Positions 1-39,950 of a stretch of DNA of 39,950 bases are shown piece by piece. Under the pieces are notes generated by a model. It made no database searches. It worked only from the letters and a program-made list of their open reading frames with translations, and was not told the DNA's origin. How positions within the stretch are numbered: the stretch's first letter is position 1; every line of letters starts with the position of its first letter. The stretch lies in NCBI GenBank assembly GCA_030668615.1, contig DAOUTQ010000010.1, positions 1-39,950 of the forward strand, given 5' to 3'. A program made the position numbers and the translations under genes. The stretch comes from Bacteroidales bacterium (GTDB lineage Bacteria; Bacteroidota; Bacteroidia; Bacteroidales; UBA12077).

Positions 1-980
1 AACTTCATTTCTTTATTCCGGAAATTGTAATTACCTGTAAAAAAAATAATGTTTCGGTAATCTATTTTGACAATCAATTTTCTGAGGATGAAATTAAAAA
101 ATACATTTCGTCAATAGTAGAGATTGAAATACCTGAGTATAAAGAAGTACATAAATCTGTAAAATTAACACAAAGGTTCTCAGAAAAAGAATATATCGAT
201 ACAGTTAAAAAACTTAAGCATCATATTCAAGTTGGCGATATATATGAAATTAATTTTTGCCAAGAATTTTTTAGCAATTCAAAAATTGATCCGGTAAGAA
301 CTTATTTGCGATTAAAAGAAATATCACCTGCTCCTTTTTCATGTTTTTATAAAATAGATGATAAATACTTGCTTTCTGCAAGCCCTGAACGATTTATGAG
401 AAAAGAAAAAAACAAAATTATTTCTCAACCCATTAAGGGTACTATTAAAAGAAGCTTGAATGAAAATGAAGATAAACATTTAAAGGAAAAGTTATTAAAT
501 GACCCAAAGGAAAAAGCAGAGAATGTAATGATTGTTGATCTGGTAAGAAATGATTTATCAAAAACAGCAAAGAAAGGTTCTGTTAAGGTCGAAGAACTTT
601 ATGGCATATATAGTTTTACACAGGTACATCAAATGATTTCGACTGTAACGTCTGATATAAAAAACACTACTGATATTATAGAAGTTATAAAAAATGCATT
701 CCCAATGGGTTCCATGACCGGCGCTCCTAAAATTAGAGCAATGAAACTAATCGAAAAATATGAGAGATCGAAAAGAGGACTTTATTCTGGAGCAGTCGGC
801 TATATATCGCCTGAAAAAAACTTTGATTTTAACGTGGTAATTAGAAGCATTTTATACAATGATGATAAAAATTATGTATCTTTTACGGTTGGTGGAGCAA
901 TAACAAATCTTGCTAATGCAGAATCTGAATATGATGAATGCATGGTGAAAGCAAAAGCAATGATTGAAGTATTAAAATAA
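1..980 (+). CDS. pabB: Aminodeoxychorismate synthase component I (PabB-like), 5' end cut by window
   Basis: This is a chorismate-utilising enzyme that probably aminates chorismate to 4-amino-4-deoxychorismate in the p-aminobenzoate branch of folate synthesis. The frame is open from base 3 and ends with TAA at 978-980, so the true start lies outside the window; a TTG at 306 is internal and not a start. The visible part covers most of the chorismate-binding fold. The motif PIKGT is present; in PabB the lysine of PIKGT is catalytic, whereas TrpE usually has PIAGT. Further family signatures are IVDLVRNDL, the stretch FPMGSMTGAPKIRAM, and GGAITNLANAESEYDECMVKA at the C-terminus. No pabA or pabC lies beside it here. 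The tilS start follows after 5 nt, suggesting co-transcription. A TrpE-type or isochorismate-type homologue is less likely because of the PIKGT lysine. Confidence 0.88.
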   Translation, partial: LHFFIPEIVITCKKNNVSVIYFDNQFSEDEIKKYISSIVEIEIPEYKEVHKSVKLTQRFSEKEYIDTVKKLKHHIQVGDIYEINFCQEFFSNSKIDPVRTYLRLKEISPAPFSCFYKIDDKYLLSASPERFMRKEKNKIISQPIKGTIKRSLNENEDKHLKEKLLNDPKEKAENVMIVDLVRNDLSKTAKKGSVKVEELYGIYSFTQVHQMISTVTSDIKNTTDIIEVIKNAFPMGSMTGAPKIRAMKLIEKYERSKRGLYSGAVGYISPEKNFDFNVVIRSILYNDDKNYVSFTVGGAITNLANAESEYDECMVKAKAMIEVLK

Positions 981-985
981 TAAAT

Positions 986-2308
986 ATGTTGTCAGATTTA
1001 CAATCATTTATCAATAAGGAGCATTTATGCCAGAAAAACGATAGGATTCTGCTTGCAGTTAGTGGAGGAATAGACTCCGTATGTATGTTTCACCAGTTTC
1101 TTAAAGCAGGTTATTCCATTGCAATTGCTCATTGCAATTTTGGGTTAAGAGGCAAAGAATCTGATCAAGATGAGATCTTTGTGCGGAATCTTGCCGAAGA
1201 GTTTGACATTCCATTTTTTACTGTAAAATTTAATACAATTGAAATAGCAGAAAAGGAAGGTATTTCAATTCAAATGGCAGCCCGAGATTTGCGCTACGAT
1301 TGGTTTGAAGAAATAAGAAATAAATATGAATACGATTTAATAGCAATAGCACATAACAAAGATGATATTATTGAAACTTTTCTGATTAACCTATCGAGAG
1401 GAAGCGGTTTGAAAGGACTTTCAGGAATAAAACCAATGAATGGGGAAATTATTAGACCTCTTTTATTTGCTTTCAGGTATGAGATAATACAATTTATGAA
1501 TGAAAACAACTTAGATTTTCGCGAAGATTCATCTAACAAGTCAGTTAAGTATAGCCGTAATTTAATAAGACATGAACTTATTCCGTTATTTGAAAGATTA
1601 AATTCCGGTTTTAAAGAAACTATGATTGAAAATATATTGAGGTTAAAAGAATCAGAAGAAGTGTATCTTGATAATATTGAATCTAAAAAAGAAAATATAT
1701 TTAAAGAAGAAAATAAACAAATTATACTGGATATTGAGCAATTAAAACTACTTAATCCTATTACAACCTATATGCATGAATTCCTTCGGCCTTTTGGGTT
1801 TTCACACACTCAAATTTCCGATATAATTAATTCTCTTGATGGAATTTCAGGTAAAAAATTCATTTCATTAACACACAGATTAATAAAAGACAGAACAAAG
1901 CTTATTATTGAAGAGATTTCGTTAATTAATAAAAAACCTTTTGTAATTAATAATATAGACGAAAGCATTGAGCATCCTCTAAATTTAAGACTCACAGAAT
2001 TAAACAGGACTGACAATTTTGAATTTTCCAGAAATGCAAATACGGGTTCATTCGATGCAGACTTAGTTGAATTTCCACTAACCATTCGAAAATGGGAAAA
2101 AGGTGATTACTTTATGCCATTAGGAATGCATAATCTAAAAAAATTAAGCGATTTTTTTATTGACAATAAATTTTCAATATCTGAGAAGGAAAATGTATGG
2201 ATCCTTGAAAGTGGGAATAAAATAGTATGGATTATAGGTTACAGAATTGATGAAAGGTTTAAAGTAAGTAATAAAACAAAAAAAATATTACAAGTAGATT
2301 TAATCTAA
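986..2308 (+). CDS. tilS: tRNA(Ile)-lysidine synthase TilS
   Basis: TilS modifies the wobble cytidine of the CAU anticodon of minor tRNA-Ile to lysidine, using ATP and lysine, so that the tRNA reads AUA. The PP-loop nucleotide-binding motif SGGIDS is at residues 26-31, followed by AHCNFGLRGKESDQDE and then IAIAHNKDDIIETFLINLSRGSG, all typical of the N-terminal ATP-pyrophosphatase domain. Near the C-terminus the stretch from about residue 370, with KWEKGDYFMPLGM and KKLSDFFID, matches the TilS C-terminal tRNA-binding domain. At 440 aa it has the usual length of full TilS proteins. The ATG start lies 5 nt after the pabB stop codon. This is an essential housekeeping function, fitting an AT-rich genome that uses AUA codons. 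Confidence 0.95.
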   Translation: MLSDLQSFINKEHLCQKNDRILLAVSGGIDSVCMFHQFLKAGYSIAIAHCNFGLRGKESDQDEIFVRNLAEEFDIPFFTVKFNTIEIAEKEGISIQMAARDLRYDWFEEIRNKYEYDLIAIAHNKDDIIETFLINLSRGSGLKGLSGIKPMNGEIIRPLLFAFRYEIIQFMNENNLDFREDSSNKSVKYSRNLIRHELIPLFERLNSGFKETMIENILRLKESEEVYLDNIESKKENIFKEENKQIILDIEQLKLLNPITTYMHEFLRPFGFSHTQISDIINSLDGISGKKFISLTHRLIKDRTKLIIEEISLINKKPFVINNIDESIEHPLNLRLTELNRTDNFEFSRNANTGSFDADLVEFPLTIRKWEKGDYFMPLGMHNLKKLSDFFIDNKFSISEKENVWILESGNKIVWIIGYRIDERFKVSNKTKKILQVDLI

Positions 2309-2412
2309 ATAACTTTAATGTTACAACCCAATATTTAATAATTATTTTCTAAAAAATACTTACCTTACATTATATTTTAGCTTGATAAAAAAATAATAAA
2401 GAAATTAAATGT

Positions 2413-2450
2413 TTAATAAACACTCTTTTTTATTAAAAAACGTTTATTAA
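2413..2450 (+). other. AT-rich inverted repeat in the leader of the PAS kinase gene
   Basis: TTAATAAAC at 2413-2421 and GTTTATTAA at 2442-2450 are perfect 9-bp arms around a 20-nt loop, ending 15 nt before the ATG at 2466. The first arm also overlaps a small palindrome TGTTTAATAAACA. It may be an operator or an mRNA hairpin; in such AT-rich DNA it could also be chance. The rest of the 2309-2465 gap shows nothing recognisable. Confidence 0.3.
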
Positions 2451-2465
2451 GAAAACAAAGTGTAA

Positions 2466-3956
2466 ATGGAACACAATCTGAATAGTCACTCTACTGAATT
2501 TTTGGATCTTCTACCCGAAATTATTTTCGAAGTTGACAAGGATTTAAATGTTCTTTATGTAAATGAAGCTTGCAGTAAAATATTAGGTTACAGTAAAGAA
2601 GAGTTAATAAACAATAAGATAAATCTTAAGAAATTTGTTGTTCCTCAAGACTATACCAGAATTAGAGAAAGTCTTGCTAAAAATATATCGGGAATTCATA
2701 CGTCAGGTAACTGTTATGGAATTTATACTAAAGCAGGTGAAAAAATTGCACTCGAAATATATAATAGTCATGTAGTAAACAACAGAGAAATAACCGGCTT
2801 AAGATGCATTGCAATAAATATAACGGAAAAAGAAAAATTGCATCAACAATTATCAACTCAGGAAAAACATTATAGAGAAATTTTTGAATACTCTCCTATC
2901 CCATATCATTCATTAGACGTAAACGGAAATATAATAGATATAAATCCTGCCTGGGAAAAACAGACTGGTTACAAAAAAGCAGAAGTTTTAAATAAGAATT
3001 TCGCAGATTTTTTATGTGAAAAAGAAAAAGCAGATTTTTCTAAAAAATTCACCCATTTTAAACAAAAGGGCGAAATTAAAAATGGCCGCTTTCTAATCAA
3101 TAAAAAGGATGGTTCAACAATAAATATTAATTATAGTGGGACAATCGAAAATGACAGAAATGGTAATTTTAATCGCACACATTGCGTATTTAACGATATT
3201 ACCTTACAATTAAAAGCAGAGAAAACCTTAGCTGGCTCTGAACAAAGACTAAGAGAACTTAATGCAACAAAAGATAAATTTTTCTCTATCATAGCACATG
3301 ATTTAAAAAATCCTTTCAACGATTTAATGGGTTTCACTCAACTTTTATCGATGAATATTGACAAATATGACAAAAGTAAGATTGAAAATTTTGTTAAAAT
3401 AATTCATCAGAGCTCAAAGCTTGCATATAATTTACTTGAAAACCTGCTGGATTGGTCAGGATCACAAACAGGTAACCTTAACTTTAACCCTGAAAAAATA
3501 CGGATTAACGATTTAATAAAAGAAAATATTGATTTATTAGAATCTACAGCATCTAATAAAAACATTAAAATTTATCCTGAAATTGGTTCTGATTTATTTG
3601 TTTATGCAGATAAAAATATGATACGAACTGTAATCCGAAATTTAATTTCAAATGCTATAAAATATACTAATCAAGGAGGATTTATTAAAATCTCTGCAAA
3701 TAAAAAGAATAAATTTTGCAAAATAAATGTTGCTGATAATGGAATAGGAATAAGTGCTAAAAATATTGATAAGCTTTTTAAAATTGATGAAAGTTATACA
3801 ACAGTTGGTACTGAACGGGAAAAAGGAACAGGACTTGGACTTATTTTATGCAAAGAATTTGTTGAAAAAAACAGAGGAACAATATGTGTGAAAAGTGTTT
3901 TAAGTAAAGGAAGTACTTTCTCATTTACACTTCCTTTACCAGAACCCATATTTTAA
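2466..3956 (+). CDS. Soluble PAS-PAS sensor histidine kinase
   Basis: This is a cytoplasmic two-component kinase of 496 aa without any hydrophobic membrane segment. Two PAS domains precede the kinase core: one at roughly residues 12-120, starting LLPEIIFEVDKDLNVLYVNE, and one at 135-248, with EYSPIPYHSLDVNGNIIDIN. A short linker leads to the HisKA helix pair with the H box IIAHDLKNPFND (phospho-acceptor His278). The HATPase domain has the N box NLISNAIKY (392-400), the G1 box DNGIGIS (424-430) and the G2 box GTGLGL near 456-461, so it looks active. No receiver domain or response-regulator gene is adjacent, so it is an orphan kinase here. The ligand of the PAS domains cannot be told from sequence. 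It stands between tilS and the LPP20-like gene, with a 157-bp upstream gap that contains an inverted repeat. Confidence 0.9.
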   Translation: MEHNLNSHSTEFLDLLPEIIFEVDKDLNVLYVNEACSKILGYSKEELINNKINLKKFVVPQDYTRIRESLAKNISGIHTSGNCYGIYTKAGEKIALEIYNSHVVNNREITGLRCIAINITEKEKLHQQLSTQEKHYREIFEYSPIPYHSLDVNGNIIDINPAWEKQTGYKKAEVLNKNFADFLCEKEKADFSKKFTHFKQKGEIKNGRFLINKKDGSTININYSGTIENDRNGNFNRTHCVFNDITLQLKAEKTLAGSEQRLRELNATKDKFFSIIAHDLKNPFNDLMGFTQLLSMNIDKYDKSKIENFVKIIHQSSKLAYNLLENLLDWSGSQTGNLNFNPEKIRINDLIKENIDLLESTASNKNIKIYPEIGSDLFVYADKNMIRTVIRNLISNAIKYTNQGGFIKISANKKNKFCKINVADNGIGISAKNIDKLFKIDESYTTVGTEREKGTGLGLILCKEFVEKNRGTICVKSVLSKGSTFSFTLPLPEPIF

Positions 3957-4045
3957 TATTCCTATTTATTTTCTCTTCAATTTTGATAAAATTAATAATT
4001 GGCTTCATTTTTGATTAATTGTTTTGTAACAAACATGTTTTTAAT

Positions 4046-5401
4046 ATGAGATATTTACCTAATTCAGGAAAACAGCATTTATTTAAGCTTCTGGTTTTTA
4101 TTACATTAACAATAACATCGTGTGCGAGCCTAAAGGTAATTGAAAACAGTTCGAAAGAGAAACCAAACTGGTTATACGGAATTGAAACTGATTACCTGGT
4201 AGGCGAAGGAACTGGCAGCGATTATAATGAAGCTAAATACAATGCTTTGCAAATGGTGAAAGAAAAAATAGTTACTTCAGTTGCTCAGAGCATTTCATTT
4301 GAGCAAAACATTGAAGTAAATGAGACAAGATATAAAAAAGCCATAGAGTTCATAGAAGAATATACCTCAAAAACAGTAAGTAAAACAGGCAACAGGTCAT
4401 ATCTGCAAGGAATTTCATTAAGCAAAGCAACTGATTTTTACTGGGAAAAAAGGCGCGAAAACAGAATTGAAGAAATAAGTTATTTTATAAAATACCCATT
4501 TACACAAGAGGATATTAACGTACTAATAGAAGAATGGGAAAGTCAGGAAGAGGAATTATCTCAGCGTCTGGATACCTTAAAGTTTAATAAGAAAGCACAT
4601 CAAACTGTAGAATCAATTATTGCAGAAATTGAAGAATTACAATACCTCTCAGGTTTTTTTGTTGATCAAAGAAAAGCAGTAGCTGATATTTCAATTAAAA
4701 AACTTGTAAATAAACTAAATGCAATACAGATAATACCTGAAGTTGATTCATTAGGTTTTTTCAAGTATTTCTTAAGACTTGGAGAAGACTCAATAAAAAC
4801 AATATTGAAGCCTATAGTCAATTCTAATTGTGCCGATGTTAAAGAAATAAATACCAACAATCAATTTGGATGCATTAAATATGAATATGATTATTGTGAA
4901 GTTGAAGATAAAAACCACTTAAATATTTCTTATTCATTTGAAGAATGGGAACTTAATCACACTACATATTTTGATGTAAGTATAAAAAAGATTTTCATTG
5001 AAAATAAAAACGATATAAGTTTCTCATCAGTAGATAAAAGTTTTTTCAAAAAAGAACAGACTATAAAATGTTATTTTACTATTACATCAAAATCTCATGT
5101 ACCGTTTACTATAAATAAAATAGAACTTGTTCCAAAACTCTGTAAGCGAAATTGCACATACGATTACAATTTCAGGAATTTTCCAGTAATTATTATAGAG
5201 AATGTAAATAAAAGTTTCTCAGGTAAAGGGAATCATTCTTTTGAAGTTTATGCTGGCATACCAAAATCTAAAAGTAATCAATGGGCTTCAAGAAATGGGC
5301 TTTCAACAAAAATCTCAGGAAAAATTTACTATAGCTCAGCAAAAACCGGTGAAAGTAAAATTCATGAATTCAACAACTTAGAATACTTCACAAATTGGTA
5401 A
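4046..5401 (+). CDS. LPP20-family outer-membrane lipoprotein
   Basis: This is a secreted lipoprotein of about 451 aa. The ATG at 4046 is chosen rather than the upstream TTG at 4019 because it gives a standard lipoprotein signal peptide: charged N-terminus, hydrophobic stretch LLVFITLTITS, and a lipobox ITSC with the lipidated cysteine near residue 27. After this, the segment KPNWLYGIETDYLVGEGTG followed by NEAKYNALQMVKEKI matches the LPP20 domain (Pfam PF02169), a small domain of unknown biochemical function found in Helicobacter Lpp20 and many Bacteroidota lipoproteins. The remainder, about residues 150-451, has a helical acidic part and then a probable beta-rich part with CKRNCTYDY; I do not recognise it. 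A short gap separates it from the kinase gene. A MITE-like palindrome begins 6 nt past its stop. Confidence 0.75.
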   Translation: MRYLPNSGKQHLFKLLVFITLTITSCASLKVIENSSKEKPNWLYGIETDYLVGEGTGSDYNEAKYNALQMVKEKIVTSVAQSISFEQNIEVNETRYKKAIEFIEEYTSKTVSKTGNRSYLQGISLSKATDFYWEKRRENRIEEISYFIKYPFTQEDINVLIEEWESQEEELSQRLDTLKFNKKAHQTVESIIAEIEELQYLSGFFVDQRKAVADISIKKLVNKLNAIQIIPEVDSLGFFKYFLRLGEDSIKTILKPIVNSNCADVKEINTNNQFGCIKYEYDYCEVEDKNHLNISYSFEEWELNHTTYFDVSIKKIFIENKNDISFSSVDKSFFKKEQTIKCYFTITSKSHVPFTINKIELVPKLCKRNCTYDYNFRNFPVIIIENVNKSFSGKGNHSFEVYAGIPKSKSNQWASRNGLSTKISGKIYYSSAKTGESKIHEFNNLEYFTNW

Positions 5402-5406
5402 TTAAA

Positions 5407-5541
5407 AAGAAGCTGTCTCAAAATCCATGGAAACGTCCTTGGACTTTCCATCGGGAATTTATAAAATACTAAATAATAGTATTTAAATTTCACATTTCTA
5501 TGTCCTTTGGACGATAGAAAGAAATTTTGAGACAGCTTCTT
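5407..5541. repeat. MITE-like palindromic element with 18-bp terminal inverted repeats
   Basis: The left arm AAGAAGCTGTCTCAAAAT (5407-5424) is the exact reverse complement of the right arm (5524-5541). Between them sit three further local hairpins: TGGAAACGTCC with GGACTTTCCA (5428-5450), AAATACTA with TAGTATTT, and TTTCTATGTCC with GGACGATAGAAA (about 5495-5520). The whole 135 bp could fold into a cloverleaf. It lies exactly between the stop codons of two convergent genes (5401 and 5546) and would also serve as a bidirectional terminator. It is too short to encode a transposase. I see no clean target-site duplication and no second copy in this window. It could be a non-autonomous transposable element or a dispersed intergenic repeat. 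Confidence 0.75.
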
Positions 5542-5545
5542 CTAT

Positions 5546-6607
5546 TTAAAATTTCACTTTATTTAATCCTAATGCACTTAGCATCCATTTAGGTAATGGT
5601 TTTCGTGGATCTCTTTTTTTCATATTCAGATACCATCCAAGCTTCTTTAATACTGGCACTTTATGTGTTTCAACAAACTCGATTAATGTACCATCAGGAT
5701 CTTCAATATATGAAAAATGACCTGCAGCTTCGCCCATATCAAAACTATTATCCTCATTATGTTTAACAGAACTATCTACTGTAAACGGGAAACCTAATGC
5801 TTCACAGTCCTTTTTTAAAGAATCCATTCCGCTTATATCATAGCATAAATGAATGTAACCAAGATCACCCCAGAAACGATCTTCAAAAATTTTCTTTGGT
5901 TCTCTGTCAAAAACCTGAACCAACTCAATGTAGCTTTCACCTAATAATTGACTAAAACTACCTTCTCGTTTTTTCGATGATTTTAATAAAACTCTTCTGA
6001 ACTTATTATTTCCTCCTGGCAAATTAGCAAAGTCACCAAATACCTCTTCTTTATCGTACACAACTTCGTCATATCCAAGAATTTCACTATAAACTTTTCG
6101 AGCATTATCAATATTTGTAACGCCAATTATAGCTCCGGCAACAGCTCCTGTTAATTTACCTATTTTTTTGAAGAAATCAGCTTCCTGTATAACCTGAAAA
6201 ATGTTTCCATACAAATCCTTAACAAAAAAATGATCTTCATAAAAATCACCTAATATATCCAGATTACGGTTTTTAAATTCATTATATGCTTTTTCGGCGT
6301 TTGGGCTTTTAATTTTTGCAATATTAATTCCTAAATCACCTAACTGAATTTCAAAATTAGCAGCTACAGGAGTACGACTTGTATATTGCCAAATTTCAAA
6401 TCCACCACCACCAGACATATTCATTGCAAGAGCAGCATGTCTTTTATGAGGTTTACCGCCTGTATATGGCAACATTAATTCGGCTACTGTATCATCTTCA
6501 AATATTCTGATATCCATACCAAAGTTTTCTTTATACCATTTCCAAGCTTCATAAACATTTGGAACTCCAATACCTATCTGCTGAATACCACTTATTAATT
6601 TACTCAT
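5546..6607 (-). CDS. Tandem VOC-domain protein (glyoxalase/HPPD-like fold)
   Basis: This 353-aa protein contains two vicinal-oxygen-chelate modules. The first spans about residues 4-140 and starts SKLISGIQQIGIGVPNVYE, with a metal-ligand candidate in HFFVKDLYGNIFQVIQE. The second spans about 150-315, starting GAVAGAIIGVTNIDNARKVY, with YIHLCYDISG and DPDGTLIEFVETH, the usual His and Glu metal ligands of VOC enzymes. The architecture resembles 4-hydroxyphenylpyruvate dioxygenase, but the HPPD C-terminal signature is not evident, so substrate and reaction are unknown. The ATG at 6605-6607 is 10 nt downstream of the end of the SDR gene, so it belongs to the siaB-siaC-SDR-VOC operon. The SDR upstream is broken, which may mean the oxidoreductase step these two once shared is lost. 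Confidence 0.8.
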   Translation of the reverse strand: MSKLISGIQQIGIGVPNVYEAWKWYKENFGMDIRIFEDDTVAELMLPYTGGKPHKRHAALAMNMSGGGGFEIWQYTSRTPVAANFEIQLGDLGINIAKIKSPNAEKAYNEFKNRNLDILGDFYEDHFFVKDLYGNIFQVIQEADFFKKIGKLTGAVAGAIIGVTNIDNARKVYSEILGYDEVVYDKEEVFGDFANLPGGNNKFRRVLLKSSKKREGSFSQLLGESYIELVQVFDREPKKIFEDRFWGDLGYIHLCYDISGMDSLKKDCEALGFPFTVDSSVKHNEDNSFDMGEAAGHFSYIEDPDGTLIEFVETHKVPVLKKLGWYLNMKKRDPRKPLPKWMLSALGLNKVKF

Positions 6608-6617
6608 CTTTATTTCT

Positions 6618-7412
6618 TTATGTTGGGTTAATTTTGCGGGCTAATTTATAAAATAGTTTAGGTGAAAATTTATGGATATATACCATTAATAATTCTTTAG
6701 CACCTATTAATACTTCTTTTTTATCTTTTCTAATTGCTTTTACATATTGCTTTGCACATTTCTCAACTGATATACCTGTATTAAGTCAATCATCCATTTT
6801 ACCATGCGCAGTACCATCTTTCGTTAGGGCATGCAAAGAAATATTTGTTTTTATACGACCTGGAAATGCGATCAGAACCTTAATATTGTAATCGTAAACT
6901 TCGGATCTAAGAGTTTCGAAAAAACCATGTAAAGCATGTTTTGCTGCAGAATATGCAGATCTTAATGGGAATCCAAATTTACCTGAGATACTGCTTGTGG
7001 CCGCAATATAACCTCCTCCATTTTTTATCATGTAAGGTAATACTGTTTTTGTTAATGCAATAGTTCCAAAGTAATCAATTTACATTATTTTTCTATCAAT
7101 ATCTATTGATGTATCAATAACCATAGATCTCTGACTTATTCCAGCATTATTTACCAAAACATCAATTTGCCCAAACTTTGAGACTAAGCCATCTGTTATG
7201 GTTTGCATCTTATCAATTTCGGTAATATCCAGAAATTGAATAAAACAATCAACACCTAATTTTTCGCACTGCAGTTTAACTTTTTCTAATTCTTGTTGTT
7301 GATTCGATGAAATAATAAGCTTAGCGCCTTGGTGTGCAAACTCATAAGTTAAAGCCTCTCCTATTCCTGAAGAGGCTCCTGTTATCCATACTACTTTATT
7401 CTTGAAAAACAT
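6618..7412 (-). pseudogene. Short-chain dehydrogenase/reductase gene interrupted by two in-frame stop codons
   Basis: Read through, this is a normal 264-codon SDR. It has the Rossmann motif TGASSGIG near residues 11-18, NNAGIS near 89-94, catalytic Ser in SSISGKFG and the YSAAK motif, and an intact C-terminus ending in RKINPT and TAA at 6618-6620. Codon 111 is TAA (7080-7082) and codon 209 is TGA (6786-6788); both lie in the same frame as the start, so there is no frameshift. Each fits one G-to-T change, from GAA (Glu) or GGA (Gly) by comparison with the usual family sequence. The first stop removes the catalytic Tyr/Lys half, so no fragment should be an active SDR. It starts 3 nt after siaC and ends 10 nt before the VOC gene. 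Whether it is a true pseudogene or a sequence error cannot be decided here. Confidence 0.85.
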
Positions 7413-7415
7413 TTC

Positions 7416-7829
7416 TTAATTACGTTGAATCATTATAAAATTAAAAGGCAATGATATCATTTCAGAAAAATCTTCACCGACCTCTTTCATATCATCATCT
7501 CCATCTTCGAAATACCAGTATACTTTTATTTTCAGTTTTTCATCAGTAAAATCCTTTATAATAACCAAAATATCAGATATGAATTTAGCTGATGCCGAAT
7601 TAAAATAATCTAGTTTAAAAGAAAACTTAAAAGGATTTTCATTAAAGGATTCATGATCTCCTTTGTCACTAACTTTCTCAAAATATTTTCTTAGAATATC
7701 TATTATCGGATAATAAAAATCACGAACATTTTCAGGTCTTGAATTACCTTCCATTTCAAATATTTTCTTTTCAGGATCGAAAATTACTTTTGGTGACTTT
7801 TCCTTCGCTTGTATATTTAGTCCTTTCAT
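7416..7829 (-). CDS. siaC: SiaC family regulatory phosphoprotein (DUF1987)
   Basis: This 137-aa protein matches the SiaC/DUF1987 family, whose Pseudomonas member is a phosphoswitch: unphosphorylated SiaC binds and activates a diguanylate cyclase, and the SiaB kinase and SiaA PP2C phosphatase set its state. Features seen are the N-terminal SPKVIFDPEKKIFEMEGNS strand region, RDFYYPIIDILRKYF, and the segment KLDYFNSASAKFI at residues 72-84. Ser78 or Ser80 in that segment is the likely counterpart of the phosphorylated Thr68 of Pseudomonas SiaC; this alignment is from memory. The gene starts 9 nt after the siaB stop, and the broken SDR gene starts 3 nt after its own stop. No SiaA-type phosphatase or GGDEF protein is present in the window, so its partner is unknown. 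Confidence 0.83.
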   Translation of the reverse strand: MKGLNIQAKEKSPKVIFDPEKKIFEMEGNSRPENVRDFYYPIIDILRKYFEKVSDKGDHESFNENPFKFSFKLDYFNSASAKFISDILVIIKDFTDEKLKIKVYWYFEDGDDDMKEVGEDFSEMISLPFNFIMIQRN

Positions 7830-7838
7830 AACAGAAGT

Positions 7839-8357
7839 TTATTTTTTAAAATTTAATTGCATTGCAAAATAAGAAAACTTATCATTAATTTTTTCAAAAT
7901 CAAATTTAATTTTTTGTCTGGTAAGTTTAGACATTACTATTAAACCTAAACCGGCTCCACCCTTTGCTGAAATCTCAGCATTTGAGAGCGATTTTTTGTA
8001 TAATGCATTCACTTCATTTTCATCAAGTTCATTTAGATCGCCTAGCTTTTTCACTATCTCCTCACCATTCTTATTTAACACAATATTTCCGGTATGAATT
8101 AAGAAATTCCCTGCAATTCGTTCAACAATAAATCGTGGAGGATATTGATCTAATAATTCGTGATTTTCTTCATTCAGATCTGAATGTTTTAAAATATTAT
8201 CAAGACATTCAACCGACAGAGAATATACTCTTTTTCTAAGTGTTTTATTCTCTGATTCTTTGTTGTTTAGAAATATCTTTAAATGATGTAACATATCATC
8301 TATTATTTCTAAACTAATAAACCCCTTATGATTAACAACTACATCATAACTTTTCAT
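7839..8357 (-). CDS. siaB: SiaB family protein kinase (GHKL ATPase fold)
   Basis: This 172-aa protein is a small single-domain GHKL-type kinase expected to phosphorylate SiaC. The N box with the Mg-binding Asn is in VECLDNILKHSD, and the glycine-rich ATP lid is GGAGLGLIVMSKL near the C-terminus. There is no phospho-acceptor His domain or membrane segment, as expected for the SiaB family and for anti-sigma-type serine kinases. It is the first gene of the minus-strand operon siaB-siaC-SDR-VOC; its ATG at 8355-8357 faces the PiT transporter across a 267-bp divergent intergenic region. A generic anti-sigma kinase (RsbW/SpoIIAB) is the alternative, but the adjacent DUF1987 gene makes SiaB the better call. 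Confidence 0.82.
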   Translation of the reverse strand: MKSYDVVVNHKGFISLEIIDDMLHHLKIFLNNKESENKTLRKRVYSLSVECLDNILKHSDLNEENHELLDQYPPRFIVERIAGNFLIHTGNIVLNKNGEEIVKKLGDLNELDENEVNALYKKSLSNAEISAKGGAGLGLIVMSKLTRQKIKFDFEKINDKFSYFAMQLNFKK

Positions 8358-8521
8358 AAAGAAAATATTTGCTTCATTTATGAAGACATTTCATATTTAT
8401 TATAACAAAGACATAAATTTAATCTTATTAATTAAAAAACAAAAATCCTCACCAAATTTCTTGTTATCAATAAATTATTTAAAAACTACAATCCCTATCT
8501 AATTAAAATTTCATTAACTTG
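8358..8521. other. AT-rich intergenic stretch upstream of siaB
   Basis: This non-coding stretch between divergent siaB and the phosphate-repeat array shows no clear -7 octamer for siaB on the minus strand and no hairpin. I could not identify the siaB promoter. Confidence 0.4.
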
Positions 8522-8565
8522 TTAACATTAACTTAACATTGATTTAATTAAAACTTAACTTAAAA
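8522..8565 (+). promoter_or_regulatory. Putative Pho box: four 11-bp direct repeats upstream of the PiT gene
   Basis: TTAAC-type repeats recur with an exact 11-bp period: TTAACATTAAC (8522), TTAACATTGAT (8533), TTAATTAAAAC (8544) and TTAACTTAAAA (8555). An 11-bp direct-repeat layout is how PhoB/OmpR-family regulators bind in tandem. A block at 8528-8548 matches 19915-19935, upstream of the porin gene, at 20 of 21 positions (consensus TTAACTTAACATTRATTTAA). The neighbouring genes are a phosphate transporter and PhoR/PhoB-like regulators, so PhoB binding is the natural inference. The exact motif is not taken from a database. Confidence 0.62.
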
Positions 8566-8591
8566 AAGATACGCGTAATACTAACTATAGC

Positions 8592-8599
8592 TACTTTTG
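8592..8599 (+). promoter_or_regulatory. -7 promoter element TACTTTTG for the PiT gene
   Basis: TACTTTTG matches the Bacteroidota sigma-A -7 consensus TAnnTTTG. No TTTG-like -33 element lies about 20 bp upstream; the 11-bp repeats end 26 bp upstream instead, as expected for an activator-dependent promoter. The predicted start leaves a leader of roughly 20 nt before the ATG at 8625. Confidence 0.5.
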
Positions 8600-8624
8600 A
8601 CACAAATTTAAATCAATATTAAAA

Positions 8625-10883
8625 ATGGAAAATTTTTACATTATTCTTGTTGTAATACTCTTTGCATTAGCTATTTCCGATTTAATTGTGGGAGTAAGTA
8701 ATGATGCTGTTAACTTTTTAAATTCAGCAATTGGATCAAAAGTAGCACCACGTTATGTTATTATGATAATAGCTAGTATTGGGATTTTGGTTGGAACAAC
8801 GTTTTCAAGTGGAATGATGGAAGTTGCCAGAAAAGGTATTTTTCATCCTGATCAATTCTATTTTTCGGAAATAATGGTCATATTTCTTGCTGTTATGCTT
8901 ACCGATGTTGTATTGCTTGATGTTTTTAATACTTTAGGATTACCTACATCTACTACAGTTTCAATAGTATTCGAACTTTTAGGTTCTGCAGTAGCAGTTG
9001 CTTTAATAAAGATTAATCATTTAGGTCAATCGGCTGCAGATTTAGGATTATATATAAATTCTGGTAAAGCACTTGCAATTATATCTGGGATATTGCTCTC
9101 GGTAGTTGTAGCATTCAGCATAGGTGCATTGGTAATGTACATAACCAGATTAGTTTTCTCATTTAATCATAAAAAAACTTTTAGTCGTTTTGGAGCGGTC
9201 TGGGGTGGTATTGCAATTACAGCCATAACATATTTTATATTAATTAAAGGTGCAAAAGGCTCTTCATTCTTATCAGCAGAAACAACAGAATGGATAAAAG
9301 GAAATACTTCATTAATAATACTATATAGTTTTATTGGATGGACAGTTTTACTTCAGTTACTATACTGGATTGTAAAATTAGACATCTTAAAAATGATTGT
9401 TCTTGTAGGTACTTTTGCTCTGGCAATGGCATTTGCAGGTAACGATTTAGTAAACTTTATTGGTGTTCCATTGGCAGGGCTAAAATCATTTCAAACATTT
9501 TTAGCTGATCCGGGATCTGATCCTGATGGATTACTCATGGTAGCCTTAACTGGAAAATCAAAAGCAAATACCTTAATTCTTCTAATTGCTGGACTGGTAA
9601 TGGTAGTAACATTATGGATGTCAAAGAAAGCAAGAAAAGTTACAGAAACGGAACTTAATTTAAGCAGACAAAGCGCAGGAAGCGAACGATTTGGGTCAAG
9701 TCTACTTTCTAGAACAATTGTTAGAACTGCAATGGATATAGGTAATGCTGTAAGTAAAGTTACTCCTAAGGTAATGAAAAAGAGTGTTTCGAAAAGATTT
9801 GACGATTCTACTTATAGAAAAAGTATTAAAACAATGAAAGATGCTCCTTCATTCGATATGGTAAGAGCTTCTGTAAATCTGACCGTTGCAAGTATATTAA
9901 TTTCTTTTGCCACTTCGTTAAAACTGCCGTTATCAACAACTTATGTGACTTTTATGGTTGCAATGGGAACATCTTTAGCTGACAAGGCCTGGGGACGAGA
10001 AAGTGCAGTATACAGAATTACAGGTGTTATTGCGGTAATTGGAGGTTGGTTTATGACAGCATTAACTGCGTTTACTGTTGCATTTATTATAGCCTTGGTT
10101 ATAAGTTGGGGTGGAGCGATAGCTATTGGTGTATTTGTTTTACTTGCATTATATACTGTAATGCGTACACACACTTCATTTCATAAGAAAGAAGCTAGAA
10201 AACACCTGATTAAAAGACTTGATGACGACGAATTACAAACAGATAACATTATGACTAAATGCTCTCTTGAAGTAAGAAGGATGTTAAAGTCGGTGGTAAA
10301 TGTATTTAATGAAACTGTAGTAGGTTTAACTAATGAAGATCGAAAATCACTTAAAAATGTATGTAAGGAAGTTGACGAGTTAAACGCAGAAGCAAAACTC
10401 TTAAAGAATAATGTTCACAATACTTTATTAAAACTACAAGAAGCAGAAGGAGAAACAGGACACTATTATGTACAGGTAATTGACTATTTAAGGGAAATGG
10501 CTCATGCTTTATCCTTTATCTCACACCCTAGTTTTGATCATGTTGATAATAATCATAAACCATTGCTTAAAATTCAAATTGATGAATTAAATGAACTCAA
10601 TAAAAGTATTACTGATTTATTTGAAACAATAATACTTACAATCGAGAAAAATGAATTTGATAATATTCCTGGATTAATTGAAAAGCAACAAATCATTTTA
10701 GACTCACTTAAAGAAGGTCGTAAAAACCAAATTAAAAGAATAAAAAGTGATGAAGCAGGAACTAGAAATAGTATTTTGTATCTTGGAATTATGAATGAAA
10801 TAAAGAATTTCTTATTACAATCAATAAATCTGGTAAAAGCACAAAGAGACTTTATTGAATACCAAATGAATAATAAAGAATAA
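8625..10883 (+). CDS. pit: PiT-family inorganic phosphate transporter with PhoU-like C-terminal domain
   Basis: This is a 752-aa inner-membrane transporter for phosphate, probably symported with a cation. The two PiT signature repeats are present: SDLIVGVSNDAVNFLNSAIG near residues 18-37 and FAGNDLVNFIGVPLAG near 270-285, each with the conserved ND. The motif GLPTSTTVS and its second copy KLPLSTTYVTF complete the inverted-repeat fold. Membrane segments fill residues 1 to about 335 and 410-515. From about 520 to the end the protein is soluble, helical and PhoU-like (MTKCSLEVRRMLKSVVNVFNE), which may gate transport. Such long PiT-PhoU fusions are usual in Bacteroidota. The upstream 11-bp repeats suggest phosphate regulation. 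A strong terminator follows, and a PhoR-like kinase is next downstream. Confidence 0.92.
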   Translation: MENFYIILVVILFALAISDLIVGVSNDAVNFLNSAIGSKVAPRYVIMIIASIGILVGTTFSSGMMEVARKGIFHPDQFYFSEIMVIFLAVMLTDVVLLDVFNTLGLPTSTTVSIVFELLGSAVAVALIKINHLGQSAADLGLYINSGKALAIISGILLSVVVAFSIGALVMYITRLVFSFNHKKTFSRFGAVWGGIAITAITYFILIKGAKGSSFLSAETTEWIKGNTSLIILYSFIGWTVLLQLLYWIVKLDILKMIVLVGTFALAMAFAGNDLVNFIGVPLAGLKSFQTFLADPGSDPDGLLMVALTGKSKANTLILLIAGLVMVVTLWMSKKARKVTETELNLSRQSAGSERFGSSLLSRTIVRTAMDIGNAVSKVTPKVMKKSVSKRFDDSTYRKSIKTMKDAPSFDMVRASVNLTVASILISFATSLKLPLSTTYVTFMVAMGTSLADKAWGRESAVYRITGVIAVIGGWFMTALTAFTVAFIIALVISWGGAIAIGVFVLLALYTVMRTHTSFHKKEARKHLIKRLDDDELQTDNIMTKCSLEVRRMLKSVVNVFNETVVGLTNEDRKSLKNVCKEVDELNAEAKLLKNNVHNTLLKLQEAEGETGHYYVQVIDYLREMAHALSFISHPSFDHVDNNHKPLLKIQIDELNELNKSITDLFETIILTIEKNEFDNIPGLIEKQQIILDSLKEGRKNQIKRIKSDEAGTRNSILYLGIMNEIKNFLLQSINLVKAQRDFIEYQMNNKE

Positions 10884-10900
10884 AAGATCTTTTAAACAAT

Positions 10901-10928
10901 AAAAAGCTGGCTTTAGAGCCAGCTTTTT
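10901..10928 (+). terminator. Rho-independent terminator after the PiT gene
   Basis: Perfect 12-bp arms AAAAAGCTGGCT (10901-10912) and AGCCAGCTTTTT (10917-10928) surround the tetraloop TTAG, with a T tract at the 3' side. It separates the transporter from the kinase gene at 11060, so phoR is probably transcribed separately. Confidence 0.9.
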
Positions 10929-11059
10929 AACATAACAAAGATTTAATTTATTTTAGCTTAGAGGAACGATATTAAAGGACTTATATTTTACATTCTATTT
11001 TTTAATGTCCTTTTGATATAAAAGAATTATTTAATAATTGCAAAATATCAAGCAAGATT

Positions 11060-12835
11060 ATGACGAAAAGATATTCATTTAAAAGAAAATTGTTTTTATA
11101 CTTTTTTACGGTATTCCTTGCATTTACTGTAGCTATATTATTGTTTCAATACTCAAGAGAAAAAAGGTATAGAACGGATCAATTAAATAATACCCTAAAT
11201 AGTATAACACAAATTACTCACAACTATATTAAAAGTAATTTAATCCCAGAAACTGAAAATTGGGATATATTAGATTCTATAGTAAAGATTCTTCCACGAA
11301 ATGATGTGAGAATAACAATAGTTGATATAAAAGGCTTAGTTAATTATGACAGTTCTGTTGAGGATTATCGCTCAATGGAAAATCATAAAGAAAGACCGGA
11401 AATTCAAAAATCTGTTTATAGTGAATTTGGTACAAATATTAGGAAATCAGCCACAACAGGCACAAGTTATTATTATTACTCTCAATATTTTGAAAAATAC
11501 TTTGTTCGTACTGCAGTTGTGTATGATATTAAAGTAAAAAGCTTTTTAAAAGCCGAAAGATTATTTCTTTTATTTATAGCATTTACCTTCTTTGTATTTT
11601 GGATCGTATTAGATGTAGTAACAAGCAAATTCGGTAAATCAGTTTCTAAACTTAAAGATTTTGCCATAAAAGTTAATCAAGATAAAAAGTATGATCTCGA
11701 TTTTCGTTTCCCGAAAGACGAGCTTGGTGTAATAAGTAATCAGATTGTACAAATATACCAGAATCTTAAGGAAGCTAAAGATGAAATTAATATAGAAAAA
11801 GAAAAGCTATTTAATCACTTAGATGTATTGCATGAAGGTGTTGCATTCTTTTCTCCCGAGAGAAGTAAAACATTAATAAACAGTCACTTTATGCAGTATA
11901 TGAATATTATTTCTAATCAGTTATCTATTACAGCTGATGACTTTTTTGGTTTTAAAGAATTTAAACCTGTTGAAAAATTTCTTGATCAAAATACAAAAGG
12001 AGACATAAGTACAGTTCAGGAACTTCCTCGACTTGAATTTAAATTAGATAAAAGTGGGAAATATTTTAAAATTCAATGTGTAATTTTTCATGATAAAATC
12101 TTTGAAGTAATTATTACTGATATTACAAAGCTTGAAAAAAACAGGCTGATCAAACAACAAATGACCTCAAATATTGCGCATGAATTAAAAACTCCTGTTA
12201 CATCAATTAATGGTTATCTTGAAACAATCTTAGATGATCCCAATATTGAAGCCGAAAAGAAAAATCATTTTATTGAAAGAGCCAATGTACAAGCAACCAG
12301 ATTAGCAGATTTAATTAATGATATTGTTATATTAAATAAAATTGAAGAAGCAGGTGAGCATTTTGCTTTTGAAAAAATTAATATTTCAAAACTAATACTT
12401 GAAGTTAAAGATGAATTTGAGACTGCTATAGAAAAGAAAAAGATGAATCTTAATGTTGACTTAAAGGAAGATTCAAATGTAGATGGTAACAGACCTTTAA
12501 TTTTATCTATATTTAGAAATTTGATTGAAAATGCTATTAATTATGCAGGAGAGAAAACCGAAATACTTGTTAATCTCTACAATGAAGATAATAAATTCTA
12601 TTACTTTTCATTTTCGGATAATGGAATTGGAATTCCTGAAGAACATTTAACAAGAATATTTGAACGATTTTATAGAATTGGTTCAGACAGATCTCGAAAG
12701 CTAGGAGGTACGGGTTTAGGATTGGCTATCGTGAAAAATGCAGTAGTATTGCATAAAGGAGAGATTTCAGTTAGGAATTCAAAAAACGGTGGTACTGAAT
12801 TCTTATTCACGCTTCCAAAATCAGATAAAAAGTAA
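11060..12835 (+). CDS. phoR: PhoR-like membrane sensor histidine kinase
   Basis: This 591-aa kinase has two membrane segments at about residues 11-29 and 167-187, enclosing a periplasmic domain of about 135 aa. A HAMP-like linker (190-240) and a divergent PAS-like domain (245-360) follow. The HisKA H box is NIAHELKTPVTS with His374, and the HATPase has an N box with Asn487/Asn491, G1 DNGIGIP (520-526) and G2 GGTGLGL (549-555). This is the architecture of Bacteroidota PhoR, which monitors phosphate state and phosphorylates PhoB. The call to PhoR rests on architecture plus the adjacent PiT gene and the PhoB-like gene; an unrelated envelope-stress kinase is possible. Unusually, the regulator gene is convergent rather than in the same operon. 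Confidence 0.78.
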   Translation: MTKRYSFKRKLFLYFFTVFLAFTVAILLFQYSREKRYRTDQLNNTLNSITQITHNYIKSNLIPETENWDILDSIVKILPRNDVRITIVDIKGLVNYDSSVEDYRSMENHKERPEIQKSVYSEFGTNIRKSATTGTSYYYYSQYFEKYFVRTAVVYDIKVKSFLKAERLFLLFIAFTFFVFWIVLDVVTSKFGKSVSKLKDFAIKVNQDKKYDLDFRFPKDELGVISNQIVQIYQNLKEAKDEINIEKEKLFNHLDVLHEGVAFFSPERSKTLINSHFMQYMNIISNQLSITADDFFGFKEFKPVEKFLDQNTKGDISTVQELPRLEFKLDKSGKYFKIQCVIFHDKIFEVIITDITKLEKNRLIKQQMTSNIAHELKTPVTSINGYLETILDDPNIEAEKKNHFIERANVQATRLADLINDIVILNKIEEAGEHFAFEKINISKLILEVKDEFETAIEKKKMNLNVDLKEDSNVDGNRPLILSIFRNLIENAINYAGEKTEILVNLYNEDNKFYYFSFSDNGIGIPEEHLTRIFERFYRIGSDRSRKLGGTGLGLAIVKNAVVLHKGEISVRNSKNGGTEFLFTLPKSDKK

Positions 12836-12855
12836 AAATCTACCTCAAGATTTTT
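12834..12855. terminator. Weak AT-rich hairpin between convergent phoR and phoB
   Basis: AAAAATCT (12834-12841) and AGATTTTT (12848-12855) form 8-bp arms around ACCTCA, directly at the phoR stop codon. The stem has only two G:C pairs but is flanked by A and T tracts on both sides, so it may end transcription in both directions. Confidence 0.4.
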
Positions 12856-12923
12856 ACCAGAAAAATATAAACCTTGCTAGAAATATTCTATCTGGATTTG
12901 CTTAATATGGTTTTGCTTTTATA

Positions 12924-13619
12924 TTAATTTTTAAACTTATATCCTACACCTTTAATTGTTTTTATATGTTCATCTCCAATCTTTTCACGTAATTTTCTAA
13001 TATGTACATCAATAGTCCTTTCTCCAACTACAATATCATCTCCCCATACAGAACTAAAAATTTCATCTCTTGTAAATACTCTATCTGGTTTTGATATTAA
13101 AAGTACAAGTAATTGAAATTCCTTTTTAGGTAATACTAACTCTTCTTCATCCCTTGTTACAACGTATCTTTCCTTATCAATAATCAAGTTAGATTGTTTA
13201 ATTATGAGATCATTATCTATGCTTTTATGATCACTATCTTTAAACCTTTTTAGTAAAGCTCTTAATCTACTTATTAAAACTTTTGGTTTAACTGGTTTTG
13301 TAATATAATCATCTGCACCGGCATCAAAGCCGGCTATTTGTGAATAATCCTCTCCTCTTGCAGTTAAAAAAGCAATTATTGTATTCTGAAACTTTTTATC
13401 TTGTCGTAGAATTTCGCAAGCTTCTATACCGTCCATTTCAGGCATCATTACATCAAGAATAATTAAATGAGGATTAACCTTTTTAGCAAGCTCAATAGCT
13501 TCTTTTCCATTTTGAGCAGTATATACCTCAAATCCCTCTTTTTGGATATTATAACTTAAAAATTCAAGAATATCAGGTTCATCATCAACAAGTAATATTT
13601 TAAAATCTTTATTATTCAT
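12924..13619 (-). CDS. phoB: PhoB-like OmpR-family response regulator
   Basis: This 231-aa regulator has a receiver domain at residues 5-120 with acidic pocket Asp12/Asp13, phospho-acceptor Asp56 in LIILDVMMPEMDG, Thr86 and Lys108 in YITKPVKP. A winged-helix DNA-binding domain fills about 132-231, with the recognition region RTIDVHIRKLREKIGDEHIKTIKGVGYKF. This class binds direct repeats with an 11-bp period as a tandem dimer, which agrees with the repeats found at 8522 and 19920. The gene is convergent to phoR, 88 nt away. It begins 2 nt after the stop of the M23 peptidase gene, so the two form one transcript. Assignment to PhoB rather than another OmpR-type regulator is inferred from the neighbouring kinase and transporter. 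Confidence 0.78.
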   Translation of the reverse strand: MNNKDFKILLVDDEPDILEFLSYNIQKEGFEVYTAQNGKEAIELAKKVNPHLIILDVMMPEMDGIEACEILRQDKKFQNTIIAFLTARGEDYSQIAGFDAGADDYITKPVKPKVLISRLRALLKRFKDSDHKSIDNDLIIKQSNLIIDKERYVVTRDEEELVLPKKEFQLLVLLISKPDRVFTRDEIFSSVWGDDIVVGERTIDVHIRKLREKIGDEHIKTIKGVGYKFKN

Positions 13620-13621
13620 TT

Positions 13622-14320
13622 CTATTTAAGCTTCTCTATTTTAAGAATTAAGTTCGGATCTATACATAAGTTATGAAAATATTCAATTGCCGATGGAGGT
13701 GCAACTCCCGGGAAATCACCTTCATTCCCTAACATATCGATAATAACCTGAAAATGGAGATGAGGAGGCCAGTTACCATTAACATTTTCACTGCCAATTT
13801 TAGCAATTTCATCTCCTCTCCTTACCTGTTGCCCCACCTTTTTATTCTCAATTGAATCTTTACTTAAATGGCCATATAAAGTATAGAAAATTTCACCTTC
13901 GATTAAATGTTCCAGTATTAAAGTTGGACCGTAATCTCCAAACGTTTCATTTTCTTTGAAGCTATGAATTATTCCAGGTAAAGGTGAATAAACAGGGTTT
14001 CCTTCTTTTAACCAAATATCAATTCCAAGATGAATACTACGGGGTTCTCCTTCATTATCGAAATGCTTACTCCTTTTATAAATCAAACGATCTTCAAAAT
14101 AGCCACCAACACCAACTTTCTTTTTTTCTTTTTTAAGCTTTTCAAAAACATAACCAGTAAATACATTTGTATTATCCAAGTCAATATCGTATAGTTCTGA
14201 GTTATTATCTGAAAAATCAAAAACAAAAACGTTTTTATCACTTAATTCAATATCAACAACACTTGCAAAAAAGTCTCTGTTATCCTGAAGAATCTTTACA
14301 ATATGTTCTCTTTTATCCAT
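13622..14320 (-). CDS. M23 (LytM-like) metallopeptidase-fold protein without signal peptide
   Basis: This 232-aa protein carries a zinc-peptidase M23 domain with the expected ligands: His97 and Asp101 in HLGID, His151 in YGHLS, and His187/His189 in PPHLHFQ. The ATG at 14318-14320 is preferred over an upstream TTG at 14338. Either way there is no signal peptide, lipobox or membrane helix, so it should stay in the cytoplasm, odd for a fold that normally cleaves peptidoglycan peptides. The C-terminal part, with GDFPGVAPPS and LCIDPNLIL, resembles the M23 module that is fused to class III aminotransferases in some bacteria, here free-standing. It lies 2 nt upstream of phoB in the same operon. Its substrate is unknown. 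Confidence 0.75.
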   Translation of the reverse strand: MDKREHIVKILQDNRDFFASVVDIELSDKNVFVFDFSDNNSELYDIDLDNTNVFTGYVFEKLKKEKKKVGVGGYFEDRLIYKRSKHFDNEGEPRSIHLGIDIWLKEGNPVYSPLPGIIHSFKENETFGDYGPTLILEHLIEGEIFYTLYGHLSKDSIENKKVGQQVRRGDEIAKIGSENVNGNWPPHLHFQVIIDMLGNEGDFPGVAPPSAIEYFHNLCIDPNLILKIEKLK

Positions 14321-14345
14321 TGCTGAATTTTTATGCAAGTTAATG

Positions 14346-14369
14346 AATTCTGAACATAATTTCAGAATT
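14346..14369. other. 9-bp inverted repeat upstream of the M23-phoB operon
   Basis: AATTCTGAA (14346-14354) and TTCAGAATT (14361-14369) are perfect arms separated by 6 nt, lying 26 nt upstream of the M23 gene's ATG at 14320. It may be an operator or part of the leader of the M23-phoB transcript. Confidence 0.35.
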
Positions 14370-14388
14370 ACAAGTTAAGATAAAAAAG

Positions 14389-14414
14389 AAAACCTGGATT
14401 CTCGTCCAGGTTTT
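14389..14414 (-). terminator. Rho-independent terminator after the long cold-shock-domain gene
   Basis: On the minus strand the stem AAAACCTGG / CCAGGTTTT (plus-strand arms 14389-14397 and 14406-14414) with an 8-nt loop is followed by a T-rich run. It lies between the stop at 14448 and the M23 gene, so phoB transcription starts anew below it. Confidence 0.85.
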
Positions 14415-14447
14415 TATTTCTAATATAGTGTGAAAAGTTCTAAATTA

Positions 14448-14897
14448 TTATTTAAACAGTTTTACTTTTACTGCAGTAGGACCTTTTTGTCCCATTTCTA
14501 CTTCAAAACTAACAAGGTTACCTTCTTTAATTTCTTCGAGTACATTATTCACATGAACAAAAACACTTTCTTTTGTTTCCGAATCTTTTATAAAACCATA
14601 TCCTTTTGAATCATTAAAAAATGCAACAGTTCCCTTTCTTATAGGATCAAAGTTTTCAGAATCACTTTTTGGAACCCCCAATTCAATATCTTCAGCATTG
14701 ATTTTCTGTTTCTTATCAGGATCAGGAGGAGTAGATGATATTCTTCCGTTTTCATCAACATATGCTATCATATCATCAAGACTAGTTTTCTTCTCGCCTT
14801 CTTTTCTAGCAAGTTTCTTTTTCTCTTTGTCTTTTCTCTTTTTTTCTTTTTTACTTCGAACTTCTTTTTTGTTGAAAGTTTCCTGTGATCTTCCCAT
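14448..14897 (-). CDS. Cold-shock-domain protein with lysine-rich N-terminal extension
   Basis: This 149-aa protein ends in a complete cold-shock domain, about residues 86-149, with RNP1 KGYGFIK (98-104) and RNP2 SVFVHV (111-116), a nucleic-acid chaperone fold that binds single-stranded RNA or DNA. Residues 10-37 are almost entirely Lys, Arg and Glu (SKKEKKRKDKEKKKLARKEG), likely a charged disordered or helical RNA-binding tail. A short acidic linker joins them. It is about twice the length of a plain CspA-type protein. The gene is last in the minus-strand run behind the sigma factor gene, 59 nt away, and has its own terminator. It may act in cold adaptation or RNA remodelling; this is inferred. 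Confidence 0.85.
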   Translation of the reverse strand: MGRSQETFNKKEVRSKKEKKRKDKEKKKLARKEGEKKTSLDDMIAYVDENGRISSTPPDPDKKQKINAEDIELGVPKSDSENFDPIRKGTVAFFNDSKGYGFIKDSETKESVFVHVNNVLEEIKEGNLVSFEVEMGQKGPTAVKVKLFK

Positions 14898-14956
14898 AAA
14901 TATATTTTACTTTTTTATTTTAAAGTTAGTATTTGTTTTCTTTGTTATGCAAAATT

Positions 14957-15823
14957 CTAATTCTCTAAAAGAGTTATATTTGATTTTAATAGCATTTTTA
15001 ATTTCAATAATCCCCTGCTTTTTATCTGACGTATTCGCTCTGATGACATATCATATTCAAGAGCAATATCGTGCAGTGAGTAGATAGGAGTATTAAATAA
15101 ACCAAATGACATAGTTAATATTTCTGCTTCCCGTTTCGAAAGTTTACTTAAAGCTCTTTTTATATTTGTTACAAGCGATTCCATCATAGACTTATTATCG
15201 GGTGACGGAATATTACCTGTCTGAACAACATCGTACAAATTAAAATCGCTTTCAGCATCGCCTGACATTGGCGAATCAAAAGAAATTTGTCTTTTTCTAA
15301 TATCGTTTGCTTGCTTTACTTCCTCGTCAGTTAAGTCGAGATAACCTGCAATTTCATCATTGGTTGGCTCTCTTTCAAATTCTTGTTCTAAAAAAGGAAT
15401 TGCTCTTGTAATTTTATTAATTGATGATATTCGGTTTAGGGGCAGTCGTACAATTCTGGTTTGATCTGAAATAGCCTGAATAATTGACTGACGAATCCAC
15501 CAAACCGCATAAGAAATAAATTTAAAACCTCGTGTTTCATCAAATTTCTTGGCCGCTTTCACCAATCCAACATTTCCTTCGTTAATTAAATCTGAAAAAG
15601 ATAAACCTTGGTTCTGATATTGCTTTGCCACTGAAATTACAAAACGTAGGTTTGATACAACCAACTTATCAAGTGCAATTTTATCACCGCTCTTAATTCG
15701 AATCGTCAAATCAACTTCCTCTTCAGCAGAGATTACAGGATACTTGCTTATTTCTTGAAAGTATCTGTTTATTGATCCTTCTGCTCTTTGAGTTATTTGT
15801 TTTGTAATTTTTAACTGCCGCAT
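14957..15823 (-). CDS. RpoD-like RNA polymerase sigma factor, probable second (group 2) paralogue
   Basis: This 288-aa protein has the size and start (MRQLKITKQITQR) of the short Bacteroidota housekeeping sigma factor. Regions 1.2 to 2.4 are strongly conserved, with NLRFVISVAKQYQNQGLSF at 58-76 and the -10-recognition stretch DETRGFKFISYAVWWIRQS at 95-113. Region 3 is moderately similar. Region 4, residues 225-288, diverges clearly: the usual TRERVRQI is SSERIRQIKSRGLLKLK and the family C-terminus is replaced by MLLKSNITLLEN. I infer a paralogue that keeps -7 recognition but reads a different -33 element or activator contact. It sits between two cold-shock genes, which suggests a stress role. 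That it is the only RpoD of the genome cannot be excluded from the window. Confidence 0.82.
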   Translation of the reverse strand: MRQLKITKQITQRAEGSINRYFQEISKYPVISAEEEVDLTIRIKSGDKIALDKLVVSNLRFVISVAKQYQNQGLSFSDLINEGNVGLVKAAKKFDETRGFKFISYAVWWIRQSIIQAISDQTRIVRLPLNRISSINKITRAIPFLEQEFEREPTNDEIAGYLDLTDEEVKQANDIRKRQISFDSPMSGDAESDFNLYDVVQTGNIPSPDNKSMMESLVTNIKRALSKLSKREAEILTMSFGLFNTPIYSLHDIALEYDMSSERIRQIKSRGLLKLKMLLKSNITLLEN

Positions 15824-15943
15824 TAATTCCCTTTATTTTTTCTTTCCGGTTCTAATTCCCAAATAGATCTCTTGAAATTACATATTTATGCCCATATCAA
15901 TCTGATGACTGATACAGGTATCTTAATTTTCAAAAACCATTCT

Positions 15944-16144
15944 TTATTCTGCTAATTTTACATTTATTGCACTAAGTCCTTTTTCTCCATCCTGTGTTTC
16001 AAAAACAACTTCCTGCTCAGGTTGAAGACCTGCAAAAGAATTAGCTAAACCAGTACGATGAACAAAAACATCTTCTCCATTTTCTGATTCAATAAAGCCA
16101 TATCCTTTTACCGGATTATACCATTTTACTTTGCCTTTAATCAT
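15944..16144 (-). CDS. CspA-family cold-shock protein
   Basis: This 66-aa single-domain protein consists of a cold-shock fold: MIKGKVKWYNPVKGYGFIE contains RNP1 (KGYGFIE) and EDVFVHRTGL contains RNP2. Such proteins bind single-stranded RNA and melt structure during cold or growth transitions. The gene lies 19 nt downstream of the RRM-protein gene, so both are on one transcript, and 120 bp upstream of the sigma gene. Its length and sequence are typical of the family, and nothing is missing. Confidence 0.93.
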   Translation of the reverse strand: MIKGKVKWYNPVKGYGFIESENGEDVFVHRTGLANSFAGLQPEQEVVFETQDGEKGLSAINVKLAE

Positions 16145-16163
16145 AATAAATATTCAGTTTATA

Positions 16164-16418
16164 TTAATAGTCTTCTTTCTTAGGCTTTGCTTCATTAACA
16201 ACAATTTCTCGACTTTTCAAATCAGTTCCATTAAGTTCCTCCACAGCTTTATTTGCTTCATCGTTATTATCCATTGTAATAAAACCAAAGCCTTTACTTC
16301 TTCCACTATACTTATCGGTAATAATTTTATGTGAACTTACACTACCGTACTCTTCAAAAAGTTCTTTTAATTCGTCTTCGTTTACCTTAAAATCAAGGTT
16401 TCCTACATAAATATTCAT
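16164..16418 (-). CDS. Single-RRM RNA-binding protein
   Basis: This 84-aa protein is one RNA-recognition motif: RNP2 is IYVGNLDF at residues 3-10 and RNP1 is SKGFGFITM at about 41-49, each with the aromatic residues that stack on RNA. A short charged tail (AKPKKEDY) follows. Small RRM proteins of this type in Bacteroidota and cyanobacteria are implicated in RNA regulation and cold response. It is the first gene of a unit with the CspA gene. A -7 octamer TACATTTG lies about 208 bp upstream on the same strand, which would give a leader of roughly 200 nt, like those of cold-shock mRNAs. Confidence 0.92.
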   Translation of the reverse strand: MNIYVGNLDFKVNEDELKELFEEYGSVSSHKIITDKYSGRSKGFGFITMDNNDEANKAVEELNGTDLKSREIVVNEAKPKKEDY

Positions 16419-16861
16419 AGTTATTTAATTTAATTGATTAGTAGTAACACTATTCTTTTGATAAATGTCATCTTCAATCCTATTGATAAAAAAAGTTATT
16501 GAATATACTTTCATCAAGTCGGCTACCGTAATTTAAAAATCAGGATTCTAAAAAGAGGCAGTGATGAACTAAAAGGTGATAGTTATTAGTAAACTAAAGC
16601 ACAAATTCTCAAATCTGATTTTTTTCAAATGTACGCTTTTATTTTCAGTGTTTTACTATTTGTACATATTTTCTATTTCGCTAAAATATGTGTGATTTTT
16701 TAAGATTCAAAAATCATTTTTCCAACGACACTTTCATTGTTCTATTATAAATTCAACATTGCGAGCCACCATAATAATCTCATATTATGACTATTACAGA
16801 TTGTCAATATATCAAAACATTAGATAGATTGCTATTTCAAGAAAATTTAAGGTGTGTTTAA
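16419..16861. other. 443-bp non-coding gap upstream of the RRM-csp unit
   Basis: No convincing gene lies here on either strand; the longest frames are a dozen codons. It holds a -7-like octamer at 16626-16633 for the minus strand and thus probably the long 5' leader of the RRM gene. I see no tRNA or strong hairpin, and no terminator with a T run after cvfB. Confidence 0.5.
16626..16633 (-). promoter_or_regulatory. Candidate -7 element TACATTTG for the RRM-csp transcript
   Basis: The minus strand reads TACATTTG, a full match to TAnnTTTG. No clear TTTG lies 19-21 bp further upstream, so this is a partial promoter call. Transcription from it would leave a leader of about 200 nt before the ATG at 16418. 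Confidence 0.35.
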
Positions 16862-17692
16862 TTACAGTAACTTTATTCCTTCGGGAGTAATCTCTACTTG
16901 CTTCTCTTTATATAATTTTCCAAGTCCTTTTTTGAATGCTTTCTTACTAATACCAAGCATTTTGCTTATTTCTTCAGGAGTGCTTCTATCTGAAAGATTT
17001 AGAAGTCCGCTATTTTCGCTAATCGCAGAAAGTATTACCTCACAATTCTTATCAATCGTGTTTTTATAACCTAAAGGTTCTAAAACTATGTCTATTTTAC
17101 CATCCTCCCTTACTTGCTTAACATATCCCTTAATTTTTTCTCCCGGCTGAATACTTTTATGAATATCTGACTCAAAAATAAGTCCTCTGTACAAACTATT
17201 TACAACAGCGTTCATGCCAAGATCTGTCATCTCATAAAGCAAAAGATCTACCTCATCTCCTAGTTCTACATCAATATCATCGAAAAATACAAACTCATTA
17301 ACTTTGGCAGAACCTATTAAACGTTCTGTTTCTTCATCCTTGAGTAAAAAGATTAAGTACCAGTTTCCTTCCTTCATCTTTTCGTTCTGCTCGGCAAACG
17401 GTACTAATAAATCTTTTCTCAATCCCCAGTCGATAAAAGCTCCAAAATCATTAACTTCTTTAACCTGCAACCATGCAAATTCTTCGAGTTGAACATAAGG
17501 CTTTTCTGTTGTAGCTACAATTCGATCTTCTGAGTCTTTATAAACAAAAACCTCAATTTCATCATCTATTTTCATTTCATCGGTGATGTAGGCATTGGGT
17601 AAAAGAACCTCATTGTTGTCTTCATCTTCAAGATAAAAGCCATTGTCTGTTGCTCTTACTATTTTAAGCTTGTTTGTTTTTCCTATTTTCAT
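16862..17692 (-). CDS. cvfB: CvfB-family S1 RNA-binding protein
   Basis: This 276-aa protein matches the CvfB/YitL family: three consecutive S1-like OB-fold domains at about residues 1-60, 65-130 and 140-215, then a winged-helix domain at about 220-276. The second S1 domain is clearest (AWLQVKEVNDFGAFIDWG followed by KDLLVPF), and the C-terminus RSTPEEISKMLGISKKAFKKG is the winged helix. CvfB binds RNA and affects virulence regulators in Staphylococcus; its exact role in Bacteroidota is unclear. It lies between the RRM-csp unit and the NYN gene on the same strand. A -7-like octamer TACCTTTG ends just 8 nt before the ATG, which would give an almost leaderless message. Confidence 0.9.
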   Translation of the reverse strand: MKIGKTNKLKIVRATDNGFYLEDEDNNEVLLPNAYITDEMKIDDEIEVFVYKDSEDRIVATTEKPYVQLEEFAWLQVKEVNDFGAFIDWGLRKDLLVPFAEQNEKMKEGNWYLIFLLKDEETERLIGSAKVNEFVFFDDIDVELGDEVDLLLYEMTDLGMNAVVNSLYRGLIFESDIHKSIQPGEKIKGYVKQVREDGKIDIVLEPLGYKNTIDKNCEVILSAISENSGLLNLSDRSTPEEISKMLGISKKAFKKGLGKLYKEKQVEITPEGIKLL

Positions 17693-17700
17693 ACGCAGTG

Positions 17701-17708
17701 CAAAGGTA
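17701..17708 (-). promoter_or_regulatory. Candidate -7 element TACCTTTG upstream of cvfB
   Basis: The minus strand reads TACCTTTG, a full match to TAnnTTTG, 8 nt upstream of the cvfB ATG. No -33 element is evident. The same nonamer TACCTTTGC also stands upstream of the small ORF at 19690-19791. Confidence 0.3.
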
Positions 17709-17809
17709 TAAAACTTTCTTTTTAAATATTACTGCATTAGAAAATTCTTATAAAAGCAAAAATAAATCGCAAATTCAGGTTATAAGGTCTTAATTATTGT
17801 TGAACCGGT

Positions 17810-18562
17810 TTATTTTTTTATCTTAACATAAATGTGTTTTATACGCGACTTTTCTACGTTTCTTTCATCAACAATAAAATGATCATTCAAAGATTTTATT
17901 AAAGGGGTTAGTTTTTGGAATCCATAATTACGCGGATCAAAATCAGGTTTCTTTTTAATAATTAATGCACCAACTTCCGCTAAAAAAGCCCATCCGTCAT
18001 CGTCTGCTATATCATCAATAGAAACTTTTAATAAGCGAATAATTTTATTGTCGATTAAATCAAGATTTGCTGTTTCGGATGCAACCGGTGTTTTTACTGT
18101 TTTAGTTTTTAAAATGTTAGAAGCACTAATAATTTCGATATAAATAAACTTATCACAGGCAACAATAAATGGATTCGGGGTTTTCTTTTCACCAATTCCA
18201 ATTACGAGCATTCCCGACTCTCTTAATCTTGTTGCTAAGCGTGTAAAATCACTATCGCTGGATACCAGGCAAAATCCATCGACCTTACTGCTATGCAAAA
18301 TATCCATTGCGTCAATAATCATAGCTGAATCGGTTGCATTTTTACCTGTAGTATAACTGTATTGCTGAATAGGTGTTATTGCATGTTCAAGCAATGCAGG
18401 TTTCCATCCCGATACTGTAGGCTTTGTCCAGTCGGCGTAAATTCTTTTAATTGTAGGTATTCCAAGTTTGGCAATTTCGTCGAGCATTCCCTTAATATTC
18501 GAATATGGAATATTATCCGCATCAATTAAAACGGCTAATTTTAAATCATTTTTCTCTCTCAT
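17810..18562 (-). CDS. NYN-domain (PIN-like) nuclease with OST-HTH/LOTUS domain
   Basis: This 250-aa protein has an N-terminal NYN domain of the LabA/DUF88 group: acidic residues Asp14 and Asp16 in LIDADNIPY, Asp78 in GKNATDSAMIIDAMD, and Asp103/Asp105 in LVSSDSDFTRLATRLRE match the metal-binding site of PIN-like RNases. Residues about 160-250 form an OST-HTH (LOTUS) domain, with DDGWAFLAEVGALIIKKKPDF and YGFQKLTPLIKSL, a fold that binds RNA in animals and bacteria. The pairing suggests a sequence- or structure-guided ribonuclease; the target is unknown. It stands in a run of RNA-binding genes on one strand. The ATG at 18562 follows a 161-bp gap without other features. Confidence 0.88.
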   Translation of the reverse strand: MREKNDLKLAVLIDADNIPYSNIKGMLDEIAKLGIPTIKRIYADWTKPTVSGWKPALLEHAITPIQQYSYTTGKNATDSAMIIDAMDILHSSKVDGFCLVSSDSDFTRLATRLRESGMLVIGIGEKKTPNPFIVACDKFIYIEIISASNILKTKTVKTPVASETANLDLIDNKIIRLLKVSIDDIADDDGWAFLAEVGALIIKKKPDFDPRNYGFQKLTPLIKSLNDHFIVDERNVEKSRIKHIYVKIKK

Positions 18563-18723
18563 AATAATGTAATTTTACTACTACTAAGTTAACAATAATT
18601 AGTTTCGAATTTTCTTATTTTCAAATAATTATACGTAATAAGAAATGAGATTAAGAAAGCAGTTTAAACAATGGTTAATTTCTTATAAATTTTTCTTTAG
18701 CTTCTTCAATACTATTTACAAAA

Positions 18724-19206
18724 TTAATTCTTATTTAGCAGTTCATCCATATCAGCCTCATAATCAAACTGCAAGTCTTCATGAAGTTGCTTTAATGTTT
18801 TCTTTATCAGCTCAACTTGGCGTATATAAATATTCTGTAATGCAGCGCTCCTATTTATGCTTGGTTTAAAATTCTTGAGTTTTAAACAATAATAAATAAG
18901 CAAATCTACTTCAGTTTCTTTTTTTTGAGAATATCGAATATACTTTTTTGTGGTCGACAATATTTTTCGGAGACTCTTTCTTATGTAGTAATAACTTTTT
19001 CGGTTCACTTCCTCAAATTGCTCATCCATATAACGTTTAACGCTTTCGACGAAAGCCAATTCATCATATGATTCAAATAAAAGATATGTTAATAATTCTT
19101 TATTCTCTTTTTTGAATCTTGATAATCGCAAACACAATTCGAGCAACTCTTTTGGCGAACGCGTTTTTAACTCATCTTTAATTTCTTTAACACTTGCTGC
19201 TTTCAT
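18724..19206 (-). CDS. Unrecognised helical protein, 160 aa
   Basis: I do not recognise this protein. It is 160 aa, rich in Lys, Glu and Leu, and probably all helical, with no signal peptide, membrane segment or cysteine pair. The N-terminus reads MKAASVKEIKDELKTRSPKE, and a Tyr/Lys-rich basic stretch (RKSYYYIRKSLRKILSTTKK) lies near the middle, which could contact nucleic acid. It lies between the NYN gene and a small membrane protein gene, all in one direction. Base composition is like that of its neighbours. It is probably a real gene because of the uninterrupted frame, clean spacing and the same strand as its neighbours. Confidence 0.65.
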   Translation of the reverse strand: MKAASVKEIKDELKTRSPKELLELCLRLSRFKKENKELLTYLLFESYDELAFVESVKRYMDEQFEEVNRKSYYYIRKSLRKILSTTKKYIRYSQKKETEVDLLIYYCLKLKNFKPSINRSAALQNIYIRQVELIKKTLKQLHEDLQFDYEADMDELLNKN

Positions 19207-19282
19207 AAATACCTTTTCAGAAAGTTTGAAGTTAATATTTTATTTTAAGGTATAAAATTAAGAGAAGACTCTCTTATTAGGT

Positions 19283-19540
19283 TTATTCTTCAATATTCAA
19301 TGAATCATAAATATTAACAGAATCAGGAATCAGAGAATCCATCATAATACGGAACTGTAAATCCTCCTCAAGCTTTTCAAATCTTTCAATTAGCATTTCA
19401 TAGTCTTTTTTTATTGACTCTTGTTCCTTTAGCAAAACCTTATTCTTTTCACCAATTTCATAATACAAAAATGCTCTGTCTATAAGAATTCCAAGAAAAA
19501 AGAAGATAATAATAAGAAGAGTAGTTTTTGATTTGCTCAT
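19283..19540 (-). CDS. Small membrane-anchored coiled-coil protein, 85 aa
   Basis: This 85-aa protein has one N-terminal membrane helix (TTLLIIIFFFLGILIDRAF, about residues 6-24), then a charged coiled-coil region (NKVLLKEQESIKKDYEML and on to EEDLQF), and an acidic tail with DSLIPDSVNIYDSLNIEE. With few positive charges after the helix and three before it, the N-terminus is likely cytoplasmic and the coiled coil periplasmic. I do not recognise the family; the shape recalls small envelope scaffold proteins such as FtsL-like ones, but there is no cell-division context. It is on the same strand as the genes on either side. Confidence 0.6.
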   Translation of the reverse strand: MSKSKTTLLIIIFFFLGILIDRAFLYYEIGEKNKVLLKEQESIKKDYEMLIERFEKLEEDLQFRIMMDSLIPDSVNIYDSLNIEE

Positions 19541-19613
19541 ATTTTACTTTTAAGTAATTTACTAAGTTAAATATTTTTTTGAATCTGAAACAACCTGATC
19601 TTTTTATTATTAA

Positions 19614-19640
19614 CTAAAAAACACAGACAAATTGCCTGTG
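19614..19640 (-). terminator. Rho-independent terminator after the 33-aa ORF
   Basis: On the minus strand, GCACAGGC and GTCTGTG pair (one G:U) around a short AT loop; the plus-strand arms are 19622-19628 and 19634-19640, and the run TTTTTT follows. It lies 50 nt past the small ORF's stop codon and supports that ORF as its own transcript. Confidence 0.75.
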
Positions 19641-19689
19641 CTTTGAAATGATATTAAAAATTCTATTTGCTATATAAATGCAAGAATTT

Positions 19690-19791
19690 CTATTTTTTGG
19701 CTTTCTTTTCTCTTTTTGCCTGTTTTTTCTCTTTAGCAGACATTTGAGGTTCTTTTTTAACACTTTTCTTTGCATCCTGTGACTTAGCCAT
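19690..19791 (-). CDS. Small lysine-rich protein, 33 aa
   Basis: ATG at 19789-19791 opens a 33-codon frame ending in TAG at 19690-19692. The product starts MAKSQDAKKSVKKEPQMSA and ends KREKKAKK; 17 of 33 residues are Lys or Arg, so it is highly basic and probably disordered. I recall short, similar MAKSQ...KK proteins in other Bacteroidota, but cannot verify this here. A -7 octamer TACCTTTG (19838-19845, minus strand) and a terminator (19614-19640) frame it as a separate transcription unit. Possible roles are RNA or ribosome binding, as its surroundings are RNA-related; this is speculation. The basic repeat pattern resembles the N-terminal tail of the cold-shock-domain protein at 14448. Confidence 0.7.
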   Translation of the reverse strand: MAKSQDAKKSVKKEPQMSAKEKKQAKREKKAKK

Positions 19792-19837
19792 ACTGTTAAT
19801 TATAAGTTAATATTGAAAATTGTATCTGATTCTTGAG

Positions 19838-19845
19838 CAAAGGTA
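19838..19845 (-). promoter_or_regulatory. Candidate -7 element TACCTTTG for the 33-aa ORF
   Basis: The minus strand reads TACCTTTG, a full TAnnTTTG match, about 46 bp upstream of the ATG. A -33 element is not evident. It is nevertheless well placed for a short transcript ending at the terminator near 19614. Confidence 0.35.
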
Positions 19846-19914
19846 ATATTTATTTGGGTTATATATAAATCATAAAACAAACTAACAACACCAAATAAAA
19901 ATCACCTTAAATTG

Positions 19915-19941
19915 TTAACTTAACATTAATTTAATATTAAA
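19915..19941 (+). promoter_or_regulatory. Putative Pho box upstream of the porin gene
   Basis: Two direct repeats with an 11-bp period, TTAACATTAAT (19920) and TTAATATTAAA (19931), are preceded by another TTAAC at 19915. Positions 19915-19935 match 8528-8548 upstream of the PiT gene at 20 of 21 bases. A -7-like TTAATTTG lies at 19957-19964 without any -33 match. The distance from the shared block to the -7 octamer differs from that of the PiT promoter by 22 bp, two repeat units. Confidence 0.6.
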
Positions 19942-19997
19942 TAGATTTATTCTGTTTTAATTTGCAAATAAAAACATTTTCTAATAAAAACCGAAAA

Positions 19998-20990
19998 ATG
20001 AAAATAAACATTCTGTTTTTGCTGACACTTGTTGCTTTTCTAGTACTTTTTCCCAACACGCTGTTTGCGCAGGACGAAGAAAAAAAAATTGAACCAACAG
20101 GCAATGTCTATGGTGTTCTTTTTACAAACTTTCATTCAGATTTTATAAGTGAGAACTCCGCTTTCGAAGTACAAAGAACTTATTTGGGTTACAAATATCA
20201 GTATGACAATAATTTTTCGGCTAATTTAAAGATCGATATTGCAAGTAACGTAAGTGATGCAAAAAGATATGCATACTTTAAAAATGCTCATTTGAGCTAT
20301 AAATATAAAAACCTTAGCATAAGCTTTGGTTTGATTGATTCATACATGTTTAAAACACACGAGAAATTTTTTGGCAAAAGATATATTTATAAATCATTCC
20401 TCGATAAAAACAAATTTGGTCCGAGTGCTGATTTGGGAGCAAGTTTTTTGTATAAGTTTAATAATAAATTGAACGTAGATTTTTCAGTATTGAACGGAGA
20501 AGGTTATTCTAACTTACAGCTTGATAATACATTTAAAGCCGCACTGGGTTTATCTTATAATCCTGTCGAAAACTTTTATTCAAGAATTTACATTGATTAT
20601 TCTGAAAAAACATATACTCAAGCAACATACGCTTTCTTTTTAGGATATAAACAAACAAATAAATTTAGTCTTGGCGCTGAATATAACTATCAAACTAATA
20701 ATGACTTTTCTAACAATTACGATTTGTTTGGTTATTCTCTTTACGGGACTGTTAACATTACGGAAAAATGGGAGCTTTTTGCACGTCTTGATGATCTGAA
20801 ATCAAATATACCTTCTGGAGAAACAGATAACTGGAATCTTTCGAAAGATGGAAATACTCTTATATCGGGTATACAATTTTCGCCTATAAAGAAAGTTAAA
20901 CTTGCCCTAAATTATCAAGGTTTTATGTGTGATGATACATACAAAGATGATATATCGGCAATTTATTTCAACCTCGAATATAATTTTTAA
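19998..20990 (+). CDS. Outer-membrane porin-like beta-barrel protein, probably phosphate-responsive
   Basis: This is an outer-membrane beta-barrel of 330 aa. The ATG at 19998 is chosen over a TTG at 19962 since it gives a clean signal peptide: MKINILFLLTLVAFLVLFPN with cleavage after LFA, before QDEE. The mature part has alternating aromatic and polar strands (for example FEVQRTYLGYKYQYDNNFSA and KVKLALNYQGFMCDD) and ends in an aromatic residue (LEYNF), a barrel-assembly signal. It resembles the phosphate-selective porin O/P group in shape, but I cannot confirm the ion preference. The repeat block upstream is nearly identical to the one before the PiT transporter, so it is probably made when phosphate is scarce. 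It is convergent with the DUF4301 gene, with 3 nt between stops. Confidence 0.78.
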   Translation: MKINILFLLTLVAFLVLFPNTLFAQDEEKKIEPTGNVYGVLFTNFHSDFISENSAFEVQRTYLGYKYQYDNNFSANLKIDIASNVSDAKRYAYFKNAHLSYKYKNLSISFGLIDSYMFKTHEKFFGKRYIYKSFLDKNKFGPSADLGASFLYKFNNKLNVDFSVLNGEGYSNLQLDNTFKAALGLSYNPVENFYSRIYIDYSEKTYTQATYAFFLGYKQTNKFSLGAEYNYQTNNDFSNNYDLFGYSLYGTVNITEKWELFARLDDLKSNIPSGETDNWNLSKDGNTLISGIQFSPIKKVKLALNYQGFMCDDTYKDDISAIYFNLEYNF

Positions 20991-20993
20991 ACA

Positions 20994-22520
20994 TTATTGA
21001 TGCTCAGGTCTTAATAAATCATTAACTGTTTTTACAGGATTAAATGTTTCTATTGGAACCTCAACAAAAATCGTATTCCATTTTGCCATAGCACCATTCC
21101 ACAAACCCGGTAATTCTTGAGCTTTTAATTCTTTTCCATCTTTAGATTTTTTGGAAATAAAGCCAGTATTAGGATCACGGTATTTTAATAAGTCGAACTT
21201 CTCTCCTTTATAATCTTTCACCGCAAATACCAAATCAACCGGATTAAAATGTGTCGATGATTTCAAAATAGCCATTTGATGATCATTATTCGGATCAATT
21301 TGAGATGATTCAACAATTTGTAAACTTATAGCTCCATTTGATTGAATAACACGAAATGGTCCTCCACCAGGTTCTCCTTCATTTTTTACCATTCCACAAA
21401 CACGAATAGGTCTGTTCATGATTTCAATTAAGCGTTTCTTGCATACTCCTAATTCCATCTTCTCATATTTTACAAAATCATAATATAATTCCTGTTCAAT
21501 AAATTGCTCTATTTCCTGAGTTAATTCACAATCAAAATCATCGGATTCTATTTCATCAATGTAATTAAAGATTTTTTCTTGATATGATAAAAGAACTCCA
21601 GCTAATGCCTTTTTATACCTTACAGAAGTTTCTGTAAGATTCTCAGGAACCACATTATCAATATTTTTAATAAAAATAATATCGGCTTCTAAATCGTTCA
21701 AGTTTTCAATTAAAGCTCCATGTCCTCCTGGTCTGAACAATAAAGATCCATCATTATTTCTGAAAAGTTCATTGTTTAAATCAACAGCAACCATATCTGT
21801 TGAAGGTTTTTGTACTGAAAACGATATTTCGAACCTAACTGAGAATTTATCTTCCAAGCTTTTCACACTATTTAAGACAAGCTCTTTAAACATTTCTTGA
21901 TGCTCTGGCGATATTGTAAAATGAATTTTAACCTTATTATCTGCAGATTTTGCGTAGTTAATTCCTTCTAATAAATGTTCTTCAAAAGCAGTTTTAGCAA
22001 CTGAATCGTTTATATGAAATAATAAAACACCTTTAGGTTTTTGTCCATAATTTAATCCTTCTTCAAACAAAAAATACTTTAAGATTTCTTTGTATCTCCC
22101 TTGCTCCAATAGATCTTCAATATCTAAATTATTAGCTTTGATTATCGCTTTTAAGTCGTTGTAAAAAGCAAACTGACTAATATTTGTAAAAAAGATTTTT
22201 ACCTCTACCTCCTCAACTTGACTAATATCTTCATATTGTTCAACTGTGGTTTCATAAAATTCAAATAAAAATTTAAACATGCGTGATGCAGCTCCCGAAG
22301 CAGGAACAAATTTCAATGTATCAGGTTTTATATCATCAAATAACTTTACGTATACCGAAATTTCATTCTTGCTCAAACGAACTATTCCATCATTTATAGT
22401 TGCAGGTTTATATATATTTAGAAACGGAAAACCGTTTTCAAAATCATTGATCTGACTTTTTACTATATCAACAGTTAATCCCTTGTTTTTAATTTGCTGA
22501 ATATCTTTTTCTGTAAACAT
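20994..22520 (-). CDS. DUF4301 family protein
   Basis: This 508-aa cytoplasmic protein belongs to DUF4301, a Bacteroidota family without an established reaction. The segment FVPASGAASRMFKFL at residues 71-85 looks like the nucleotide-binding loop of sugar nucleotidyltransferases. LLFRPGGHGALIENLNDLEADIIFIKNIDN and later EGEPGGGPFRV add glycine-rich loops of a Rossmann-like nucleotidyltransferase fold; the overall fold is inferred. There is no signal peptide or membrane segment. The gene follows the TonB-dependent receptor gene on the same strand after 51 bp, and a -7 octamer TAGATTTG lies in that gap at 22545-22552 (minus strand), so it may also be transcribed alone. Its stop is 3 nt from that of the porin. 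Confidence 0.82.
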   Translation of the reverse strand: MFTEKDIQQIKNKGLTVDIVKSQINDFENGFPFLNIYKPATINDGIVRLSKNEISVYVKLFDDIKPDTLKFVPASGAASRMFKFLFEFYETTVEQYEDISQVEEVEVKIFFTNISQFAFYNDLKAIIKANNLDIEDLLEQGRYKEILKYFLFEEGLNYGQKPKGVLLFHINDSVAKTAFEEHLLEGINYAKSADNKVKIHFTISPEHQEMFKELVLNSVKSLEDKFSVRFEISFSVQKPSTDMVAVDLNNELFRNNDGSLLFRPGGHGALIENLNDLEADIIFIKNIDNVVPENLTETSVRYKKALAGVLLSYQEKIFNYIDEIESDDFDCELTQEIEQFIEQELYYDFVKYEKMELGVCKKRLIEIMNRPIRVCGMVKNEGEPGGGPFRVIQSNGAISLQIVESSQIDPNNDHQMAILKSSTHFNPVDLVFAVKDYKGEKFDLLKYRDPNTGFISKKSKDGKELKAQELPGLWNGAMAKWNTIFVEVPIETFNPVKTVNDLLRPEHQ

Positions 22521-22571
22521 TTTATTTTCAATTTAATGTTTATACAAATCTACAATGATTTTAAGTTAATG

Positions 22572-25028
22572 CTAAAATTTTATGGTTAATTTGAGATTAA
22601 ACCTTCGTGAAGTTAAATAATTGGGAACAGCATATTGAGATGCATTTCCAGCTTGGTTGCTTACTGTTTTTACCCACATGTACGATATTGTATTGTTTAT
22701 ATCGAGCAAATTAAATATCTCAAAACTAATCCACATATCTTCGAAAACATTAAGAAAGCTGCCAGTTTTAAACTCTTTTTCTTCCTTGATTATGACTTTT
22801 GAAAATCCCATATCCACACGTTTATATGGTCTCATTCTGTAAACCTGATCATACCGGTCTTTTTCAGGTGAAGAAAAAGGCAATCGACTTCCGTAATGTA
22901 AACTCAGATTCATTCTGTATGATGGATTCATTGGTAAATAATCCTGAAAATACATACTAAAATTAACCAATTGATCAGTTGGCCGTGCATAATATCCCGG
23001 CTCAATTAATTGCCCTTCAGAATCGTAATAAAAATCTCCATCAATATCTTCTTTGGTTTGCATTAAAGATAAACTTGCCCATGATTCAATTCCCTGAACA
23101 AATTCGCCATTAATTTTAAAATCAATACCGTAAGCATAACCTTTCGCAATGTTCTCAGCCGAATATACAAGATGAACATTATCAATCTTATAAGGTATCA
23201 AATCATTTAAAATCTTATAATAAAGCTCAGTAGTTAATTTAAAAGGTCTGCTCCATGCTTTAAAATTATAATCGTTTCCTAATACAAAATGTATTGATTT
23301 TTGTGATTTTATTTCAGGATTAACAACGCCATCTGAGTTTTTCATCTCCTTATAAAATGGTGGTTGATAATACAATCCCGCTGCAAACCTGAAAAGCATA
23401 TCCTTTTTCGAATTGGGTTTGTAGGATACAGATGTTCGTGGAGTAAGTATAAACTCATCGCTAAAATTCCAGTAATTGGCACGTAAACCAATGTTAAAAT
23501 AGAAATCGCCATTATTGACTAATTTCATATTATAAGTATTCTGGATATACGCTGTTATTCTACTCGAATAGATTTGGTTTGAAGCTCTTGCAGTTTCGAA
23601 TAATTCAATTGAAGTTCCGGTATAAGGCAATGAATAACCAGCCGAATCCAACATTTTCCATTGGTTTACTATATCGTCAATAACTTCGTAATTGTATTTA
23701 GCTCCCCAACGCAAACGATTATTTGATTTATAATATCCTCCTTTAAAAGAAACTGAATATACGCTTGCTGTTAAATAATTTCTGGCATGATTAAGGAAAG
23801 TTCCTATACCAATATTCATAATACTATCACCATATGTATCAGAACCAATCGTGTTATCTAACTCATTTAAATAATACTGACCCTGTATATCGTATGTTTC
23901 TTCCTCATAGGTTTTGAAAGCCGAAAGAATCAATTTAAAAGTTAGATTTTCGTTAGGATTATAATTACTTGTAAAAGCACCCAAATATGTTTCAAATCGA
24001 TCTTTTTCGTTTCCATCATAATAAATATTCAGGTTTAATGCTTCATCGATTGTTCCAAAAGAAGTTTTGCGGTTTACAGGAACAAATTGATAACTATTCA
24101 GTGAATAATATCCTAAGAAATCAAAATCGAGTTTGTTATTCACTTTATATGTAAAATATGTCTGAAAATCATAGAACTCAGGATTATAATCACCTTTTGT
24201 TTCGAGTGAATTTAAAACATACTGCGATGTTTTATATCTAAATCCGGTGTTATAAGTAAATTTTCCATTTTTTGAAATATCTTCGACATGTACCGCTCCA
24301 CCCAGAAAACTTAATGTAACACTTGCTGCAAAATCGATTGGCTTTCTATATCTGATATCCAGTACCGATGACATTTTATCACCAAATCTGGTTTCAAAGC
24401 CACCTGAAGAAAAATGTATCGAAGAAACCATGTCGGAATTCAGAAAACTAAGTCCTTCCTGTTGTCCTGAACGAACTAACATTGGCCGATAAATTTCAAT
24501 ATCGTTAACATAAACCAGATTTTCATCAAAGTTTCCTCCACGTACCGAATATTGTGAACTCAGCTCGGAGTTAGATGAAACTCCCGGCATTGTTTTAATC
24601 AAGGATTCAAGGTTTCCGGAAATATCAGGATTTAACTCTATATGCTTTGCATCTATCTTTACTAAGTTACTTTCAGGAGATAATTCCCCAACAACAGAAA
24701 CTTCGCCAATATCGCTGACAGAAACTTCCAAAATAATGTTGTAATTTGCAATTTGATCTATTTTTGAATTTATCGTAAAACTTTTAGCAGAATAACCTAT
24801 GCACGAAACTTGAATTGAAACGTCTTTATTTGGTGAAATTTTAAAATAAAAACTACCATCTTTATCAGAAATAACTCCAGTATTATTTGACATGTTTCTT
24901 ATATGAGCCGATTCTATTGGATTACCTTTTGCATCAAGAACTTTCCCCTTAAATGTAACGACATTTTGCGCCATTGAAGAAAATGCAAAAAATAAACTAA
25001 GAATAATTAAACCAACAACCGACCTCAT
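22572..25028 (-). CDS. TonB-dependent outer-membrane receptor with carboxypeptidase-like N-terminal domain
   Basis: This is an outer-membrane active transporter of about 818 aa. The ATG at 25026-25028 is preferred over an upstream TTG at 25043 because it starts the signal peptide directly (MRSVVGLIILSLFFAFSSMA, then QN). A CarboxypepD_reg-like domain covers about residues 25-110 (FKGKVLDAKGNPIESAHIRN), then a plug domain (LIKTMPGVSSNSELSSQYSVRGGNF with VYVNDIEIYRP) and a 22-strand-type barrel ending LTIKF. It is shorter than SusC proteins (about 1000 aa) and no SusD gene is next to it, so a polysaccharide role is not indicated; substrates such as metal chelates or cofactors are possible. No Pho box is evident upstream. 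Confidence 0.9.
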   Translation of the reverse strand: MRSVVGLIILSLFFAFSSMAQNVVTFKGKVLDAKGNPIESAHIRNMSNNTGVISDKDGSFYFKISPNKDVSIQVSCIGYSAKSFTINSKIDQIANYNIILEVSVSDIGEVSVVGELSPESNLVKIDAKHIELNPDISGNLESLIKTMPGVSSNSELSSQYSVRGGNFDENLVYVNDIEIYRPMLVRSGQQEGLSFLNSDMVSSIHFSSGGFETRFGDKMSSVLDIRYRKPIDFAASVTLSFLGGAVHVEDISKNGKFTYNTGFRYKTSQYVLNSLETKGDYNPEFYDFQTYFTYKVNNKLDFDFLGYYSLNSYQFVPVNRKTSFGTIDEALNLNIYYDGNEKDRFETYLGAFTSNYNPNENLTFKLILSAFKTYEEETYDIQGQYYLNELDNTIGSDTYGDSIMNIGIGTFLNHARNYLTASVYSVSFKGGYYKSNNRLRWGAKYNYEVIDDIVNQWKMLDSAGYSLPYTGTSIELFETARASNQIYSSRITAYIQNTYNMKLVNNGDFYFNIGLRANYWNFSDEFILTPRTSVSYKPNSKKDMLFRFAAGLYYQPPFYKEMKNSDGVVNPEIKSQKSIHFVLGNDYNFKAWSRPFKLTTELYYKILNDLIPYKIDNVHLVYSAENIAKGYAYGIDFKINGEFVQGIESWASLSLMQTKEDIDGDFYYDSEGQLIEPGYYARPTDQLVNFSMYFQDYLPMNPSYRMNLSLHYGSRLPFSSPEKDRYDQVYRMRPYKRVDMGFSKVIIKEEKEFKTGSFLNVFEDMWISFEIFNLLDINNTISYMWVKTVSNQAGNASQYAVPNYLTSRRFNLKLTIKF

Positions 25029-25174
25029 CGTGCAAATAATCAATAATTACTAAGCTATAAACACCAAAATCATGAAAATATTATGGTATTTTTAAGAAAG
25101 TCAAAACTAATTCATTCTGTTTAGATTAAAAAAAAACAATAAATTTATTTCCTAATAAACAATTCCATACTATC

Positions 25175-25585
25175 ATGATAGATCAAAAAGAAATCACACT
25201 TCCAGCTTTTAAACGTGGCTATCACATTATTAATCATTTAATTAAAGATGAAATTAAGAATCTTCCAGAAAAAGGTTTACTTCATATTTTTATTAAACAT
25301 ACTTCGGCAGCTTTAACAATAAATGAAAATGCAGATCCGTCAGTTTTAGTAGATTTTGAAAACTTCACAAATAAATTAATTCCCGATGGCGATAGCACAT
25401 TTTCGCATATTATGGAGGGTCCTGATGATATGGCAGCACATATCAAATCATCCACTTACGGACAGTCACTTACTATTCCAATTTCAAATCATCGACTGAA
25501 TTTAGGTACTTGGCAAGGTATATATTTATGCGAATTTCGAAATCATGGTGGTAATAGAAAACTTGTTCTAACAATTTATTACTAA
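25175..25585 (+). CDS. yjbQ: YjbQ/UPF0047 family protein (secondary thiamine-phosphate synthase-like)
   Basis: This 136-aa protein is a typical member of the YjbQ family. Conserved features are HTSAALTINENADPSVLVDFE near residues 45-65, HIMEGPDDMAAHIKSS near 84-99, and GTWQGIYLCEFRNHGG near the C-terminus, together forming the family's His/Glu-lined metal site. E. coli YjbQ can replace thiamine-phosphate synthase weakly; the physiological role is not settled. Length and sequence are standard. It is divergent from the TonB receptor (131 to 146 bp apart) and is followed by a 301-bp gap, so it is probably a single-gene unit. Confidence 0.93.
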   Translation: MIDQKEITLPAFKRGYHIINHLIKDEIKNLPEKGLLHIFIKHTSAALTINENADPSVLVDFENFTNKLIPDGDSTFSHIMEGPDDMAAHIKSSTYGQSLTIPISNHRLNLGTWQGIYLCEFRNHGGNRKLVLTIYY

Positions 25586-25886
25586 TTGAATGTTGAAACT
25601 TAAAGTTTCAAAGAATAAAAAAATAATATTGCGCTTATCTGATCACGTAAATTTCTTTACTAATACTCTTTCGGCATAAGCCATTAGCTATCAGTAATAT
25701 AAAAAAGCTCCGAAAAACACACACCGTAGTTACAAATTGTAAGTAATAAGCCCAATTTACTATAAATATGTTATTTAAAACATTTACTTATTGGACATTT
25801 GTTAAAAATTACCCTACATTTGCTTTTAAATAATAAAAAACGGTAAAGAATAATTTTTTTATAAAATATTAATACATAATTACAAT
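25586..25886. other. 301-bp gap between yjbQ and iorA
   Basis: It holds an 8-bp perfect hairpin just after yjbQ (TTGAAACT at 25593-25600, AGTTTCAA at 25604-25611, without a T tract, so a poor terminator) and the iorA promoter near its 3' end. In 25612-25787 I see no gene, tRNA or repeat. Confidence 0.5.
25788..25822 (+). promoter_or_regulatory. Promoter of iorAB (TTATTG, 21 bp, TACATTTG)
   Basis: A -33-like TTATTG (25788-25793) is spaced 21 bp from a -7 octamer TACATTTG (25815-25822), which fits the Bacteroidota housekeeping promoter form TTTG-19/21-TAnnTTTG. The start would fall near 25829, leaving a leader of about 58 nt before the ATG at 25887. Confidence 0.6.
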
Positions 25887-27503
25887 ATGCAAAAATTACT
25901 ATTATTAGGCGATGAAGCTATAGCTCAAGGAGCTTTAGATGGAGGGATGTCTGGAATTTATGCTTATCCCGGTACTCCATCAACTGAAATCACCGAATAT
26001 GTACAAGCATCTAAATTTGCTAAAGAAAAAAACATTCATAGCCAATGGTCAGCAAACGAAAAAACAGCAATGGAATCTGCATTAGGTATGTCATATGCTG
26101 GAAAACGTGCTATGGTTTGTATGAAACACGTTGGTTTAAACGTTGCAGCAGATGCATTTGTTAACTCATCAATAACTGGTGTAAATGGTGGTTTAGTTGT
26201 TGTTGCAGCAGATGACCCGTCAATGCATTCATCTCAAAACGAACAAGATTCAAGATTCTATGGTAACTTTGCCATGATGCCAATGCTTGAGCCTGTTGAT
26301 CAACAAGAAGCTTACGAAATGTCTTATCATGGTTTTGAATTATCGGAAAAATTTAAGTTACCGGTATTATTAAAAGTAACAACAAGACTTGCTCACTCTC
26401 GTGCCGGTGTTCAAACAATGGAACAAAAAGCAGAAAATGAAGTTTCTCTTCCATCTAACTTAACACAATTTGTATTATTACCATCTATTGCTCGAAAGCA
26501 ATATAAAACTTTATTAGGTATACAAAGCGCTTTAGAAGAAGCTTCTGAAGAATCTAAATTCAATAAATACATTGATGGTTCTGATAAATCTCTTGGAATT
26601 ATTGCCCCAGGGATTGCTTACAACTATTTAATGGAGAATTTCCAAGATAAAGAATTAAACAATCCTGTATTGAAAATTGGACAATATCCAATTCCGCGAA
26701 AGCAAATCATGAAAATGATTGAAGAGTGTGATAGAATTCTTGTTCTTGAAGAAGGTGCTCCTATTATTGAAGAATCGTTAAAAGGATATCAAGAAGCTGG
26801 AACTCCAATTTCTGGTAGATTAGACGGTACTTTACCACGAGATGGTGAACTAAATCCAAATTTAGTTGCAAAAGCACTTGGTTTTGAAACTGTATTAGAT
26901 GGAGAGATTCCTGAATTGGTAAGAAATCGTCCACCTTCAATGTGTGTTGGTTGTGGTCATATAGATGCTTACGAAGCATTAAACGAATCGTTAAAAGAAT
27001 ATGGTACTGGAAGAGTATTTTCTGATATAGGATGTTATACTTTAGGTGCTTTGCCTCCATACAATGCTATTAACTCTTGTGTCGATATGGGTGCTTCTAT
27101 TACAATGGCAAAAGGTGCAGCTGATGCTGGTTTAATTCCTGCTGTTGCTGTTATCGGAGACTCTACTTTCACTCACTCAGGAATGACAGGTTTAATTGAT
27201 TGTGTTACTGAAAATAGCCCTGTTACAATAATTATTTCTGACAACTATACCACAGGTATGACAGGTGGGCAAGATTCAAAAGCTCTTGGTAGAATCGAAG
27301 ATATATGTAAAGGTATTGGAGTACACCCTGATCACATTAGAGTCTTCAGACCACTAAAGAAAAACATGGACGAAATGGTTCAGATAATGAAAGAAGAATT
27401 GACATACAAAGGTGTATCAGTTATTATTCCACGTCGTCAGTGTGTTCAAACAATGAAAAATAAGAAGCTTGCTGAGCAACTTAAAGAATTAAATCTTAAA
27501 TAA
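25887..27503 (+). CDS. iorA: Indolepyruvate:ferredoxin oxidoreductase, alpha subunit, without ferredoxin domain
   Basis: This 538-aa subunit carries the thiamine-diphosphate sites of an enzyme that oxidatively decarboxylates aryl-2-oxoacids, such as indolepyruvate or phenylpyruvate, to the acyl-CoA and reduced ferredoxin. The N-terminal pyrimidine-binding domain starts LLLGDEAIAQGALDGGMSGI with AYPGTPSTEI; the C-terminal pyrophosphate domain has MCVGCGH near residues 350-356 and GDSTFTHSGMTGLIDCV near 424-440, ending its motif at SDNYTTGMTGG. The archaeal enzymes carry a C-terminal 8Fe ferredoxin domain with two CxxCxxC clusters; here the protein stops soon after IIPRRQCVQTM. Shorter alpha subunits of this kind occur in Bacteroidota, so electrons must leave through another route. 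iorB starts 39 nt downstream. A good promoter is present upstream. Confidence 0.93.
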   Translation: MQKLLLLGDEAIAQGALDGGMSGIYAYPGTPSTEITEYVQASKFAKEKNIHSQWSANEKTAMESALGMSYAGKRAMVCMKHVGLNVAADAFVNSSITGVNGGLVVVAADDPSMHSSQNEQDSRFYGNFAMMPMLEPVDQQEAYEMSYHGFELSEKFKLPVLLKVTTRLAHSRAGVQTMEQKAENEVSLPSNLTQFVLLPSIARKQYKTLLGIQSALEEASEESKFNKYIDGSDKSLGIIAPGIAYNYLMENFQDKELNNPVLKIGQYPIPRKQIMKMIEECDRILVLEEGAPIIEESLKGYQEAGTPISGRLDGTLPRDGELNPNLVAKALGFETVLDGEIPELVRNRPPSMCVGCGHIDAYEALNESLKEYGTGRVFSDIGCYTLGALPPYNAINSCVDMGASITMAKGAADAGLIPAVAVIGDSTFTHSGMTGLIDCVTENSPVTIIISDNYTTGMTGGQDSKALGRIEDICKGIGVHPDHIRVFRPLKKNMDEMVQIMKEELTYKGVSVIIPRRQCVQTMKNKKLAEQLKELNLK

Positions 27504-27542
27504 TCTACATTACTAACATAAATAATCATTAAAACAAAAATT

Positions 27543-28124
27543 ATGAAAACAGATATTATATTAGCTGGTGTAGGTGGACAAGGAATATTATCAATTGCTG
27601 CAACTATTGGTATGGCAGCTTTACATAATGATCTACACTTAAAACAAGCCGAAGTTCATGGAATGAGCCAACGCGGTGGAGCTGTTCAATCAAACATGAG
27701 AATTTCTGATAAACCAATTGCATCGGATCTTATTCCTATGGGAGCTGCAGACATTATTCTTTCGGTTGAACCGATGGAATCGTTAAGATATTTACCTTAC
27801 TTAAAAAAAGGTGGTTGGTTAGTAACTAATACAACTCCTTTTGTAAATATTCCTAATTATCCTGAAGTAGAAGAAGTTTTAGCAGAAGTGAAAAAACAAA
27901 AGAAGTTTATTGCTGTTGATGCAGATAAAATTGCCTCCGAAATTGGATCAAAACGCTCATCAAACATTGTTATGCTTGGAGCTGCATCTCCATTTTTTGA
28001 AATATCATTTGAAAGTTTCGAAGAAGGTATTCGTCAGATTTTTGGACGTAAAGGAGAAGATATTGTAAATTCAAACTTAAAAGCTTTGAGAGCAGGTAGA
28101 GAATTTGCAGAAAAAAACAGATAG
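27543..28124 (+). CDS. iorB: Indolepyruvate:ferredoxin oxidoreductase, beta (gamma-type) subunit
   Basis: This 193-aa subunit belongs to the pyruvate:ferredoxin oxidoreductase gamma-type fold. It starts IILAGVGGQGILSIAATIG, the classic glycine-rich N-terminus, and continues with LKQAEVHGMSQRGGAVQSNM and SVEPMESLRYLPYLKKGG. It pairs with the alpha subunit encoded directly upstream to form the active complex; together they act in anaerobic aromatic amino acid fermentation, or in reverse for aryl-acid assimilation. Length is standard (about 190-200 aa). The gene is followed by a rho-independent terminator, so iorAB is a two-gene operon without a paaK-type CoA ligase beside it. Confidence 0.94.
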   Translation: MKTDIILAGVGGQGILSIAATIGMAALHNDLHLKQAEVHGMSQRGGAVQSNMRISDKPIASDLIPMGAADIILSVEPMESLRYLPYLKKGGWLVTNTTPFVNIPNYPEVEEVLAEVKKQKKFIAVDADKIASEIGSKRSSNIVMLGAASPFFEISFESFEEGIRQIFGRKGEDIVNSNLKALRAGREFAEKNR

Positions 28125-28145
28125 TACATTCTATTAAAATAAATC

Positions 28146-28178
28146 AAGTGTCATGGATTTTTTCATGGCACTTTTTTT
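28146..28178 (+). terminator. Rho-independent terminator after iorB
   Basis: AAGTGTCATG (28146-28155) pairs with CATGGCACTT (28164-28173) with one G:U pair around an 8-nt loop, followed by a run of T to 28178. Confidence 0.9.
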
Positions 28179-28202
28179 ATATTCGTACGTTAATTCTTTA
28201 AT

Positions 28203-29084
28203 ATGAGAATACTTTTAAAAAAAATAAAATCTTTTGATCTTATTATAATACTATATTGTATTCTAACAGGAATTTACATAACCTTTGGTTTTAATCAACT
28301 TCAAAACATTTTTTCTCACCTGCTAATACGAGTTGTTTTTATTACTCTAATACTATTGCTTATTTCAGTTGAAAAGTCTAATAATAAGTTCTTGTATTTT
28401 ATTAGGAACTTTTATCCACTCTTATTACTAGGTTTCTTTTACAGCGAAACAGATTACTATAACAATCTTCTTTTTGAAAATTTTGACCCACTCCTAATAC
28501 CTATTGAAAACTTTCTATTCGGCTCTCAACTTTCTTTAGAATTCTCCCAACATATTCCTTTTCAATGGTTTAGTGAATTAATGCACTTTGGTTATTTTTC
28601 ATACTATTTAATGACCTTTGGTGTTCCTCTTCTTTTTTATTTAAAAGCACCAAAGCAATTTGAAAAAACAATGTTTATAATAGTATTGTCTTTTTGCTTT
28701 TATTATATCTTTTTTATCCTTTTTCCTTCAATTGGTCCGCAATTTTATTTTCCAATTGAACAAAGAATTGTTCCTGATGGGTATCTCTTTCAAAAATTAC
28801 TGAGTATTATACTTGAAACTGGCGAAACACAAACTGGAGCTTTCCCAAGTTCACATGTAGGTATGGCAATTTTATTTCTTATTTTGATTGGTAAATACTA
28901 TAAAAAATTACTTTTTATGTTAATCCTTGTAGTTATTATTTTAGTTGCTTCTACAGTTTATATTAAAGCTCACTATGCCGTTGATATATTAGCAGGATTA
29001 GTTACAGGAATTATGTTTTATTATTTATCTGAAAAGATATATAATAAATACTTTAATTCAATAATAGCAAATAAGGTGTTATAG
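28203..29084 (+). CDS. PAP2-superfamily membrane enzyme (lipid phosphatase / AUR1-like phosphotransferase)
   Basis: This 293-aa protein has six or more membrane segments. The PAP2 motifs are visible: PSSH at 215-218 within GAFPSSHVGMA, and the downstream catalytic pair His257 and Asp261 in YIKAHYAVDILAG. Instead of the usual first motif it has FPSIGPQFYFP at 174-184, as in the AUR1/inositol-phosphorylceramide-synthase branch of the superfamily. These enzymes move a phospho-head group between lipids or remove phosphate from one. It therefore could act on ceramide or on phosphatidate; sequence alone cannot say which. The acyltransferase-like gene follows after 72 bp on the same strand. It starts 24 nt past the iorB terminator. 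Confidence 0.75.
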   Translation: MRILLKKIKSFDLIIILYCILTGIYITFGFNQLQNIFSHLLIRVVFITLILLLISVEKSNNKFLYFIRNFYPLLLLGFFYSETDYYNNLLFENFDPLLIPIENFLFGSQLSLEFSQHIPFQWFSELMHFGYFSYYLMTFGVPLLFYLKAPKQFEKTMFIIVLSFCFYYIFFILFPSIGPQFYFPIEQRIVPDGYLFQKLLSIILETGETQTGAFPSSHVGMAILFLILIGKYYKKLLFMLILVVIILVASTVYIKAHYAVDILAGLVTGIMFYYLSEKIYNKYFNSIIANKVL

Positions 29085-29156
29085 CTTTTAATAGATTTAT
29101 TTTTATCTTAACCCCGATATTCAATTTATATTTTATTTACAATACAGAAAGTCAAT

Positions 29157-30272
29157 ATGCTGGAAATTATAGAAGTTAAAAATAAATCTGATCTCAAAAA
29201 ATTTATATACTTACCCGAAAAGATTCATAAAAATCACAAGAACTGGCTTCACCCGTTATATTCAGACGAATGGATTTTGTTTGACCCCAAAAAGAATAAG
29301 GCATTCAATTACTGTGATACATTACTCGCAATTGCAAAAAGAGATGGCAAAGTTGTAGGACGTATTATGGGAATTATTAATCATCGTTATAACGAAATTA
29401 ATAATGATAATTCTGGAAGGTTTTGTTTTATGGAAACATGGGATGACAAAGAAGTTTTTCATGAATTGGTTTCATTTGTTGAAGATTGGGCAAGAAATAA
29501 AGGAATGAAGAGATTAATTGGGCCATTTGGTTTTTCAGATGAAGATCCACAAGGTTTTTTAGTTGAAGGATTTTATCAGCCTACTGTTATGATAACAAAT
29601 TGTAGTCTTCCTCACATGGCTAAAATGATTGAAGATGAAGGATTTTCTAAAAAGATGGACTTTGTTCAGTATAATATTAAAACTCCTCAAGAAGTTCCAG
29701 CAATTTATGAACGTATTGCTCAGCGACCAGAGAAAAATGGTTACAAATTAGTTGAATTCACCAAACGTAAGCAACTTAAACCTTTTATTCGTCCTGTACT
29801 TGGGCTTACAAATGATACTTATACTGAGATATTTGGTTATGTACCATTTAGTGACGAAGAAATGGACGACTTTGCAAAAAGGTATTTACCTATTTTAGAT
29901 CCAAGGTTTATTAAAGTTATAGTTGATTCAAACTTTAAGGTTGTAGCTTATGTTATTGGTATGCCTAATATTAGTGATGGTATTAGGAAAGCAAAAGGTC
30001 GTTTATTTCCTTTCGGATTTATTAAAATACTTCGTTCAATGAAAAAATCAAATCAATTAGATTTGTTATTGGGTGCAGTTAAAGATGATCTGAGAAATAT
30101 TGGTTTAGATACAATGATGGCAAAAGCAATGCTTAAATCAACTAATGAACGAGGGCTCGAATTTATTGATAGCCATGTAGTAATGGAAACGAATACAAAA
30201 ATGCGAGCCGAAGTAGAAAAACTTGGAGGCAAAGTATATAAACGATATAGAATATTTCAAAAAGATTTATAA
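29157..30272 (+). CDS. GNAT-fold acyltransferase-like protein
   Basis: This 371-aa protein belongs to a Bacteroidota family with an acyl-CoA N-acyltransferase fold: residues about 30-75 (HKNWLHPLYSDEWILFDPKK, then VVGRIMGIINHRYNE) and 110-190 (WARNKGMKRLIGPFGFSDEDPQGFLVEGF) are the most characteristic parts. A second half, about 200-371, has another GNAT-like arrangement. No signal peptide or membrane segment is seen. I recall that the bacterial ceramide synthase of Caulobacter is of this general type, and the PAP2/AUR1-like gene upstream would fit a sphingolipid pathway, but this is a hypothesis; a plain acetyltransferase is the conservative call. A strong terminator follows. Confidence 0.62.
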   Translation: MLEIIEVKNKSDLKKFIYLPEKIHKNHKNWLHPLYSDEWILFDPKKNKAFNYCDTLLAIAKRDGKVVGRIMGIINHRYNEINNDNSGRFCFMETWDDKEVFHELVSFVEDWARNKGMKRLIGPFGFSDEDPQGFLVEGFYQPTVMITNCSLPHMAKMIEDEGFSKKMDFVQYNIKTPQEVPAIYERIAQRPEKNGYKLVEFTKRKQLKPFIRPVLGLTNDTYTEIFGYVPFSDEEMDDFAKRYLPILDPRFIKVIVDSNFKVVAYVIGMPNISDGIRKAKGRLFPFGFIKILRSMKKSNQLDLLLGAVKDDLRNIGLDTMMAKAMLKSTNERGLEFIDSHVVMETNTKMRAEVEKLGGKVYKRYRIFQKDL

Positions 30273-30276
30273 ATAC

Positions 30277-30310
30277 AAAATGGGGATTATTAATCCCCAT
30301 TTTATTTTAT
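30277..30310 (+). terminator. Rho-independent terminator after the GNAT-like gene
   Basis: AAAATGGGGA (30277-30286) pairs with TCCCCATTTT (30294-30303) around a 7-nt loop, followed by a T-rich tail. It also fits the convergent hflC transcript, because the 5' arm begins with A residues on the other strand. Confidence 0.9.
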
Positions 30311-30395
30311 TTAAGTATTTTTAATATTTCCACAACGAATTAAAAAATCCTAAATTTCAATCACTTACGATTCCTTAAAACATAGTCAATCCATA

Positions 30396-31340
30396 TTAAT
30401 TCATTTTCTTTAAATATTTATATAGTTCACTATCAGTTGTAAGGATAACAGATGTCGTTGAATCAAAAGTGGTTTGATATGTCTCCATAGATTTAAGAAA
30501 ACTATATAAATCTCTTGACATCGAAGATTTATTGTATGCAGAAGCATATATTAATGCCGCTTTTGCATCAGCTTTACCCTTAATTTCTTCCGCTATTCTG
30601 AATGCATCAGACTGTATTGTTTTAAGTTCGCGCTCTTTCTCTCCATTTATTTTTGAAGCTTCACCTTGCCCCTCAGATCTAAATTTATCAGCAATACGAA
30701 ATCTTTCACTTTTCATTCTTTCATAAACCTGCACTCTTACTTCCTGCACATAATTAATCCTTTTAAATCTGAAATCAAGTATTTCTATTCCTAAATCTTT
30801 AGCTTGTTCATTAGCAGTTTTTAGGATCATATTTTGAATTTTATCTCGTCCCACATTTATATTCATCAATGAATCTCCTATCAATTCACTGAGTACACCG
30901 GAAGATATCGGCGTTCTGTTACTATTACGAACAGCTTCTTCTATGTTATGATTCGCAATATAGTCTCGAGTTTCACCATCCAAAATATCATCAAGTCTTG
31001 AATGCGCACCTCTTTCATTTGTTAATCGTTTAAAAAACTGAAGAGGATCAGTAATTTGCCAACGTGCATACGTATCAACAAAAATAAACTTTTTATCCTT
31101 TGTAGGAATCTGATTTGGATCTCCATCCCATTCCATATAACGTTTCTCGAAGTAATTTACTTTTTGTACAAACGGAGTTTTAAACTTTAAACCTGATGTA
31201 ATAACTGCCTCACCAACAGGTTTGCCAAACTGCGTAATAACCGCTTGTTGCTTTTCATCTACCACAAATGTGCTTTGTGCTATTAAAATAATTGCAATAA
31301 CAATTATTACAATTGATATGATTGATTTTTTATTTTTCAT
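30396..31340 (-). CDS. hflC: HflC, SPFH-family modulator of the FtsH protease
   Basis: This 314-aa protein has one N-terminal membrane helix (about residues 6-23, IISIVIIVIAIILIAQ) and an SPFH/band 7 domain beginning VDEKQQAVITQFGKPVGEAV. HflC and HflK form a large periplasmic-facing cage around the membrane protease FtsH and restrain its access to membrane substrates. The coiled-coil segment with KFRSEGQGEASKINGEKERELK is the HflC signature. It is slightly shorter than E. coli HflC (334 aa). The gene follows hflK on the same strand after 14 nt, forming one operon. It ends toward the convergent GNAT gene. Confidence 0.94.
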   Translation of the reverse strand: MKNKKSIISIVIIVIAIILIAQSTFVVDEKQQAVITQFGKPVGEAVITSGLKFKTPFVQKVNYFEKRYMEWDGDPNQIPTKDKKFIFVDTYARWQITDPLQFFKRLTNERGAHSRLDDILDGETRDYIANHNIEEAVRNSNRTPISSGVLSELIGDSLMNINVGRDKIQNMILKTANEQAKDLGIEILDFRFKRINYVQEVRVQVYERMKSERFRIADKFRSEGQGEASKINGEKERELKTIQSDAFRIAEEIKGKADAKAALIYASAYNKSSMSRDLYSFLKSMETYQTTFDSTTSVILTTDSELYKYLKKMN

Positions 31341-31354
31341 AATTCAAATGCTTT

Positions 31355-32323
31355 TTATTTAATTTTCATTTGTAACAATGGAAGCGCCTGTGTGCCTTCA
31401 CTATCAGTAATTACTTTATTACCTAATTTTGGTAAAACATCTTGAAGCGTCTCAAGATATATTCTCCTTTTAGTTACTTCAGGAGCTTTTACATATTCTT
31501 TATAGAGATCATTAAATCTTGCAACTTCTCCAAGCGCATTATTCACACGCTCTGTAGCATATCCCTCAGCTTTTTGTATTGTTTCTTCTGCTTGTCCACT
31601 AGCCTTTGGAATCACTTTATTATATTCTGATTTAGCTTTATTAATAAGGGTTTCCTTTTCTTGTTGTGCTTGGTTTACAGCGTTAAATGCATCCTTTACT
31701 TCATCTGGAGGATTAACATCCTGTAATACAACCTGATCTATTTTAATTCCCAATGAATATTCTCTGCAAATTTCTTGCATTAACTCTTCCATTCTTCCAG
31801 CTATTTCAGTTCTACCAACAGTTAATACTTCATTAACAGTTCTGTCTCCAACTATTTGACGCATAGAAGATTCGGAGATATCCCTTAAGGTTGTTTCAGG
31901 GTTTCTTACTTTAAATAGATAATTGTAAGGATCTTCTATACGATATTGCACTACCCACTCAACATCTGCAAGATTTAAATCCCCAGTAAGCATTAAAGAT
32001 TCATCCTTATAACCCGATTGTGTATATTCAGAACGTATTCCAGCACTTAAAGTACGAAATCCAAATTCCAATTTTTGTTGTCTTTCAACTGGTACTTTTA
32101 AAGCTTTTTCAATTAGCGGAATTTTTACATTAAGTCCAGGTTCTACCGAACGCGTATATTTACCAAAGCGCGTAATGACTGCAACTTCTTCCGTTTCTAC
32201 TTGAAAGAATGATCCTAAAACTAAAATAAATAGAATAACCACTATAATTATTAGCCTTGATTTCCCAAGTGCTTTTCTTATTCCCGGAGGAATTTCAAAC
32301 TGAGTAAATTGATCTTCGTTCAT
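31355..32323 (-). CDS. hflK: HflK, SPFH-family modulator of the FtsH protease
   Basis: This 322-aa protein has a membrane helix at about residues 24-42 (LIIIVVILFILVLGSFFQ) followed by the band 7 domain (ETEEVAVITRFGKYTRSVEPGL) and a coiled coil with KAKSEYNKVIPKASGQAEETIQKAEGYA. It lacks the long glycine-rich N-terminal tail of E. coli HflK (419 aa), as in many Bacteroidota. It is the partner of HflC encoded 14 nt downstream. The ATG is at 32321-32323, and the divergent gap of about 230 bp to the nucleoside phosphorylase gene carries the promoter regions. Confidence 0.93.
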   Translation of the reverse strand: MNEDQFTQFEIPPGIRKALGKSRLIIIVVILFILVLGSFFQVETEEVAVITRFGKYTRSVEPGLNVKIPLIEKALKVPVERQQKLEFGFRTLSAGIRSEYTQSGYKDESLMLTGDLNLADVEWVVQYRIEDPYNYLFKVRNPETTLRDISESSMRQIVGDRTVNEVLTVGRTEIAGRMEELMQEICREYSLGIKIDQVVLQDVNPPDEVKDAFNAVNQAQQEKETLINKAKSEYNKVIPKASGQAEETIQKAEGYATERVNNALGEVARFNDLYKEYVKAPEVTKRRIYLETLQDVLPKLGNKVITDSEGTQALPLLQMKIK

Positions 32324-32490
32324 AATTTATTTTTTTTAATTATTAATTTTCGAGAGAATAAAGGTATTACATATAATCACAATATAAAAACAAGGGTGAT
32401 TTATTTAGTTTAATTCGTAAAAATCTCATTAAAATTATAACGTTATCAACAGGCACTACTTATAATTATTATGGTTGTGTTGATTTTTCT

Positions 32491-32524
32491 TTATTGCGCT
32501 TTTAATATATTTTAAATAAATTTG
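32491..32524 (+). promoter_or_regulatory. Promoter of the nucleoside phosphorylase gene (TTATTG, 20 bp, TAAATTTG)
   Basis: TTATTG (32491-32496) and the -7 octamer TAAATTTG (32517-32524) are 20 bp apart. The same TTATTG hexamer precedes the iorA -7 element. Transcription would start near 32531, which rules out the TTG at 32522 as start codon and supports the ATG at 32555. Confidence 0.55.
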
Positions 32525-32554
32525 AGTCCTAAATTAAAAGAAAGCAGAGGAATT

Positions 32555-33427
32555 ATGAAAATTGGAGAGTCGGAATTAATTATTAATCAGGATGGAAGTA
32601 TTTTTCATTTACACTTATTACCTGAAGATATAGCAGATACTATTATTCTTGTTGGTGATCCAGGGAGAGTTGAAGTTGTTGCATCTTTTTTCGATAGTAT
32701 TGAATTAAAGAAACAAAATAGAGAATTTTACACTATTACGGGATCATTCAGAAACAAAAGGATTACGGTAATATCAACAGGAATTGGGACCGACAATATT
32801 GATATTGTTGTTAATGAACTTGATGCTATTGCTAATATCGATTTAAAAACAAGAACAAAAAATAAAGAACACAGAACTTTGAACTTAATACGAATTGGAA
32901 CCTCGGGATCATTACAAGCGGATATTCCTGTAGATTCATTCTTAATGAGTAAAAGATCAGTAGGTTTTGACGGTTTACTTAATTTTTATGCAGACAGAAA
33001 CTCTGTGTCAGATCTTGAGTTCGAAGAAGCTTTAAAAAAACACTTGGACTGGAATAAATTATTGCCTTCGCCATACGTGGTAGACGCATCAAAAGAATTA
33101 ATTGAGAAATTAGATGGTGACAACATCGTTCAAGGTATAAATATTTCAGCATCTGGTTTTTATGGTCCACAAGGTCGACAATTACGTCTTCCTATAGTTG
33201 ATAAAGACATAAATGATAAAATTGAATCTTTCGAGTTTCAAGGACAGAAAATAACCAACTATGAAATGGAAAGTTCTGCCATTTTTGGCTTATCAAAATT
33301 ATTAGGTCATAATGCAATTACAATTTGTGCAATCATAGCAAATCGTCGTAAAAAAGAATATAGCAAAGACTATAAACCTGTAATTAAAGAATTAGTTAAA
33401 ACTGTTTTAGAAAGATTAACAGACTAA
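32555..33427 (+). CDS. Nucleoside phosphorylase (uridine/purine phosphorylase family)
   Basis: This 290-aa protein belongs to the PNP/UDP family, which splits nucleosides with phosphate into base and ribose-1-phosphate. Key parts are the phosphate-binding loop VGDPGRVEVVA, the stretch STGIGTDNIDIVVNELDA, IRIGTSGSLQADIPVDSF, and the ribose/base-site segment NYEMESSAIFGLSKLLGH with the typical MES motif. The ATG at 32555, preceded by AGAGGA, is preferred to the TTG at 32522, which lies inside the promoter. The base specificity (uridine versus purine) is not clear. It starts a short operon: the SirB1-like gene begins 8 nt after its stop. Confidence 0.9.
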   Translation: MKIGESELIINQDGSIFHLHLLPEDIADTIILVGDPGRVEVVASFFDSIELKKQNREFYTITGSFRNKRITVISTGIGTDNIDIVVNELDAIANIDLKTRTKNKEHRTLNLIRIGTSGSLQADIPVDSFLMSKRSVGFDGLLNFYADRNSVSDLEFEEALKKHLDWNKLLPSPYVVDASKELIEKLDGDNIVQGINISASGFYGPQGRQLRLPIVDKDINDKIESFEFQGQKITNYEMESSAIFGLSKLLGHNAITICAIIANRRKKEYSKDYKPVIKELVKTVLERLTD

Positions 33428-33435
33428 GAAATAAC

Positions 33436-34299
33436 GTGAACTTAAAAGAAAAAGAAATAAAGGCTTTATTACTGTTACTTGAAGATCCCGATAACGAGGT
33501 TTTCAAGCATGTTTCGGAAAGCTTGCTCGAAAAAGGAGAAAATGTAATTCCTGAGCTTGAAAAAGCTTGGGAAAAATCCTTAAATGAAGTTTTACAGGAA
33601 CGTATAGAAAGTCTTATTCAAGAAATTCAGTTTAGCTCTACTCAAAAGCAATTAAAGGAATGGAAAGAAAAAGGTGCTGTTGATATCTTAAAAGGAGCAT
33701 TCTTAATTGCCAAATATCAGTATCCCGATCTTAAGTATGATAATATACTTTCTTTGTTTAATAAAATTAAACAGGATGCTTGGCTTGAAATGAATAGCAA
33801 TTTAACTGCACTTGAGAAGGTTCGTGTAATAAATCATATAATTTATCAGATTTATGAATTTTCGGGCAATAGTTCCAATTTTTTTGCTCCACAGAACTCA
33901 TATATCAATCATGTTCTGGAAAGTCACAAAGGAAATCCTTTGACACTTGGAATAATATACATTGCTCTTGCTCAGGAATTAGATATTCCGATTTATGGTG
34001 TTAGTATGCCCCGAAACTTTATTTTAGCTTATGTTGATGAGAATAATATTCATAATCCTTATGAGGATGAAATTCTGTTTTATATAAATCCTTTTAACAA
34101 AGGTACGGTTTTGGGGAAACGAGAAATAGACTATTTCTTAAAGCAACAAAAGTTGGAGCCAAAGAAATCTTACTATAATCCTTGCTCAAATATTGAAATA
34201 ATTAAGAAGTTAATATTAAATTTAATATATTCGTACGAAAAATTAGGATATCCTGAAAAAGTAGATAATCTCAAAGATCTTTATAGTATAATTAAATAA
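33436..34299 (+). CDS. SirB1-like transglutaminase-fold protein
   Basis: This 287-aa protein matches the SirB1/Transglut_core2 group. The conserved region has VRVINHIIYQIYEFSGN, then a segment with SHKGNPLTLGIIYIALAQEL where the fold's usual catalytic Cys is Thr/Leu-Gly, and later VSMPRNFILAY. A catalytic triad is therefore probably incomplete and the protein may be a non-enzymatic member. The N-terminal 70 residues form a helical HEAT-like part (LLLLLEDPDNEVFKHVSES). The start is GTG at 33436, 8 nt after the phosphorylase gene; the next gene begins 11 nt after its stop, so the three look co-transcribed. Confidence 0.75.
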   Translation: MNLKEKEIKALLLLLEDPDNEVFKHVSESLLEKGENVIPELEKAWEKSLNEVLQERIESLIQEIQFSSTQKQLKEWKEKGAVDILKGAFLIAKYQYPDLKYDNILSLFNKIKQDAWLEMNSNLTALEKVRVINHIIYQIYEFSGNSSNFFAPQNSYINHVLESHKGNPLTLGIIYIALAQELDIPIYGVSMPRNFILAYVDENNIHNPYEDEILFYINPFNKGTVLGKREIDYFLKQQKLEPKKSYYNPCSNIEIIKKLILNLIYSYEKLGYPEKVDNLKDLYSIIK

Positions 34300-34310
34300 T
34301 ACTAGATAAT

Positions 34311-35132
34311 ATGACAACTGAAAAAGGAAATAATGAAATTGATTTGATTGAAGTATTTTTTAAAATTTATATTTTTTTCAAGAAGAAATTTTGGATTTTA
34401 TTTATTGCAACAATTATCGGAGCTGGATTAGGTTATTCTACGAAATTTTTTGCAAAACCACATTTTGAATCTTCAATGATCGTTAAATCATACATAATGT
34501 CCTCAAATTTATTGTCTGAATATATTGTAAAATTTCAAAATTTATTAAATGATGAGAATTATAAACTTCTGCATGAACAAACTAATCTTTCAATTGAGGA
34601 ATTGAGAAGTATTAAGGAAATAACTACAGAAATTCCATATGACGAAAAAGGAAAGGATGAACTGGGATATACAATTATTCATGTTAAATGTATTCAAAAT
34701 ATTGTATTAGATAAACTGGGCAATGGAATTCTGAGTTTTCTTGAAAAAGAACCTTATATCAAAAGCGAAATAGAAAGTTTTAAAGAAAAAAATACTGTAA
34801 TTATTGATCACATAACAGATGAAATTAGTAATATAGGATTAAAAAATGGACAAGTTTCCTCAAAAATTAGTGAGAAAAATAAAATCAATATTTTTAATAG
34901 CAATGAAACTTTTTACAATGAACTCATATTTCTTTTAGAAGAAAAATTTCAAAGAGAAAAAGAGTTAAATAATGCATCGGCTTTTAGAGTTATTGAAGAT
35001 TTTATTGTATATAATAAGCCCGTTAAAAAAACAACTACATATACTATATCAGGGGGTTTACTTCTTTGGTTTATTACTTTATTGTTTTTACTTATAAGAC
35101 GTATGAATAAACAAATAAACAAACTCAATTAA
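34311..35132 (+). CDS. Wzz-like chain-length determinant protein
   Basis: This 273-aa inner-membrane protein has one helix near residues 27-45 (FWILFIATIIGAGLGYSTKF) and one near 245-263 (TISGGLLLWFITLLFLLIRR), with a large periplasmic domain of about 195 residues between. This is the topology of polysaccharide copolymerases (Wzz), which set O-antigen or capsule chain length. The N-terminal EIDLIEVFFKIYIFFKKK is typical of the family. It lacks the cytoplasmic tyrosine kinase of Wzc. It overlaps the convergent O-antigen ligase gene by 8 bp at the 3' ends, next to the surface-glycan locus, which supports the role. Confidence 0.72.
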   Translation: MTTEKGNNEIDLIEVFFKIYIFFKKKFWILFIATIIGAGLGYSTKFFAKPHFESSMIVKSYIMSSNLLSEYIVKFQNLLNDENYKLLHEQTNLSIEELRSIKEITTEIPYDEKGKDELGYTIIHVKCIQNIVLDKLGNGILSFLEKEPYIKSEIESFKEKNTVIIDHITDEISNIGLKNGQVSSKISEKNKINIFNSNETFYNELIFLLEEKFQREKELNNASAFRVIEDFIVYNKPVKKTTTYTISGGLLLWFITLLFLLIRRMNKQINKLN

Positions 35133-36351
35133 GTTTTTTTATTTTTTTATCCTTATAATAAACAAACCATAAAAAGCTATACCAGAAAGCGAAAAAAACA
35201 ACTCCAACAATTCGTTGCAACATAGATTCAAATAAAAAATTAATGAAACTAATCATTAAAAACAGGAATAACAATTCCTGTTTTTTCTTTATTGATTGAT
35301 AGAATGGAATAGCAAATACTAATAATAAGGTTATTAAACCTATAGCACCTGTTTGTGTTGCCGTTTCAAGAAATTGATTATGACAGTTATGTTTGTTAAC
35401 AAAAGCTTCCTCAATATTCCTATTTTGATGAATTTCAAGTAATCTATGCTTTGCATCGCCAATTCCATGTCCAAATATTGCTTTCTCCTTCCAAACTATC
35501 ACAGCATCTATCCACAATGAAAAACGAGCATCTATATTCTCATAATTTTGTGTATCTATACTACTTTTTATTTGCTCAATATTTTGACTAAACCTTGAAC
35601 TTTTCATTAAATAACTAAATAAAAATAAAAATAAAATGAGGGTGATATATATATATACACGTTTATATTTTAATAAAAACTTAAATACATAAAAAAAAGT
35701 CACAGCAAATACACTTAATAATAACGCACGTGAATTTAAAATGTAAATAAAAATCAACACTATTAGAATACTTGTTAATTTTAGAATAATCCAATAATAT
35801 TTACTCTTTTCAGAAAACGAATGAACTATTAAGATTATTGAAAATAAAAATGCTAATGAAATATATGTTGGATGCTGAGAGTTAGAAATATCAAGCCAGC
35901 GAATTATTCCAAGGAAAGTTATTTTCCCATATTTTTCGATTAAATAATGTAGATTTACTAAATAAATAAATCTAGTAATAAATATGATAATTCCTAATAA
36001 AGATGCAGAAACAAAAATATCCAGAATTCGTTTTTTATTACTTAAATAAAACTCCTCATCCATAATAATTATCAAGGGAAGTAGTACTAATGAAATTTGC
36101 GTTTCTATTGTCTTCCAGCCTTCTATCCAATTTTCAGAATAAAATAATGAAATCAAATTGAGTAAGAAGAAACCTAAAAGGAAGAAGATCAATTTAAAAT
36201 TAGAAATTTTAAATTGATCTTTTTTAATTGTAATTAAACTAAGAATTAATAAACCCGCAAGTGGATACTGTAAATATTTATAAGATACAATTAGAAAAAT
36301 GAAGATTAAAAATATAAAGCCTAATTTAAAATAAGTTAAAATTTTAAGCAT
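35125..36351 (-). CDS. O-antigen ligase/polymerase (WaaL/Wzy_C family) membrane protein
   Basis: This 408-aa protein is very hydrophobic with about ten to twelve membrane segments. A large periplasmic loop holds the Wzy_C signature: GHGIGDAKHRLLEIHQN and NKHNCHNQFLETATQTGAIGL, the conserved His and Glu region of O-antigen ligases. Such enzymes attach or extend undecaprenyl-linked glycans on lipid A-core or proteins. Ligase and polymerase members cannot be told apart by sequence here. It is the last visible gene of the minus-strand glycan operon, 5 nt after the aminotransferase gene, and overlaps the Wzz-like gene tail to tail. Confidence 0.83.
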   Translation of the reverse strand: MLKILTYFKLGFIFLIFIFLIVSYKYLQYPLAGLLILSLITIKKDQFKISNFKLIFFLLGFFLLNLISLFYSENWIEGWKTIETQISLVLLPLIIIMDEEFYLSNKKRILDIFVSASLLGIIIFITRFIYLVNLHYLIEKYGKITFLGIIRWLDISNSQHPTYISLAFLFSIILIVHSFSEKSKYYWIILKLTSILIVLIFIYILNSRALLLSVFAVTFFYVFKFLLKYKRVYIYITLILFLFLFSYLMKSSRFSQNIEQIKSSIDTQNYENIDARFSLWIDAVIVWKEKAIFGHGIGDAKHRLLEIHQNRNIEEAFVNKHNCHNQFLETATQTGAIGLITLLLVFAIPFYQSIKKKQELLFLFLMISFINFLFESMLQRIVGVVFFAFWYSFLWFVYYKDKKIKKLN

Positions 36352-36356
36352 CTTTT

Positions 36357-37481
36357 TTAAATTGAATTAAACACCTGAGCTATGCGTTCAAATTCATCCA
36401 ATGTTAAATTAGTTCCTGAAGGCAAACAAAGTCCATTCTCAAACAAACTTTCAGAAATGCCATTTAAATATGAAGGATGATCTTTAAAAATAGGCTGCAT
36501 ATGCATCGGTTTCCATAAAGGTCTGCATTCTATATTCTCTTTCTCAAATAGCTTCCTTAATTCTTCACGATCATAACTAAATTTTTCCTTTTGTAACAAT
36601 ATTGTTGTTAACCAAAAATTAGAATAAAAATTTTCATCTGGCTCAGTCAGAAAATCGACACCACTCTTTTCCTTAAGCAAATCTCTATAAAACTTATTAT
36701 TTTCTCTTCGTTGTTTTACCCGATCTTCTATAACTTCCATCTGTCCTCGTCCAATACCAGCCAGAATGTTGCTCATTCTATAATTATATCCAATTTGTGA
36801 ATGCTGGTAATGAGGTGCATCATCACGCGCCTGAGTTGCTAAAAAACGTGCTTTGGAAATTGCGTCGCCATCATTTGAGACCAAAGCTCCACCACCCGAA
36901 GTAGTAATAATCTTATTTCCATTAAAAGAAAGTATTCCGAATTTTCCAAATGTACCTAGCTTCTTTCCTTTGTAACTACTCCCTAAAGCTTCTGCAGCGT
37001 CTTCAATAACAGGTATCTCATATTTATCTGCTATTGATATTATTTCTTCAACTTTTGCAGGCATTCCATATAAATGCACAAATATTATTGCTTTTGGCTT
37101 ATTTCCTTTTTTAATTCGATCTTTTATTGCTTGTTCTAAAAGCTCTGGATCCATATTCCATGTATCCTTCTCACTATCTATAAAGACAGGAGTTGCTCCG
37201 TGATATAAAATTGGATTAATAGTAGCGGAGAATGTAAAAGTTGAAGCAAGAACTTCATCACCGATTTTAACTCCTAATAGTATTAACGCAAGGTGAATAG
37301 CAGCTGTACCTGAAGAAAGGGCTGCAACATGATTTACACCTAAGTAATTCTGAATATCTTCTTCAAAACCATCAACGTTTGGACCTAAAGGAGCTATCCA
37401 GTTTTCTTCAAATGCTTTATTTACATACTTTAATTCCGCTCCTCCCATATGAGGTGTGGAAAGCCATATTTTATTTTTCAT
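36357..37481 (-). CDS. pglE: DegT/DnrJ/EryC1-family sugar aminotransferase, PglE-like
   Basis: This 374-aa PLP enzyme transfers an amino group from glutamate to a UDP-4-keto-6-deoxy sugar. The N-terminus IWLSTPHMGGAELKYVNKAF and NWIAPLGPNVDGFE is highly typical of PglE, the UDP-N-acetylbacillosamine aminotransferase. The internal aldimine lysine is in LSFNGNKIITTSGGGAL, and the Asp of the pyridine-N contact is in IPVIEDAAEALGS. Together with PglD and PglC encoded next to it, it should make the diamino sugar bacillosamine. The 4,6-dehydratase PglF is not in the window. The gene precedes the ligase by 5 nt. Confidence 0.9.
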   Translation of the reverse strand: MKNKIWLSTPHMGGAELKYVNKAFEENWIAPLGPNVDGFEEDIQNYLGVNHVAALSSGTAAIHLALILLGVKIGDEVLASTFTFSATINPILYHGATPVFIDSEKDTWNMDPELLEQAIKDRIKKGNKPKAIIFVHLYGMPAKVEEIISIADKYEIPVIEDAAEALGSSYKGKKLGTFGKFGILSFNGNKIITTSGGGALVSNDGDAISKARFLATQARDDAPHYQHSQIGYNYRMSNILAGIGRGQMEVIEDRVKQRRENNKFYRDLLKEKSGVDFLTEPDENFYSNFWLTTILLQKEKFSYDREELRKLFEKENIECRPLWKPMHMQPIFKDHPSYLNGISESLFENGLCLPSGTNLTLDEFERIAQVFNSI

Positions 37482-37530
37482 GAATTAAATCTTTACTACA
37501 AATTACTCCTAAACATAACAATCAAATATA

Positions 37531-38181
37531 TTACTCCCTGAATTTTACTGGTTTTGCCGGTAGTCCAACTGCTGTGCAATTAGGAGGAAGGTTTTTTGCA
37601 ACAACCGCTCCTGCACCAATAATTGTATTTTCACCAATTTCTAATAAATTAATTATTTTTGCTCCTGTTCCAACATAAACATTATTTTTAATAATAACCT
37701 CTCCAGAAATATTAACACTAGGCATAAAAGATGAATAATCACCAATTGAAGTATCATGACCAACTGTGCACGATAAGTTTAAGATTACATGTTTTCCAAT
37801 AGTGATATTTGTTGTAATAATATTTCCTGCAGCTATTATTGTTCCCTCACCTATTTCAACAAACTTTCTATTTCCTATTAATGCACTTGGATGAATTAAT
37901 ATTGGATACTTTATATTTTTGTTTGTAATATTATTTAATATTTTTTCTTTTGTTATAGGATCTGCAACAGCACAAACAAGATAAAGTTCTCCTTCTTTGT
38001 ATTCATTTAATTTTTTCAAATTACCAAGCAATGGACGATCGTTAATCTTATTTGGCAAATTATCATCATCATCCCAATATCCAATAAATTCCCATTCTTT
38101 ACTAATCTCATTTATTTGCTCAATTAACATCTGAACCTCTCGTCCAAATCCTCCAGCACCAAATATTGATATTTTTTTCAT
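37531..38181 (-). CDS. pglD: Sugar N-acetyltransferase, PglD-like (left-handed beta-helix)
   Basis: This 216-aa acetyl-CoA-dependent enzyme has an N-terminal Rossmann-like half (ISIFGAGGFGREVQMLIEQI) and a C-terminal hexapeptide-repeat helix (GEGTIIAAGNIITTNITIGKH and GAKIINLLEIGENTIIGAG). This two-part shape is that of PglD/NeuD enzymes. In the bacillosamine pathway PglD acetylates the 4-amino group of the product of PglE, whose gene is 49 nt downstream. The conserved catalytic His is probably in NLSCTVGHDTSIGDY. It fits the neighbouring PglC-like transferase, which would move the finished sugar phosphate onto the lipid carrier. Confidence 0.88.
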   Translation of the reverse strand: MKKISIFGAGGFGREVQMLIEQINEISKEWEFIGYWDDDDNLPNKINDRPLLGNLKKLNEYKEGELYLVCAVADPITKEKILNNITNKNIKYPILIHPSALIGNRKFVEIGEGTIIAAGNIITTNITIGKHVILNLSCTVGHDTSIGDYSSFMPSVNISGEVIIKNNVYVGTGAKIINLLEIGENTIIGAGAVVAKNLPPNCTAVGLPAKPVKFRE

Positions 38182-38235
38182 AATAATAATTTAAATCTTA
38201 ATAGATCATTTTCTTATAGAATTTTCCTTTATAGA

Positions 38236-38835
38236 TTATCCTGTAAATTTTTCCATAGTTTCTGAAGATTCAGAACTTATGCCTTCTGATCTAAATACTT
38301 TTACAAAGGTCAATAATAATATTTTTATATCAGTTCTAAATGAAACATTTTCAACATACCACACATCATATTCAAACTTTTCATCCCAGCTTATTGCATT
38401 TCTCCCATTAACTTGCGCCCATCCAGTAATTCCTGGTTTTACTTCATGTCTCCTTTTTTGAAAATCATTATACAATGGCAAATACTCTGGTAAAAGAGGG
38501 CGTGGTCCAACGAGAGACATATCACCTTTTAATACATTTATTAATTGAGGTAATTCATCGATTGAGACTTTGCGAACAAATTTACCGATTTTTGTTATTC
38601 TTTCAGCATCTGACAACAATATACCTTTATTATCTTTAGCATCATTCATAGTTTTAAATTTAAATATTTTGAAAAGTTTTTCATTCTTTCCAGGTCTTTT
38701 TTGAAAGAAAAAAGATTTACCAGTATTTGATATGGAAAGAAGCATTATAAAAACAAAAACAATAGGGCTAAATAATATTAATCCCAACAATGAAATTGCA
38801 AAGTCAATAATTCGTTTAATGTACTTTCTATACAT
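38236..38835 (-). CDS. pglC: Phosphoglycosyl transferase, PglC-like
   Basis: This 199-aa protein is a monotopic phosphoglycosyl transferase that places a sugar phosphate from UDP-diNAcBac or a related sugar on undecaprenyl phosphate, the first step of the glycan. It has one re-entrant N-terminal helix ([21 protein letters not shown]), then FKIFKFKTM, the catalytic Asp-Glu dyad in [30 protein letters not shown], and [13 protein letters not shown]. The length, about 200 aa, is that of PglC rather than of the larger WbaP-type enzymes. It follows the glycosyltransferase gene with a 2-nt gap and precedes the PglD-like gene, confirming the pathway. Confidence 0.92.
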
Positions 38836-38837
38836 AT

Positions 38838-39950
38838 TTATATTTCGTTAAAAATACTTAAATATTTTTTTGCGGCTATTTCCAGGGTGTACTTGCTAAC
38901 AGCAATCTTTTTTGCATTTTGAGCATGCTCTTTTAAGCCTTTTTCATTATTAAAATACTCTTTTAATTGAATTGCTCCATTTTCTGGTAATATATCTAAA
39001 ACAATACCTATCTCATCCTTCTTAATTTCATCAGCCTGCCAACCTAAATGATTTATTATAATAGGTCTACTTGCAGCCAATGCATCAAAATATTTATTTG
39101 CTGAATTAGCCCAAAGCTCTGGTATATTTATCACAAAAGAACAGGCAACAGTGCATTCCTTATACAAGAATGGTAATTTTTCTTTTGCAACAGGTTCCAG
39201 TATATATAAATTGTCTTTATATACTTTATATTCTATAGCCAAATCATATATTTTATTCTTTTCAACACCTGATCCAACAATTACAAAAACTACATTATTA
39301 CCATTCTCTTTTTTAAATTCTTTTGCTAGCTCTACCATGTATGAAAGTCCATTGACATAACCAATTGTTCCTGCGTATAAGACTATTCTTTTACGATCTG
39401 AATCAATACCATTTTCTTTTAATATTGAATTCGATTTATAATTCTCAAATTTATTGACATCACTTATATTAGGAATTATAATAATTTTTTCTTTAACTAT
39501 TCCTTTATTCTGTATCGATTTAGACATATCCGTTGATAGTGCTACTATTCTTATAGCTTTCTTATAAAACAACTTCTCAAACTTTGTTAGTACGTATATA
39601 ATTAGCCGGTTTTTAATTATTCCCATGGCAATAGGGACATCTGGCCAAACATCTCTTACTTCAAAAATGTATGGAATTCCAGAGAATATCTTTTTGAACA
39701 AAGCAGGTATTCCAATAGAAAGTGGGGTTGATGTTGCAACAACTACATCAGCTTTAATTTTTAAACTTCTAAGGCTCGCAAAAACCATAAATCTAATAAA
39801 CTCAACAATTCTCTTTCTAAATTTCAATTTATTGTTATAATTTGACTTTAGAACATGTAGTAATAAATGATCTTGCTTTATTATTGTCCATCTTTTTTTA
39901 AAGTTCCCAGTTAGAAATGCTGAACTAGTAATAAAAGTAACTTGATGACC
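38838..39950 (-). CDS. GT4-family glycosyltransferase, 5' end beyond window
   Basis: This frame continues from the last base of the window without a start, beginning [15 protein letters not shown], the typical N-terminal strand of a GT-B glycosyltransferase; the TTG at 39827 is internal. Continuing, [20 protein letters not shown] and [16 protein letters not shown] are the signature of WbuB/WcaI-like group 4 enzymes. The C-terminal half has [20 protein letters not shown] and [18 protein letters not shown] with the usual nucleotide-sugar site. It probably adds the second sugar to the lipid-linked acceptor made by the PglC-like enzyme, whose gene starts 2 nt downstream. Confidence 0.88.

Follow-up and report, generated by a model that had tools for sequence, protein, structure and literature searches.

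A probable Pho box of 11-bp TTAACA-type repeats upstream of a PiT phosphate transporter gene in a Bacteroidales genome

The window analysed in this study is a stretch of 39,950 nucleotides from a Bacteroidales bacterium (assembly GCA_030668615.1, contig DAOUTQ010000010.1), the genome of which comprises 3.3 Mb in 239 contigs. The window carries a gene for a PiT phosphate transporter, whose closest named relatives are encoded by Bacteroidales MAGs (82-85% identity). Downstream of the PiT gene lie a histidine kinase gene and then a response regulator gene that faces it, while tandem repeats and a promoter box are located upstream, and a second site with such repeats precedes a porin gene (Table 1). 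Divergent from the PiT promoter is a gene pair for SiaC and DUF6272 (7416-8357, minus strand), which we take to be SiaB/SiaC-like. A short-chain dehydrogenase gene (6786-7412, minus strand) is apparently split into an N-terminal half (7080-7412) and a likely C-terminal part (6786-7031), which looks like a frameshift or an assembly error.

Table 1. Features of the window that are discussed in the text, with the basis of each assignment.
Feature	Coordinates	Strand	Basis
Repeat 1, TTAACATTAAC, strong half-site	8522..8532	+	direct reading; conserved in PiT orthologues
Repeat 2, TTAACATTGAT, strong half-site	8533..8543	+	direct reading; conserved in PiT orthologues
Repeat 3, TTAATTAAAAC, TTAA part conserved	8544..8554	+	direct reading; PiT orthologues; register
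Repeat 4, TTAACTTAAAA, weakly conserved position	8555..8565	+	direct reading; PiT sites
-7 promoter box, TACTTTTG	8592..8599	+	fits TANNTTTG; register with the repeats
PiT phosphate transporter gene	8625..10883	+	PHO4; weak PhoU match below cut-off
phoR, sensor kinase gene	11060..12835	+	NCBIfam NF053855, 682 bits (cut-off 500)
phoB-like response regulator gene	12924..13619	-	NF053854, 215 bits (cut-off 270); top PhoB match in the genome
Second candidate Pho box, TTAACATTAAT TTAATATTAAA	19920..19941	+	extra TTAAC at 19915; R1 E 0.007, second best in the genome
-7-like box, TTAATTTG	19957..19964	+	offset of 37 bp relative to 19920; single mismatch to TANNTTTG
Outer-membrane porin gene	19998..20990	+	model like that of a 16-stranded porin; OprP at rank 2 of the fold search

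A first-pass annotation of this DNA had described four TTAA repeats in exact 11-bp steps, and these are indeed seen at 8522, 8533, 8544 and 8555. The half-sites, of 6-7 bp, are direct repeats. The octamer TACTTTTG downstream of them fits TANNTTTG, which we take to be the -7 consensus and which was used for calling boxes; the starts of repeats 1 to 4 lie 70, 59, 48 and 37 bp from it, respectively. In such promoters, the -7 box has a -33 element as its upstream partner. This partner had been reported to be lacking here, and accordingly neither TTTG nor TTG was found 27-15 bp upstream of the octamer.

The pattern TTAAC-N6-TTAAC-N6-TTAA, with at most two mismatches, matched the window 11 times (some places being counted on both strands), versus 3.1 +/- 1.8 matches expected, and none of 100 shuffles reached 11; the sole mismatch-free match in the window is the one at 8522. 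Among the 57 copies of TTAACA on both strands of the window, there is a single same-strand pair within 30 bp, namely 8522/8533, and it is spaced by 11 bp. In the whole genome, the three-repeat pattern occurs twice without mismatch, i.e., in the window and at C223:16602, and its reversed control does not occur. The C223 site was rejected as a promoter, as it lies between two opposite-strand genes and heads only an open reading frame (ORF) that is antisense to one of them. Further genome matches, with two mismatches, were noted in C46 and C63. For TTAACA-N5-TTAACA-N5-TTAA with at most two mismatches, 29 matches were counted genome-wide versus 37 for the reversed control; loose matches therefore carry no meaning and only near-perfect sites are informative. 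Since loose counts fail to separate the signal from the reversed control, a profile was used for the genome searches described below.

PiT orthologues were taken from 80 loci of named genomes and from relatives (PiT is present in 43 of 59 genomes, own included), some of the named and relatives' loci being of the same genome. Upstream regions were obtained for 75 of the 80 named loci, five being dropped on account of a cut or short region before PiT or an incomplete match, and for 29 loci of relatives; of these 104 regions, four were too short and 100 were scored. The pattern TTAACA-N5-TTAACA-N5-TTAA was present with at least 14 of its 16 letters in 55 of the 100 regions versus none for the reversed pattern, the other 45 scoring under 14, and in 62 regions at most one of 100 dinucleotide shuffles scored as well. 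The sites start mostly 80-115 bp upstream of the start codon. Fifty-three sites were kept, and 41 were left after the removal of near-copies. Conservation of the letters used in choosing the sites is inflated by that selection, but letters that played no part in it are conserved as well, e.g., A at position 9 (32 of 41 sites), T at positions 17 and 18 (29 and 26 of 41) and, in the register of the fourth repeat, two A's (30 and 32 of 41).

The distance between repeats and promoter box was assessed in PiT upstream regions, 101 in number with the window's included, of which 85 are non-redundant; 62 of the 85 have a site by score and 23 have none. Perfect TANNTTTG boxes were sought 15-95 bp past the site, and 35 were found across the 62 regions, at offsets of 34-37 bp (5 boxes), 47-49 bp (11), 59 bp (13) and 69-70 bp (6). 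The offset equals 4 modulo 11 for 27 of the 35 boxes and is within 1 bp of this value for 33; the corresponding vector strength, 0.915, was reached by 0 of 100,000 random sets. No such register was found for three control words of similar make-up, each of which matches only 2-5 times. TTTG stands at the -33 place in just two of the 35 promoters. This register and the rarity of TTTG indicate that the repeats are a ladder fitting the helix, with its last steps at the -33 place; at these promoters, the array thus stands where an upstream (-35/-33) element would be expected, and its phase on the helix is constant.

A profile (R1) was derived from 38 of the 41 non-redundant PiT sites, with the window's own site excluded and three sites of doubtful register dropped by eye, and its reversed form (R2) served as the control; in each genome searched, the best 109-150 candidates were scored. 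In the own genome, the best three R1 matches were the PiT site (E 1.4e-6), the site at 19915 (E 0.007) and C192:2602 (E 0.0126), and the best R2 match had an E of 0.055. The C192 match (G000:C192:2602-2633, L176) lies in the atp operon and extends over the beginning of an atpE-like ORF, which is located between atpB and atpF; this match is probably due to chance. Among the best 109-150 candidates scored in this genome, R2 gave 68 matches at E <= 10 versus 44 for R1, so that with the profile, too, information is confined to the strongest matches. No R1 match precedes the window's own phoR or phoB. Across 59 genomes (own included), with the best 109-150 candidates scored in each, R1 gave 53 matches versus 15 for R2 at E <= 0.02 and 28 versus 0 at E < 0.0025, and R1 matches were present in 29 of the 43 genomes with PiT versus three of the 16 without. 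An enrichment before phosphate genes over chance, as anticipated at first pass, thus survived this comparative form of the test, though most pstS genes are without the motif.

Sorted by downstream gene, the 53 R1 matches comprise 25 before PiT (the family from which R1 was trained, and partly the training genes themselves), nine before porin genes and 19 others. Neighbours were read for 18 of these 19, the atp site included, the remaining one (G014:C68) being at a contig end. The genes behind these matches include the canonical pstS of G023, a phoB orthologue 79% identical to that of the window, a phoR orthologue 62% identical to that of the window, and the genes for two related barrel-like proteins without a Pfam match. 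At four places, a small secreted CarbopepD_reg and/or MORN protein is encoded, and these proteins are homologous among themselves. The remaining matches, which may be true or due to chance, precede rpiB (twice), a ResB-like gene, an asparaginase-like gene, a HAMP-protein gene, genes for large secreted proteins, and others. The two rpiB-like genes (L235, G002:C104:218; L238, G057:C27:148610) are 60% identical to each other. For the PstS family as a whole, the 30 upstream regions contained one strong (33.1) and one moderate (13.6) site above the controls, and two further sites (10.4 and 8.3) did not stand out from the controls, which scored up to 10.2.

The protein encoded behind the second site of the window has no family in Pfam or NCBIfam, and it was therefore assessed by a structure model and a fold search. 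The predicted model of 19998-20990 (pLDDT 77, pTM 0.74) is porin-like: DcaP heads the list of fold matches, OprP follows at rank 2 with an E of 3.9e-11, and general porins are numerous among the matches. Porin O/P (PF07396) is not matched by the window protein but is matched by two of 12 aligned relatives (best E 1.5e-6). When the porin profile was compared with solved structures, it also matched lysozymes, which was judged spurious. In seven of the 59 genomes, no more than about 300 bp separates an orthologue of the porin gene from PiT, and in six of the 59 such an orthologue adjoins a PstS-like gene (under the family cut-off).

For porin and other promoters, a looser -7 box (5 of 6 letters) was used. 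Eighteen of 29 porin upstream regions, many of them from close kin, were examined (the other 11 are without a clear site), and the boxes lie at offsets of 26, 37 or 48 bp, with 16 of 17 in register. In five of six CarbopepD_reg/MORN promoters, a box stands at an offset of 26, 37 or 59 bp. The offset is 37 bp for phoR, the L019 barrel gene and the window porin, 59 bp for the HAMP-protein gene and 70 bp for the window PiT. For the pstS of G023, there are four candidate boxes, and a single one, at 81 bp, is in register. The G020 MORN gene and the genes for barrel-like proteins in G050 and G048 are out of register, and phoB of G006 and both rpiB genes are without even a looser box.

Downstream genes were also looked at for 14 of the 65 named-locus matches, and similar-looking small proteins were found behind the motif at L017 and L022. 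Overall, CarbopepD_reg (112-119 aa) and/or MORN-repeat proteins recur behind boxes at L236, L239, L243, L246, L012 (13811), L017 (8282) and L022 (2414), mostly with an in-register -7 box; these uncharacterised proteins are candidates for membership in a phosphate regulon. Lipoprotein-like ORFs of L013 (10024) and L022 (7865), which lie behind a box, and of L246 (1-909), which lies beside one, are mutually homologous and have no Pfam match. They possibly resemble the phosphate-responsive lipoproteins of Flavobacterium johnsoniae.

The kinase adjacent to PiT scores 682.4 bits with the model for Bacteroidota-type PhoR (NF053855, cut-off 500). The regulator falls below the cut-offs of the PhoB models, i.e., NF053854 (215.4 bits, cut-off 270) and TIGR02154 (211.8 bits, cut-off 296.2), and is therefore referred to as PhoB-like, outside that equivalog. 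It is the top PhoB match of its own genome (214.9 bits versus 182.4 for the next), in which four more regulators come within 1e-45 of the PhoB model. In eight of 18 other genomes searched, the best PhoB match is located within about 1.1 kb of PiT. Of the adjacent PhoR/PhoB-like pair proposed at first pass, the kinase thus passes the PhoR cut-off, and the regulator is the best PhoB match but scores under the cut-off. The protein encoded at 12924-13619 would be the one that binds the repeats at 8522-8565, an assignment based on the neighbourhood, on the PhoR and PhoB models, and on the motif being found ahead of phoB and phoR orthologues.

The repeats are a genuine and conserved regulatory site in the DNA, and its binder is most likely the phosphate-starvation regulator of the bacterium. 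The first-pass proposal that the 11-bp repeats ahead of PiT make up a Pho box of the Bacteroidota is strongly supported by the conservation, by the other phosphate genes that the motif precedes (one pstS, one phoB and one phoR besides PiT and porin genes), and by the -7 register. Very probably, then, the array is a Pho box, that is, a site for activation by a PhoB-like regulator that would replace the -33 element and respond to phosphate. An activating role is suggested by the in-register position of the repeats, upstream of the -7 box, and by the missing -33 element. Under phosphate shortage, the PhoR kinase would phosphorylate the PhoB-like regulator, which would align head to tail on successive 11-bp TTAACA half-sites that all face the same side of the helix. 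With its weak half-sites at the downstream end, the array would extend to where a -33 element is missing, such that the bound regulator could aid the main sigma factor at a promoter whose sole good element is the -7 box. PiT and the porin gene at 19998 would thereby be turned on, and in relatives also pstS, phoB, phoR, porin genes and genes for small secreted proteins.

Alternatively, the site could serve another OmpR-family regulator (ArcA-like or a paralogue of PhoB) that responds to another signal, with phosphate genes being only part of its targets. The motif of Riemerella anatipestifer PhoP is reported to resemble closely that of E. coli ArcA, and its 583 DAP-seq peaks extend beyond phosphate genes (PMC9603813). 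The four further regulators of the own genome that match the PhoB model, and the R1 matches before genes without a clear phosphate link (rpiB, ResB-like, asparaginase-like), would also fit such a regulator. The clearest R1 matches are nevertheless before phosphate genes, phoB and phoR orthologues included, and the window regulator leads the PhoB matches by 32 bits and has counterparts near PiT in many relatives, which makes another regulator rather unlikely. Less likely still is a Pho box at which the regulator represses PiT in phosphate shortage. PiT proteins are often low-affinity carriers, and PhoB represses Pit genes in some rhizobia; however, in-register repeats upstream of a -7 box that is missing its -33 partner form an activator layout, and the promoters of pstS, phoB, phoR and porin genes share the site. 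Finally, a chance pattern or an UP-like A+T-rich stretch, to which the very A+T-rich region and the loose genome matches no commoner than the reversed control might point, is highly improbable in view of the 0 of 100 regions for the reversed pattern, the profile controls, the conserved unselected letters and the 11-bp register.

With a Pho box as the preferred reading, the site can be set beside known systems. The Bacillus subtilis PhoP box, found upstream of Pho promoters, consists of TTAACA-type half-sites that recur every 11 bp or so, and the window repeats have this half-site type and spacing in common with it. B. subtilis, however, belongs to another phylum and has -10/-35 promoters, whereas the window has a TANNTTTG-type -7 box and no -33 element. 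In E. coli, the Pho box consists of head-to-tail 11-bp PhoB repeats that replace the upstream promoter element. This layout is shared with the window, but the E. coli half-site is CTGTCA rather than TTAACA, and unlike in E. coli the strong pair may sit two to six 11-bp steps (26 to 70 bp) from the -7 box. At the Pho boxes of both E. coli and B. subtilis, the activator makes up for the upstream promoter element.

Within the Bacteroidota, a comparable motif belongs to the PhoP/PhoR system of R. anatipestifer: in the portion of the account available, DAP-seq and EMSA identified TTTAACA as the most conserved nucleotides of the motif, and PhoP bound DNA in vitro, including upstream of its own operon, with phosphorylation not being required (PMC9603813). 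Unlike the present site, that portion describes no 11-bp array, no -7 register and no phosphate-uptake genes, and the term 'pst' is absent from it (PMC9603813). The phoBR cluster of F. johnsoniae contains genes for OprP, a TonB-dependent transporter and lipoproteins; according to the sections at hand, PhoB, the transporter and the lipoproteins respond to phosphate depletion, and the OprP gene beside phoBR is not induced by it (-1.3, not significant) (PMC8115612). That work is an expression study, and the text available from it contains neither 'Pho box' nor 'motif' and describes no operator (PMC8115612). Pho boxes are thus a known kind of element, and one Bacteroidota PhoP motif is already published. 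An earlier suggestion that the operator might be undescribed therefore holds only in part: TTTAACA was already reported for Riemerella PhoP (PMC9603813), and a Bacteroidota Pho box with its repeat structure, its phosphate genes and its -7 register was not found in the open-licence literature. Beyond the Riemerella motif, no Bacteroidota Pho box was found in that literature, which leaves most subscription papers outside and so is weak evidence of absence.

It is somewhat more probable than not that the site exemplifies a Bacteroidota-specific Pho code, in which arrays of TTAACA half-sites precede a -7 box that has no -33 partner, the strong pair being offset from the box by 26, 37, 48, 59 or 70 bp and thus always in whole 11-bp steps. 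The regulator would read this distance modulo one repeat and replace the -33 element everywhere, and the regulon would be wider, including the uncharacterised secreted CarbopepD_reg and MORN proteins and the lipoprotein family. With a profile and a sharp register rule, phosphate regulons could be recognised from sequence alone in the Bacteroidota, which are common in guts, soils and sediments. The layout also suggests how an activator works at -7/-33 rather than -10/-35 promoters, and it points to uncharacterised secreted proteins as phosphate-starvation genes.
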